A stretch of 64,000 bases of DNA. It comes from Cymbomonas tetramitiformis (taxonomy: Eukaryota; Chlorophyta; Pyramimonadophyceae; Pyramimonadales; Pyramimonadaceae). The notes beneath the pieces are model-generated. The model saw only the letters and a list, made by a program, of their open reading frames with translations. It was not told where the DNA came from and did no database searches. The position numbers and the translations under genes were made by a program. Within the stretch, counting starts at the first letter, position 1; each line of letters starts with the position of its first letter. This document shows, in pieces, positions 1 to 64,000 of this stretch. The stretch is from positions 1-64,000 of the forward strand of contig LGRX02029134.1 in NCBI GenBank assembly GCA_001247695.2, written 5' to 3'.

Positions 1-668
1 CGTGGACGTCTCGTATCAAGGAGGAAGGAGGGGTGGTGTCGTCATCGGTGGGGTCGGCCATCGGCTCGGGGCGCGGTGAAGGCGAGGCGGGCGGCGGGGA
101 GTCGTCGACATCTCGTATCAATATCGAGAGAGGGGTGGTGTTATCGATGGAGGCTGCGACAATGAGCATGATTGCAGTGGCAATGGACATGAGACAATGT
201 CGCACGCCACGTGTGCGTAATTTTATGGGAAATACGCGGTCGGCGTACATTACCTTGCCCGGTTCTTCTTCCAAAATGGACGGGATCGGCAACCATGACG
301 GGTACCGTAGGGTCGTTAGCATGTCTTGGGCGCAACGATGAAAGTCGCGGGGAGTCATGCAAGTTGGTTCGTCCTTGCGATGGCCACAAGTGTAAATCTG
401 AACCATGCCGACGTTTCTCGACTTACGCGCTTCCAATCTACAAGCGGTTACGTGACAAAGAGCACGCATCATGTCTTCCGTTTGGCACCTGCCACGTTAG
501 AGTGCAGTTAAGATGTCGCTAGTACGTCGATACATAGTCTTTACCATGCTAACGGCATCATATGTGTGCGACAGTGCTGCGAAGGTCCAAATGGACGATT
601 GTGATTCAAGAGTCCAACTGAAAGTTAGGGCACTTTCAAAGGGTCCTTGAAAAAACGAAATCACTCAC
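1..668. other. No gene recognised
   Basis: Mixed-composition DNA. Short open frames exist on both strands, but none shows a recognisable domain, conserved motif or convincing splice pattern. It may hold introns or flanking sequence of the possible minus-strand exon that follows. Confidence 0.4.
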
Positions 669-1096
669 CTTGCATCATTCACGCACGCCACAGTGGTTTC
701 CGCCCATTGGCTAACTCGAAACTTCTTCGTGTGCTCCTCGAAATGTTGACCCAACCGGAAACCCTCCGGACAACCGACGGTATCGGCAGCAAGTGGTACC
801 GCCGGAGTTGATGGTGCGGAGGTGGCAATATTCACCGGACCACGCGGTGGTGCCAAGGGTACTGGGTGAGGTGTTGGGTGACACATGGCCATTCGGGCTA
901 GTCGTGGCGCACGCGTTTTGGCCACCGGTCGTTCTTGTCGTTGGAGGGAAAGCCCACGGTGACCCGGGGCCGCACGGGGTGTACTTGCGGACGCCTGCAC
1001 GAACTGGTCATCGGATGCATTGGGGGGAAGTTGGCGAGTCCATTGTTCACGTAGCGCGGAGAAATGCTCTCCGGGGCGAAGTGCTTTACGGGGCAT
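669..1096 (-). CDS. Possible exon of an unidentified minus-strand gene
   Basis: A minus-strand frame of about 143 codons ends at a strong 5' splice-donor-like sequence (AAG followed by GTGAGT, around 668). The peptide is Pro/Ala/Arg-rich at first and more ordinary near its end. I do not recognise a family and did not find a convincing next exon within 1-660. The opposite strand is also open for about 116 codons, so coding is not certain. GC-rich DNA makes chance open frames common here, so this is a weak call resting mainly on the donor site. Confidence 0.22.
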
Positions 1097-1120
1097 CGCA
1101 GGCCTGTGACCCCCCCCCCG

Positions 1121-1640
1121 TAGGCGCGTTAAGACGTGGTTAGTACGTCATAAAGGAGTCCTAATGCCACACGTTAGGGTGTCATTAGGATACCGTTAGG
1201 ATGGGCGAACTACAGGCATCCTAAAGGCCTCCTAAAGGTGTCCTAAACCAGGGAATCTTTTGAGGAATATTCCTCTAGGCGCGTTAAGACGTGGTTAGTA
1301 CGTCATAAAGGAGTCCTAATGCCACACGTTAGGGTGTCATTAGGATACCGTTAGGATGGGCGAACTACAGGCATCCTAAAGGCCTCCTAAAGGTGTCCTA
1401 ACCAGGGAATCTTTTGAGGAATATTCCTCTAGGCGCGTTAAGATGTGCACCCTAAAGCACGCCCTTAGGACACCTTTAACATGTTGTCGCCGCTAGCATG
1501 TAGTTAGCACGCCTTTAGCATGCGTGGCGTTAGCATGTTAACGGCGTCTAGTCTCACCTAGTATGCCGCTAACGGCGTGGCGATAGCATGTTAACGGCGT
1601 CTAGTCTCCATTAGTGGGTACCGTAACGGCATAGTAACAA
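1121..1640. repeat. 155-bp tandem duplication and CTAAC/GTTAG-rich repeat tract
   Basis: Two consecutive near-identical units lie at 1121-1275 and 1276-1429, with the start of a third at 1430. They are followed by DNA crowded with short CTAA/TTAG words. The phrase TAGTCTCCATTAGTGGGTAC occurs near 1600 and again near 3833 in the same orientation, so this tract and 3430-3950 are related. No open frame is preserved across units. Confidence 0.75.
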
Positions 1641-2570
1641 AGACGCATGCAAACAAAAAAAAACAAAAAAACTGCAAGTCTGGCGTTAGGATACTAAATG
1701 ACATCATAAGAGCATGCTACCGGCATAATATCCGCGTAATGTACATGGCATGCTAAAGGGGTACTAACGTCATATGACTTGTATGACATAAGCTATAAGA
1801 CCCAAAAATAGCGAAAAAAACAAAAAAACAAAAATTTGGCAGGGAAATGGGCAAGATGAAGGGAACACACCCCTCCAAGCAAAATGTTGGTTTTGTTTTT
1901 TTTGCCATAGATATGAAGCATTTTGTGCGCACGATTTTTTCAAAATGCGCAGGAGCAAAAAAATAAATATAAACAAAAGAAATAAAATGAAAAGTTCTCA
2001 CCGCACCGCACCGCACCGCACCGTCGCGTCGCGTGTCCGAGACAGACCGACCGCGACCTGCGCCGACCTGCGCTGGTCACTCGAGCGCGACAGCCGCGAC
2101 GCGATAGGGACAGCGACAGCCGAACGACAGCGACATCGATTCACGATACTGATACTCATTGTCATACTATCCGATACTCATACTGTGACACAGGTGACAC
2201 GCGACAGTCGACTGCGACTCGAGTGATGCGGGATGCCGCTGCCGATGCCGCGAGCCCGCGACGACCAGTTCGAGTTGAATATTCAAGCGAAGGGGAAGGT
2301 GAACGTTGAAGTGGAATACACTCAACACTGTGTCCATCGAACTACAATAAACTTTAAGTATTCACAAGTCAAAGGCAGCGGTGAACGCAGAGTTATCGGG
2401 TAGTGGGTGCTGTTTTATGTTTGTTCTTGGTATCATAAAAATACTGCACTACGCTACATATTCATAGTGAATGCGAGTGCTACTGTAATTTTTCTGCGCG
2501 CATGTCGGTGTGCTTAGCATCGAATTGAGGGGTGAACGAGAAGTAAGTTCTCGCTAGTCGTATGAACTAG
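1641..2570. other. Low-complexity spacer without a recognised gene
   Basis: Contains A-rich runs (about 1655-1670 and 1805-1835), a CCGCA pentamer tract near 2000-2025 and GCGACA-rich DNA to about 2240. No gene family is recognisable. Confidence 0.45.
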
Positions 2571-3175
2571 ATGAAGTTGGTTAAATTCCAACTCACCCCA
2601 CTTGGCCTTCTTATTTTCCTTTGCTACTCTTATATTTCATCTTATGATATTTTTGCGCTTTACTATCCATTGGTTTTGAGTTGCGCGTTGTTTTTCAGAT
2701 CGGCTGAAAATGAGCGAGTGGAAAGAACTAATTTTCAGCCCATGACCAACACCAATACCTAAGGTGTGTGCGCTATCTTTCCTAGGTTGGTACATAAGAA
2801 TTTGCGCGTTTGTGTTATGTGCTTGCTTTACTAAGCGTGGGTTTCTTTGTTGCGCTTTATTTTTCAGATCGGTTGAAAAGGAGCGAGTAGAGAAAGCAAA
2901 TTTTCAGCCCATGACCAACGCCAAGACTTAAGGTAAAAGCTATACCCTTTCTAAGTTAGAACCTAAGCTGTTGTGCTTTTGTGTGAAGTTTCTCACTTGA
3001 CTAAGTGTTGGTTTATTGTTCCACTTGCTTTTTCAGATCGAATGAGAATGGGCGAGTGGAAAATCTCGGAAGGTTTTACTCCAAGACCAACGCCGAGATT
3101 TCTCGCTTGTTGCACGTTGTTTTAAAGAGATTAGGTTGATTCCCTAGAGGCAATTTTCGGACTAGAGCCTTGTTT
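2571..3175 (+). repeat. Three exon-like units in tandem, period 169 bp
   Basis: Three related blocks start at 2699, 2868 and 3037. Each is preceded by a pyrimidine-rich TTTTTCAG or TTTCAG, like a 3' splice site. The first two blocks are exactly 65 bp (2699-2763 and 2868-2932) and end in AAG followed by GTGTGT or GTAAAA, like 5' splice sites. One frame encodes a similar peptide in each, with the shared pieces RSxENERVE, FQPMTN and TNA. The third block is more diverged and open for longer. The pattern suggests duplicated small exons, or duplicated introns carrying a small conserved core. The 65-bp length is not a multiple of three, so including one block would shift a reading frame. Function is unknown. 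Confidence 0.5.
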
Positions 3176-3429
3176 TGAGCGAATTAGGCTACGAATGGGG
3201 CAGCCCTACTTACGATTGGATTGTATTGTGGATAGTAGAAATATTAACGTTTCTAGACTTGTCAAAGTGCATTCAACCACGCATATGCTTTGTTGTGCAT
3301 CACACTTGTTTATCACACCTGTTGTGCATCACACTCACCAATCACAATGTATCTCGCACCTCACAATGCATATGCCTTCGCATCAAGCTTCCCCCGATAT
3401 GAATACTCGCAACGTTCGCGTTTGACTGC

Positions 3430-3950
3430 TTGTGTAGTTATGACATAGTTAGTATGCGCCCTAACACACTAAAGCTATGCTAAAACCAACGTTAGTATGC
3501 CTTTACTATGTCCCAGATAGCATGTCGTTAGGACGCCTTTAGGGTGTCGGTGTTAGTATGTCCTAACGTCGTCCTATTAACATCATAATGGCGTCCTAAC
3601 GCCAGTTATAGTGCATGTGTTAGTATGTCCTAACGTCGTCCTACGAGCACCATAATGGCATCCTAACGCCTGTTAATATGCATTTGTTAGTATGTCCTAA
3701 CGTCGTCCTACGAACATCATAACGGCATCCTAAAACCGGTTAAGATGCATGTGTTAGGGGCGTCCTAACGGCATCATATGCACGTACTAACGGGTCGTTA
3801 AGACGTATGGCGTTAGTATGCCGTTAATATCTAGTCTCCATTAGTGGGTACCGTAACGGTATCCTAACCGCATACTAGCGGCATACTAACTTGACTACAT
3901 ATACTGCTGTTAGTATGCCTTTAGTACACCTTTAGTACACATACTACAAT
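3430..3950. repeat. TTAG/CTAA-rich degenerate repeat tract
   Basis: Dense imperfect repeats built from phrases such as TTAGTATGTCCTAACGTCGT, seen at about 3555, 3620 and 3688. The tract shares the block around 3833 with the tract near 1600. The two similar tracts bracket 1640-3430 in the same orientation. No coding signal. Confidence 0.65.
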
Positions 3951-3953
3951 TTC

Positions 3954-4286
3954 CTAGGACCGTAGGGCTGTGTGGCTCGACCGGTTTTTATCCCGGGTGT
4001 CCGCACCGGTGATCCAACAGAGCAGCTCCCACGGCTCCTCGGGACGCGGAACCGAGGCGGTTGCTGGGGTTCTGGCGGACTTCCAGAAGTTCGCCTGCTC
4101 TCTCTGGATGCGTTGCTCGACCTGTCCCCGCTCAGGAGGCTCTGGGCTTCCCGTGCGGGTGGCGGCTAGCATGTCCAAATCTTCCTGCTCATACTCCTCG
4201 ACTCGACTCTGGCTCTTGAGGTGGCGCCTGGCGCTGCTACTAAGGTGTCTCCCACACCTTCTCCACCTATCACGCAGCACCTGCAT
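3954..4286 (-). pseudogene. Fragment downstream of the gag-like gene
   Basis: A 110-codon minus-strand frame starts 66 bp beyond the gag-like stop at 4352 and is rich in Arg, Glu and Gln. No protease or reverse transcriptase motif is visible. Its position suggests it belonged to the same retroelement. It ends where the TTAG-rich repeat tract begins, so the rest of the element is missing or replaced. Confidence 0.3.
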
Positions 4287-4299
4287 CGCTGTGGACGCC

Positions 4300-4350
4300 G
4301 GCGCGGGGCCCTTTTGTCCCCCTGACCCCGCAGTGACGGGGCCCGCGCCC
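4300..4350 (-). promoter_or_regulatory. GC-rich hairpin just after the gag-like stop
   Basis: The two arms GGCGCGGGGCCC (4300-4311) and GGGCCCGCGCC (about 4339-4349) pair over about 11 bp with one bulge around a 27-nt loop. It lies immediately downstream of the stop codon of the gag-like frame on the minus strand. It could be a readthrough or frameshift stimulator, or a terminator-like structure. This role is inferred only from position and pairing. Confidence 0.3.
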
Positions 4351-4351
4351 T

Positions 4352-7300
4352 TTACTGCGGGGAGGACGCCCCGGGCTGGGGAGCGTCCTCCTGGACAAAA
4401 TCCAATCCGATGGCAGCCAAAGCTTCATCCATCGAATCGTCCCCTATCAACGCCAGGGTGTCCTCCAGGAGGCACTTGGCCCACTCCTTCGGGCGCTGCT
4501 TCGCCTGCGGACAGTCGCGGGCGTAATGGTCCATGCTCTTGCACAGACGGCAGCCCTCGTACTCTGGGGAGCCGAGTCGTTGCCCTGTGGGTGTCGGAGT
4601 GCCAGCGGATGTCGCCATGGCTAGCAGCTCCTCCGTGACATCTACGTGGGCCAGCAGCTGGACCGAGCGGCTCGTCTTATCCTGGCTCTGCCGTAACTCC
4701 CGCTCAGCCTCTATGGCCCAGGTCAGGAGTTCGTGGCGGCCTTTACTGGCCGTCCGGCTCAGGGTCAGGACCGAAGAGCTTTTCCTCTCGGCTATAAGGA
4801 AGACTTTCCTCCTTACCTCCGGTATCAACCCCGTAAGGAATATCTCCAGCAGCTCCTCTTCCGGCACCGGAGAGGTGAGCTCGTGGGCAGCCAGCATGCT
4901 CACGATGTCGTGAGCAAGGTGCACCCCGTCCCAGAACTCGCGGACCGTGCGAGTCTGTCTGTCCTGACTTTGACGCACGCGACGCAGGAACGGACCGATC
5001 GACGCCATTTCCCCCTTGTCGGGCATCACCAGCTGCGCCAAGGGGACCACTATGACGTCCAGGGTGAGGTTCTTACCTTCCCGAGCCTCCGTCAACACCG
5101 AAGAAAGCTCGCGGTACTCGGAGCTGAGTTTGCCGAAGCAGTGTCTGGCCACTTCCGACAGCAGGGAGTGGTCCGACAACACCTTCTCCTCACCCCCGCT
5201 CTCTAGTGGTCCCAGACGCGCCATCTCCATGGCGTAGCGCACCGGCTCCAGTTCCCGAACCTCCCTGACCTGCCGAACAAATCGGAGGAGCCGACCAAAG
5301 ACGTGGGACGACCCGTGCCTCCACCTCTGTGTGGTATCTGTCCACTGCCTTCTCCATGGCTCTGAGGGCTTCCTTGAGAGCGTGCTGCTCGTCCTTACGA
5401 CTGTGATGGCTTCGGGGCTCCCTGTAACGAGAGGACGAGAAGGTGAACTGGCTGTCGCCATCCCCGTCCTCACCCGGCCCATCGCCGCCAGGATCCTCGC
5501 CCGGACCCCCCGGACCTCCTGGCCCTCCAGGGTCACCGCCCCCCGAGCCTCCGAGACCTCCATGACTGCTGACACCGGGCACCTCCGGAAGCTCGTTTGG
5601 CTCCGAGTGCTCAGGTTGAGGGACCATCCCCCCCCCGTCTTCTGGTGTGTCTACTGCCGCAGCAAGCGGAGGCGGTGACACAACCGGAAAGTCGTCGAAA
5701 GCACCGGGCCACACGTCCGCGGCGCAAAACCCACACACCGGCAGGTACACCTTCTTCAGGAGTGCCACCACACTTTTCCTAGCGCCCACTTGACATGTCC
5801 ACATACGCACCGGACTCTCCTCGTGCCCGCACCCGCAGCGAGCGCAGCTCTCTGCAACGGGCGCCAAGGCCGCCGTGAGACTGTGAATCACCTGGGCCCC
5901 GAGGACTCTGTCCTCGTCCGAGACCCTCGCCTTCAGGCATTGCCTGATCTGACTGGCAGAGTGCACGCACCCGGCGACCTGACCAAGGGAACGATACCTA
6001 CGAGCGGCGTCGTAAAACAGGCGCTTGGCGTCGATCCCCGGTTTGGCATGCTCGACCACGTGTTTCCGGAGGGCGTTGCAGACTTTTACAGGAAGGGAAA
6101 CAAAGTCCCATGCATGCGGCGGAAGTGATGCCACGCCCGCGTGTGACTCCTCTGGCGGGCTTTGCACGCCCCGGTTCTCGACGTCACAGGTGACGACGGA
6201 AGCAGGCTCTACCAGCTTATGCCCCTCTCGGGAGATCCTGAACCGGACTCGACATTGCCGCTGAGGGCCCTCGAGCGTCCGACTCCACGGGCCCCGAGGG
6301 TGAAGCCTGAACCAGGGCGAGCCTTTGGACTTGTGACTCTATGACCGCCTGCAGCCTCTCCTCTAGCTGAGCCTCAGCCGACGCTCGCCGCTCCTCAGCA
6401 GCCACCTGCTGAGCGACGCTCTCGTCGACAGCCAACTGCCTGGCAGTCTCCCGGGCTTCTGCAGCCAGCCGGTCCGCAGCCCAGCGCTCTTCGACAGCGC
6501 GTTGCTCGGAGGCCCTACGTTCCTCGGCAGCGCGCTGATCGGAGATCCTGCGCTCCTCGACAGCTCTTTGGCTCTCCTGGAGTTGCCGAGACAGCTGTTC
6601 CAGGCGAGCCTCGGCAGCTGCCTCCCGAGCTCGGGACTCCTTCTGCCAGGCCTCCTTCAGCTCTTGCAGGTCCTGACTGTTCATGCTCCAGGTGGACTCC
6701 GGGGACGACGACGCATCCCCTGAGGAAGCCGGACCGGGGCACGGGGCCGAGGGTGCTCGACTGGGCTTCCGAGTGCGAGGCGCCGGGCGACCGGGGCCGC
6801 TCGGCTTAGGCGCCTGAGTCCTGGACCTTGGAAGTTCCGCGGGATGCTCCTCCTCCGATGAGGACGAGAGAGGAGCAAACCGGTTTGACCAGTTCCCACC
6901 GGGAGCTGCGGAACTCGGAGGTGCTGTGCCTGACTTCCTAAGACCCCTGTGTGACTTCCGGGTGCGGCCGCTCATTCTGACGGCCGCGACGACTGCTCTC
7001 CTTACCTCCCAGAGGTCCACTCCTCGGCGTACTATCTCCCCTGGTCTGCTGACGTTGATGGCAAAGGCAGAGAACCTACACCTCCCGAGGGAGTTGTGGG
7101 GGTCCTCGCGCTTTTGCTGCATCAACCTCTTGGACTCGGAGACTGCCTGCTGGTGGATCTCCAGGCGATAAGCGCCGTCCTCGGAGAGCCCATGGTCCTT
7201 AAGCTGGAACCACATTACCCCTGACAGCAGGTGGTCTTTCCCCAGGCGCTTTAGGCCTCGACGGATGTCTTGCCACAAAGACTCCTGGTCGGAATCCGAG

Positions 7301-9079
7301 CAAGAGCTGACACCGGATGAGGTTCCCGCTTTCCTTACTGGACGGCGGGCACTCGTCCCCTGGGACGAGTCCGAGCTGACTGGGGTCGTGCTGGGGAGTA
7401 AGGATGTCGAATTACCGGTAATTTGAAAATGGGGGCTGGTAATACCGGGTAATTTACCGGTAATACTTTCGGCGGTATTACCAAAGTATTACCGCCTGCA
7501 CGAAATGACCTAACTTTCGCCTCGGGGCCCTAAAATTGTTTTTCAAAATTTCTATGGATAAATGATGATCATTAGAATTGTTTTGGTCCGTGCAATAGCA
7601 CACACTAAGCGATGTGAGCCCATGATCAAGCGATACATTTTGCAGAAATTGCCCGTTATTGAGTTACCTCCCATACTTAAGAATCCGTATTACCGGTATT
7701 ACCTGTATTTACTGCCGTATTACCGGTAATTTGTAAATGGGACTCGGCAATACCAGGTAATTTACCGGTAATTACCGTACCGGTAAATTACCAAAAAAAT
7801 TACCCGACATCCTTACTGGGGAGTCGGCGCCACTCGCGGAGACACCTTTTGACCATCTGAGTCATTCGGTATCTTCGGGCTCCAACCCACCAGGTGCTCC
7901 TTTCCTTGGCGAGCGTCGTCTGCTGGTGTCATGCCATGAAGACGGCTCCAGCTTGACGTCTGCCCCTGCGCCACAGACCCTGTGTCTGGACGACACGCTG
8001 GCGCCATGCCGCGAAAGCGGACTCGACTCGGCGCCGACTGCCTCTGACGAACAGGCCCTGAAGTTGGGCGACCTGCTGGGTGACGTCATTCCACGCTTGG
8101 AATGCCAGGCGCTGGAGCTCGCGCTGATGCGCTGACCGGTCCGTTCCGGCCTTCCACGCGACCCAAGCAAGCCGCGCGGTTGCGCGCTGACGAGCTGGCA
8201 GGGAGACTCTCGCACGTCGTTGCGCTGAGTCCAGCGCCCAGGTGCTCCATTGACGGAGGGCCAATGCGAGCATGGATTGACGTCGCTCTCCTCGCCAAGC
8301 CGGATTGGGCCGGATGCGAGACTCGTGCCCCCGTGACTGGACGACGTCCAGCCGCTCTGAGCGTCGGACATCGTCAGACTCCCCTTCTGCAGGGGGGCTC
8401 CAGTCACCGGCTCGGTAAATCTCAAAGCGCCCTGGGGCGCTGATGAGATTTCCTTGCTCGCCCCCCACGAGGGGAGAGAGGGAGGACGCTGCCGGTCCCG
8501 ACGTCGGTTCCTGACGGACGACCCTACTGCCCGCACTTCTGCTGGACGCAGGGAGTGGGGAGAAGGGAGCTGCCGAGGGGTTCAATCCCTTAGCAGAGCG
8601 GTCCGAGTCCGACTCGGAGCTGGCGCTCGCCGCCGGCGCCGGAGCTTCGGGCGACGCACGCTTCCGGCGCGCCGGCTGCCGTAGCGCCGAGCTCAATGCG
8701 AGCTCGGACACTGGCTCAGCCCCACTGACTCTCGCTGGTGAGGGGGTTCTCGGTGGTGAGGCCTTGGGGGGCCCACCAGACAACCCCGGAGGGGCCCTCA
8801 GGGGCGTGCGCGCCGGTGTAACCTCGAGGGCTTCACCGCCGTATTGGCGTGCGAGTGCACGCCGCACTCCCCCCCCCTTTTACGGGAGCGCCAATCCCGG
8901 CTGTCCGATCCGCCAGCCGCGCCCCTGAACTCCGAAGAGCCCGGGCCGACCGACAGACCCGCAGCGCGAGATCCCGACTGACCGGACCCCACGGCTGAGC
9001 CGGGGGCGGCGCCGGCCCGACCCCCCCCACGACGGCCCGACTGACCGAGGAAACCTTCTCCATCCGAGTAAATTGACAT
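4352..9079 (-). pseudogene. Gag-like retroelement polyprotein, decayed
   Basis: Read on the minus strand from an ATG at about 9079, the pieces line up as one long gene broken several times. The N-terminal part is Gly/Ser-rich. A frame change occurs at a C8 run (about 8872-8879). Next, 8300-7929 encodes four or five Trp-centred repeats about 30 residues apart (RQWSTW, WVAWKA, FQAWND, FAAWRQ), resembling SFI1-type helical repeats. A TGA stop near 7927 sits where the next repeat would have Trp. The frame continues past a MITE (7399-7815) into 7278-6217, which holds an Ala/Glu/Arg coiled coil. Frame changes near 6200 and 5300 lead to 5300-4352, which ends with a CCHC zinc knuckle (CRLC, then H and C in DHYARDC), the hallmark of retroelement Gag. 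No pol is attached. Alternative: two adjacent genes rather than one. The retroelement assignment of the 3' part is firm; the single-gene reading is inference. Confidence 0.6.
7399..7815. mobile_element. hAT-type MITE inside the gag-like gene
   Basis: A 417-bp insertion with terminal inverted repeats TAAGGATGTCG / CGACATCCTTA and an identical 8-bp duplication CTGGGGAG on both sides (7391-7398 and 7816-7823). Eight-bp duplications are typical of hAT transposition. The interior is AT-rich, packed with ATTACCGGTAAT-type words and has no ORF. If the insert and one duplication copy are ignored, the minus-strand frame upstream (about 7824-7926) is in phase with the frame downstream (7398-7276). The insertion therefore hit coding sequence. 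Confidence 0.88.
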
Positions 9080-9137
9080 TGTATGCGTGCTATGCGTGAG
9101 ATCCAACCAGCCGAAGCCGAAAGTGCTACACGACACA

Positions 9138-9430
9138 CGTGGTGACTAGCACCCGCCGATCCAGAAATTCACTACTTGCGTCCGAGCACAAGTAGCCACA
9201 CCGGCCGAAGCGCGGAGATTTCCGGAAAAGAGGATTCTAGAAAACTAAAGCTCCATTGGGAACATCACACGTGGTACACTCGCAAACTAACTAATTGAAA
9301 GACGTGTGGCGTGGCAACCAGCACCCGCTTTTAGGAATTCGCTACTTGTGCGCGAGCACAAGCAGACACACCGGCCGAAGCGCGGCGATTCCCAAATAGG
9401 GGGGACTAGAGGGCCAAACTAAAGGTGGGC
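9138..9430. repeat. Imperfect tandem repeat upstream of the gag-like gene
   Basis: Two related blocks of about 115 bp, at about 9138-9250 and 9305-9425, share phrases such as ACACACCGGCCGAAGCGCGG and ACTAGCACCCGC / ACCAGCACCCGC. They lie just upstream of the ATG of the gag-like gene and could be remnants of its leader or promoter. No LTR boundary could be defined. Confidence 0.5.
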
Positions 9431-10198
9431 GAGATCCCGAACCGACTCCGAATTCTAGCAAAAGCTACGCAAAATTTAAAATTTTGCGCAGCGCTTCCGC
9501 CGCAGAGGGTCGGAATTGCCTGAAAACTGAGACGATTTGGAATTCCCGCGACCTGTGAGTCCAAAATACGGCGATAGGCCGCACGTGCGTGCTATGCGTG
9601 CTAGGACAAAGGCAACGCGCGCACCTCAAAAGATTGTCGTTGGGCTAGATTCCTCCACGCCAACGCGGTTCCAAGAGACCTGGAACCCTCAAACCCACAC
9701 ACCGCCGCGCAACGCAAACGAAAGCACAGACATTCTCGATTTCGTAGTGTCGCACTACGCTAGCTAATCGCGCAAGGCAAGGTGGATTTGATCAGAATTC
9801 GCGCAAAAAAAACAGGGAAGCAACGTGAAAACACGAACTAATTACCATTTTGTAGGAGTCTCCACTCTTGCTTATATCTTCTTTACGGTTTCGGACTTAT
9901 TATATCTACACTTATTAAACGACCGCACGAGGTATGATTACGTTTGGTCAACTATAAGACTTCGGTTTCGTAAATCTTACTAGTTATGCTTTTGCTTTCA
10001 AGTGTATGCTTTCTATACACAATATACAGCAGTTACGGCTCTTACTTTTTATGTTACAATTCTCAGTTCAGTTCTCATCTCCGAAACGGGTTACACTTGG
10101 AGTTCTTATACATTCAGGAACTCTTTCCATAACTCAACTGTACTGAGTACTCCGTACAACAAGCTAGGCACCTCACATCAACATCATTCTGATCGGTC
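9431..10198. other. Intergenic, no gene recognised
   Basis: No supported coding region. AT-rich from about 9830. GTACTGAGTACTCCGTAC near 10140 and GTACTCCGTACTGAGTAC near 10204 are short related words close to the transposase 3' end and might be remnants of a transposon terminus. Confidence 0.4.
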
Positions 10199-11536
10199 CT
10201 ACTGTACTCCGTACTGAGTACTCTTGCGTTTTATACTTAGCCGTTTTTCTTGCTCTTGTGCTTGCCTCCTAGCACACTCTGCCGCCATAAGCAATTTCGA
10301 AGCTGGAAGCTCGCGCCAAGCTTGCATGACGGCACGCACGACGGTCTCAGGGTTCTTTGGTTTGTCAACGCAGATTTTGTCGACCATGCTTTGAAAGCTG
10401 CTGTACACAGCAAGACACAGCGAGCTGTACACAGCGAGTTCGGGGTTCCAGTTCAAGTCTCGCAACCGCTCCCGTATTTCCTTGTAGGCGACAGCTTTCA
10501 TCTCAACCAGCTTGTCAGCGTCCATCGTCACATCCTTTTGGTACCAGGTATCCTTCGCGCGGTTTTTACTCTTGCGTTTGGCCTTCTCCCACTCGGCGAC
10601 TCTCCAGCATCCGAACTTGCCGTCGAAGCCGCGCGCAAGGTTGGGTTTCGCAACAGCAGTCAGGAACATCACCTTAGGAATGAACCGTCGGCTTTGATAT
10701 CGTGCATATTTTGGCTTTTCCCCCTTCCTACGACGGTCCCTGACACGAGAAGATTGGCAGACGAAGTACTTCTCGTCGAAGTGTATGGTGACGCTGTCGT
10801 CGGTGTCAAAGTGGTCAGAATCTTCTGCAAGCCGTTCTGAGGCCAACTGCATACGCTCGTCGAAATGCTTGCGAGTAAGCAACGGCTTGTAACGCAGAGC
10901 ATAAGAGCGAACATTTTCACGCTTGAGAAACCTCTGCACTGAACTGCTACTCACTTGCGTCGTCTTGGACACCTCGTTGGCGATTTCCTGATTGGTGAGG
11001 AAAGATTTGCTGCGGAGCGTCGCGAAGATGAGACGCTTCACTCTGCCAGAGAGCACGCGAGAGGGTGGGGCACTCCTCAACTTTTCCCCGCCTTCCCTAT
11101 CCATAACTTCGTCGTGACAACGCTTGGGATACTGGACATTGACACCCCATTGCTTCGCAAGGTCGGCGACGGAAATACCAGTCCCACGACCGGCAGCTTT
11201 GGTCTCCTTGTAAGCCATGGCAATCTGAAATCGTTCTGTCTCGGTCTTTTGCAGCCATCCACGTGGACGCTTGGCGATGGGATTCTTGCGATTGTAATAT
11301 TTTTGAGTGGCGTACCCGTTGTTTTTCCGTGGTCTACCCTTCGGCTTTCCAGTGCACTGTTTTGACTTCAATGCCTGCCGAACTCTATTCTCTAAGGCGT
11401 TTCCTAATGCGATGCCAGTTTTGGCCTGGGCGTGGGCGGAAGACCCCCGCGAGCGTACCACCATGGTCGAAAAACATAACAGCTTCAAAAACGTTCCCAC
11501 CCATATCGTGCGTTTCACCTGTTGCGTAGTTGCCAA
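10199..11536 (-). pseudogene. Mariner-like (Tc1/mariner) transposase, internally deleted
   Basis: A 445-codon minus-strand ORF. The N-terminal half has a Lys/Arg-rich stretch and a paired helix-turn-helix region ending in KPLLTRKHFDERM, typical of mariner-like elements. The first catalytic Asp is recognisable in IHFDEKYF (about residue 255), followed by the conserved VMFLTAVAKPN and DGKFGCWRV segments. The region that should carry the second Asp (usually in a DN motif) and the third acidic residue is absent. In its place is a short direct repeat, LAVYSS twice (about residues 368-382). The C-terminal tail resumes with an ordinary helical segment. The protein should therefore be catalytically dead although its frame is open. 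The opposite strand is also partly open but is a shadow. Clear TIRs with TA duplications were not found. Confidence 0.75.
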
Positions 11537-11539
11537 TAC

Positions 11540-12990
11540 TAATTAAACACTGAATAGTCCAAGATGTCTGGAAGGTTTCACTCGAGACTCGACTATGAGG
11601 TAGAGAACTTCACATGCCGATCGTCATCTGTATGATCCGATGGGCGAGATGGGCGATTTTTTATGGTTTTAGAGGTCATGTTTGCCACGTGCTCACTTCC
11701 CTAAGCGGCGCAAGATCTTCGGGTTTGAGCCCGTCGATGGCAGAGTTGCGCATATCGCACCGATTTGGGCAATTTAAAAGGTGCGATGTTGTATCCGTCG
11801 GATGCCATCGATGAACCACGTGTCCCATCGACTGGGAGACTTACCAACAGTTCCCTTGATGGGTTCCGGGTCGATTCCACGGGTTGGAACGCCCCTCTAA
11901 GTTTTGCAGAATTTAGCTTCGACCCCCCTAAAATGCCGATTTTGACCCTGCACGACATATTGATAGGTAGTTACGATTGATCGTTACATGATCACCCCTA
12001 ACCCTCACGATTGCCTAGACGATTCTTCGAGGTCCAATCCAAACGAAATTTGAAGCCATTTGGCCAAGAAACGAGGAAGTCATCGCATTTTCCGTGACCG
12101 CGTATTTCCACCGCTAACCCCTAAAAAAACGAAATAGACTGTTCGAATGATTTGGAGAGTACATATATATCCGACCGACCGACCGAAAGGTTGCACTTTC
12201 TATCAGGTTATGGGCCTGTAACACTTGGGTGGCGACATTTCTCTGTAGTTTTAAGACCCGTCTCACCGAACACACCTGGTCACCCACCCTACAGTCTCGC
12301 CAAACTTGGCCACCCTACACCGCAACCAATCTGAGTGCGCGCATACGGCGTTCCTCTATCGTCTCACCGAACGCAACCTGATCACCCTATTACCAGCCAA
12401 GCGACTGGCGTTTAGAATTATCATCATTAACCTTTACCAATCTACCTCCGAGTACTTTGACTTCCAGTCAGCTGTACTATTCGGACGACAATTTGGCTCA
12501 TCGGACGAAGTTTTTGACTTCACCGCCGTGTTTTAGCATGATGCTGGAATGTATAAATGTCGTTCTGACATGGCATGAGGGGGAAATCAATTTATATTAT
12601 TGCTGCATCCAATCCAATTAATCCAAGCACATTACACTAGGTAGTAAATCGTCAAGTCTAATAATTGCTGCCATAAAGCACACCCACAAGAGATGCCCAA
12701 ATTTTGGGGATTATTTTTCAAAGCTGTTTTCAAATAGCTACAAAATAATAGGTGGTGCTACACTTCACATAGGATTTCGATCAACAGCAAGAAACAGGCA
12801 ATCGATTGCAAGTCTGACACATAATGAGATTCATTCCACATCTCCCGCCTCAAGGTTGGATCTGCAAAAAGAGTCCCAGATTACAACCCCCATACTTTGC
12901 ACTCCCTCATATTACATGTAAACAAATGAACACGGCTTGAATGAAATCTGAAGAGGAAAAAATCCTAGTCAAGTTCTTGAACTGTAACTA
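11540..12990. other. Spacer downstream of fabD, no gene recognised
   Basis: Contains a (CCGA)n-like microsatellite near 12170-12187 and two diverged copies of a CTCACCGAAC-containing block at about 12262 and 12361. No exon-like or domain-encoding stretch was recognised. It probably includes the fabD 3' flank (fabD runs on the minus strand and ends at 12993). Confidence 0.4.
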
Positions 12991-12992
12991 CT

Positions 12993-15900
12993 TTATGGCA
13001 TGGTAAGTGAGTCCAAGAAATCACTCAAAAAGAGTAAAAACAGTGAAGAGGCGCGGTGAGCATGGGCGTGGGTGCCTACATTCTTGAACCCCTTCCAAGT
13101 AGGGGTGTCGATTCGCTTGGACATAGCCTTGAGTTGCGCTCCCGGCCCAAGCTCATAGCACTCCGACTTCCCTGCAGTGCCTCTCCCCCGAAACTTTATC
13201 CACTCTTCCCCACCGCTCATCGTTATCCACTCTTCCCCACCGCTCAACGTTATCCACTCTTCCCCTCCCCACCGCTCAACGTTATCCACTCTTCCCCACC
13301 GCTCACCGTTATCCACTTCCCCACCGCTCAACGTTATCCACTCTTCCCCCACCGGCTCAACGGTATCCACTCTTCCCACCGCTCATCGTTATCCCTCTTC
13401 CCCACGCTCAACGCGGTATCCACTCTTCCCCACCGCTCCAACGTTATCCACACTTCCCACCGCTCAGTTATCCACTCTTCCCACAGCTCCATGGGTATCC
13501 ACTCTTCCACCGCTCAACGTTATCCACTCTTCCCACCGCTCAAGCGTTATCCACTCTTCCCCACAGCTCATCGTTATCCCTCTTCCCCACCGCTCAACGG
13601 TATCCACTCTTCCCCACCGCTCAACGTTATCCTCCTCCCCACCGCTCAACGTTATCCACTCTTCCCCACCGCTCCATCGGTATCCACTCTTCCCCACCGC
13701 TCCAACGTTATCCACTCTTCCCCACGGCTCAACGTTATCCACTCTTCCCCCACCGCTCAACGTTATCCACTCTTCCCCACCGCTCAACGTTATCCACTCC
13801 TCCCCACCGCTCATCGTTATCCACTCTTCCCCACCGCTCATCGTTATCCACTCTTCCCCATCCTCAACGTTATCCACTCTTCCCCCACCGCTCAACGTTA
13901 TCCACTCTTCCCCACCGCTCAACGGTATCCACTCTTCCCCACCGCTCAACGACCACTGAAAAGAAAAGCAAAACTGATCCCATCTGAAGGCATATAAGTA
14001 AACTCTGAAGCGAGCAGCAAATTCTGTCTATCCATTTTGCAGCATGACGCCGGGTATAAAAAAATCGGTGAGCTCTTCTTTGGAAGACGCGGGCCAGTGG
14101 AGAACAGCTGCGCAGGAGGTGTTCTCTTGCAACTGTGGGCAAAGTGTTCAGAGGGGTTGGAAACCCGCAGAGCAGTGCGACAAGCATACCTGCAGCAATA
14201 AGCTCCTTGATGGTGTTCTCCCACAACACGGGCTCGACAAGCTGCCGGGCCAACATCCCCGCGATCTCCTCCTGCGAGCGACGAACCATAACAGATGTGA
14301 CAAAAAGAACGGATCCACACAGACCAACATCCCATGTGCATCTGAGATGCAGAGAGGGCAAGGACAAGGGCTTCTAAAAATAGCTAGTAGGATACCTCCC
14401 TCTCCTGTCACTCATGCAGCGGTGAGCCGCATCACAATGTTAGGAACTTTAATCTTCTCAATCCTTTGGAGGAAATCGTGTCCTACTCCCCAGTGAGGAA
14501 AGCCCAATCCCGAAGCAACAGTGTACTCTGTACACATCCACCGTGACGTGGATTTGACGAGTGGCTGTCATTCGGCGGACATCAAGAACATGCTAGATAA
14601 AAGACGGACCTTGTTGTTGAATGGCTTGGCAGTGACATTGGAGTATACCGGGATTCGAGGCTCGTTAAAGGTGACCTCGGCAAGGACCTGCACAGGAGCG
14701 TACAGTTAGCGTCTTTACTGTCTTTCTCTCTGGCCAAGTAAGCATATTTACCCTTGCTACACCGAGTCATCTAAAGAGCTTGGAGCTACACTGAGTCATC
14801 TAAAGAGCTTGGAGCTACACTGAGTCATCTAAAGAGCTTGGATCTACACTGAGTCATCTAAAGAGCTTGGAGCTACACTGAGTCATCTAAAGAGCTTGGA
14901 TCTACACTGAGTCATCTAAAGAGCTTGGATCTACACTGAGTCATTCAAAGAGCTTGGAGCTACACTGAGTCATCTAAAGAGCTTGAGCTACACTGAGTCA
15001 TCTAAAGAGCTTGGAGCTACACTGAGTCATCTAAAGAGCTTGGATCTACACTGAGTCATCTAAAGAGCTTGATCTACACTCGAGTCATCTAAAGAGCTTG
15101 GATTCACACTGAGTCATTCTAAAGAGCTTGGAGCTACACTGAGTCATCTAAAGAGCTTGGAGCTACACTGAGTCATCTAAAGAGCTTGAGCTACACTGAG
15201 TCATTCAAAAAGAGCTTGGATCTACACTGAGTCATCTAAAGAGCTTGGATCTACACGGAGTCATCTAAAGAGCTTGGATCTACACTGAGTCATCTAAAGA
15301 GCTTGGACTCCACAGCTAAGCTCAGGTTCAAACGGCTTGCTTCCCGACTGCTCTAAGTTCTGGAGCGTGCGCCAACGGCTCCACAGCGAAGCTCAGGTTC
15401 AAAAGGCTTGCTTCCCGACTGCTCTAAGTTCTGGAGCGCAGCCACCTGCTCCACAGCGAAGCTCAGGTTCAAAAGCCTTGCTTCCCGACTGCTCTAAGTT
15501 CTGAGCGTGCGCCAACAGCCTCCACAGCGAAGCTCAGGTTCAAAAGGCTTGCTTCCCGATCGTTCTAAGTTCTGGAGCGTGCGCCAACGGCTCCACAGCG
15601 AAGCTCAGGTTCAAAAGGCTTGCTTCCCGACTGCTCTAAGTTCTGGAGCGTGCGCCAACGGCTCCACAGCGAAGCTCAGGTTCAAAAGGCTTGCTTCCTG
15701 ACTGCTCTAAGATCTGGAGCGTGTGCCAACAGCCCAGCTAAGCTCAGGTTCAAAGGCTTGTTCCCGACTGCTCTTAAGTTCTGGGAGCGTGCGCCAACGT
15801 GCTCCACAGCGAAGCTCTCAGGTTCAAAAGGCTTGCTTCCCGACTGCTCTAAGATCTTGGAGCGTGCGCCAACAGCTCCACAGCTAAGCTCAGGTTCAAA

Positions 15901-18900
15901 AGGCTTGCTTCCCGACCGCTCTAAGTTCTGGAGCGTGCGCCAACGGCTCCACAGCGAAGCTCAGGTTCAAAAGGCTTGCTTCCCGACTGCTCTAAGTTCT
16001 GGAGCGTGCGCCAACGGCTCCACAGCTAAGCTCAGGTTCAAAAGGCTTGCTTCCCGACTGCTCTAAGTTCTGGAGCGTGCGCCAACGGCTCCCTGGGAAA
16101 GCTTTGCCGTGAGAGTCCGAGCGATACATTCACTGTCAAGCGGGGACTCGCTCCTTCTTTATGGCGCCGAAACGAGTAAAGCTCGTCGGATTGACCAGGT
16201 GCATCCGGGATGCGAGGAGTCGCACCTTTTCGAGGTTCTCGCGTGCAGGGTTCATCATGGGCGTGTGGAAAGCGCCGCTGACAGCCACGGCTTGAGCCTG
16301 CTTGCACGAAAACCCGCGACGGCTATTGATCTTCCACTTCCACGCCCACGTGTCCACTGCAGGACTTCGAGTGGATCAACATATGTAATACCGCGGTGAG
16401 CCAGCAGTATGAAGCGTAGCGTCTTATACAGGAAACGCGTGCGTCACTTCTACGAGAGCTACTTGAAGGGGGAGAAGGAAGAGGCCCTCAGCTGATACTC
16501 TATGTCAGGATAACGGTACGGGCACCGAAGTTCGATGCGCGGATCGTTCGGATATCGTTCGGCAAATTGGAAGTGTTCTATTGACAGGAAGTAGGTCACC
16601 TTGAGTGCCCCCTTGGCAGTGGCGCGCTTCTGCAGCTCGGAGAGCGCAGTCAATGTACCGGACGCTACCCTCCCTTGAGGAAACAGGAAGTTCGCCAGCT
16701 GGCAGACCGTGCCGGGCATAGCCTCGCGCACCTCCTTGCACAGATCCTGCAACAGCAGCAGTCGTGCTTCTCCTTGAGCTTCAGTTTAACCCCTAACTTC
16801 CCTCGAGGCGCCACTGGCTCCTCCCCAGATCACCCAGGCCTATGTGCTCTTTCTGTTAGCAGCAATACTTTCTCCCGCTGTGGTGCACCACCAGTGGCAT
16901 GTGAGCTCAATGCGTTAGCGAGCTGGGATCCGTTTGGGGTCGTTCGCACCTGAAGATCGGGGTCGTTCAGCCCGACAATTGTCATCATACCGTGTGGCTC
17001 TCCCATGGTGGCGGCCATTGACATGCTCTCTGCGCGCACCTTCACCACCTGCATAGAAGAGGGCGCGCAAAGCCGTGTCCGTACAAGGATCAGGTCTGAA
17101 GGACCTCGGCAAAAAGAACAACTTACTCTCGGCACCTCTGCAGCCTCTCTTAATATTTAACTTGAGAACAGCACTTTCTTCATTCTAACAAAACAGGCTC
17201 CGCAAAACTCGTGACGCCTGAAAGTGAAACTTGTTTCGTTGCGGCAAAACTTGCTCTCCTGCGCTCGTGCTGCATAAGAAAGCGATTCTTTGTTTTGCGG
17301 TAAAAATGGCTCTCCGTAACTCCTCACGGCCGAAAGTGACAATTGTTTTGTTAAGGCAAAATAGGCTCTCTGCAGCTCGTCACGCCTCAGAACGGCACTA
17401 GTTTCGTTGTGGCCAAATAGGCGCTCCGCAGCCTGCGTTGCCTAAAGAATACCTTTCGCACCCACGGTTGTCCGCAGGTCGCCTCCAGGCTCTGGTGCAT
17501 CTACAAAGAGATGCTAGCGTCCTCCAGTCCGTCAAAAGACCCACACAAAAGGACACACAAGGGAACGCAAGCGGGAAGTCTCTTGATGTCGAGTCTGCAC
17601 AAAGACAGGGAAGAACCCCAGAGGCGGCACCTTCATGGCATCCTCAAAGCTCAGCACGCCAGCGAACACGAGCGCGGTGTACTCGCCCAGGCTCAGCCCC
17701 GCCGTGCATGAGGCCCTGCGCCACACAAAGTTGCACCCCTGGGTGGTTCTGGGCAGAACATAAACTATGCAGGCAGCGGAGGCGATGCACGATGCATGAA
17801 GCGGAGGCGATGTACAACACTATGAGGCGAAAAAGGGTTTCAAGAGGGGGAAACGTATAGGACGAGGCGCAAGATGGCTAAGAATTCCTCCTCCGGCGAA
17901 TTCCTTTGGATTCGACGAAATTCGAAGAAACAGCTAGGTGACGACCCGGGTATCAGTTCAAGACCCGGACAGGCGTCTACCAGCGAATTCACCCTGAACA
18001 CTCCGGGGTCAAGGGGAAGTTGCAGAAGATCACCCAAGGATGCACACCGCCCTGGCACTTTGGAAAGGCGGCCTCAGGTATTGTGCGCACGGAATTGGGG
18101 GAGGCAGCACAATCCTCGTGAGAACGGGACAGCGGCGGCCTGCAGACAGCTTGGATGGTGTGGAGAAGCCTTGGCAGCCACACGGTGCATACACTTTCCT
18201 TGCGCCGTTCTCTTGTGACCACCAGCAACCTAGCAACCACACTGCCCAGTAGTGCTCTGTATGGCTGCAGCATATACCCGCGCCCGGAATCTGGGTACCA
18301 GCACACACTTGGGCCCTGCTTTATCCAGTTTCTCCGTAGCTCCGTGGAGTTCGACCGTAGCTCCGTGGAGTTCGACCGTAGCTCCGTGGAGTTCGAGACC
18401 CTCTTCTCTCAATTGAGCGTTCCGACACCCTCTTCGGATGCCTCGCCCTCAACACCTCCTCGTTATGATCGGGTCGGTGGGTGGGTGGGTGGGAGGTGCA
18501 CGTGTCTCAGGGGTTGCTATGCGGGCAGTTCGGCTCGGTAGAGGAGGAGCAAGCGAGACGCACCCCAACACAGCTTGAGGATCTGTTTGTCGCAGCATCT
18601 CTACGGCAGCACAACCACCGACGAATAAGGCGGGTTGGGAATATCTTGTGTCGTCGATTTTGGCTTTGGGGCCCTCTAAGCAAACTTCCAGCAGGTCGTA
18701 TCCAAGCACCTGAGGCGACACCGAATCTTTCAGCTCCTCCACACAAATCTTTGACTTGCGTGCTCGACTCCTCTTCAAGGTGCGCCGCCTCACCTTGTTC
18801 GCGGTCTCAAACATGGCTTTCACGGCGGGAATATCCTTTGCCTTTGCGCACATACCCACGGCCTGCAATCCACAGGGAAAAGAGCGCGTTTGTCTCACCG

Positions 18901-19580
18901 GTGAAGGAAATACTGTGCTTGTGAACAGAATTTTTCTCTCTGTTGAGATACTACGGCGCATAGCTAGTCGTTCAGCTACTCGAGCTGGCCTCGTATAGCC
19001 GTATAATAGATACCATCGTCCTAAACGCGTTCACCACTTTCAGTAGAACAAACCGGTGCGCAGTAGCAGAAAAAACACGCAGCACTCGACCAGTTATTCG
19101 CCTTGTCACTGTGAGGGGGGATGTTATGACCGCGTCTGTGCAGGAAAGGAGTGTGTGCACAGTGCTTCCAGCTGGCGCGGAATTGCAAGAAGGGTGCTGA
19201 ACTACTTGGCGTACGAACGGTTTCAATTTGCACGACAGTGACGAAGGTTTCAAGGAAGGTCTGCTCTTGGTAATCGATGAAAGCCAGCGCTGGAGACTTG
19301 AGAGACTTTTATGCACCTGAGAGCCTTGGCCAGGGAAGAGGAACGCGATAGGGGTCTGGGGGACTGCGGGCTTGGAGGCAACCGGTGCAGGCAGGGAAGC
19401 GTCCGCGCTCTCCAGCGCTTCGCGACGAACTTTCCGCGCTTCCTTAAACGCCTTCTTCTCGGCCATTTCCTTTTCTCTTTTTGTGACCTCTGTCAGGCGG
19501 GGTAATAACGTGAGCAACAGGACTCTCTTCAGCCGCTTATGCGGCGAAAGCACTGAGGGCACGTTGAATTCCGTCAGCAC
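12993..19580 (-). CDS. fabD: Malonyl-CoA:ACP transacylase (FabD/MCAT), ten exons
   Basis: Transfers malonyl from CoA to acyl carrier protein in type II fatty acid synthesis, normally in the plastid. Exons on the minus strand: 19466(?)-19317, 18862-18794, 18709-18570, 17715-17631, 17048-16950, 16746-16600, 16297-16226, 14687-14610, 14271-14190 and 13171-12993. All junctions are GT-AG, phases agree, and the sum (1101 nt from 19466) is a multiple of three, giving about 366 residues. Landmarks in order: FPGQGSQ at the end of exon 1; GLSLGEY nucleophile elbow with the catalytic Ser in exon 4; CQLANFLFP in exon 6; SGAFHTP with the catalytic His in exon 7; PVYSNVT in exon 8; QLVEPVLWE in exon 9; YELGPG in exon 10. 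The motif reads GLSLG rather than GHSLG. The start is uncertain: 19580 and 19466 are both possible, and a further upstream exon encoding a transit peptide cannot be excluded. Introns 7 and 9 are swollen by minisatellites. The ankyrin gene ends only 60-170 bp upstream. Confidence 0.9.
13190..13948. repeat. 27-bp minisatellite in fabD intron 9
   Basis: About 28 imperfect copies of a 26-28-bp unit (core CGTTATCCACTCTTCCCCAC). They lie wholly between exon 10 and exon 9 of fabD. Small indels shift the phase among copies, and the long open frames seen here on both strands are by-products of the repeat. Confidence 0.95.
14760..15308. repeat. 29-bp minisatellite in fabD intron 7
   Basis: About 19 copies of a unit with core GAGTCATCTAAAGAGCTTGG. 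Variants alternate GGAGCTACACT and GGATCTACACT. It abuts the 71-bp minisatellite that follows; both are in the same intron. Confidence 0.95.
15309..16093. repeat. 71-bp minisatellite in fabD intron 7
   Basis: About 11 copies of a 71-bp unit with core GCTCAGGTTCAAAAGGCTTG. It ends about 50 bp before the left breakpoint of the large duplication (16143). A short ORF is open through several copies only because 71 bp cycles through frames. Confidence 0.95.
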
Positions 19581-19638
19581 TCTTTCTCACACTTGCGTAG
19601 CAAAACAGAGCGTCCGAAAGCAAGACGTTCTGCCTCAG

Positions 19639-20590
19639 TCAGGAACTTTCACAAACTTGGAGCCAGCTACGCGACAGGAATTGCGCTCGCGGTGCCCAAC
19701 TTTGAGTCAACCTTAAGGGATTCTTGGCCGCAATACACAATATGATGTACGAACCCGGATATGGATGTTTGTAGCCTTTTGACCAGGTCTTAATGGCGTC
19801 CAAGCCATAGTCATACAACGCCCACCAGTCGCCAATATCAGCGTGAGGTTCACGTGCTTTGGGAGTGTCCTTGTACTTTTCTTCCAATGCCAAAATTTTA
19901 GAACGAACGCTCTCGTCATCTATGGCAACCTCAATAGGAAGCTTTTTACCGGGGTTTAAGTATGGGTCGTAGTCTTCGGTTTTAATAGTGGGGTCCGCTC
20001 CCTCGCTCTGCAGCCCACAACGATGAATAGATCACAAACGAGCCCATACACGTATATGCAACTATTTCCAAGAAGAATAACTTACCAAGAGGTACTCATA
20101 AATTTCCAAATAACCCTCATATTGTGCAAGATATGCGGCGCGATGAAGAGCAGTGAAGCCTTTATCATCCCTTTGGTTGACCTCTGCCCCAGCACGGATT
20201 AAGTGGTGGACCTGCAAATTACCAAATTTTAAACTGTCAACACAAGCTGACACCTTTAAAAGAAGTCCTTACTACGCAGATGGAAGGGTGAGCAAAAATA
20301 CCATATCAAGCTGTTTGTACGTTGTGGCAAAGTGCATCGGAGCACCCGCCCCGTTATCTTGAGTGACATAGTACGGATCAGTTTCCATTATCTGAAGACA
20401 ACATAAAAAAACCCCTGTAAGTCGCCGAATCCGACGACACTCTGAGCGCAACGCTGTTGAAGCAAACAAGGGTGCATTCTACCATCTTCAGCTGATCGGG
20501 ATCTCCAAGACGCACACAACTGTAAAATGCAAACGGAGGAAACTTCGGCTGGGGCGGATAACGCCCCGTTCCACTCATATCGCGAGGCAT
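19639..20590 (-). CDS. Ankyrin-repeat protein, four exons
   Basis: Exons on the minus strand: 20590-20483, 20391-20302, 20211-20086 and 20007-19639. All introns are GT-AG and all exon junctions phase 0; total 693 nt, 230 residues. Exon 2 encodes a divergent ankyrin unit (APMHFATTYKQLDMV) and exon 3 a canonical one (GAEVNQRDDKGFTALHRAA), continuing into GADP at the start of exon 4. The rest is an acidic/Lys-rich stretch, then a Trp/Tyr-rich tail (DWWALYDYGLDAI) that I do not recognise as a named domain. Ankyrin units mediate protein binding; the partner is unknown. It lies just upstream of fabD on the same strand, within about 60-170 bp. An additional splice near the 3' end, altering the last 30 residues, cannot be excluded. 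Confidence 0.8.
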
Positions 20591-21246
20591 GGTGCTCTTT
20601 CTGTTGTTGTTTCAGCCCTGTGCGGGTGTAAGAAATCTGAGAAAAAGATAACGCTCTTGCACAAACGACACGGTGATCGCTGGAAACCTTGGTTGCAGTT
20701 ACGATGCTTTCGACGCCCGCATGCGATCGGATGAGTATCGGATGTCACCTCATGAATTAATAATAAATCCTCAGCATAAATGTGTGATTGAAACGCATCG
20801 AACACTGGAGTGCTTCCTAATTATTTGCATTCGAGCCATCCATTCTGGGCATACTATGTCCTTCCGATATCCACCCAGAAATACGTACGATGCAGATTAC
20901 CTCATGCGGTCAGCATTTGGTTTACTGGCAAGTTGTCAGTTACAGCAGGCGACCGCTTATTGGTCTATATTTCCCAACGCACTCATTTCGTAGCATCCCG
21001 AATTCCTGATGGTTCACAGTTGGCAAGCGAAAACCTTAAAGTCCTTGGTGTCTATGTGGCTCCATCGTGGTCTTATTCGCTGTTGTGAATTGTCCTATTC
21101 CGTGTCACTGTATTCGTATTATTGTTTATAAGATTATAACTGCTTGAGCTTGTTCCCGTGTTTTTTTATAGCGGAAAACGAATAAACGTAATAATAATAA
21201 TAATAATGTACTCTAATGTTTAACTATCATTGGTTAACTATGACTA
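20591..21246. other. Upstream flank of the ankyrin gene
   Basis: Presumed promoter and 5' region of the minus-strand ankyrin gene. No conserved coding frame. An (AAT)n microsatellite of about six units lies near 21191-21208. Confidence 0.45.
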
Positions 21247-22033
21247 ATGAGAAGTTCATGGTTTAGTGGCTACTTTGAAAACCATGGTTTTGGTCCGACT
21301 GTCATCACTGCGTTCACGGACACGATGGGCAGATCGTTCGATCCCACGCTTCTGTGCATTTTTTTGATCGTGTACCCAATAAGTAGCCTCCAAACCGTGG
21401 TTTCGCGAAACCACAGTTTCGGTTTTCATGGTTTTCTCCAAAACCATGGTTTTGGAAAGGAATATTGTGTACACGTCCGCGACAGCCTGTCTGCCGACGT
21501 GTCCCATCACGTAAGACAATTCTGAACCGTGGTCCCACGAAACCACGCTTTTCGTGGTTTCGCGAGACCACGGTTTGGGGGAACGTCAGCCATCGTCATC
21601 CAGATGCATAATGTGAAAATCGAATTTAGGAAATCTGAAGATCGACTCGAACGCCCCGAGCTGATGAACGAAATCTGAAATCTGAAATCTGATGACCGAA
21701 TGTCGAATTCAGATATCAATTCGACATTTGCTGACATCGTGATGGCATGGTATCGCGAAACCACAGTTTCCAAACCGTGGTATCCCGAAACCACAGTTTC
21801 CAAAGCGTGGTTTCGCGAAACCACGCTTTTCAAACCGTAGTTTCGCGAAACCATGGTTTGGGGGAACGTGACACGCGATCAGCATATCCCCCGCCACCCA
21901 GGCGCCACCAGGCGGAATATTCGGGGGAATATCGCGAAAAGCGTGGTTTCGCGAAACCACGATTTGTAAACCATGGTTTCGCGATACCTCATACCACGGT
22001 TTCAAAGTAGCCACTAAACCATGAACTTCTCAT
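21247..22033. mobile_element. Fold-back (MITE-like) element built from AAACCATGGTTTCGCG words
   Basis: Terminal inverted repeats of about 33 bp start ATGAGAAGTTCATGGTTTAG at 21247 and end with the complement at 22033. The interior consists of many inverted copies of TTTCGCGAAACCAC and related words, so the whole element can fold on itself. No ORF with a recognisable product. I could not define a target duplication. The second copy at 59068-59839 has the same ends but a different stretch of interior. Confidence 0.75.
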
Positions 22034-22392
22034 AACTTTGACTATCTGATATTAAATTATGACAAGGGTGTCAGCGGGGGTCTGTAAGGGCCGCCAGGGG
22101 GGTCTGAATATCAGTTTTGGCCGTTTTAATCGGCCGTGGAGGCCCCCCTATCGTGACCCCCCTAATTTTTGTGTGCATTCAGGGTTTAGGGTTTGGGTTT
22201 GGCAGAATTATATCAGAATTATGTCAGAATTACGTCAGAATTACGTCAGAGTGTGTCATAGTGGCGGCTACGCCGGTGCCGGTGACTGTGGAATTTGAAT
22301 ATGTCTTATGTGTTAAATATGGGCGTGCTATAAGAAACGGCGCGGCCTTAAATTACTATATTTATATATTTTTTTTCATTTAATAGAATTTA
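22034..22392. other. Spacer with short tandem repeats
   Basis: Includes a G/C-run block (22070-22170), a short telomere-like phrase GGGTTTAGGGTTTGGGTTTGG (about 22183-22203), four 10-bp CAGAATTAYG repeats (22203-22250) and AT-rich DNA. No gene seen. Confidence 0.45.
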
Positions 22393-22447
22393 AAAAAGGG
22401 AGGTGGGAGGTGGGAGGTTGCCGTTTTCAAAAAGCATTTTAGAATTC

Positions 22448-24142
22448 TCATGGGGAGACAGACTTTCGCCCCCCCATAAAATGGGGGTGATTGTCTCTTC
22501 CTGTGTCACCTCTCGCCGTGTAGTGTCACTTGCATCTTGCCTGCCGTCACTTCCGTCCGATAATAAAACACCTAAGTTATTTTATTATCTCATCTTTGAC
22601 TGTGACACTCCGGGTTTGCACTGTCTGCTTCTTGAGTTGTTGTGACCCGCAAGTATATCCACCCTTTGCATATATTTTGCTGTTCACATCAGGTTATGGT
22701 CCCACCGCTGGCAGGCTCACCCGTTGGGTTTCACTTTCTCTGATCCCGCACCCTGTGCGGTTCACACGCCCCCTTGGCTTCGTGATTTGGCGGCGAGCAC
22801 CCTTGTCCTCTACGCCTCCATCTTGACCTCGAGTGCCCCATCGACACCGGGAATTTCGTCGAGCACCCTGTCCTCGACCCAACATCTACGCGAGCACCCT
22901 GTCCTCGACCCGACATCTACTCGAGCACCATTGTCCTCGACGCTTTTGTCCAACTTTACTTTGCGCTCTGGCCAGCAGCACCTCGACTGCAGCAAAATTG
23001 GCTTGTCGCACGACGTTTTTGACGTCACCACCGTCTTCCCCGCGGGAATCTACCCCAATTTGGCTTTTCCATCGTTCGATTTGGTTATTTTTAGCGAAAG
23101 TTACGTTTTCGCTTGGGAACCCTAAGTGTTGGGCTCCAGATTTTACAGCTTACAGCGGCCATGGCTTCGTGTCGTCAGCGTGCCCGCATTTCTGCAGTTG
23201 CCTCCGCGCTGCACGTGATTCGACGACGAGAGCTTACCCGTGGCTACGATCTGGTGGTGTCTGGTGGTACTCATGCACCAGACACCAAAATCGAGTCCAT
23301 CAACCACATCGTCAACATGAGCTTTGACCACTACGAGCTCACCCCGCAGCATCCTCCACTCTTCCCTCCACCCTGCGTGCCCCTTGGCCATTGCCTGGTG
23401 GTGTTTGGAGGTGTTGCATCCCTCATCCCACCGGTTTTCCTCTCTGCTTTCGCACTTGTGTGCGGCAGAGTGGAGCCACACCGCATTTTCCACCTTCGCC
23501 CCCCTCAGAGTGCCCGCGTCACCGCACACGCTCTGGTGGTGCCGCCCACCCTCGCCCCGCACCGCGTGGGCGTTGGTTGACCGCATCTTGGCGGCGCTCG
23601 ACTTCATCCACCGTCGAGAGCTACGCCGCCATCCACCCTCGACCGCTGGAGCCTAGGATTGCCGGCTGGCCTGCGGGAGTAGCTTATCCCCGCAGCACAT
23701 GCATGGGCGTAAGCCCCTAGAGCACGCATCTAGAGACCAACGCAGGCGAAGCCACACTAGTTGGGTTGGAAAAGACCCCTTTGGGTCTCACAAGATGTAT
23801 GTTTCCTTAGGGTTTCGCCTTTGTGCTTGCCGTAGGATGTTAGGCCTGGCCTGGCAAGTTGGCATCGTGGCACCTCACACCTTCAGGGTGAGGTGGTGTC
23901 ATGGGGAGACAGACCTTCGCCCCCCCATAAAATGGGGGTGACTGTCTCTTCCTGTGTCACCCCTCGCCGTGTAGTGTCACTTGCATCTTGCCTGCCGTCA
24001 CTTCCGTCCGATAATAAAACACCTAAGTTATTTTATTATCTCATCTTTGACTGTGACACTCCGGGTTTGCACTGTCTGCTTCTTGAGTTGTTGTGACCCG
24101 CAAGTATATCCACCCTTTGCATATATTTTGCTGTTCACATCA
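22448..24142 (+). mobile_element. Small LTR retroelement A (copia-type priming, non-autonomous)
   Basis: Two 244-bp direct terminal repeats, 22448-22691 and 23899-24142, start TCATGGGGAGACAGA and end TTCACATCA. They are flanked by the 5-bp duplication AATTC (22443-22447 and 24143-24147). Immediately after the 5' LTR is GGTTATGGTCCCA, which closely matches the complement of the anticodon arm of initiator tRNA-Met, the half-tRNA primer used by copia. A purine-rich tract GGGTGAGGTGGTG precedes the 3' LTR. The interior (1.2 kb) lacks gag-pol but contains a 139-codon ORF. At 1.7 kb it is TRIM-sized. LTRs differ at only a few sites, so insertion is recent. Confidence 0.9.
23161..23580 (+). CDS. 139-residue ORF of small LTR element A
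   Basis: Start ATG at 23161 (MASCRQRARIS), stop at 23580. The N-terminal third is basic and helical-looking; the middle is hydrophobic and Pro-rich (LTPQHPPLFPPP); the C-terminus is Arg/His/Pro-rich. I do not recognise a domain. The matching ORF of element B (24950-25369, minus) has the same start, stop and length with no indels and roughly 80% identity by eye. This supports real coding in an element otherwise too small for gag-pol. It could be a reduced Gag or an element-specific factor; both are guesses. Confidence 0.55.
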   Translation: MASCRQRARISAVASALHVIRRRELTRGYDLVVSGGTHAPDTKIESINHIVNMSFDHYELTPQHPPLFPPPCVPLGHCLVVFGGVASLIPPVFLSAFALVCGRVEPHRIFHLRPPQSARVTAHALVVPPTLAPHRVGVG

Positions 24143-24391
24143 AATTCACATAAATATATCATTTCATTTTATTGTCATTTGAAAAACTTTTCCAAAAAGT
24201 AGCACCGCCCACCGCCCAACCTCCCTTTTTATGAAAAATGGGAAAGTAAGAAGATGTAAGTAAATGATAACGGTAAATCACACACTAATGATTTGTTTTG
24301 ACCACGCAGCATATTCACCGTCATTTTACGCACATTAAAAAAACCCACTTAAAGAACTTGATAGTAAGATATACAAGGAAAATGACAACAT

Positions 24392-26240
24392 TGATGGAGA
24401 ACCTGAAATATATATATCATACATATATATATACGCAGGTTGCACTCCAAGAACAGTCGGGCACTCGCAGAGATACGGAGACTAAGATGAGATAATAAAA
24501 TAACTTAGGTGTTTTATTATCGGACGGAACTGACGGCAGGCAAGATGCAAGTGACACAACACGGCGAGGGGTGACACAGGAAGAGACAGTCACCCCCATT
24601 TCATGGGGGGGTGAAAGTCTGTCTCCCCATGACACCACCTCACCCCGAAGGTGTGAGGTGTCACGATGCCAACTTGCCAGGCCAGGCCTAAGATCCTACG
24701 GCAAGCACAAAGGCGAAACCCTAAGGAAACATACATCTCGAGAGACCCAAAGGGGTCTTTTTCAACCCAACTAGTGTGGCTCAGCCTGCGTTGGTCTCTA
24801 GATGCGTGCTCTAGGGGCTTACGCCCATGCATGTGCTGTGGGGATGACTACTCCCACAGGCCAGCCGGCGAATCTAGCCCCAGCAATCGAGGGTGGACGG
24901 CGGCGTAGCTCACGATGGTGAAACGAAGCTGAGCGCCGCCAAGACGTTGTCATCCAACGCCCACGCGGTGCGGTGCGACGATGCGTGGCACCAACAAAGC
25001 GAGTGCGGGGACGTGGACACCCCAGGGGGGGCGGAGGTGGAAAATGCGGTGTGGCTCCACTCTGCCGCGAGCAAGTGCGAAAGCAGAGAGGAAAAACGGC
25101 GGGATGAGGGCTGCAACACCACTAAACACCACCAGGCAGTGGCCAAGGGGCACGCAGGGTGGAGGGAAGAGTGGAGGATGCTGCGGGGTGAGGTCGTAGT
25201 GGTCAAAGGTCATGTCGACGATGTGGTTGATGGACTCGATTTTGGTGTCGGGTGCATAAGCACCACCAGACACCACCAGATCGTAGCCAGGGGTAAGTTC
25301 TTGTAGTCGAATCACCTGCAGCGCGGAGGCAATTGCAGAAATGCGCGAACGCTGACGATACGAAGCCATGGCCGCTGTAAGCTGGAAATTCTGGAGCCCA
25401 ATACTTAGGGTTCCCAAACGAAAACGTAACTTTCGCCAAAAATAACCAAATCGAACGATGAAAAAGTCAAATTGGGGTAGATTTTGACGAGGAACACGGC
25501 GGCGAGGTCAAAAAAGTCGTGCGGTAAGCCAATTTTCCGGCAGCAGAGGTGCTGCTGGCCAGAGCGTTGAAGGCGTAAATGTCGGTATAAGAGGTTGGAT
25601 AAAAAAAAAAACGGTCGTTTCCAGAGCACGAAGCCAAAAGGTGTGCAATAAGAAAACGGCTGAAGATGTCGGAAATAAAAGATGCCGCGACGTCGGTGCT
25701 GCCGCTAGTGCAATACGGTTGTGCGTAGTGCAATACGGCTGATGTCGCCTGTGTTGCTGAAAGCTGATAATTGTGCCAAAAGCGAAGGCGTAGATGTCGG
25801 AAGCAACCGTCGGAAAATCACGTCGGAAGCAGATGTCGGAATTTGATGTCGGAAGATGTCGGTTCCTTAGATGTCGAAAGCGCGTCACAGCTGATGTCGG
25901 TACTAAAAAGATGTCGGGTAGAATCACAGGGCGTGAAGCGATCTTGTCAACGAGTCAACGAGGTACGTAAAAATAAGCGTGTAAGGGCACCATAACCTGA
26001 TGGAGAACCTGAAATATATATATATCATACATATATATATACGCAGGTTGCACTCCAAGAACAGTCGGGCACTCGCAGAGATACGGAGACTAAGATGAGA
26101 TAATGAAATAACTTAGGTGTTTTATTATCGGACGGAACTGACGGCAGGCAAGATGCAAGTGACACAACACGGCGAGGGGTGACACAGGAAGAGACAGTCA
26201 CCCCCATTTCATGGGGGGGTGAAAGTCTGTCTCCCCATGA
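24392..26240 (-). mobile_element. Small LTR retroelement B, inverted relative to A
   Basis: Read on the minus strand: 5' LTR 26240-25998, primer-binding site GGTTATGGTGCCC (25997-25985), interior, 3' LTR 24632-24392. It is flanked by the 5-bp duplication AACAT (24387-24391 and 26241-26245). The first about 150 bp of each LTR match element A (TCATGGGGAGACAGACTTTC), but the last about 90 bp differ (AT-rich here, ending GGTTCTCCATCA). It is therefore a sister family with a different U5. It inserted into the virus-like Cys-rich gene that follows. Together with element A it forms a long imperfect hairpin centred near 24270. Confidence 0.9.
24950..25369 (-). CDS. 139-residue ORF of small LTR element B
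   Basis: Homologue of the element A ORF with identical length and collinear sequence (start MASYRQRSRIS; shared core GYDLVVSGG, APDTKIESINHIV, LTPQHPPLFPPP). Many differences are conservative (D/E, I/V, S/T). No known domain was recognised. The ORF begins about 630 nt after the 5' LTR, leaving a long leader. Confidence 0.55.
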   Translation of the reverse strand: MASYRQRSRISAIASALQVIRLQELTPGYDLVVSGGAYAPDTKIESINHIVDMTFDHYDLTPQHPPLFPPPCVPLGHCLVVFSGVAALIPPFFLSAFALARGRVEPHRIFHLRPPWGVHVPALALLVPRIVAPHRVGVG

Positions 26241-26598
26241 AACATATCTCGATTTATTGCCTATTCATATTCAACAACTAATATTTGATAAAGTATATGA
26301 ATTGGAACTTGAAGAGCATAAGAAAGTGTTTGTAAATGTATTGCAAGAGCTTACTACGAGTATCGATGCACATTCATTCAACTATGAAGGCAATGAAGAA
26401 CATCTATTTGAATGTAGTATTTGTGAATCGAAAATGAAAATGTGGACAATTAAGCGTATTATTAATCTAAATGGCAAATGGTGTTGGTGTTGTAGAAAAG
26501 CAATTTGTGAAAAATGTTATGCCAACGATGAATATCTTTCATTCAAATGTTCGAATCTATGTGAAGAATGTTATGAATGTGAAAAAAAGTATGTATGA
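26241..26598 (+). pseudogene. Virus-like Cys-rich protein, 5' end cut by LTR element B
   Basis: AT-rich, intronless frame of about 118 codons running out of the LTR without its own ATG at the 5' side, so the N-terminus is lost. It begins with an F-box-like or giant-virus-type motif (LDLLPIHIQQLIFDKVYE). A dense zinc-binding region follows: FECSICESK, WCWCCRK, CEKC and the closing CSNLCEECYECEKK. Codon choice and composition differ sharply from the GC-rich retroelements around it. The architecture recalls short F-box/zinc proteins of large DNA viruses of algae. The exact family is not recognised. Confidence 0.5.
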
Positions 26599-26760
26599 TG
26601 TATCTAAACTTGGCCTTTACTACTATCATTTACACTTTCGACCGAAAGCAAAATGGTGGCAAGAAGAATATGGTGCAAAGCTTAATAATGGTTTTGTAAA
26701 AGTATATAACTAATTTAAAGAATGCCGGTGTATAAGATAGTAATATATATATATATATAT

Positions 26761-26976
26761 ATGGATTTGAATATCACATATACTAGATATACTTGTGCGA
26801 ACTCAAAGTTTAAATTATATCAACAACAATATCAAAAGGATAATGCTTGCAAATGTCGCGAAAAAGCTATGAAAAGTTATTACAAAAATCACGAAGAAAA
26901 TAAGCGCAAACAACGTGAACGATATCAAAAACGAAAATTATTGCAACAATCATACTCTCATTCTCAAGTAAAGTAA
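26761..26976 (+). CDS. Small Lys/Arg-rich basic protein
   Basis: 71 codons from ATG at 26761, after an (AT)n tract. Motifs such as YYKNHEENKRKQRERYQKRK resemble the short basic repeat proteins common in algal giant viruses. It overlaps the 3' end of the convergent fibre-like gene by 13 bp, the tight packing usual in viral genomes. Function unknown; nucleic-acid binding is a guess from charge. Confidence 0.4.
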   Translation: MDLNITYTRYTCANSKFKLYQQQYQKDNACKCREKAMKSYYKNHEENKRKQRERYQKRKLLQQSYSHSQVK

Positions 26977-28685
26977 TTGAAATCTGGCTTGACCCAAATT
27001 AATACTCCTTCACCAGCTCCGGCAACCTTAGATTCCATAGTTGTACCAATAATCGAATCGCCTGCACTAATCTGAGCACTAATGATTTCACCATTTACTA
27101 TGCATTTCACGCGTTGCCCTTTGACGTACGTATTCTCAGAAGCATTTGCATTTCTACAAGTAGTGAACCCACGTCCTATCAATACGAAACACGATTGGCT
27201 TGCGGCACTGTCTTGAATACATACACCGATGGGTGTACAATTCTGGTTACTTTGAGAATACGAGTTATTAAACGGTTGGACTCCATTCACATTGTTTATT
27301 CCATCATCATCAAACATAACAATAGTCGAAGCTGTAATCGTATCGGCGGTGTTATTTACAAATGTGAAAACATCCCCTGTGAACCTAAGCGGGTTTGCTG
27401 GAAGGGTGGTATGAGCGTACGCTTTCGTAATGAGTGTCAAAGGTACGCCTGTTAGTGTGAGTGAGTTGGTCGAACTTGGATAAGCGTAATTTAACGAGTT
27501 ACTTAAAATAACAGATGCAGAATTTAATTCATTTAATTCCATTGTCGTACCGGTATTTCCCACAGCTAGAACCTGAGAAAGACTGCCGATGCTTCCATTA
27601 TTAATAGCACCGGTTCGCACTTCGTTTGAGCTAGAATCGTAATACAATTGTAGACTTTCAGAACTGACATCAGGACTGGCCCTGATAGGTCTAATATAGC
27701 AACTACTTGCAACACCGGCATTTAATTCTACCCCGCTTGCATTCAAAACAATTGTATTATCTGTGTTCACCGTACTCTGGGTACTATTTTGTGCTGCCAA
27801 AGCACCTATGTTTATGGAACTTTCACCGGCTGTATATTCACCTGCATATTTTCCGATGTTCACTGCTGCATCCTTGCAGTTAACCTGACCGCAATCGTCG
27901 CCGATAGACACTACATAGTCACCACAATTACTATTACACGAACCGGAACCAATTGCAATCGTATCATTACTTGTAGTATTGTTAATAGATAATGCATTGC
28001 GGCCGATTGCTATAGAACGGTCTCCAATGTGGTCGGCATTGGTAAATCCTTGAGTTTGTTCTCCGATTGATACTTTACCTAAACCGCCGCTTCCTGATTC
28101 AATTCTAAGATTATTTCCACCGAGTTTCTCTTGATTGACAATCATTGTACCTGTACCGGTGTATGAAACATCAACTACGTCGCTTGTAGCACCTCGGGTA
28201 GTCACATCTTGAAGTGTAGATGTATCAGGTTGAACTGGGAGATTTGTTAACGCTGACCCATCACCCACAAATGCAGAAGCACTAATACTATTTGTGGTCG
28301 TGCTACCTTGGTCGGTGACTGATTGTAGATTCTGATTAGCAACAGAAGGTAAGTTTGTCAATAGTGAACCATCACCGCGATACTTACCTGCAGTCAACGT
28401 GATGTCTCCTGTATTAAGCACGAGTGGACCGTCGTTGATTAATACCCCACTGCCCAATGTTTCGATATTAATTGTGGTTTGGAGGCAGGTAATTTCATTG
28501 ATTCCTGTTTCTCCTATTTTAACTCGTGTTTGTTCGACCGGGTCTAAAGATTTAATTTCGAAAGAGCTGTCAAGGTCATCGAGCCCCGCTGAAAATCGTG
28601 ATTTGGAGACTGGGTTGTTTAATACAAAATCATTGAATTTTATCGAAGTGTGAACTTTCAGTGAGCCATCTGTCAATAAAGACAT
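26964..28685 (-). CDS. Fibre/adhesin-like protein with YadA-head-type repeats
   Basis: 573 codons from the ATG at 28685 (MSLLTDGSLK). The frame is open further to 28856 but that part is GTCAT-repeat DNA and unlikely to be coding. The N-terminal third carries two GDGSxLTNLP repeats, seen in phage and giant-virus tail-fibre-like proteins. The middle has at least five short repeats of the type SIAIGxxA / VNIGxxA, about 14-20 residues apart, as in trimeric autotransporter (YadA) heads. The C-terminal third is Thr/Asn/Ser-rich and ends GVLIWVKPDF. This suggests a trimeric surface fibre for attachment. It is AT-rich and intronless, with viral-type neighbours. Host expression is not implied. Confidence 0.65.
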   Translation of the reverse strand: MSLLTDGSLKVHTSIKFNDFVLNNPVSKSRFSAGLDDLDSSFEIKSLDPVEQTRVKIGETGINEITCLQTTINIETLGSGVLINDGPLVLNTGDITLTAGKYRGDGSLLTNLPSVANQNLQSVTDQGSTTTNSISASAFVGDGSALTNLPVQPDTSTLQDVTTRGATSDVVDVSYTGTGTMIVNQEKLGGNNLRIESGSGGLGKVSIGEQTQGFTNADHIGDRSIAIGRNALSINNTTSNDTIAIGSGSCNSNCGDYVVSIGDDCGQVNCKDAAVNIGKYAGEYTAGESSINIGALAAQNSTQSTVNTDNTIVLNASGVELNAGVASSCYIRPIRASPDVSSESLQLYYDSSSNEVRTGAINNGSIGSLSQVLAVGNTGTTMELNELNSASVILSNSLNYAYPSSTNSLTLTGVPLTLITKAYAHTTLPANPLRFTGDVFTFVNNTADTITASTIVMFDDDGINNVNGVQPFNNSYSQSNQNCTPIGVCIQDSAASQSCFVLIGRGFTTCRNANASENTYVKGQRVKCIVNGEIISAQISAGDSIIGTTMESKVAGAGEGVLIWVKPDFNYFT

Positions 28686-28779
28686 TTGTTCACGCTCGAG
28701 TGTTGGGTCTTGTGTGTCAATCCACTTAATATCATTTTGATACCGAATATCGCTACCGATGTTGTCAGGGTCATGACCG

Positions 28780-28990
28780 ATGACATATGTGTCATTCATG
28801 TCATACGTGTCATACCTATCAGACATGTCATACCATGTCATGTCATGTCGTGTCATATATTATTATGACAGTCGTCAGTACGGTCGACCATGACTGTACA
28901 TGTCGAGTCGCGTCATATATTATTATGATAGTCGTCAGTACGGTCGACGATGACTGTACATGTCGCCAGATGATAATGTCACATCATCTG
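28780..28990. repeat. GTCAT-type short repeats and a 60-bp tandem pair
   Basis: Stretches of TGTCATAC/TGTCATGT words are followed by two copies of a 60-bp unit (28853-28912 and 28913-28972) containing TCAGTACGGTCGAC. It sits just upstream of the fibre-like gene start. Confidence 0.7.
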
Positions 28991-29464
28991 TCATTATTCA
29001 AGGAAAGACTTGAATGACCTTGTCATCGAGAGTTCGTACGTCGAACTCGAAGATGGCAAAGCAAAGATACATCTTGAAAGTACAAACAAGAACCATCTTC
29101 GCTTTTAGCATGTGCGGAACACGCATGCGCAGCATGAACGAACTAGTCGTTACAGTACCATAATGCTGGTCGTTCAACCTATGTCTCGGGTTCACAACCC
29201 AATGGCGGTACTATCTATGATGATAGGAGACATATGGTATAAAGTGAGGAAGCGTTGGGCTTCAGCAGATCTTCATACAGAGACTGCACTCACAACCCGC
29301 TATTACGTACACTCGCATTGCTGTCCAACTTTGCAGTGTTTATTTGATATTGTATAATATTTGTGGGCTCGCATATCAGCCCTAACATAATGGTATTCTA
29401 AAAGAAACTCGTCAAGGCACGAAAAGAGAACTCAAGTGGGTGCAGCGACAGACATAGTATATTT
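28991..29464. other. Spacer, no gene recognised
   Basis: Moderately AT-rich. Short frames only. Probably the edge of the virus-like patch before the gag-only LTR element. Confidence 0.35.
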
Positions 29465-32400
29465 TGCTGGACTTCGGGTTTAGGCTTAGTTATTATGGGC
29501 TCTGACTAGCCCCTAGCCTGACCCTGCTTCCGTCTCGTGTCCGTGACATCCTAGCACTATACTATACAGTAGTACAGTACAGTAGTACAGTCATCGTTTC
29601 ACTGTCTGGGTTTCCGAGAGCATAAAGCTTCGGCCAGACACAAGTTATATGATTATCAGTTTGATTCCTAGCGAGCTTAGCCGGACAGTGTATCTGTCTT
29701 CCTCGCAGGTTATGGCCCGCACCGGCTTTCCGGTGATTCTGATGATGGCACAGCGCCTTGCTGTTGCCATGTTCGGCTAAGTAGGACGTAGGGGGGGTTG
29801 AGCGCCCACTTGGGCGGTGGTGTATTGCTCTTACGGTATGGCCTTTTAACATGGCAGTGATGGCGGCACACGTTGTGCTCGCCTTCGCTGCGCAGGAGAT
29901 CAGTTTGTGACGGATTATTTTTATTACAGCAGTATCGTCGCCAGGAGAGTTGATTTGTTTCGTGCGCCGCTGGCTCCGGCGAGGTCGTTCCACACGTGAC
30001 TTATTTTGGCCGCTCTTACATCTTCCGCTTACGACCTGTGATTTCCGATCCGTTCAGCTGAGACTTCTACAGAACATCTGGCCGCTGTAAGAGTTCTTAC
30101 GCCGTCTCCCTGTTTAGCTCAACCTTCTCCCCTGTCTCTCCATCATGGTTACCACGGCAAATAGGTTGGCGCGGTCTCGCGTCCGTAGATTAGAAACGAT
30201 TTTTGATGACGTTGGTGCGCAGCACGCTGCGACACCGCACACGCCGCAGCTGCCAGCTCCGACCACCGCAGCTGCGAGGGAAGTTCTAGACAAATGCAAG
30301 CAGTTGGCTCGGGAGAATTTCGACAGAAAAGTTGCCAAGACCGTTGCCACTAAGATTCTAGGAGACAAATCGGAGCGCTTCGCAGGGACAGAGGCAGACG
30401 CGGTGGACATTTTTTCGCAGTTGATGCATGAATTGCGCACGCAGTTCGTGCTTCAATCATCGGCGTTTGCTCCCCTGTTTGAATTGACCGACATGGCTGT
30501 TGAGGCTAGGCATGAGGCCAATGAATTACTGCTTTCGGCTCTGACATTTCTGGCTCGCCCTGGCTCGCCTGCTCGTGACTGGCTTGAGGCCTCTGGGTCC
30601 GACGTTCCTGGAGATGGCAAGCGCGCTGCCCTTGAGGTGGTGCGCATGCTCCAGGAACGCTCGGAACCCTTTGACTCCTTTGAGTTGCTGCTGGCGGTTC
30701 GCATCCCCAGCAGCAAAGATCCTGACCGTGGCATCCGCGAGTTCAATGGCCTGTTGAGGGACGTTCAGCGTTCCCACAACTTGCCGGAGGACGCGGTGAA
30801 GCGGCAGTTTCTGAAAGCTCTCGGCGATTCGTGGCTGTACCGTGATTTGGCTAATTCCCTGGCTCGAGCTGACCAGCGGCAGGGCGTGTCTCTTCTGACT
30901 ATTCAGGCTCGTGTGCGGGAGCAGTTCCGCCATGGCCTGAAAGTCTCTGACGCCCCTGTTTCTGCTCTGTCATTCGGCGATGGCGCGTCTGACCTGGCTG
31001 CGGCGTTGTCCAGTCTGCAGAAGCAGTTGGAGCGCATGCAACAGGACATTCGTGACCTGAAGCGGCAGAAGCGGGAAGGGCCACCGCCTGCGGGCAAGCA
31101 CCTCCCCCGCTCTGCTGCCAAGCATCATCGTGCTGGTGTTCGGCCACTTGGCACCGCTCCTCCTGTCTCGTTTGACAAGAGGAGTGGTGCCTTCGTGCCC
31201 CACTGCAAAAATGCGGTGTGTGCACAAAGTGGTTTGAAGCACTGGCATGCTGAGTGCCCCAACGGCGGTCTTCACTCTGCCCACTATTGTGGTGCAGTTG
31301 AGGACTACGAGACTGACTGCCTGGCTGTTCGTTTCCAGCGTTTCTATGACGCGGGGGATGAACATGCCTTCGAGTCGCTCTGCACGATGGAGGGTCGCCC
31401 GGAGGTGGTCGAGCTGTCGGCGCATTCCTTTGTGCCGGACGAGCCCACATCTCTGAGGCACTTTCAGGATGCGGCGGCTTCCGCTCAGGATGCGGCAGCT
31501 GACGATGACGGCATGGCTCAGTTTGGTCTGGCCACGTTCCACTCGGGTGCACGGGGCTCGATTCCGCCACCGCCTGCGGTTCGGGATCCCTCTGCACTCG
31601 TGGCTGGTGGTGTGCCTACGGCTCATGACCCACCAGTGGCTGTCCCTGGCGCTCTCGGCTTGCCTGGCTCTGTCCCATCACTCCAGCTTGGCGACTCTGC
31701 ACCGGCTCCGCTATTTGCTGGCATGAGGATTGAGGCTTCTGACTTTGGCTCTGAAGTCTCTGACAACGACCAAGGCTCTGACAATGACTCTAACGGCGGG
31801 CAGCAAGTGACTTTTGGCTCCTTCGGCACTCTTGAGCATGACTCTGACAGGGGGGCATCGCCACTAGCAGCTCCGATGTGCCGTCCGCGGGCTCCGCCGA
31901 GTTTTCTCCGGTGTGCATTAATGTCCTCGATGCTATGTTGCTCTCTGCTAGCCAGTGCTACGGCATCTCTGGTTGCCGTGGGCGGTGGTGACAGGGGCCT
32001 GGTTGAGCCCGGAGCCACCGTCCATCGGTCTACTGGAGATCTCTTTGCTTCGGTTTCACCGCTTGGTGCTACGGGCATCCGTGATTGGCCGCCAGATGTT
32101 CGGGTTCTTTTATCTCGTTCTTCAATGTTCAAACCACCATGGGAATCTGCTTGTCTGTATTCTTCAGTTGATTTACTTTCTGCTGTGGAACCGCCTTGCC
32201 CACTTGGGTCTGGTGGTGCTCGATTTCAAAAGGACAGTTTGCAATTCACTTCGGGGATCTTCTGTGTTCACATCCCGACCGCTGAACTCAGCTCTGCTGA
32301 CCAGCTTCAAAGTGGCTGAGTTCCTTGTCAATCATCCTGGCAGCTTGATTAGCTTTAGCCCAGTAGTGGGATGACCGGGTCAAGACCCCGGCACCCAGCT

Positions 32401-32747
32401 AGAAGTGATCGGTTTCCACCGAGTTGCACGTAGGTGTTTGTTTATTATCTCGTGGCTGTATATCTTGTACCTGCTTTGCTAGGTAGTCACACCCACGGGT
32501 GGTGTGCTGGACTTCGGGTTTAGGCTTAGTTATTATGGGCTCTGACTAGCCCCTAGCCTGACCCTGCTTCCGTCTCGTGTCCGTGACATCCTAGCACTGT
32601 ACTATACAGTAGTACAGTACAGTAGTACAGTCATCGTTTCACTGTCTGGGTTTCCGAGAGCATAAAGCTTCGGCCAGACACAAGTTATATGATTATCAGT
32701 TTGATTCCTAGCGAGCTTAGCCTGACAGTGTATCTGTCTTCCTCGCA
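29465..32747 (+). mobile_element. Gag-only LTR retrotransposon (TR-GAG-like)
   Basis: Identical-length 243-bp LTRs at 29465-29707 and 32505-32747, beginning TGCTGGACTTCGGG and ending CTTCCTCGCA (canonical TG...CA). Target duplication TATTT at 29460-29464 and 32748-32752. GGTTATGGCCCGCACC directly after the 5' LTR matches the initiator tRNA-Met anticodon-arm primer site of copia-type elements. GGGTGGTG precedes the 3' LTR. The LTRs differ at only a couple of positions. The interior encodes a single Gag-like ORF and no protease, integrase or reverse transcriptase, so replication must rely on enzymes supplied in trans. Confidence 0.93.
30145..32319 (+). CDS. gag: Gag-like protein of the gag-only LTR element
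   Basis: 724 codons after a 437-nt leader. Residues 1-330 are mostly helical, with capsid-like content (LARENFDRKVAKTVATKIL; FELLLAVRIPSSKDPDRGI; VKRQFLKALGDSWLYRDLA). A coiled coil spans about residues 275-310 (LSSLQKQLERMQQDIRDLK). A zinc-knuckle-like Cys/His segment follows at about 355-380 (CKNAVCAQSGLKHWHAEC). The remainder is acidic and low-complexity. The last about 140 residues look unlike Gag and may be former non-coding or deleted pol-region sequence that stayed open. Expected role: assembly of cytoplasmic particles that package element RNA. Copia family membership is inferred from the primer site. Confidence 0.75.
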   Translation: MVTTANRLARSRVRRLETIFDDVGAQHAATPHTPQLPAPTTAAAREVLDKCKQLARENFDRKVAKTVATKILGDKSERFAGTEADAVDIFSQLMHELRTQFVLQSSAFAPLFELTDMAVEARHEANELLLSALTFLARPGSPARDWLEASGSDVPGDGKRAALEVVRMLQERSEPFDSFELLLAVRIPSSKDPDRGIREFNGLLRDVQRSHNLPEDAVKRQFLKALGDSWLYRDLANSLARADQRQGVSLLTIQARVREQFRHGLKVSDAPVSALSFGDGASDLAAALSSLQKQLERMQQDIRDLKRQKREGPPPAGKHLPRSAAKHHRAGVRPLGTAPPVSFDKRSGAFVPHCKNAVCAQSGLKHWHAECPNGGLHSAHYCGAVEDYETDCLAVRFQRFYDAGDEHAFESLCTMEGRPEVVELSAHSFVPDEPTSLRHFQDAAASAQDAAADDDGMAQFGLATFHSGARGSIPPPPAVRDPSALVAGGVPTAHDPPVAVPGALGLPGSVPSLQLGDSAPAPLFAGMRIEASDFGSEVSDNDQGSDNDSNGGQQVTFGSFGTLEHDSDRGASPLAAPMCRPRAPPSFLRCALMSSMLCCSLLASATASLVAVGGGDRGLVEPGATVHRSTGDLFASVSPLGATGIRDWPPDVRVLLSRSSMFKPPWESACLYSSVDLLSAVEPPCPLGSGGARFQKDSLQFTSGIFCVHIPTAELSSADQLQSG

Positions 32748-32752
32748 TATTT

Positions 32753-35700
32753 CATATTGTTCGCAGGTTTGCAGGTGGGCGCATAAGCGACAGCGCTCGC
32801 AGTGATACTGAATATCTGCACAGCGAATATTGATATCTGCACGCTCGAATAATCGACAGCACAGAGATTGTGCGAGGAGATTTTTTATCGCGAACATAAT
32901 CGCAGCAAATAGCGTCAGCAGAGAAGTCGTCTTGATTTTATAAGCGACAAGGTGTGCGCACAGTGTACGAACGCATGCAGTGATGTCAAAAATTGCAGGA
33001 ATGTCACAGTATGCGAGATTAAGATGCGCGAATGAAAATGATCGTCAGCACATATGATTTCATCAAGTGCGACTGGACGCACATAATTTCGTATAACAGC
33101 GCGCTCGCATTCGTCCATGCGACGTACATCAGCAATCATCAGTATGCGACGTACATCAGCAATCAGCAGTATGCGACGTACATCAGCAATCGATTTTGCA
33201 AATATGATCCTTTCGCACTGTTCGCAATAATCAGCGCGTACAATGATTTTTAGCGTGTCAGCACGATATCCATTTTCCATGATTTCATCAGATACGATGG
33301 ACGCTCGATTTTAGCGCGTACGATTCCTGATGTGTCTACATGCAGTGAGACATACATATGTGTACGCGCGTCAAAATCCTCTGCATAATGATTGTATACT
33401 TGCAGGAATGCTGTGGACACATGATCGTTATACTGCTGTGGATACATACTCAATATGACAGATCATGAATAATCATCAGCATTCATGCTTATCAGAAGCA
33501 TAGTAATGTATGAAAAATATGTGTGTGCGGAGATTTCAATGATTACGGCATGCACACACACACATATGCACATATACTCACTTGCAGTTTCACCAACATG
33601 CAGTACATAAAGAGTGCATTCAGCATTATACCATGTATACATTTTATGCTGAGTGACTGCAACACTGTGAATTGTGCATGCTTTACCAATACAGCTTGAC
33701 CACGATAACAGCTGTAGTATATATATATCAGTTTGATCACGCTAGCAACTGGTATACTAGCATCATGCTGTAATACATGAACATTGCATAAGCATATTGC
33801 AGTGCATGCTAATTATATTAGAACCCATGATAGTATAAGGTGCCTGAAAGTAGTCTTAACACCATAATTAGCTTGTCATGTCCTGGTGGAGCCGAGATGC
33901 TCTTCAGATCACATGTACATTCTATGGTGGATTACTGGATGGAATGCTCACCTGAGCTACATGTGAAATCTACCCAGCAACTCATTTTGTAATGAGATCA
34001 ACATGGAATTACAATAATCCCTAAACCTGATATATCACGTGAGATTTACTCAGTGCATGGTATGCTGACTGTCTTGCATGATGAATTGTCTAGGATATTG
34101 TAATATCCAGAACATATCCTACAGAGTGTGTAAAAGTGAACACACACACACACTGGCAGAAGTACTAGTCAGCAGTACTACACATTACACATACACTGGC
34201 ATTCATTATATATGTTGATATTCACTGACTCAGAGTGAATAGATCAATTATACTGTACATGATAATATGGATAACATTCCACAAACACATGTGCGTGTGG
34301 AATGTCAGTGATTGCGATAGATAAGGGAGCAGGATAAGACAACATGCTATAGGGCTGGATGGAGTTATCTCCAGACCCGAAGGCAAGATACTGCACCCAT
34401 GAAACAGCTGGTAACTGTTGGGTGCAGTCCACTCGTCATTCCACATATCATCGCTGGAGCAACAACAACAACTACGTTGCATATTGACAGTTGATTCAGA
34501 TTTGATCAGATCAAATGCATGCAACTCTCAGATCAGTATCTACATGACATCTGACAATAGTTGTTGAGGACAGCACACACATACAAATGTGTTGTGTCAA
34601 ATTGTTGTGATTGTATCAAGCAATGTCCAGATATGTTCTAAATAAGAAATATCATTTTGATAAATCTTAGAGCACAGACCTATGCTCAGAACAAATCATA
34701 GATTGACAAATATCACTAAAGTGGATGTTCCTAAATGGATGTTCCCACTTAAGTTGATAAATCTATATATAATCAGAATGTACATTTGCTGTACATGGGT
34801 TTAAATCAGTAAAGCCCAGAAATGCTGTCAACCATAGATGTTGATATACAGCACAATTCACTTATTTGCCATGAAATTTGTCATGTGCAAAAGTGAAGTT
34901 TATTGCAGTGATTCTGTACTTTACATTCCACATACACAGAGATATGTACATAAATCAACATATATCTATATATATGTTGAAAAACGGCCAAAATCGGTGA
35001 AAATCTTTGGCGATTAATTTGAAAATTGAAAATTGGACCTTGTTTTATTTGATATTATGATTTTATACCTATTAAGGTATGAGAAAATCATAATGACACA
35101 TGTCATATCTCGTGTAACGCCCTAGATATTAGGTGTGGAATATATAGGGGTGTACATATTGCTGTAACAATAAATCGGTCAAAATGCTGTACGTGAAATA
35201 CATTTTGAAAATTTCAGAATTGATTTTTTTTGCTAAAATGAATATTTAGCTATCAAATAACAATCCCTGATTTATGCAGCATGTGTAACACTCTGTAACA
35301 CCCTAAAATTGAATGTGTGTGTCAGGGGTGTAACATACCCTCTGAAAACCACTTAACATTCAGTTAGGTATTAAATGCAGTTTTGCTTTAAAACATTTGC
35401 TAAATATTTATACTGCTTATTTTTTACCTATAGTAGGGTTACTGATACCATGTAACACCCTAATCACATTATTGGGTATATGGGCCGCTGTAACCTGACA
35501 TGCCCAACAATGCCACTATAATTTCGATAGATTCGTGTTTGGCATTAACATATCATGCTGTATTCGACACAGACATGATTATATATCGTGCAACAACCCA
35601 AGAACTGTTGGGCAACAACCCTACAACTGTATGCGCTGCTTCCTATAAGGACTGCAAGCTATAAGCTATAAGCTATAAGGTATATAAACAACCGGACTGC

Positions 35701-36500
35701 CTATGTATTCACACTTCCTCAAGGGGGGAAGAAGGTGGATAGGATTCACACATATCCATTTCATATTCCGATCTGGTGATTTCTGATGGATTGCTTTTGA
35801 TAAAATCACTGCATCCACAAATAACGTTGAAATCTGTACAACGTTAAATCCACCATCACTAATAAAGTGTAAACTCGGATGGGAAACTATATCCCGAAAC
35901 TTGTATTGAAAATGACTATTCCTTACAATAAAATATTGCACCTAAGGGAATAAGGGTTTCATCGTCTGAAATAGGAAAAGACTTTTACATTGACTTTAGT
36001 TCCTGAATCCAGAATCGCATAGAAAAAATGTCCTATCATGTGCAAATAGAAAGCACATTAGATTCAGATTCTGAGCATACAAATGGACTTGAATGCACTC
36101 GGGTTTGTACTAAGTTGCAATTGTCCAAAGTTTTATTCTGACATCACTATTTATTTGTGGAATAACATACAATGGTATAAACCATCCACATAACAACCTC
36201 ATCTCTTAACTTGTGTTTTAAAACAATCGCATTTCCATCCGACAAGTCTTTATCCAAGTTGCAGCTCGGCAAATCCAACATTGCATTTTGAAAACGTTGT
36301 GGGCTTTCCTTCTTAAATGCATATGCATATGAAAGCTCACTCTGTGCCCGGAGGCACAGCGTGAGCCGATATGCCTATGCGTCCGTATGTGTGTCATCGG
36401 GGGTAATCTGGGATTGGCACGATGACAGTGAAATTGGGCTTGAAATCACGATGAGAATGAATACCAGATGTCCGGGGTATGACACTATGACAGTATGACA
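32753..36500. other. AT-rich region without recognisable genes
   Basis: About 3.7 kb with no ORF that shows a domain. Contents: a 27-bp triplet repeat CGACGTACATCAGCAAT near 33120-33190, (CA)n tracts near 33550 and 34140, and numerous short AT-rich palindromes. It could be an intergenic spacer, decayed viral DNA or introns. Confidence 0.5.
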
Positions 36501-36539
36501 GTATGACACTATAGTAGTATGACAGTACTGTGGGGGGGT

Positions 36540-36675
36540 GTATATTATATTATTCATTTGATTTCTAAAATACTTTTTAAAAAAAGCCAACCTCCCACCT
36601 CCCACCTCCCTTTTTTAAATATTTTGTTGAATAAAAAAATACATATTGATATAGTAATTTAAGACTGCACCGTTA
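36540..36675 (-). repeat. Dispersed repeat related to 22330-22446
   Basis: Read on the minus strand, TTAAATTACTATAT, a T-rich stretch, then AAAAAAGGGAGGTGGGAGG and AAAAAG.ATTTTAGAA match 22330-22446 in order. It is a second, inverted copy of the short repeat that LTR element A entered. Confidence 0.6.
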
Positions 36676-36685
36676 CACGCCACAT

Positions 36686-37969
36686 TTGCCCTCCGGTGGT
36701 GTCACCGCAGCTCCCACCACACTCTGTGAGCCAGCAGCTGCCTCCACACCGCCCCTGGGACACAGTGCCGATGAGGCCCTTGTGGGCACGCCCACCGATC
36801 ACACCGTCTATACTGACGGTGCAACCGCCGCTGACACCCCTACATCTCTCAGCACAGCTCTCGAGGCCGACACTACAGTGGCCTCCGAGCAACCGCCTAC
36901 ACCCGGTGCCCCTGACAGCTCCCCAGCCCCCTTGGATTATACACCATACCCCGGGCTTGAGAGTATTGGCCGGTGGGCCGATGTCTCCGACTCAGACTGC
37001 GAGTCAGACACCGAGGGCTATCCGCCCCAACACACACCTCCTCCTCCTCCAGTATCCGACACTGACGGTACGGTGCCTGCTCAGCCCACTGCCGATAGGG
37101 CAACTACACGGGCTACAGCGGGCACCCTGCCTGCATTGGTGGACACTGACCGGCTGGCTGCTACCTCAGACACACACATGCAGCCCCCGGTCCCGTCCAC
37201 AGTGCAGGCCTGTGCCGTCACACCGGATTTCCACTTCCCTCCTATCCCTGAATCTCAGGAGGACACCTCGGAGACCACTACTAAGTGGAAGCAGTTCATG
37301 GCAGACACCTCGATCCGCACTGACACACCTCGGCCACGGCCAAACAGCTCACACCCCCCAGAGCACTCTCAGTGGGATTTCTCAGTTATGCCATCTCCCT
37401 CCTTCCAGCGGCTTAATCAGTTCCTGGAGAACTACAGCCTAACACACTCCTCATATTGCACCGACGACCCTGATGATGATTGGGCCCAGTTTGAGGTCTT
37501 TGATGACCACCATTTGGGCCCCACAGATCAGCATTGAGGTCTACGACCCTGCGGTTGCAGCGCCGTGGGGAGAGACCTCAGCTGCACCGACGGTGCCCCG
37601 CACTGTCACCACGGCACACCGGTGTTCCTCCCTCTGCTTGGGAAAGGCCGCCGTGCCTCCAACACGCACGGACGCCTCCTTGTAGATTCAGGAGCCTCAC
37701 ATCTCCTCCTGAATAACAGGGAGCTCTTCACTGAGTTGTCCCCGTGCACCTCCAGCATGACCACAGCCTCGGATCAGCATTACAGGCCTCACAGTGTCGG
37801 CACAGCCTCCATTGATTTCCAGTACACCGACGGCACTTGGATCACACTCCCATTTCTCCAAGCCTTCTATGATCCAAATGCCCCAAACCTCCTCTCAGTC
37901 CGCCAGATGCTCAGACACGGGGCCCGCTCCCCTGACTTCATCGACCTCACATGGCACCACGGTGCTTGA
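36686..37969 (+). pseudogene. Copia-type gag/protease fragment
   Basis: Two plus-strand frames (36686-37537 and 37565-37969) are separated by a stop and a frame change. The first is Pro/Thr/Asp-rich, like the linker of a Gag-Pol polyprotein. The second contains the aspartic-protease signature LLVDSGASHLLL (about 37679-37714), followed by VGTASIDFQ and the PNLLSVRQML motif that typically follows the protease in Ty1/copia polyproteins. Integrase and reverse transcriptase are absent, so it is truncated at both ends. No LTRs were found around it. The aspartic-protease call is secure; the copia assignment is from the NLLSV motif. Confidence 0.7.
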
Positions 37970-38241
37970 ACAAGGCTACAATTCAAGCAATTGCAATATC
38001 TTTATGGCAGGAAAGATTGACCAGTAAATTAACAGGTTGAGCAACAGCTCCTCCAAATAGTTACTTCAAGTTAGAACAGCCTCCAAATGGGCAGAATTCA
38101 GGTCTTATACTTTCATCAAGGCGCGCAGTTCATATCTCTAATCGATCTGTCCCATGTCGGCTGCCATATCATCATCTGCCACCTATACAAATCCTAATCA
38201 GAGAATCTGCATTTGGACAATCCTAATCAAGACAGTTGATT

Positions 38242-38967
38242 TCATTGTCCCTTGCTGGTCTTTGCCTTCTTCCTACGAGGAGCCACGTCAAGCACTTCTT
38301 CGTCATCACTGTCACTGCTTAAGGTGCATTTCAAATGAGTTATATACTCATGTGTCCAACATCTCGGATATTTCCTGGGTTGCCTCTTCGTCTCTTCGGA
38401 CACCCCAGCCTTATTCTCACCCATTGAAGTCAATCCAGTATCTGACCCAGATGGTTTCTTCGGTGGTACATGAACAGTCTCCACCACAGAGGCTGGGGCA
38501 TCCTCAGATATGGCCTCAGACTTCTGCTCGGTGATAGGCTGATCCTCTGGCTGAACAGGTGAGGTCGGGGAGGTGCCCTTTGGCACCCAGATAATTTCAC
38601 CCTTATCATCCATGATCAATTGCAGTCCCAGTCTCTTCAACTTTCGAGCTTCAGCTTGTTCTTCAGCATCGTCAGCTACCAAGTCATCGAACTCGCTGAC
38701 GTCATCCTCGGTGTCATCATATTCAGGCGAGGCGGGCTCCCATTTCGGACTGGCAGTGTCCATGTCATGCTTACTGTTTGTGACACCCGCGTCATCGTTG
38801 TCATCCGAACCTGGTAGCTTCTCCTTACTGTCAGTGACACCCGCGTCATCATTGTCATCAGAATCTGGTAACTTCTCCTTACTCCAGGACACAGCGCCTG
38901 TACCCGAATCGTCACTGTCCGTAGGCGCTGATGGGACGAGTGGGACTGCTTGAACTGCTACTTGCAT
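38242..38967 (-). CDS. Acidic hypothetical protein with SDDNDDAGVT repeats
   Basis: 241 codons from ATG 38967. The N-terminus is MQVAVQAVP. Two tandem repeats with KEKLP.SDDNDDAGVT follow at about residues 30-65. The middle is strongly acidic. WVPKGTSPTSPVQPEDQP lies in the centre. The C-terminus is basic and resembles a nuclear localisation signal (PRRKKAKTSKGQ). No family recognised. Its first codons and upstream DNA are repeated at 39262, 40750 and 40975 as a dispersed module, so it may be an element-borne gene. Coding is plausible because the frame is long in AT-moderate DNA and the composition is biased. Confidence 0.5.
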   Translation of the reverse strand: MQVAVQAVPLVPSAPTDSDDSGTGAVSWSKEKLPDSDDNDDAGVTDSKEKLPGSDDNDDAGVTNSKHDMDTASPKWEPASPEYDDTEDDVSEFDDLVADDAEEQAEARKLKRLGLQLIMDDKGEIIWVPKGTSPTSPVQPEDQPITEQKSEAISEDAPASVVETVHVPPKKPSGSDTGLTSMGENKAGVSEETKRQPRKYPRCWTHEYITHLKCTLSSDSDDEEVLDVAPRRKKAKTSKGQ

Positions 38968-38974
38968 ATAAAAT

Positions 38975-39110
38975 ACTTTTACTTATTCTAGATGAAATCC
39001 AGCAGGCGGAATATTCCATGTGAATCAAGATGGCTAAATTGTCCATTAAAAAACGATGGAATATTGTAAAGGAATATTACTGTATTAAAAGAAATCGCCT
39101 GCGGCAGCCA
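38975..39110. repeat. Recurring bidirectional module, copy 1
   Basis: On the plus strand it encodes MAKLSIKKRWNIVKEYYC, resembling the first helix-turn-helix of Tc1/mariner-type transposases, and ends at CGCCTGCGGCAGCCA. On the minus strand it leads into ATGCAAGTAGCAGTTCAAGC, the start of the acidic protein. Related copies lie at about 40735-40905 and 40965-41112, and a partial, inverted one at 39240-39300. Confidence 0.55.
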
Positions 39111-39116
39111 CTTTCC

Positions 39117-39245
39117 GTAGCAATTCAGGACCTCCGATTACTTTTCAGGACCTCCGATTCGCATTCAGGACCTCCGATTAGCATTCAGGACCTCCAATTA
39201 GCATTCTGGACCTCCGATTAGCATTCAGGACCTTCGATAAGGATT
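39117..39245. repeat. 20-bp minisatellite ATTCAGGACCTCCGATTAGC
   Basis: Six imperfect consecutive copies. No coding role seen. Confidence 0.85.
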
Positions 39246-39350
39246 CATCTAGAACCAGCAAAATTAGTTCCCATGCAAGTACCAGTGCAAGTAGTCCCAC
39301 CAGTCTCACCAGTCCCCTCAGTCCCACCAGTCCAACCAGCCCCTTTCGTA

Positions 39351-40295
39351 CAGTAATACCTCACCTTTAAGGAAACAGGAATTTGGAGCCAGCCTAGCTT
39401 TTTTCGTATTTTTCTGACCCCCCCCCTGCCAGCGTCAGCCTCTTACCGAAATTACTAACGAATAGGAAACGCGATTCGAGCGTCAGCCAGCCTCTTCTCT
39501 TAAATCCATTTCTTTTTAGGGACTGGAAAGCGCAGTCAGCCAGCGCATTCTCTTAAATTCAGCATGGATCCGAGCAGTCGCCAGGAACTGCGAGAATTGC
39601 ATGCTGACTTGCAAAGTGGGATGATTAGTCAGGAAGACTACGACGACTTGAAGTCGATAGTCATATCGCGTATCAAGGCCAAAGCGCCACTCAATGAGAG
39701 TCCCAGCGGTGAGACCGAGAAAGCGTCAATGCAGAGTGACACGGTTGAGTTGGTTGAAGACTCGGATGAGGACCTTCCCGAAATATAGGTTGAATTTCAG
39801 CCTATATTTGGGTGAGATTCCTATGGCGTGTTACGTGTTACGCGTAAAACTCACAAGGCCCGAAATACGTAATTTACGCGTAATTTGCGCCCCGCGTGAG
39901 ACACCGCGGGGGGGGCGTATCATGCAACATAGGACTGTAGCTATCGTGCATTAACCAATAATCCTTAATAATAAACGCGGTGCAGAAAAAGCCTTTATTT
40001 GCCATTGAAAATTTTCAGAATTTCATGAAATATCGACTATAATTTCCTTAGATTCAGCTACAATTTCCTTAATAATAATGGAATTTTCTGATGTTCAGCT
40101 AGCCTTCGTTTCCTTAATATGACTTTCCGATTTCCGTTAACGAAATGATTCGGCAGCCTTCATTTCCTTATTTGGGTACATTTTCTTAATGTTTTTTTCC
40201 AGCCCAGCTTTTTTCGCATTTTTCCGACCCCCCACCCCCCCGAAAAGCTGGCTGTTTCCTTAACCTAGCATTTCCTTAAATGTGAGGCACTACTG
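39351..40295. mobile_element. TA-flanked DNA transposon (Tc1/mariner/pogo-type ends)
   Basis: A 945-bp element with terminal inverted repeats CAGTAATACCTCACCTTTAAGG at the left and the complement of CAGTAGTGCCTCACATTTAAGG at the right. It is flanked by TA at 39349-39350 and 40296-40297. It sits in the left arm of a palindrome; the flanks CCTTTCG-TA and TA-TTCGTATTTG join to match the other arm (ATACGAATACGAAAGG). That independently confirms the element boundaries. It contains the 74-codon ORF at 39564 and no transposase, so it is non-autonomous. Confidence 0.85.
39564..39788 (+). CDS. 74-residue SHOCT-like small protein inside the DNA transposon
   Basis: MDPSSRQELRELHADLQSGM, then ISQEDYDDLKSIV: the pattern LxxLxxGxIxxExxxxLK resembles the short C-terminal oligomerisation (SHOCT) motif. 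An acidic tail follows. It may be the remaining N-terminal exon of a lost transposon gene. Role unknown. Confidence 0.4.
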   Translation: MDPSSRQELRELHADLQSGMISQEDYDDLKSIVISRIKAKAPLNESPSGETEKASMQSDTVELVEDSDEDLPEI

Positions 40296-40560
40296 TATTC
40301 GTATTTGTAAAGGGCACGGACAAGGTCAGGAAATACTCAGTAATATATGATAAATCTTCGAATACATGTACGTTCGCCACACGTGCACGGCTTCGGTACA
40401 AAAATTTGAGTTTCTTTTGTACAGGTTGTCGACAACGCGGGCAACCATTAAACACTTCAGCACAATTATCACAGTAGCTGAAACATTTACAAGGCGTGAA
40501 TAGTATGTAGCTGCAAATATTGCGCTCTCTTTTGCCAGTGCACGTGTGGCGAACGTACAT
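40276..40560 (-). CDS. RING-finger-like ORF in the palindrome loop
   Basis: 94 codons. The segment NICSYILFTPCKCFSYCDNC, followed by CPRCRQPV and KKLKFLY, has the spacing of the C-terminal half of an IAP-type RING finger (C..C..C..C then CPxCR). The first Cys pair is incomplete, so it is a partial RING. The 5' part overlaps the right palindrome arm and the 3' end runs into the DNA transposon terminus, so this is probably a captured fragment and not an intact gene. Confidence 0.4.
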   Translation of the reverse strand: MYVRHTCTGKRERNICSYILFTPCKCFSYCDNCAEVFNGCPRCRQPVQKKLKFLYRSRARVANVHVFEDLSYITEYFLTLSVPFTNTNTVVPHI

Positions 40561-40639
40561 GTATTCGAAGATTTATCATATTACTGAGTATTTCCTGACC
40601 TCGTCGTGCCCTTTACAAATACGAATACGAAAGGGGCTG

Positions 40640-41290
40640 CTTGGACTGGTGGGACTGGTGGGACTGGTGGACCGTGTGACCGGGTGGGACCGTGGGACTG
40701 GTGGGACTGGTGGGACTGGTGGTACTACTTACACTGGTACTTGCATGGAAACTAATTTTGCTGGTTCTAGATGAAATCAAGCAGGCGGAATATTCCATGT
40801 GAACCAAGCTGGCTAAATTGCCCATTAAAAACGCGATGGAAATTTGCAAGGGAGTATTCCTATATTCAAATAAAATTGCCTGCGGCAGCCAGTTTTTAGG
40901 TGTACTTATTGTGGGGCGGATGGGAATAAAGGCACCGGAGGGATTGGTGGGATTTGTGGGACTGGTACATGCATGTAAACTACTTATATACAGGCGGAAT
41001 ATTCCATGTGCATCAAGATGGCTGAATTGCCCATTAAAAAAACGTTCGAAATTTGTAAAGGAGTTTTCCTGTATTTACAAAAAGATCGCCTGCGGTAGCC
41101 AGTTTTTGGGTGTACTTGTCCGGTTAGACAAATGGGACTGGTCAGACTAATGGGACTCACGGGTCGGATGGGTCGGATGGGACTAATGAGAATGGTGACA
41201 CTGATTATACTAATGGGACAGGTGGGTCCGACGGGACCGGTGGAATTGATGGACCGAAAGAGGCTGCTGGCCCTTGTGGGACGGATGGGA
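40640..41290. repeat. GGGACTGGT-rich DNA with module copies 2 and 3
   Basis: Runs of GGACTGGTGG words at 40640-40725 and related TGGGAC words at 41120-41285 surround two copies of the module: TGGCTAAATTGCCCATTAAAAA (40810) and TGGCTGAATTGCCCATTAAAAA (41025). On the minus strand the GGGACT runs would encode the VPPVSP-type start of the MQV-family peptide. The large retrotransposon 3' end abuts this DNA. Confidence 0.6.
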
Positions 41291-41393
41291 AAAGAAAAAG
41301 AAAAAAGAAAAAGAAAAAATGTGACTCTTCCTACTGGAAGCGTGATATTTGAAGGTGCACAGCTGTTACGCCTGCCCCTAGTCACATGCACAA

Positions 41394-42160
41394 TCAAGGC
41401 GGCTTCTTACTGTTTTTTAGAGCCTTCTCCTTCTCCGACCTGCTGTGTGAAATCAACATCTTGGCAGCCCATTCCACCGCGATGCTACTGATTTTCTTGA
41501 GGAGGGCCTCCGCTTCCTTCTTGTTGAAGCCTAGGTGTTGCGTGAGAGCCCTTGCGTTGTGTTCATATACCGACCCCGTGGTTCCGAAAACCATCGGGTG
41601 AAAGAACACTTTATAGCCTTTGGATCTGAGTAGTTCCATAAGGGGCTCATACTTGTTGAGTTTATCGTGAAGGGACACATACCAGCGAGTGTCCCACGTG
41701 AAGGCCACCTCTATGAGGTGGATTTCTCCCACATCCTCCCTGTGGGTGTTTTCCGGCCTGCCTGGGGGGGCGTCCCTGACGTCCTCTGCACCCTTGATCA
41801 TGACAATATCCACAAAGTGTGGTATGTCGTCTGGGGGGTCCTTCGCCCCCGGGTGGTCTCTCCCGTCCCTACGGCACTGACCCCTTTTGAGTACGAAGTC
41901 CGGTATCGGGCGGGTACATTTGTTAGTCCCGTCGAGCCCCGCGTGGTGTGCGATCCAGATCGGACTGGCGCCCGTTCGTCCCTTCCTGATCGCTTCGTAA
42001 AGGGTCCTTGCCACTTCGTTGTGCCTGGCTGTGGCCATGTTCATGCTGGTCTCGTCTTTGCATCCAGCCAGCCTGTGTGCCGGAGTGTCCCTCCTCCCGC
42101 AGAGGGCGCAGTCCGGGACCGGATATTTGTTCGGCCATATGAGGTGCTTCCTGGCAGGTC
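41394..42160 (-). CDS. Retrotransposon ORF2 3' part: CCHC knuckle and restriction-like endonuclease
   Basis: This frame continues ORF2 after a one-base shift near 42150-42160. It starts with KHLIWPNKYP, then the knuckle CALCGRRDTPAHRLAGC (C-x2-C-x7-H-x4-C, about 42110-42060). Next come the PD-(D/E)xK-type elements PIPDFVLKRG, VDIVMIKG, IHLIEVAFTWD and KLNKYEPLMELL, as in R2/NeSL/Dualen endonucleases. This enzyme nicks target DNA to prime reverse transcription. Internal ATGs exist but independent translation is unlikely. The frameshift would separate it from the reverse transcriptase unless it is recoded or is a sequencing error. Confidence 0.82.
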
Positions 42161-45100
42161 GTCATGAGGACCCCAAACCGGCACCTTAGAATCAGGGACC
42201 TGAGCGTCGGTGGAGTAACCTTCCAGAAGTGATTGGATATTCCTGGTATCGACTTGTCCTGGAGGATTTCCTGCGGGGGCTCCTCCAGTCTTCTTCCCAT
42301 GTGTGTCTCGACTGCGGCAGCGTCTGCGTGGCTTGTGGCGGCCCTGTCTCCTTTTCTCCGGTGCATGGCCTCCCGGTCCCTGTTCCTCTTTCTTTTTCTC
42401 TCTGGGGCCGCCTCCTGGTAGGCGTCTATCGCTTGTTGTGGAACGTCCGTCAGGTTCTGGAGTTCCGACTCTCCCAGGTCCATCTCCATCATCGAGCGGC
42501 ACAGACCGTCAATTGGGTCCTCACGTTCTGCCTCCTCGATCGCTTGCATCATCTCTCTGTCTGGCGAGTTCATGGCCCCCCTCTCGCCCATGTCCAGAGG
42601 CGGCCCCCGCGTCTCATCGAATTCCCAGAGTAGGTCCCACTCGTCCTGAGTGGCCACTTGATCCCGCGGGTGTACCTGTTCCTGGTCGCCCGGCTCCCGT
42701 CGCTCCGGCGGGTCGTCTTGGCTCCGGGGAGCGTGCTGGAGTTCCTCCAGGAGCATCGGCTCCTGGGGATTCTCCCCTGGTGTCCCCATTTCCACGTTCT
42801 GTCGGCCCCGGTCGGGGCCTTGGGCTGGCCCTGGGGCGCCGGTCGTGGGGTTCTTTGTCATAGAGCCCTCTGCTGAGATAGCTCCCTCCCGATTTCCCCT
42901 GCCGGGTGTTCCCCATTCTTCCCACGGGCTGCTCGGGGGCTGTAGCCATTTTCTCACTGACTTGTGCTGTGTCGCTTTTAGTGCAATTCTTTCTGCCACA
43001 TACCTTTCCACCGCCCCCTCCCCTTGCAGGGGCCTCATCGATTCACCATCCCGGGCATTGGCCACGAGCGTGTACATGGTCCTGTTGTCCCATGGGTCAA
43101 TTTGGGTGGTGCCCTCCTGGTTCTCTGCTGCCTGTTTGGCCGCCTCATCTGCCTTGTCGTTGCCCTTCACCCCCGTGTGGCTTTTGACCTTCCTGAGTGA
43201 GACCTTCGTTCCCTGGCTGTTATGCTGTTCTACCAGGGAGAGTATATCCTCAAGCAAATCCCTGTGTCTGTGGCCCTCCATCGTGTGGGGTCTGGATAAC
43301 ATGTTGAGTATTTGGTACATACTGCAGAGGCTGTCCGTGCAGATTGCTATCTCGCCCGGTGTTGTGCATTCTCTGGCCCTGAGTGCCGCGTGGATCGCCA
43401 GGAGTTCCGCCCTGTTGATGGTGAGGTGTCCACCCGTCGACCACGTGCCCCTCCAAGTTCTGGGGTTTTCATCCCCTCTGGGGTCCCAGTAGGCCGCTCC
43501 CACTCTATGTAACCCCCCTTCTTCCTCTGGGTCCAGTCGCGATCCATCCGTATAGAGGAACGAGGTTGCATCCCAGGCTTTGTTGATTTCCTCTAAGGTT
43601 CTGGAACGTCCGGTTTTGTGCTTAATGGGACACGTGGGGAACCTCTCCCTTACTTCCGTGTGTCCCCTGTCCCTGTCTTGTCTGCTGAAGAGCATGGGAG
43701 TGCGCTCCATTGCTTTCAGCCATCTGGCCCTCGAGTCCTCTTTGATCTTGTCCAACGGCCATGCCGTGTTCGCCTCATGGTACTCCGTGATCGTGACCTC
43801 GGCGAGTCCCCTGTCGCGCCATGTTTGTCTCATGGCCCTCGCCGCCTCCGGGGTGCGGTCTTCCTTGGGGACCTCACCCCCTTCGTTCCCCCATCCCTGT
43901 CTGCGCGACATGCTCGGTATTTCCCATTTTCTCATCGGGTGAGGGTCGAAGATCATGTCGTGTTGACTAGTGCTCTCCATCGCGTTTTTGACCGCCGCCA
44001 TGTCTGACACTGCGTCCGAGGTGTGGACCCTCGGGTTGGCCGGCCTGAGGTTCCGAATCGTGTGGTACTTACGGACCGTGCAGTACGTGCTGCGCTGCAG
44101 GGCCTTCCCGACTAGTTCCGCTGCCCCTTCTGGGTCCGGGCAGAATTTTTGCCATCCCTCTGCGTTGGCAACAACTAGGATCCTAACTCCCCAGTTGCTG
44201 TAGTCCTTCTTCGTGACGCCTGATACTGTGGTGCCTCCCCAGTGGTCTGGGGGAAGGAACGTAAAGCTTTTTCTTGGGATCACCCCAAATTCATGTATCC
44301 TAGTATCTCCATACCTCCTGCAGTATGCCTTGGCTGGCGTTCTCGTCCAGGCCGGATAAATTCCTACCCCCAGTACCGGGGTTTTCGCCATGGTGGACAT
44401 CAGGGCCTCCTTAAGCGCTTTGTCCAGGTCTGCCGCTGTGTACTCCGGATTGAACTCGAAGGCGCCTAGCTCTCCCCATTGGGTGTCCCATGCGGACCCT
44501 TTGGATCCGAAAATCTTGTCCCTGTCGAACTTGGAGCAGTATGTCGCCGTGTGGCTGTGTACGTTGAGCGGCGACGCGAATATCTCCGCTTGGATCCCGA
44601 AGGCCTCCTGGAGCGCTTGCATAATTTCTGGAGGGAGCGTCCAGTGATTTTGCAGTGCAGTTTTCTTGACTTCCTCCTCCTCCTCGCAGGAATATCTTTT
44701 GAGCAGGAGGACTACTTCTGTGGCGAATCCGTGGACTGTGCCTAGCTGTGGCTCCCGCTCCTCGAAGGACCGCCGTCGCTCTTCCCCCGCCTTTGTATGG
44801 GTCTGATCTGCGCTGTCCGTGCCCGCCGCGGCCACATATCTGTCGTAGAGCCTATCGAGTACCTCTTCTTTGAGGGCGCCTATCATCTTGCCTCGCTCGT
44901 CGTGCGCGAACACGTGGTGCCTGCCTGTCTCCGTCGTGAGCGTGCATTTGCCCGAGGGTGCTGCGTCCCAGTCTGGGTTAAAGGGTTCAGTGTCTATGTT
45001 GAGCTCGGTGACCCCCGGCCAGTAGCGGGCATGCCTCGTGGGAGCTCCTGACAGCGGTTCTCTTTCTGTGGGTCTCCGAGCCTGCTGTGCTTCCCGCTCC

Positions 45101-48100
45101 TTGTTGTGGAACGTGTCGGTCTCTCGTTCGGCCCGGCTCGGGTTCATTCCCGCAATTCCTCCTGTCAGCAGTGTGTCCTCTTCGACCCATGCTTCCCCCT
45201 GTGGGCGAACTGGCCCAAGCAGGTATTCCCTGCTTCCCCAGTGCGTCCTAACCGCTAGGATTGTGGTGCTCTCGGACGCCTCAACGGCCTGGGGTTCCTC
45301 CTCCGTCTCTTCGAGCACTTCCGGATTATTGGCAACCGTCGGGCCAGCGCCTACCGAGAGCTCCATGGTGTCGATCCTCCACCACATGTTCCTGCTCCGG
45401 CAGTCATTAACAGGGGGGTGCGTTGCCCATGCGACCTGTTCACTGCTTACGAGGTGCGTGGTCATCAGCCTAACCGCGTCCCTCGGGAATCCGATTTTGG
45501 CCGCATGCTGGAACAACTCCCCAGTCCTGACATCTCCTTTGGACAATTGAGCGAGGACCCATGTCCTCAGCATCATGATCTGCGCCGCGGTCCCCTTCCA
45601 TTTCGTGCCTCTGCCGTCTTCCAGGCTAACCTTTGTGACCCGGTGGGGGCTTGTTTCCCTCTGGGGCGTCTGCGCAGGCGGATTCGGCCTGGGTCTGATC
45701 TCCTCGCTCTCCACCGTGGCCTGGGGGCATTGTATGATCTGCCTGGTCCTTTTCTCACCGACCTTCGGGAGCTCCCGGGCGTGCCTGGGGGTTGCTGGCA
45801 CCGTGTTTGCCTGGGTCTGCCTGGTCGGGCTCCTCCCGACTTGCATTGGCCCCGCGCCGGCCTCTTCCTGGATTTCGTCATCCACTTCCTCGAAGGAGAT
45901 TGGGTCATGAGTCTCTCCCTCCCCGTGGAACACGTGGTGGCGCTCCCGTTGTTCCAATTCTCCTATGCGCGCCATGATTGGGCCTCTCATGGCTTTCCTG
46001 TATCCCTTGGAGGTCGTAGCTTCTCCGCCCACCGGGGGCCCATGCAGCCCGATCCAGGACTCCCACTTCTCTCCTGTGGTGGACCTGTTCCATTCCTGCC
46101 ACTTGTCAATCATGTAGCACACCCAGACGCCGCATTGGTATCCGTCCCGTTGGTGTGCGACCCCCATGTTGGAGACCGTTACGTTGACCGGCGGCCATCC
46201 CGGCGGTCCTGCCCACTGTCTCAGCGCCGTCAGTAGGCGCGTGTCTTCCCCCCCCATTGGGTCGTAGAGGTAGATTGAAACACTGGTGTCCTCATTTTTT
46301 CCGAATAGGAGCACATTCCAGTGGCTGCCGTCGCAAGTCAGGACAAAGGAAAATCCCTCGTCCCGGACCGTTTCCATCGTGTTGCGCATCTGCGCCTCGT
46401 ATTGTTCCGACTGCTCGAACTCGGTTCCGTTGAGGGCATCCGCGAGTTTCGTTTGGTGCATCGACACTGTGTCCAAGCCTGTCGTGCAGAGGCTGTGGGT
46501 TTCCACTTGTATGGAGCTAAGCCACGCCTCCCTGCCTCTGGTGTCCGAGAAGACCCCTTCCGTCCTGTGCCTGGGGGTGCCCTCCCCCCGGGGCTCGTTT
46601 CCTCTTCTTCCTCCCCCCTTCAGGAGGCTGTCCGCATGGGACCCCTCAGAGCGGTTTCTCCTCATCGCCCTCCTGCTGTCCATCGCCTCCTTCTCGGTGA
46701 TTCTCGCTCCAGCTCTGGCTGCGTGTCGCAGGTCTGAGAGGAATTTTTCCGCCTCGGTTTGCCTGGGTCTCACGCCCACGGAGTCCATTATCATGACTCT
46801 ACCCCCCGGGTCCTCACGCAGGGTGGGTCTGACTCCAATATCGTGGCATTTAAAGGCGTCTTCGTGGTCTTCCTCGTCCTTGGCGCAATAACCTGTCGTC
46901 ATTTGTTTTAAGGCGTTTTTGGCCTGCATGGAGGTCGTGGGGGGTCCTCTTCTTCCTGCGTGCCACAGCGATCGCGGGCCCCATTTGGATTGAGTGGGGT
47001 GGAAGCCCTCTTCCCAAGTGGTTGGTTCTTCCCCTTCGGTCGCCTGGGGTTCTGCCAACCTTTGGAACCCTAGAGCGTTGTGTGCCTCTTTGGACGGCAT
47101 AAACTGGGGTTTGAGGGTGAGGTTCTTCGGGTTGTCCCAGAATCGCGCGTCGTTGGGCTTGTCAGCGAGCGCTTCGCATATATATGGGTACAGCATGAGC
47201 ATGAAGGTTCGCATGCGCCCTTGAAACCTGGCGGGGACTTTTGCTTTTGCTTCTCTGAGGCTGCACGCACGGGTGCCCCCCTTCGCCACATAAAACCCCT
47301 CCTCCACGAAAGGGAGCAGAGGCAGCAGCGTGGTCAGACTAAGCGGAATTTCCTCCTGGTCATTGACTGAGTAGATCTTCACGCTCTCCTCACCCGTGTC
47401 CTGGTCAACGACCGTTCTGTGTCTGCCTTCGAGCGCACTCGGGAAGGGCTTCCGAACCGCGTTCGCAAGTTTGGAGATAACCCCGTGCTGGGTGTTAATC
47501 AGGTCCGCCAGCAGCGGTCCAGATCCTGTGAGCGAGACTTGGTGCTCACGTAGCACCGCAAGTTGCCGGGCTGTGCAGCACCTGTCGAGTTCCCCAGTTC
47601 TGACCGTACCGTCCACCTGTCCCTGTCTGCGGTTGTAATGATACCTGACCAGCCCCCTCGTGGTGGCACTAAGTTGAGAGGTCTGCTTGGCATGAAAGGC
47701 CTCACTTTCCCTGAACACCTCTCTCGGTCTTTCTCGAAGGTCTTCTCTGGTGGCGGTGGCCATCTGCAGGGCGCTCGCCACACTTTGTGCGTACGTGGCC
47801 AGCAGTGGTGTGTGCCCAAGTCCGTAGGAGGTTTTCGGGAGTGCCGTGTAGCAATTAGCGGTGCCTCTTGGCAGTCCATTAAGGAGCTTGTATGCCCCGC
47901 CGATAGTCGCGTCTAGGTCCTCGATTTCTTTGGTAGAAAAAATCCCTAGGGGAAGGGCATATCTAAGCTGTCCTATAACTGCCGAGCGGAGGACCTCCTC
48001 TTGCTGTCCGCTCGTCAGAGGGGAGTGGAGGAGCGCCTGTATCCTTTCCCTTGCCTGCAGAAAGGAGGCTTGCTTTTGGACCGTCCAGTCCCCCGAGAGG

Positions 48101-51100
48101 GCTACTTGTATCCCAAGGTACTTGTATGGGTCATCCGGGTGGAGGTACGGGAATCCATGCTTGCCTACCCTGGGGGTGCGCATGGTGACATCCTCGTATG
48201 TCTCCTCAGGGATCGGAGACCCTTTTTCGTCCGTTCCCGTAATTCCGCATTTGGTCTTGTTGATTCGAAGTCCACTCCAATTGGAGTAGAGTTCCAGCTT
48301 CCTGACTTGCACTGCCAGTTGCGTTGCCGACTCCGCGATCAGGGCGAGATCGTCCACATATGCCGCCGAGGAAGTGCGAATTGGTTTGTCCGAATCCGTG
48401 AGGCGGTGCATATACCCCTTGTTGCCCGCCTTGAGCCAGCGTAGTAGGGGTTCCAAATAGAGAATAAAGAGCAGGGGGCTTAGCGAGTCTCCCTGCACTA
48501 GTCCCCTTTTGACCATGAGGGGCTCCGAGCTGTAGTGCTCTATCTTTGAGGCCATCCTAAAGGGTGACCTGTGTGCCTCCCCCCCGTAGAGGTCTGCCAC
48601 CACTCTGACCGCGTCTTCCGGGATCCCCAGGTACTTCATGGTGTGCTGGAGTCTGTCATGCTCCACCGATCCGTAGGCGTTCTCGAAGTCCACGTAGAGA
48701 ACATGCAGTTGGCTGTGGGACAGTTTGCTGTCCTCGATAACATGCTGCAGTCGAAGGAGCTGGTTGATCGTGCTTCTGTGTTTCCTAGAACCCATCTGCT
48801 CTTGGCTGTGGATACTGTTTACCTCGCAGAACGTGGATAGAACATCCGTGACCATTGCCGTATAAAGCTTGAGAATTGTGCGGAGAAGCCCTATGGGCCT
48901 GTAGTTGGAGAACACAGAGGTGTCCCCTTTCTTATGTAGGTAGACAAAGGTGCCCAACTTCCAAGTGCCTGGGGCTATCCCCGCTTTCCACATCGCCCTC
49001 ATGAGCGAGAAGAGAAATTCGTGGAATTCCTCCGGCATAGCCTTGAGGATTTCATTTGGTACCGCATCCGGGCCGGCTGCCTTCCCGTTGGGGAGCCGCT
49101 TGACAATTTGTCTGTAGAGTTCAATAGTGAGCCTGCTCCCAAGCTCCGTCTTCCTCGGTCTTTGCCCCGGTTTCATGCTATCCGGGGCTTCCGCCGCCAG
49201 CCATGGCATCTCTTCGTCCAGTTGGTCCGTCCTGGGGTGTTCGAAGCAATATGGGTCCGAGTGGGCCATGTGCCCCGAAAAGGCCTCTGCGGTGGCCACC
49301 GCCCCGACTGCCATTTTGTTGTTTCTGTCCCATATCCCCAAGGTTCTTCCTTTCGGGAGTGCGTCGCGGTCTCTGAAGACGAACCTGTGGGCTGACTTTT
49401 TCATGCGATAGTAGTTACTACGGAATTTCTGGACGAATGTCTCCCAGGTTTCGGCTTTATGGTCTTTGATAACGGACTTGGCCTCCTGCCTGAACCTGCT
49501 CATCTCAGACTCCGCCCACCAGTGGGGGTCTTCCGGCTCCGCACACGTGTCAGGTCTGCCCTTCGCCGTGTCCCGTGGCTCCGCCATGGCTTCCTCTAGC
49601 AGTGCCGCGCTGGGGGTTTCCCCTGTTGCCCTCTCTATCGCAAGCATCTCCTGTAGGACCGCCGCTGCCTTCAGCGCTTTATCACGCTTCCTGAATTTAG
49701 ATTTTGGTAGTCTGACCCCTGTGTTGGGGTCCCTGGTGACCTTGGGCTTGCACCTGACGGTTTCAAGGGGGATCTCCACTGCCCGCATGGCTTGCTGAAG
49801 AACCCCATCAACTGCCTTCCCGGCCTCATCAATTCTTTCCCTGGCGTCCGGGCTTCCCCTTTCCGCCGCGTCGACCGCGTTTTCGATCACTGTCTTGAAT
49901 TCAATTTCCCTGAGACTCGGCTGGAGCGCCGAATCTATTGCCGCCTTCATTGAGCGTTGCAAGGCTTTGGAGATCGGGAATTGATATTTCGTGATCGGGT
50001 CGGGTTTCGCCTGCTCCTCTACTATCGGTGTGGTCGTGTGAAGCTTCCACAGCGGCACCGCCGCCACTGCCGCTTGGTGGTCGCTGCAGTGCCTGTGTGC
50101 CCTGGTGTCGATCGGGTGCCGTTCGTCAGCGATCCGCTGAAGCTCTTCTGACGCTAACCACCCATCGATTTTGTGGTCCCCAAACGTGGGTCCTTGCGGG
50201 CAGCTGATCTCTGCAAGGCCCGCCCGGTCAGACATCCCTCTCCATGCACGGTGTTCTATCCCGTCTTGCTCTCTGGGGATCTCCGCGACGTTGAAGTCTC
50301 CCCCCACCACCATGTGCTCCCCCTTCCTGGAAGCCACTGCGGCCTCTCGGGTTATGTAATCACGGATACACGTCCTGACCACCGCTTCTTCCGGGTGGGG
50401 AGGGTTGTAGACACCGAGCACGTGCACCTTCACGCCGCTTGGCAGCGTAATAACTACATGCTGTAGATACCCTTTCGCGCATCTGGGGACTTCACGGTTA
50501 GCGCGCACGTCCGTCCTGTCGTAGGGGCGTCTGAGGGCTAGGACCACCCCCCCTCTGTACGAAGTACCATCCGCCCCCCTCCTCTGGGTTCCATGGCACG
50601 GCGCTGAGTGCCAGGCGCTGTAACCCAGCCCTTGGAGTTTTTTTGGTCCCATGGGGCCCGCCGCCTTTGTTTCTGTGAGAACCAGCACGTCCGGCTGGTG
50701 TTCCTCGCAACTCCTGGCGAGATCATAGTACGCGTGGTCGCTTCCTCTGATATTCCAGGTCATCAGGGACAGCCTACCTTCCTCCCCCACATCTGGTGGG
50801 GGTGTTTGATTCTCTTTGTCGCTGTGGTGATTTGGTTCATTTTTAGATTCTCGTGCACTATTGCCCCAGCAGCCAAGCACGGTCTTTGCGCCTGCCCTAT
50901 GCTGTCTCTTCTGCTGAGCTGGCGCCTGTCCGCTTCCCGTCACTTGTTGTAGTGGCCTGAGCACTGCCCTTTTGCCGGGTACTCTACTACTCCCGCTCCG
51001 GGTGCCGGCCTGGCATTCCGCTTGTTCCTCCTGCTTGGTGGCGATTTGCATGACGATTCTGTGTTGTTTTGCCACCCTATTGTTTGTCGTTTTCCCAGTG

Positions 51101-51852
51101 CCCCCAGCGGCTCTGTGCGCCGCCCTTGGCCAGGTTGACCTCTCTGGGGATTTCGTCCAGTCGCACCATGCTGCCGCCATCACCGCGACCCAGACCCCAC
51201 ACTGAAAGTCATCGTACTGAGTACGGAGTTTGATGCACGTGATTTCGGTAGGGACCCCCTGCTTTGTCCTTCTCTCTGCCCACTTTCGGGTGGCGTCCAG
51301 CAGCTCCTCATGCCCCCTCGCTCCTTCCCGTGGGTTGGGTCCGTAGGAGTCAAAGAGGTGCACGTGGGTGCCCCCCCCTTCCCCGGCCTGTTGGTCAAAG
51401 AAGAGGGCCCTCCAGTGCTCTCCGTCACACAGCGGCTGGTACGCGAACCTCCCGTTCGCGAGCAGGCCATCGATCCCATCCCTGGCCAGAAGTTTGGAGA
51501 GGAATTTGTGCTGGTTCATCTCCTCCGGCGGAGCCGGGTCAATTGTGTGAAGGTACCGGCTGAGTTGCACATCTGATATACGTCCCTCCACCGTGTAGAG
51601 GCCCCCCTCCTCTTGGGGGTTCGCGCCCCGTGTCTGGTTCCTTGGGGGGGGGGCGCTTTTCACCCCCCCCACCGCTAAGGGGGGGGGTGGAGGGTTGATC
51701 TTCCCCTCCTCTGCGAGACTTCCTGTTCTTGTCCCTATCTTCGAGCTCTTTCCTGACTTTCCGCAGCATGCCGACCGGAACAAAAACACAGTTGCTGTTC
51801 CTCCCCGCAAAATTCCTGCGGAGGGAGGTCCTCCCTGCAGCGCTATTGACAT
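41923..51852 (-). CDS. Retrotransposon ORF2: ULP1-APE-RT-ULP1-PCIF1-like-RNase H polyprotein
   Basis: 3309 codons, open throughout. Approximate residues: 95-240 ULP1/C48 protease (GEHW His, LFDSYG Asp, FQCGVWV Gln/Cys); 358-600 APE endonuclease (MTWNIRG, LTETKA, GGDFNV, SDHQA); 900-1200 reverse transcriptase (GKAAGPDAVPNE, VDFENAY, YVDDLAL at 48353-48370); 1780-1930 second ULP1-like protease (GSHWNVLLF, YLYDPMG, YQCGVWV); 2410-2590 PCIF1-like adenine methyltransferase-type domain (EIFASPLN, YCSKFD, FGSKGS, FEFNPEY at about 44447); 2762-2915 RNase H (YTDGS, NRAELLAI, CTDSLC, GNDKADE). After a low-complexity linker, the segment leading to the CCHC knuckle begins at about 3190. The ORF overlaps ORF1 by 314 nt in another frame, so its true start (51852, a later ATG, or a frameshift from ORF1) is unknown. 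The last about 75 codons after 42157 are out-of-frame noise. Confidence 0.9.
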   Translation of the reverse strand: MSIALQGGPPSAGILRGGTATVFLFRSACCGKSGKSSKIGTRTGSLAEEGKINPPPPPLAVGGVKSAPPPRNQTRGANPQEEGGLYTVEGRISDVQLSRYLHTIDPAPPEEMNQHKFLSKLLARDGIDGLLANGRFAYQPLCDGEHWRALFFDQQAGEGGGTHVHLFDSYGPNPREGARGHEELLDATRKWAERRTKQGVPTEITCIKLRTQYDDFQCGVWVAVMAAAWCDWTKSPERSTWPRAAHRAAGGTGKTTNNRVAKQHRIVMQIATKQEEQAECQAGTRSGSSRVPGKRAVLRPLQQVTGSGQAPAQQKRQHRAGAKTVLGCWGNSARESKNEPNHHSDKENQTPPPDVGEEGRLSLMTWNIRGSDHAYYDLARSCEEHQPDVLVLTETKAAGPMGPKKLQGLGYSAWHSAPCHGTQRRGADGTSYRGGVVLALRRPYDRTDVRANREVPRCAKGYLQHVVITLPSGVKVHVLGVYNPPHPEEAVVRTCIRDYITREAAVASRKGEHMVVGGDFNVAEIPREQDGIEHRAWRGMSDRAGLAEISCPQGPTFGDHKIDGWLASEELQRIADERHPIDTRAHRHCSDHQAAVAAVPLWKLHTTTPIVEEQAKPDPITKYQFPISKALQRSMKAAIDSALQPSLREIEFKTVIENAVDAAERGSPDARERIDEAGKAVDGVLQQAMRAVEIPLETVRCKPKVTRDPNTGVRLPKSKFRKRDKALKAAAVLQEMLAIERATGETPSAALLEEAMAEPRDTAKGRPDTCAEPEDPHWWAESEMSRFRQEAKSVIKDHKAETWETFVQKFRSNYYRMKKSAHRFVFRDRDALPKGRTLGIWDRNNKMAVGAVATAEAFSGHMAHSDPYCFEHPRTDQLDEEMPWLAAEAPDSMKPGQRPRKTELGSRLTIELYRQIVKRLPNGKAAGPDAVPNEILKAMPEEFHEFLFSLMRAMWKAGIAPGTWKLGTFVYLHKKGDTSVFSNYRPIGLLRTILKLYTAMVTDVLSTFCEVNSIHSQEQMGSRKHRSTINQLLRLQHVIEDSKLSHSQLHVLYVDFENAYGSVEHDRLQHTMKYLGIPEDAVRVVADLYGGEAHRSPFRMASKIEHYSSEPLMVKRGLVQGDSLSPLLFILYLEPLLRWLKAGNKGYMHRLTDSDKPIRTSSAAYVDDLALIAESATQLAVQVRKLELYSNWSGLRINKTKCGITGTDEKGSPIPEETYEDVTMRTPRVGKHGFPYLHPDDPYKYLGIQVALSGDWTVQKQASFLQARERIQALLHSPLTSGQQEEVLRSAVIGQLRYALPLGIFSTKEIEDLDATIGGAYKLLNGLPRGTANCYTALPKTSYGLGHTPLLATYAQSVASALQMATATREDLRERPREVFRESEAFHAKQTSQLSATTRGLVRYHYNRRQGQVDGTVRTGELDRCCTARQLAVLREHQVSLTGSGPLLADLINTQHGVISKLANAVRKPFPSALEGRHRTVVDQDTGEESVKIYSVNDQEEIPLSLTTLLPLLPFVEEGFYVAKGGTRACSLREAKAKVPARFQGRMRTFMLMLYPYICEALADKPNDARFWDNPKNLTLKPQFMPSKEAHNALGFQRLAEPQATEGEEPTTWEEGFHPTQSKWGPRSLWHAGRRGPPTTSMQAKNALKQMTTGYCAKDEEDHEDAFKCHDIGVRPTLREDPGGRVMIMDSVGVRPRQTEAEKFLSDLRHAARAGARITEKEAMDSRRAMRRNRSEGSHADSLLKGGGRRGNEPRGEGTPRHRTEGVFSDTRGREAWLSSIQVETHSLCTTGLDTVSMHQTKLADALNGTEFEQSEQYEAQMRNTMETVRDEGFSFVLTCDGSHWNVLLFGKNEDTSVSIYLYDPMGGEDTRLLTALRQWAGPPGWPPVNVTVSNMGVAHQRDGYQCGVWVCYMIDKWQEWNRSTTGEKWESWIGLHGPPVGGEATTSKGYRKAMRGPIMARIGELEQRERHHVFHGEGETHDPISFEEVDDEIQEEAGAGPMQVGRSPTRQTQANTVPATPRHARELPKVGEKRTRQIIQCPQATVESEEIRPRPNPPAQTPQRETSPHRVTKVSLEDGRGTKWKGTAAQIMMLRTWVLAQLSKGDVRTGELFQHAAKIGFPRDAVRLMTTHLVSSEQVAWATHPPVNDCRSRNMWWRIDTMELSVGAGPTVANNPEVLEETEEEPQAVEASESTTILAVRTHWGSREYLLGPVRPQGEAWVEEDTLLTGGIAGMNPSRAERETDTFHNKEREAQQARRPTEREPLSGAPTRHARYWPGVTELNIDTEPFNPDWDAAPSGKCTLTTETGRHHVFAHDERGKMIGALKEEVLDRLYDRYVAAAGTDSADQTHTKAGEERRRSFEEREPQLGTVHGFATEVVLLLKRYSCEEEEEVKKTALQNHWTLPPEIMQALQEAFGIQAEIFASPLNVHSHTATYCSKFDRDKIFGSKGSAWDTQWGELGAFEFNPEYTAADLDKALKEALMSTMAKTPVLGVGIYPAWTRTPAKAYCRRYGDTRIHEFGVIPRKSFTFLPPDHWGGTTVSGVTKKDYSNWGVRILVVANAEGWQKFCPDPEGAAELVGKALQRSTYCTVRKYHTIRNLRPANPRVHTSDAVSDMAAVKNAMESTSQHDMIFDPHPMRKWEIPSMSRRQGWGNEGGEVPKEDRTPEAARAMRQTWRDRGLAEVTITEYHEANTAWPLDKIKEDSRARWLKAMERTPMLFSRQDRDRGHTEVRERFPTCPIKHKTGRSRTLEEINKAWDATSFLYTDGSRLDPEEEGGLHRVGAAYWDPRGDENPRTWRGTWSTGGHLTINRAELLAIHAALRARECTTPGEIAICTDSLCSMYQILNMLSRPHTMEGHRHRDLLEDILSLVEQHNSQGTKVSLRKVKSHTGVKGNDKADEAAKQAAENQEGTTQIDPWDNRTMYTLVANARDGESMRPLQGEGAVERYVAERIALKATQHKSVRKWLQPPSSPWEEWGTPGRGNREGAISAEGSMTKNPTTGAPGPAQGPDRGRQNVEMGTPGENPQEPMLLEELQHAPRSQDDPPERREPGDQEQVHPRDQVATQDEWDLLWEFDETRGPPLDMGERGAMNSPDREMMQAIEEAEREDPIDGLCRSMMEMDLGESELQNLTDVPQQAIDAYQEAAPERKRKRNRDREAMHRRKGDRAATSHADAAAVETHMGRRLEEPPQEILQDKSIPGISNHFWKVTPPTLRSLILRCRFGVLMTTCQEAPHMAEQISGPGLRPLREEGHSGTQAGWMQRRDQHEHGHSQAQRSGKDPLRSDQEGTNGRQSDLDRTPRGARRD

Positions 51853-53960
51853 AGAAGAGGCTTCCCCCGTCCATCGCCTCTCTCCAATACCATTTCCCCC
51901 TCTTGTGCATCCAGGGTGTGTTCTTCCTTTGATTCCTCCAAACCCAGACTTCTGGGCCTTGATGTGAGTACACAGTCCCCCCCGGGGCAGAGTCGTTTAT
52001 TTGCGTTCGTGTTATTAAGATTCTGATCCCGCGGTGGGTAATAGCCAAGATTCCCATCATTACGAGGCATGCGGAAATAAGTAATGTGTGCTGCCGGTCC
52101 ATCACGAGTTTAAAGTGTCCCGGGAGCACGAGACTCGGTGACAAGAAGTGCAGCATTATGCCAAATTTTTCGAACTCTCCCTCCCTTGGGTGGTCCCCCT
52201 CTGTTATCAGATCGGGGGTGTGATTACAAGAGGCAGTTAATACAAATAAGCAATAGGTTTCATTGTTCTGCAGGTATTTATCGTACTTCCTATTGCCACT
52301 GCCTCTCCCTGGCCAGCGCGTGCCGGGAGGCGTCAACTTGTGCCCCCTCCAGGCTGTGCCTCCACCAGGTGTGCTCGCCTGCCTGCATTCTGCATCTCCG
52401 TCTACCCTCGTCCGGTGCCTGTTCTCGGCCCATCGTCTCGCATCAGATTCTGTGTGCCTGTGGAGGGGTTGCATTATACCGGTCAGATCACCATCCTGGC
52501 AAGATGGCCAAGCATTCAGAACTGGCAAGGGAGCACTGACCTGAGCCCTGAGCTCGTCGAGGCGCTTTAGTGCCGCCCTGCCGTCAGGGTTGTCAAACTC
52601 CTGTGGAATTGCGGGGCCTGTCTCAGGCCTCCCATACTGCCGAGGGTCCTTGCCCAGGGCCTCCGCCAGGGGCCTCGGCTGGGCAGTGGGCTGGGCAGTC
52701 GGCTGTTGCTGGAGCTGTGTGCCCCACTGTGGGTACAGCCCCTGTGCCAGGTGCGAATATTGGGCCTGTGGCGGCCCCAATGGCACCTGGTGCGGCAGCT
52801 GCAGCGGGGCTGCCGGAGGGGGCTGCAGCTGCTGGGGCTGTTGCTGTTGGCCCAGGTAGCTCTGCCCCCCTTGAGGCATCAGCTGGACCCCGTGCTGCAG
52901 CAGCCCCGTGACCTGCCCAGACAGCTGGGTGATCGCTGACATCTGCCTGTCCGAGGCTTGCACCTGCTGGCTTACCACCTCGGTGAGAGCCTTCACGGAG
53001 TCGGCTAGCGACGCTAGTTCGCCGCCCGCCCGAGGAGCCTGCGCTGCTGGCGGCTCCGGTGGTAGCTGCCTGCCGTACCCCTGGTCCTGCGCAAACAGCT
53101 GGGTCGGCTGTACCTGACCGTAGTATGAGCCTTTGGCTCCTTTGCCCTGCCCCTTTCCCGCGTATCTGGGCCTCTGTCTCGGGGGCTGCTGTGGGCTTCG
53201 TTGGGTCATCCACCTGGACCTCGGGCTGCAGGCGATGTGAAACTTTACGTTCCCGATGTGGAAGAACATACGGTTCGTGGTGCGATGCGAGACTGCCTCG
53301 TATGTGGCAGCCTCCACCGTTACCCAGTACCTGCAGGCCTCCCTGCTGTCCCTGTCCGGGAGCGGTTGGGCGAGAGTGATGAGTTCCCCCACCCCCCTTT
53401 CTGATGGGGGGGAGGGAACCGGAAACACCTCGATGCCTGTCTGCGACCGCAGCTCCCGCTTCGCTGCAGAGAGGACCTGTTCCACCCTGTCTGCAGAGTG
53501 CCAGTGTCTGCCTTCCGGTGGCCTGGCAACCACCTCCAGTTCCCACTCCTGGAACTTTGTGATATCTGCGGTGGAGGAGTATTTGTGCACTGTGACTGGG
53601 TGCCCATAGAACTCATATGGGAGTCCCAGCCGCAGTGCCCTGTCAGCCTCGTCCACTCGCGAGAACACCACGATGGCGACGTCCAGTGCTGTCGCCCTGG
53701 CCTCCTCCCAGTGTGGCCTTCCCTTACCGATGTAAACAATGTTTCGGGCTCCCCCCTCGAGCACCACTCCCGCCGAGATGCTGTTGGCCACTTCAGCCAC
53801 ACCCTGCCCAACCAGCCCGACGGACTGCAGGATGACCGTGCGGTCGGCTGGGAGCGAGTCCCTGTCCTGCTTCATCGGGCACCTGTGCACGTCCCTGGCG
53901 ACACTGGCTTTGGGGGTGCCCACTGCCCCGTGCTTCCAGCGGTCGGCATAGCCCCACGGA
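51539..53960 (-). CDS. Retrotransposon ORF1: RRM-like, Q/P-rich, WW-like
   Basis: The open frame actually begins at 54175 inside fabD sequence (first 71 codons); element-derived coding starts at 53960. Counting from 54175: residues 110-200 resemble an RRM (RNIVYIGKG, IVVFSRVDEADRAL, YEFYGHPVTVHKY); 340-510 are Gly/Lys- then Gln/Pro-rich with a likely helix at 385-430; 688-712 are hydrophobic (LLISACLVMMGILAI), a possible membrane segment; 762-786 resemble a WW domain (WYWREAMDGGSLFYVN, then GRTS, second Trp missing); the C-terminus is Gly/Pro/Arg-rich. Expected role: binds element RNA as nucleoprotein. No own ATG precedes the RRM-like part after the junction except one at about residue 101. 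The N-terminus is therefore likely truncated. Confidence 0.7.
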
Positions 53961-54043
53961 GGGACTCGCTCCTTCTTTATGGCGCCGAAACGAGTAAAGC
54001 TCGTCGGATTGACCAGGTGCATCCGGGATGCGAGGAGTCGCAC

Positions 54044-57000
54044 CTTTTCGAGGTTCTCGCGTGCAGGGTTCATCATGGGCGTGTGGAAAGCGCCGCTGAC
54101 AGCCACGGCTTGAGCCTGCTTGCACGAAAACCCGCGACGGCTATTGATCTTCCACTTCCACGCCCACGTGTCCACTGCAGGACTTCGAGTGGATCAACAT
54201 ATGTAATACCGCGGTGAGCCAGCAGTATGAAGCGTAGCGTCTTATACAGGAAACGCGTGCGTCACTTCTACGAGAGCTACTTGAAGGGGGAGAAGGAAGA
54301 GGCCCTCAGCTGATACTCTATGTCAGGATAACGGTACGGGCACCGAAGTTCGATGCGCGGATCGTTCGGATATCGTTCGGCAAATTGGAAGTGTTCTATT
54401 GACAGGAAGTAGGTCACCTTGAGTGCCCCCTTGGCAGTGGCGCGCTTCTGCAGCTCGGAGAGCGCAGTCAATGTACCGGACGCTACCCTCCCTTGAGGAA
54501 ACAGGAAGTTCGCCAGCTGGCAGACCGTGCCGGGCATAGCCTCGCGCACCTCCTTGCACAGATCCTGCAACAGCAGCAGTCGTGCTTCTCCTTGAGCTTC
54601 AGTTTAACCCCTAACTTCCCTCGAGGCGCCACTGGCTCCTCCCCAGATCACCCAGGCCTATGTGCTCTTTCTGTTAGCAGCAATACTTTCTCCCGCTGTG
54701 GTGCACCACCAGTGGCATGTGAGCTCAATGCGTTAGCGAGCTGGGATCCGTTTGGGGTCGTTCGCACCTGAAGATCGGGGTCGTTCAGCCCGACAATTGT
54801 CATCATACCGTGTGGCTCTCCCATGGTGGCGGCCATTGACATGCTCTCTGCGCGCACCTTCACCACCTGCATAGAAGAGGGCGCGCAAAGCCGTGTCCGT
54901 ACAAGGATCAGGTCTGAAGGACCTCGGCAAAAAGAACAACTTACTCTCGGCACCTCTGCAGCCTCTCTTAATATTTAACTTGAGAACAGCACTTTCTTCA
55001 TTCTAACAAAACAGGCTCCGCAAAACTCGTGACGCCTGAAAGTGAAACTTGTTTCGTTGCGGCAAAACTTGCTCTCCTGCGCTCGTGCTGCATAAGAAAG
55101 CGATTCTTTGTTTTGCGGTAAAAATGGCTCTCCGTAACTCCTCACGGCCGAAAGTGACAATTGTTTTGTTAAGGCAAAATAGGCTCTCTGCAGCTCGTCA
55201 CGCCTCAGAACGGCACTAGTTTCGTTGTGGCCAAATAGGCGCTCCGCAGCCTGCGTTGCCTAAAGAATACCTTTCGCACCCACGGTTGTCCGCAGGTCGC
55301 CTCCAGGCTCTGGTGCATCTACAAAGAGATGCTAGCGTCCTCCAGTCCGTCAAAAGACCCACACAAAAGGACACACAAGGGAACGCAAGCGGGAAGTCTC
55401 TTGATGTCGAGTCTGCACAAAGACAGGGAAGAACCCCAGAGGCGGCACCTTCATGGCATCCTCAAAGCTCAGCACGCCAGCGAACACGAGCGCGGTGTAC
55501 TCGCCCAGGCTCAGCCCCGCCGTGCATGAGGCCCTGCGCCACACAAAGTTGCACCCCTGGGTGGTTCTGGGCAGAACATAAACTATGCAGGCAGCGGAGG
55601 CGATGCACGATGCATGAAGCGGAGGCGATGTACAACACTATGAGGCGAAAAAGGGTTTCAAGAGGGGGAAACGTATAGGACGAGGCGCAAGATGGCTAAG
55701 AATTCCTCCTCCGGCGAATTCCTTTGGATTCGACGAAATTCGAAGAAACAGCTAGGTGACGACCCGGGTATCAGTTCAAGACCCGGACAGGCGTCTACCA
55801 GCGAATTCACCCTGAACACTCCGGGGTCAAGGGGAAGTTGCAGAAGATCACCCAAGGATGCACACCGCCCTGGCACTTTGGAAAGGCGGCCTCAGGTATT
55901 GTGCGCACGGAATTGGGGGAGGCAGCACAATCCTCGTGAGAACGGGACAGCGGCGGCCTGCAGACAGCTTGGATGGTGTGGAGAAGCCTTGGCAGCCACA
56001 CGGTGCATACACTTTCCTTGCGCCGTTCTCTTGTGACCACCAGCAACCTAGCAACCACACTGCCCAGTAGTGCTCTGTATGGCTGCAGCATATACCCGCG
56101 CCCGGAATCTGGGTACCAGCACACACTTGGGCCCTGCTTTATCCAGTTTCTCCGTAGCTCCGTGGAGTTCGACCGTAGCTCCGTGGAGTTCGACCGTAGC
56201 TCCGTGGAGTTCGAGACCCTCTTCTCTCAATTGAGCGTTCCGACACCCTCTTCGGATGCCTCGCCCTCAACACCTCCTCGTTATGATCGGGTCGGTGGGT
56301 GGGTGGGTGGGAGGGTGTGCACGTGTCTCAGGGGTTGCTATGCGGGCAGTTCGGCTCGGTAGAGGAGGAGCAAGCGAGACGCACCCCAACACAGCTTGAG
56401 GATCTGTTTGTCGCAGCATCTCTACGGCAGCACAACCACCGACGAATAAGGCGGGTTGGGAATATCTTGTGTCGTCGATTTTGGCTTTGGGGCCCTCTAA
56501 GCAAACTTCCAGCAGGTCGTATCCAAGCACCTGAGGCGACACCGAATCTTTCAGCTCCTCCACACAAATCTTTGACTTGCGTGCTCGACTCCTCTTCAAG
56601 GTGCGCCGCCTCACCTTGTTCGCGGTCTCAAACATGGCTTTCACGGCGGGAATATCCTTTGCCTTTGCGCACATACCCACGGCCTGCAATCCACAGGGAA
56701 AAGAGCGCGTTTGTCTCACCGGTGAAGGAAATACTGTGCTTGTGAACAGAATTTTTCTCTCTGTTGAGATACTACGGCGCATAGCTAGTCGTTCAGCTAC
56801 TCGAGCTGGCCTCGTATAGCCGTATAATAGATACCATCGTCCTAAACGCGTTCACCACTTTCAGTAGAACAAACCGGTGCGCAGTAGCAGAAAAAACACG
56901 CAGCACTCGACCAGTTATTCGCCTTGTCACTGTGAGGGGGGATGTTATGACCGCGTCTGTGCAGGAAAGGAGTGTGTGCACAGTGCTTCCAGCTGGCGCG

Positions 57001-57401
57001 GAATTGCAAGAAGGGTGCTGAACTACTTGGCGTACGAACGGTTTCAATTTGCACGACAGTGACGAAGGTTTCAAGGAAGGTCTGCTCTTGGTAATCGATG
57101 AAAGCCAGCGCTGGAGACTTGAGAGACTTTTATGCACCTGAGAGCCTTGGCCAGGGAAGAGGAACGCGATAGGGGTCTGGGGGACTGCGGGCTTGGAGGC
57201 AACCGGTGCAGGCAGGGAAGCGTCCGCGCTCTCCAGCGCTTCGCGACGAACTTTCCGCGCTTCCTTAAACGCCTTCTTCTCGGCCATTTCCTTTTCTCTT
57301 TTTGTGACCTCTGTCAGGCGGGGTAATAACGTGAGCAACAGGACTCTCTTCAGCCGCTTATGCGGCGAAAGCACTGAGGGCACGTTGAATTCCGTCAGCA
57401 C
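54044..57401 (-). pseudogene. fabD: fabD second copy, exons 1-7 only
   Basis: Exons on the minus strand: 57287(?)-57138, 56683-56615, 56530-56391, 55533-55449, 54866-54768, 54564-54418 and 54115-54044, identical in sequence and splice sites to the full gene at 12993-19580. Exons 8-10 (PVYSNVT, QLVEPVLWE and YELGPG regions) are missing, replaced by the retrotransposon. The catalytic Ser and His motifs are both kept, but the C-terminal half of the substrate-binding fold is lost. Unspliced exon 7 plus 83 bp of intron read in frame into retrotransposon ORF1. If the duplication is real this is a truncated gene; if it is an assembly artefact it is the other allele. Confidence 0.85.
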
Positions 57402-57459
57402 TCTTTCTCACACTTGCGTAGCAAAACAGAGCGTCCGAAAGCAAGACGTTCTGCCTCAG

Positions 57460-58411
57460 TCAGGAACTTTCACAAACTTGGAGCCAGCTACGCGACAGGA
57501 ATTGCGCTCGCGGTGCCCAACTTTGAGTCAACCTTAAGGGATTCTTGGCCGCAATACACAATATGATGTACGAACCCGGATATGGATGTTTGTAGCCTTT
57601 TGACCAGGTCTTAATGGCGTCCAAGCCATAGTCATACAACGCCCACCAGTCGCCAATATCAGCGTGAGGTTCACGTGCTTTGGGAGTGTCCTTGTACTTT
57701 TCTTCCAATGCCAAAATTTTAGAACGAACGCTCTCGTCATCTATGGCAACCTCAATAGGAAGCTTTTTACCGGGGTTTAAGTATGGGTCGTAGTCTTCGG
57801 TTTTAATAGTGGGGTCCGCTCCCTCGCTCTGCAGCCCACAACGATGAATAGATCACAAACGAGCCCATACACGTATATGCAACTATTTCCAAGAAGAATA
57901 ACTTACCAAGAGGTACTCATAAATTTCCAAATAACCCTCATATTGTGCAAGATATGCGGCGCGATGAAGAGCAGTGAAGCCTTTATCATCCCTTTGGTTG
58001 ACCTCTGCCCCAGCACGGATTAAGTGGTGGACCTGCAAATTACCAAATTTTAAACTGTCAACACAAGCTGACACCTTTAAAAGAAGTCCTTACTACGCAG
58101 ATGGAAGGGTGAGCAAAAATACCATATCAAGCTGTTTGTACGTTGTGGCAAAGTGCATCGGAGCACCCGCCCCGTTATCTTGAGTGACATAGTACGGATC
58201 AGTTTCCATTATCTGAAGACAACATAAAAAAACCCCTGTAAGTCGCCGAATCCGACGACACTCTGAGCGCAACGCTGTTGAAGCAAACAAGGGTGCATTC
58301 TACCATCTTCAGCTGATCGGGATCTCCAAGACGCACACAACTGTAAAATGCAAACGGAGGAAACTTCGGCTGGGGCGGATAACGCCCCGTTCCACTCATA
58401 TCGCGAGGCAT
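57460..58411 (-). CDS. Ankyrin-repeat protein, second copy
   Basis: Exons 58411-58304, 58212-58123, 58032-57907 and 57828-57460, identical in coding sequence to the gene at 19639-20590. It keeps all splice sites and is potentially functional, including its upstream flank to about 59067. The presence of a full second copy would double dosage if the duplication is real. Confidence 0.78.
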
Positions 58412-59067
58412 GGTGCTCTTTCTGTTGTTGTTTCAGCCCTGTGCGGGTGTAAGAAATCTGAGAAAAAGATAACGCTCTTGCACAAACGACACGGTGATCG
58501 CTGGAAACCTTGGTTGCAGTTACGATGCTTTCGACGCCCGCATGCGATCGGATGAGTATCGGATGTCACCTCATGAATTAATAATAAATCCTCAGCATAA
58601 ATGTGTGATTGAAACGCATCGAACACTGGAGTGCTTCCTAATTATTTGCATTCGAGCCATCCATTCTGGGCATACTATGTCCTTCCGATATCCACCCAGA
58701 AATACGTACGATGCAGATTACCTCATGCGGTCAGCATTTGGTTTACTGGCAAGTTGTCAGTTACAGCAGGCGACCGCTTATTGGTCTATATTTCCCAACG
58801 CACTCATTTCGTAGCATCCCGAATTCCTGATGGTTCACAGTTGGCAAGCGAAAACCTTAAAGTCCTTGGTGTCTATGTGGCTCCATCGTGGTCTTATTCG
58901 CTGTTGTGAATTGTCCTATTCCGTGTCACTGTATTCGTATTATTGTTTATAAGATTATAACTGCTTGAGCTTGTTCCCGTGTTTTTTTATAGCGGAAAAC
59001 GAATAAACGTAATAATAATAATAATAATGTACTCTAATGTTTAACTATCATTGGTTAACTATGACTA

Positions 59068-59839
59068 ATGAGAAGTTCATGGTTTAGTGGCTACTTTGAA
59101 AACCATGGTTTTGGTCCGACTGTCATCACTGCGTTCACGGACACGATGGGCAGATCGTTCGATCCCACGCTTCTGTGCATTTTTTTGATCGTGTACCCAA
59201 TAAGTAGCCTCCAAACCGTGGTTTCGCGAAACCACAGTTTCGGTTTTCATGGTTTTCTCCAAAACCATGGTTTTGGAAAGGAATATTGTGTACACGTCCG
59301 CGACAGCCTGTCTGCCGACGTGTCCCATCACGTAAGACAATTCTGAACCGTGGTCCCACGAAACCACGCTTTTCGTGGTTTCGCGAAACCACGCTTTGGG
59401 GGAACGTCAGCCATCGTCATCCAGATGCATAATGTGAAAATCGAATTTACGAAATCTGAAGATCGACTCGAACGCCCCGAGATGTCGAAAATTCTGAAAC
59501 TCTTCCAGTCAGGCTCACCGTTGAACTGGGAGCTCCCAGTTGATGTGATGACATGGTATCGCGAAACCACAGTTTCCAAACCGTAGTATCCCGAAACCAC
59601 AGTTTCCAAAGCGTGGTTTCGCGAAACCACGCTTTTCAAACCGTAGTTTCGCGAAACCATGGTTTGGGGGAACGTGACACGCGATCAGCATATCCCCCGC
59701 CACCCAGGCGCCACCAGGCGGAATATTCGGGGGAATATCGCGAAAAGCGTGGTTTCGCGAAACCACGATTTGTAAACCATGGTTTCGCGATACCTCATAC
59801 CACGGTTTCAAAGTAGCCACTAAACCATGAACTTCTCAT
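59068..59839. mobile_element. Fold-back element, second copy with different interior
   Basis: Same termini and TTTCGCGAAACCAC sub-repeats as 21247-22033. About 59480-59550 is replaced by unrelated sequence, making it 15 bp shorter. SNPs also cluster at 59385-59400 and 59586. Confidence 0.75.
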
Positions 59840-60253
59840 AACTTTGACTATCTGATATTAAATTATGACAAGGGTGTCAGCGGGGGTCTGTAAGGGCCGC
59901 CAGGGGGGTCTGAATATCAGTTTTGGCCGTTTTAATCGGCCGTGGAGGCCCCCCTATCGTGACCCCCCTAATTTTTGTGTGCATTCAGGGTTTAGGGTTT
60001 GGGTTTGGCAGAATTATATCAGAATTATGTCAGAATTACGTCAGAATTACGTCAGAGTGTGTCATAGTGGCGGCTACGCCGGTGCCGGTGACTGTGGAAT
60101 TTGAATATGTCTTATGTGTTAAATATGGGCGTGCTATAAGAAACGGCGCGGCCTTAAATTACTATATTTATATATTTTTTTTCATTTAATAGAATTTAAA
60201 AAAGGGAGGTGGGAGGTGGGAGGTTGCCGTTTTCAAAAAGCATTTTAGAATTC

Positions 60254-61948
60254 TCATGGGGAGACAGACTTTCGCCCCCCCATAAAATGGGGGTGATTGT
60301 CTCTTCCTGTGTCACCTCTCGCCGTGTAGTGTCACTTGCATCTTGCCTGCCGTCACTTCCGTCCGATAATAAAACACCTAAGTTATTTTATTATCTCATC
60401 TTTGACTGTGACACTCCGGGTTTGCACTGTCTGCTTCTTGAGTTGTTGTGACCCGCAAGTATATCCACCCTTTGCATATATTTTGCTGTTCACATCAGGT
60501 TATGGTCCCACCGCTGGCAGGCTCACCCGTTGGGTTTCACTTTCTCTGATCCCGCACCCTGTGCGGTTCACACGCCCCCTTGGCTTCGTGATTTGGCGGC
60601 GAGCACCCTTGTCCTCTACGCCTCCATCTTGACCTCGAGTGCCCCATCGACACCGGGAATTTCGTCGAGCACCCTGTCCTCGACCCAACATCTACGCGAG
60701 CACCCTGTCCTCGACCCGACATCTACTCGAGCACCATTGTCCTCGACGCTTTTGTCCAACTTTACTTTGCGCTCTGGCCAGCAGCACCTCGACTGCAGCA
60801 AAATTGGCTTGTCGCACGACGTTTTTGACGTCACCACCGTCTTCCCCGCGGGAATCTACCCCAATTTGGCTTTTCCATCGTTCGATTTGGTTATTTTTAG
60901 CGAAAGTTACGTTTTCGCTTGGGAACCCTAAGTGTTGGGCTCCAGATTTTACAGCTTACAGCGGCCATGGCTTCGTGTCGTCAGCGTGCCCGCATTTCTG
61001 CAGTTGCCTCCGCGCTGCACGTGATTCGACGACGAGAGCTTACCCGTGGCTACGATCTGGTGGTGTCTGGTGGTACTCATGCACCAGACACCAAAATCGA
61101 GTCCATCAACCACATCGTCAACATGAGCTTTGACCACTACGAGCTCACCCCGCAGCATCCTCCACTCTTCCCTCCACCCTGCGTGCCCCTTGGCCATTGC
61201 CTGGTGGTGTTTGGAGGTGTTGCATCCCTCATCCCACCGGTTTTCCTCTCTGCTTTCGCACTTGTGTGCGGCAGAGTGGAGCCACACCGCATTTTCCACC
61301 TTCGCCCCCCTCAGAGTGCCCGCGTCACCGCACACGCTCTGGTGGTGCCGCCCACCCTCGCCCCGCACCGCGTGGGCGTTGGTTGACCGCATCTTGGCGG
61401 CGCTCGACTTCATCCACCGTCGAGAGCTACGCCGCCATCCACCCTCGACCGCTGGAGCCTAGGATTGCCGGCTGGCCTGCGGGAGTAGCTTATCCCCGCA
61501 GCACATGCATGGGCGTAAGCCCCTAGAGCACGCATCTAGAGACCAACGCAGGCGAAGCCACACTAGTTGGGTTGGAAAAGACCCCTTTGGGTCTCACAAG
61601 ATGTATGTTTCCTTAGGGTTTCGCCTTTGTGCTTGCCGTAGGATGTTAGGCCTGGCCTGGCAAGTTGGCATCGTGGCACCTCACACCTTCAGGGTGAGGT
61701 GGTGTCATGGGGAGACAGACTTTCGCCCCCCCATAAAATGGGGGTGACTGTCTCTTCCTGTGTCACCTCTCGTCGTGTAGTGTCACTTGCATCTTGCCTG
61801 CCGTCACTTCCGTCCGATAATAAAACACCTAAGTTATTTTATTATCTCATCTTTGACTGTGACACTCCGGGTTTGCACTGTCTGCTTCTTGAGTTGTTGT
61901 GACCCGCAAGTATATCCACCCTTTGCATATATTTTGCTGTTCACATCA
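60254..61948 (+). mobile_element. Small LTR retroelement A, second copy
   Basis: LTRs 60254-60497 and 61705-61948, the same AATTC duplication and the same primer-binding site as 22448-24142. A handful of SNPs lie in the 3' LTR. Confidence 0.9.
60967..61386 (+). CDS. 139-residue ORF of LTR element A, second copy
   Basis: Same predicted protein as 23161-23580. See that entry for description; unknown function. Confidence 0.5.
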   Translation: MASCRQRARISAVASALHVIRRRELTRGYDLVVSGGTHAPDTKIESINHIVNMSFDHYELTPQHPPLFPPPCVPLGHCLVVFGGVASLIPPVFLSAFALVCGRVEPHRIFHLRPPQSARVTAHALVVPPTLAPHRVGVG

Positions 61949-62197
61949 AATTCACATAAATATATCATTTCATTTTATTGTCATTTGAAAAACTTTTCCA
62001 AAAAGTAGCACCGCCCACCGCCCAACCTCCCTTTTTATGAAAAATGGGAAAGTAAGAAGATGTAAGTAAATGATAACGGTAAATCACACACTAATGATTT
62101 GTTTTGACCACGCAGCATATTCACCGTCATTTTACGCACATTAAAAAAACCCACTTAAAGAACTTGATAGTAAGATATACAAGGAAAATGACAACAT

Positions 62198-64000
62198 TGA
62201 TGGAGAACCTGAAATATATATATCATACATATATATATACGCAGGTTGCACTCCAAGAACAGTCGGGCACTCGCAGAGATACGGAGACTAAGATGAGATA
62301 ATAAAATAACTTAGGTGTTTTATTATCGGACGGAACTGACGGCAGGCAAGATGCAAGTGACACAACACGGCGAGGGGTGACACAGGAAGAGACAGTCACC
62401 CCCATTTCATGGGGGGGTGAAAGTCTGTCTCCCCATGACACCACCTCACCCCGAAGGTGTGAGGTGTCACGATGCCAACTTGCCAGGCCAGGCCTAAGAT
62501 CCTACGGCAAGCACAAAGGCGAAACCCTAAGGAAACATACATCTCGTGAGACCCAAAGGGGTCTTTTTCAACCCAACTAGTGTGGCTCAGCCTGCGTTGG
62601 TCTCTAGATGCGTGCTCTAGGGGCTTACGCCCATGCATGTGCTGTGGGGATGACTACTCCCACAGGCCAGCCGGCGAATCTAGCCCCAGCAATCGAGGGT
62701 GGACGGCGGCGTAGCTCACGATGGTGAAACGAAGCTGAGCGCCGCCAAGACGTTGTCATCCAACGCCCACGCGGTGCGGTGCGACGATGCGTGGCACCAA
62801 CAAAGCGAGTGCGGGGACGTGGACACCCCAGGGGGGGCGGAGGTGGAAAATGCGGTGTGGCTCCACTCTGCCGCGAGCAAGTGCGAAAGCAGAGAGGAAA
62901 AACGGCGGGATGAGGGCTGCAACACCACTAAACACCACCAGGCAGTGGCCAAGGGGCACGCAGGGTGGAGGGAAGAGTGGAGGATGCTGCGGGGTGAGGT
63001 CGTAGTGGTCAAAGGTCATGTCGACGATGTGGTTGATGGACTCGATTTTGGTGTCGGGTGCATAAGCACCACCAGACACCACCAGATCGTAGCCAGGGGT
63101 AAGTTCTTGTAGTCGAATCACCTGCAGCGCGGAGGCAATTGCAGAAATGCGCGAACGCTGACGATACGAAGCCATGGCCGCTGTAAGCTGGAAATTCTGG
63201 AGCCCAATACTTAGGGTTCCCAAACGAAAACGTAACTTTCGCCAAAAATAACCAAATCGAACGATGAAAAAGTCAAATTGGGGTAGATTTTGACGAGGAA
63301 CACGGCGGCGAGGTCAAAAAAGTCGTGCGGTAAGCCAATTTTCCGGCAGCAGAGGTGCTGCTGGCCAGAGCGTTGAAGGCGTAAATGTCGGTATAAGAGG
63401 TTGGATAAAAAAAAAAACGGTCGTTTCCAGAGCACGAAGCCAAAAGGTGTGCAATAAGAAAACGGCTGAAGATGTCGGAAATAAAAGATGCCGCGACGTC
63501 GGTGCTGCCGCTAGTGCAATACGGTTGTGCGTAGTGCAATACGGCTGATGTCGCCTGTGTTGCTGAAAGCTGATAATTGTGCCAAAAGCGAAGGCGTAGA
63601 TGTCGGAAGCAACCGTCGGAAAATCACGTCGGAAGCAGATGTCGGAATTTGATGTCGGAAGATGTCGGTTCCTTAGATGTCGAAAGCGCGTCACAGCTGA
63701 TGTCGGTACTAAAAAGATGTCGGGTAGAATCACAGGGCGTGAAGCGATCTTGTCAACGAGTCAACGAGGTACGTAAAAATAAGCGTGTAAGGGCACCATA
63801 ACCTGATGGAGAACCTGAAATATATATATATCATACATATATATATACGCAGGTTGCACTCCAAGAACAGTCGGGCACTCGCAGAGATACGGAGACTAAG
63901 ATGAGATAATGAAATAACTTAGGTGTTTTATTATCGGACGGAACTGACGGCAGGCAAGATGCAAGTGACACAACACGGCGAGGGGTGACACAGGAAGAGA
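62198..64000 (-). mobile_element. Small LTR retroelement B, second copy, cut by the window end
   Basis: 3' LTR 62198-62438 and the start of the 5' LTR at 63804. The outer end (expected near 64046) lies beyond the window. Same AACAT left duplication as copy 1. Confidence 0.9.
62756..63175 (-). CDS. 139-residue ORF of LTR element B, second copy
   Basis: Same predicted protein as 24950-25369; unknown function. Confidence 0.5.
   Translation of the reverse strand: MASYRQRSRISAIASALQVIRLQELTPGYDLVVSGGAYAPDTKIESINHIVDMTFDHYDLTPQHPPLFPPPCVPLGHCLVVFSGVAALIPPFFLSAFALARGRVEPHRIFHLRPPWGVHVPALALLVPRIVAPHRVGVG

Follow-up and report, generated by a model that had tools for sequence, protein, structure and literature searches.

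A PCIF1/CAPAM-like domain between reverse transcriptase and RNase H in a non-LTR retrotransposon polyprotein of the green alga Cymbomonas tetramitiformis

Introduction

N6-adenine methyltransferases contact the adenine through the Asn, the carbonyl of the first Pro and the aromatic residue of their motif IV, which in the cap-specific adenosine N6-methyltransferase CAPAM (PCIF1) reads NPPF. The Pfam family PF12237 represents the methyltransferase of this protein and not its WW domain (PMC7641849). The PCIF1 substitutions N553A and F556G are reported to lower activity, and the cap ribose to be recognised by Arg239, Arg269 and Glu563 (PMC11550742); lower activity is likewise reported for motif mutants in a second study (PMC6318281). 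Counting along the aligned chains, Glu563 (zebrafish numbering) is presumably the second residue after the motif.

Non-LTR elements must select their own full-length RNA, and their 5'-end recognition is poorly understood. Among the green algal elements, Dualen encodes both endonucleases, and RNase H has been reported from Dualen/RandI (PMC4640811). Dualen elements are mentioned for Chlamydomonas species in a report that does not contain the word methyltransferase (PMC8226300). For Cymbomonas, the updated assembly amounts to 914.3 Mb, of which LINEs make up 38.5 Mb, and PCIF1 is not named in the main text (PMC10675990).

Here we analysed a window of 64,000 nucleotides of Cymbomonas tetramitiformis (contig LGRX02029134.1, positions 1 to 64,000), for which a PCIF1-like domain inside a non-LTR retrotransposon polyprotein had been proposed from the letters alone (the original prediction).

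Results

A domain homologous to PCIF1/CAPAM in ORF2

All landmark motifs quoted in the original prediction are present, in the order given there, in one open minus-strand frame (ORF2):

44044..44973, minus strand: PCIF1/CAPAM-like domain, ORF2 residues 2342-2651, extent as modelled
44335..44736, minus strand: match to Pfam PF12237, residues 2421-2554 (E=7.5e-20, 71.7 bits, cut-off 31.1)
44563..44586, minus strand: EIFASPLN motif, present in the open frame
44524-44541, minus strand: YCSKFD, in the ORF2 frame
44494-44511, minus strand: FGSKGS, in the ORF2 frame
44446-44466, minus strand: GAFEFNP, in the ORF2 frame
44440..44451, minus strand: NPEY, residues 2516-2519, at the position of CAPAM's catalytic NPPF in the alignments
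44143-44157, minus strand: GWQKF, in the ORF2 frame

Counted from the stop-to-stop frame, the landmarks fall at residues 2471-2618 and not at 2410-2590 as first numbered, a difference of offset only. The domain exceeds the interval originally assigned, 44080..44640, as its Pfam match and its modelled extent above show. The GAFEFNP motif is likewise real, and its continuation as NPEY, the counterpart of NPPF, had been overlooked.

The window domain is homologous to PCIF1/CAPAM. Profile and fold comparison had both been set beforehand as the tests of this claim, and both yield a match: PF12237 is recognised at the E-value above, and the domain matches the CAPAM fold, with 245 residues aligned within CAPAM residues 195-668. 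A profile built from the related proteins P0009-P0015 alone also retrieves the window ORF (E=2.9e-46, 202 sequences including 200 shuffles), the best of the 200 shuffles scoring E=3.1 and the reversed ORF being absent from the matches. The FASPL core is invariant in 11 aligned rows and is not kept in all gene-model fragments. No WW family is found among the 8 Pfam families matched by the window ORF at E up to 1, a list that a short, diverged WW domain could escape. Counterparts of Arg239 and Arg269 were sought with a profile of the domain's N-terminal part, in whose alignment the first row was incomplete and misaligned at its end; CAPAM is absent from the 12 PDB matches obtained at E up to 10. 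These matches are WD40 repeat and designed propeller proteins, coat proteins and a DCN1-like protein.

The host element

The domain lies in a long open frame with the following organisation:

41923..51996, minus strand: ORF2, 3357 aa stop to stop
50278..50763, minus strand: APE-type endonuclease PF03372, residues 412-573 (E=3.7e-15)
48103..48933, minus strand: reverse transcriptase (RT) PF00078, residues 1022-1298 (E=6.2e-30)
46105..46368, minus strand: second Ulp1/C48-like protease, residues about 1877-1964 (LupA E=3e-5, Peptidase_C48 E=0.079, both below the curated cut-off)
51130..51678, minus strand: first Ulp1-like protease, residues about 107-289 (28% identity to another copy over its second-protease region; without a Pfam match of its own)
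43126..43560, minus strand: RNase H PF00075, residues 2813-2957 (E=2.1e-16)
41394..42161, minus strand: probable restriction-like endonuclease region, from alignment with relatives; in another frame than ORF2 in the window copy
51539..54193, minus strand: upstream ORF, ORF1 candidate, 884 aa stop to stop, overlapping ORF2

The order of Pfam matches bears out the original prediction: the host is a non-LTR element, and the domain follows the second protease and precedes RNase H. APE endonuclease and RT are both found in ORF2. The restriction-like endonuclease region has no Pfam match; pieces from the C-termini of P0009, P0012 and P0014 align with it, and in a profile search against the PDB its top two matches are R2 protein C-termini at non-significant E-values of 0.096 and 0.14. 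Because of this domain set, the probable restriction-like endonuclease region and the green algal host, the element appears to be Dualen-like.

Several further features were observed. The upstream 884 aa ORF has no Pfam match and is partly Gln/Pro rich. The two Ulp1-like protease regions of the single ORF may reflect an internal duplication, given the 28% identity noted above. In P0009, no Ulp1-like match appears among the Pfam matches, and residues 401-494, near the N-terminus, give a weak match to an OTU-type cysteine protease (E=0.0038, below cut-off). Elsewhere in the window, a 733 aa open frame on the plus strand (30118-32319), judged by eye, may encode a gag-like protein of another retroelement.

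Recurrence of the fusion

Recurrence in other elements had been named as a check on the original prediction, and the fusion is found in many copies as well as in divergent elements from other sources. A protein search with the window domain returned 9 proteins, the nearest matching at 99% across the region searched and seven more at 46-47%, these eight being annotated Cymbomonas tetramitiformis proteins; with P0009 as query, 7 proteins were found, 6 of them new. A profile search among 8000 candidate proteins of query-like length added at least 17 further proteins, many of them short pieces. Between groups, the PCIF1-like domain is 29-36% identical.

Sixteen proteins, the window ORF and P0001-P0015, were scanned with Pfam, and 13 of them show the order RT, PCIF1-like domain, RNase H. 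Of the exceptions, P0001 has RT followed by the PCIF1-like domain but lacks an RNase H match, P0005 matches APE and the PCIF1-like domain alone, and P0006 has the PCIF1-like domain, then RNase H, then domains of another retroelement. PF12237 scores above its cut-off in 12 of the 15 proteins besides the window and below it in P0011 (31.0), P0012 (23.3) and P0010 (16.6).

In the Cymbomonas genome, at least 151 matches were obtained, 150 of 2094 first-look candidates having been scored, and by our own count 12 of the matches listed have open frames of 3529-3533 aa. A degenerate codon pattern for FEFNPEY occurs at 317 genome places and its reversed counterpart at 0.

The Dam family PF05869, a DNA N6-adenine methyltransferase, was detected in two Cymbomonas gene models that each also carry a PCIF1-like piece (P0006, residues 2418-2488, E=5e-11; P0031, residues 151-232, E=1.5e-7). 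Since both models resemble joined, nested elements, the Dam-type and the PCIF1-like domain probably derive from separate mobile elements.

Motif IV departs from that of CAPAM

The NPPF of CAPAM aligns with NPEY in the window. Among the 29 of 32 proteins in which motif IV is readable, NPEY occurs in 24, NLEY in one (P0023), HPPE in three and HPAE in one; the 32 include many related copies from a single alga, so that the 24 are not independent cases. NPEY is also found in 18 of 19 genome copies from several subfamilies, window included, the other being SPEY (L092, Cymbomonas), and in 40 of 40 genome copies drawn with bias from the best-scoring family matches. HPPE and HPAE belong to one clade, in which both the Asn and the aromatic residue are lost. 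NPEY thus retains the positions that contact the adenine in N6-adenine methyltransferases (Asn, first Pro carbonyl, aromatic) and HPPE does not.

The presumed Glu563 position is Ala in the window (NPEYTA). Given the NPEY, HPPE and HPAE motifs, this Ala and an alignment of 245 residues, we can only hypothesize that the window domain methylates adenine in the cap or in DNA.

The domain is probably inherited with RT and is strongly constrained

An RT tree (522 columns) and a PCIF1 core tree (215 columns) were compared for the same 14 proteins, P0005 and P0006 being left out for their short or missing RT match. Both trees recover the Cymbomonas proteins, P0013-15 and P0009-12 as groups, and the subgroups within Cymbomonas correspond; P0009-P0011 sit on long branches of the PCIF1 tree. 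Because the main groups number three, agreement between the trees at depth would by itself be weak evidence; the common position of the domain adds to it.

In the comparison with the copy C95, the PCIF1 core (202 codons) has a dN/dS of 0.040, RT 0.058 and the stretch after RT 0.073; the protease has 0.113, the stretch behind the domain 0.116, the N-terminal part of the domain 0.151, and two linkers 0.219 and 0.321. In this single full comparison, constraint on the core equals that on RT, and for this reason the domain is unlikely to be a passenger. The second copy, C5992, which is without RT, has a dN/dS of 0.095 in the core, 0.107 in the N-terminal part, 0.198 in the protease and 0.143-0.277 in linkers. 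The overlap of its matches suggests a frame change within the core, and 190 in-frame codons give 0.02. Across 17 listed copy pairs, which share members, core dN/dS ranges from 0.01 to 0.09 at dS of 0.35-1.0.

The cellular CAPAM gene and rejected origins

The same assembly contains a CAPAM/PCIF1 gene (G000:C9884, L014, about 313-1040) with FECFASPLN and FEANPPF in separate exon-like stretches; because its exons appear to be split by introns, it is presumably the alga's own. A mix-up between cellular gene and element was considered and rejected: an FExNPPF codon pattern occurs at 5 genome places (reversed pattern, 1), one being the C9884 CAPAM exon, and the remaining 4 have no match to the domain profile (E above 3). 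A viral origin was likewise rejected for the viruses collected: when viral contigs were scanned once with an alignment of the domain, 39 pattern matches and no relative were obtained, and tblastn found no relative in the phage collection.

Discussion

We propose that an ancestor of a Dualen-like LINE lineage took up a CAPAM (PCIF1) methyltransferase domain, which would have been fused between RT and RNase H and then passed on with RT under strong purifying selection. The captured domain would act in cis on the element's own RNA, the simplest target given that the parent enzyme recognises a capped 5' adenosine and that the domain is part of the element's polypeptide. More specifically, it may recognise the 5' end by its cap or first adenosine, either within the ribonucleoprotein or at cDNA completion, and binding or modification of this end could serve cis preference, stability or 5' completion of the cDNA. 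We regard this account as a whole, including a single acquisition followed by long inheritance with RT, as having about an even chance of being right; the PF12237 scores of P0010 and P0012, well below the cut-off, count against it, and a cap-specific role is weakened by the Ala at the presumed Glu563 position and by the large part of CAPAM 195-668 left unaligned. Members of the HPPE clade most likely use the domain for binding without catalysis. The NPEY lineages, which retain the Asn, first Pro and aromatic residue, may still catalyse, though probably in an altered way. We would go further only tentatively, and with somewhat less than even confidence, in suggesting that algal LINEs encode a CAPAM-derived 5'-end module that is an active NPEY writer in some lineages and a dead HPPE reader of the cap or 5' end in another.

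How far the domain is still an enzyme is where the alternatives diverge. Were NPEY to work as NPPF does, the element would write m6Am on its own transcripts, making them more stable, better translated or hidden from RNA surveillance. The CAPAM fold, FASPLN and the three motif IV positions retained under strong constraint agree with such an active cap-adenosine N6-methyltransferase, and Tyr also replaces Phe in bee PCIF1, where m6Am was undetected and the authors doubt that this change explains the absence (PMC9479742). Against it stand the change of the third motif residue from Pro to Glu, the reduced activity of the PCIF1 motif mutants cited above, the loss of Asn and aromatic in the HPPE clade and the loss of the presumed cap-ribose Glu; we consider this reading rather unlikely. 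The very conservation of NPEY makes an active enzyme with a new substrate a serious rival. Such a substrate could be an adenosine inside RNA, a base other than adenine, or a protein, for instance RT or a histone: N6AMT1/HemK, grouped under NPPF/Y motifs, methylates protein (PMC8868631), and the conserved new Glu could mark a changed target. This we judge quite improbable, and N6-adenine methylation of target DNA or new cDNA more improbable still; the active methyltransferases other than a cap writer would together represent a minor share of the likelihood for the NPEY lineages.

A decayed passenger without function would account for a motif IV that differs from that of the active enzyme. Such decay sits poorly with 29-36% identity kept between groups and with a core dN/dS of 0.04, slightly below RT and well below the linkers in one copy; the dN/dS results largely refute it, and we give it hardly any credence.

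We know of no earlier mobile element with its own cap-adenosine machinery. If the more tentative reading, of a 5'-end module that writes in some lineages and reads in another, is true, this would be the first such element, linking RNA 5'-end recognition and reverse transcription in one polypeptide. A CAPAM-derived domain inside the element protein, conserved at about the level of RT, would offer a direct handle on 5'-end recognition and would show the capture of RNA cap-adenosine machinery by selfish DNA. The natural variants (cellular NPPF; NPEY and HPPE in elements) make it possible to test which motif IV residues catalysis requires and which binding requires. In the open PMC literature we found no paper on a PCIF1-RT fusion, an earlier mention in subscription papers being possible; in automated annotation, proteins of this kind already carry the PF12237 and RVT_1 labels together.

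Compared with known systems, the window domain differs from PCIF1/CAPAM (PDB 6IRV-6IS0) in being part of a retrotransposon polyprotein, in having NPEY, or HPPE/HPAE in related elements, in place of NPPF, in aligning over 245 residues within CAPAM 195-668 and in the absence of a WW match from its list. Drosophila Pcif1 is likewise a member of the CAPAM family that persists with a changed motif IV (NPPH, His for Phe), with m6Am reported absent (PMC9479742); it differs in being a cellular stand-alone gene with another motif residue changed. Choanoflagellate eTudor-DCD proteins also fuse a CAPAM-like domain into a larger protein, but they are cellular, and no RT is mentioned for them (PMC7641849). 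The host element resembles Dualen/RandI of green algae in its APE and probable restriction-like endonuclease regions, RT, RNase H and host, and adds the PCIF1-like domain and two Ulp1-like protease regions; the original Dualen sequences may hold the domain unrecognised. The domain family and the element type were thus already known, and what is new is their combination, with an altered active site.
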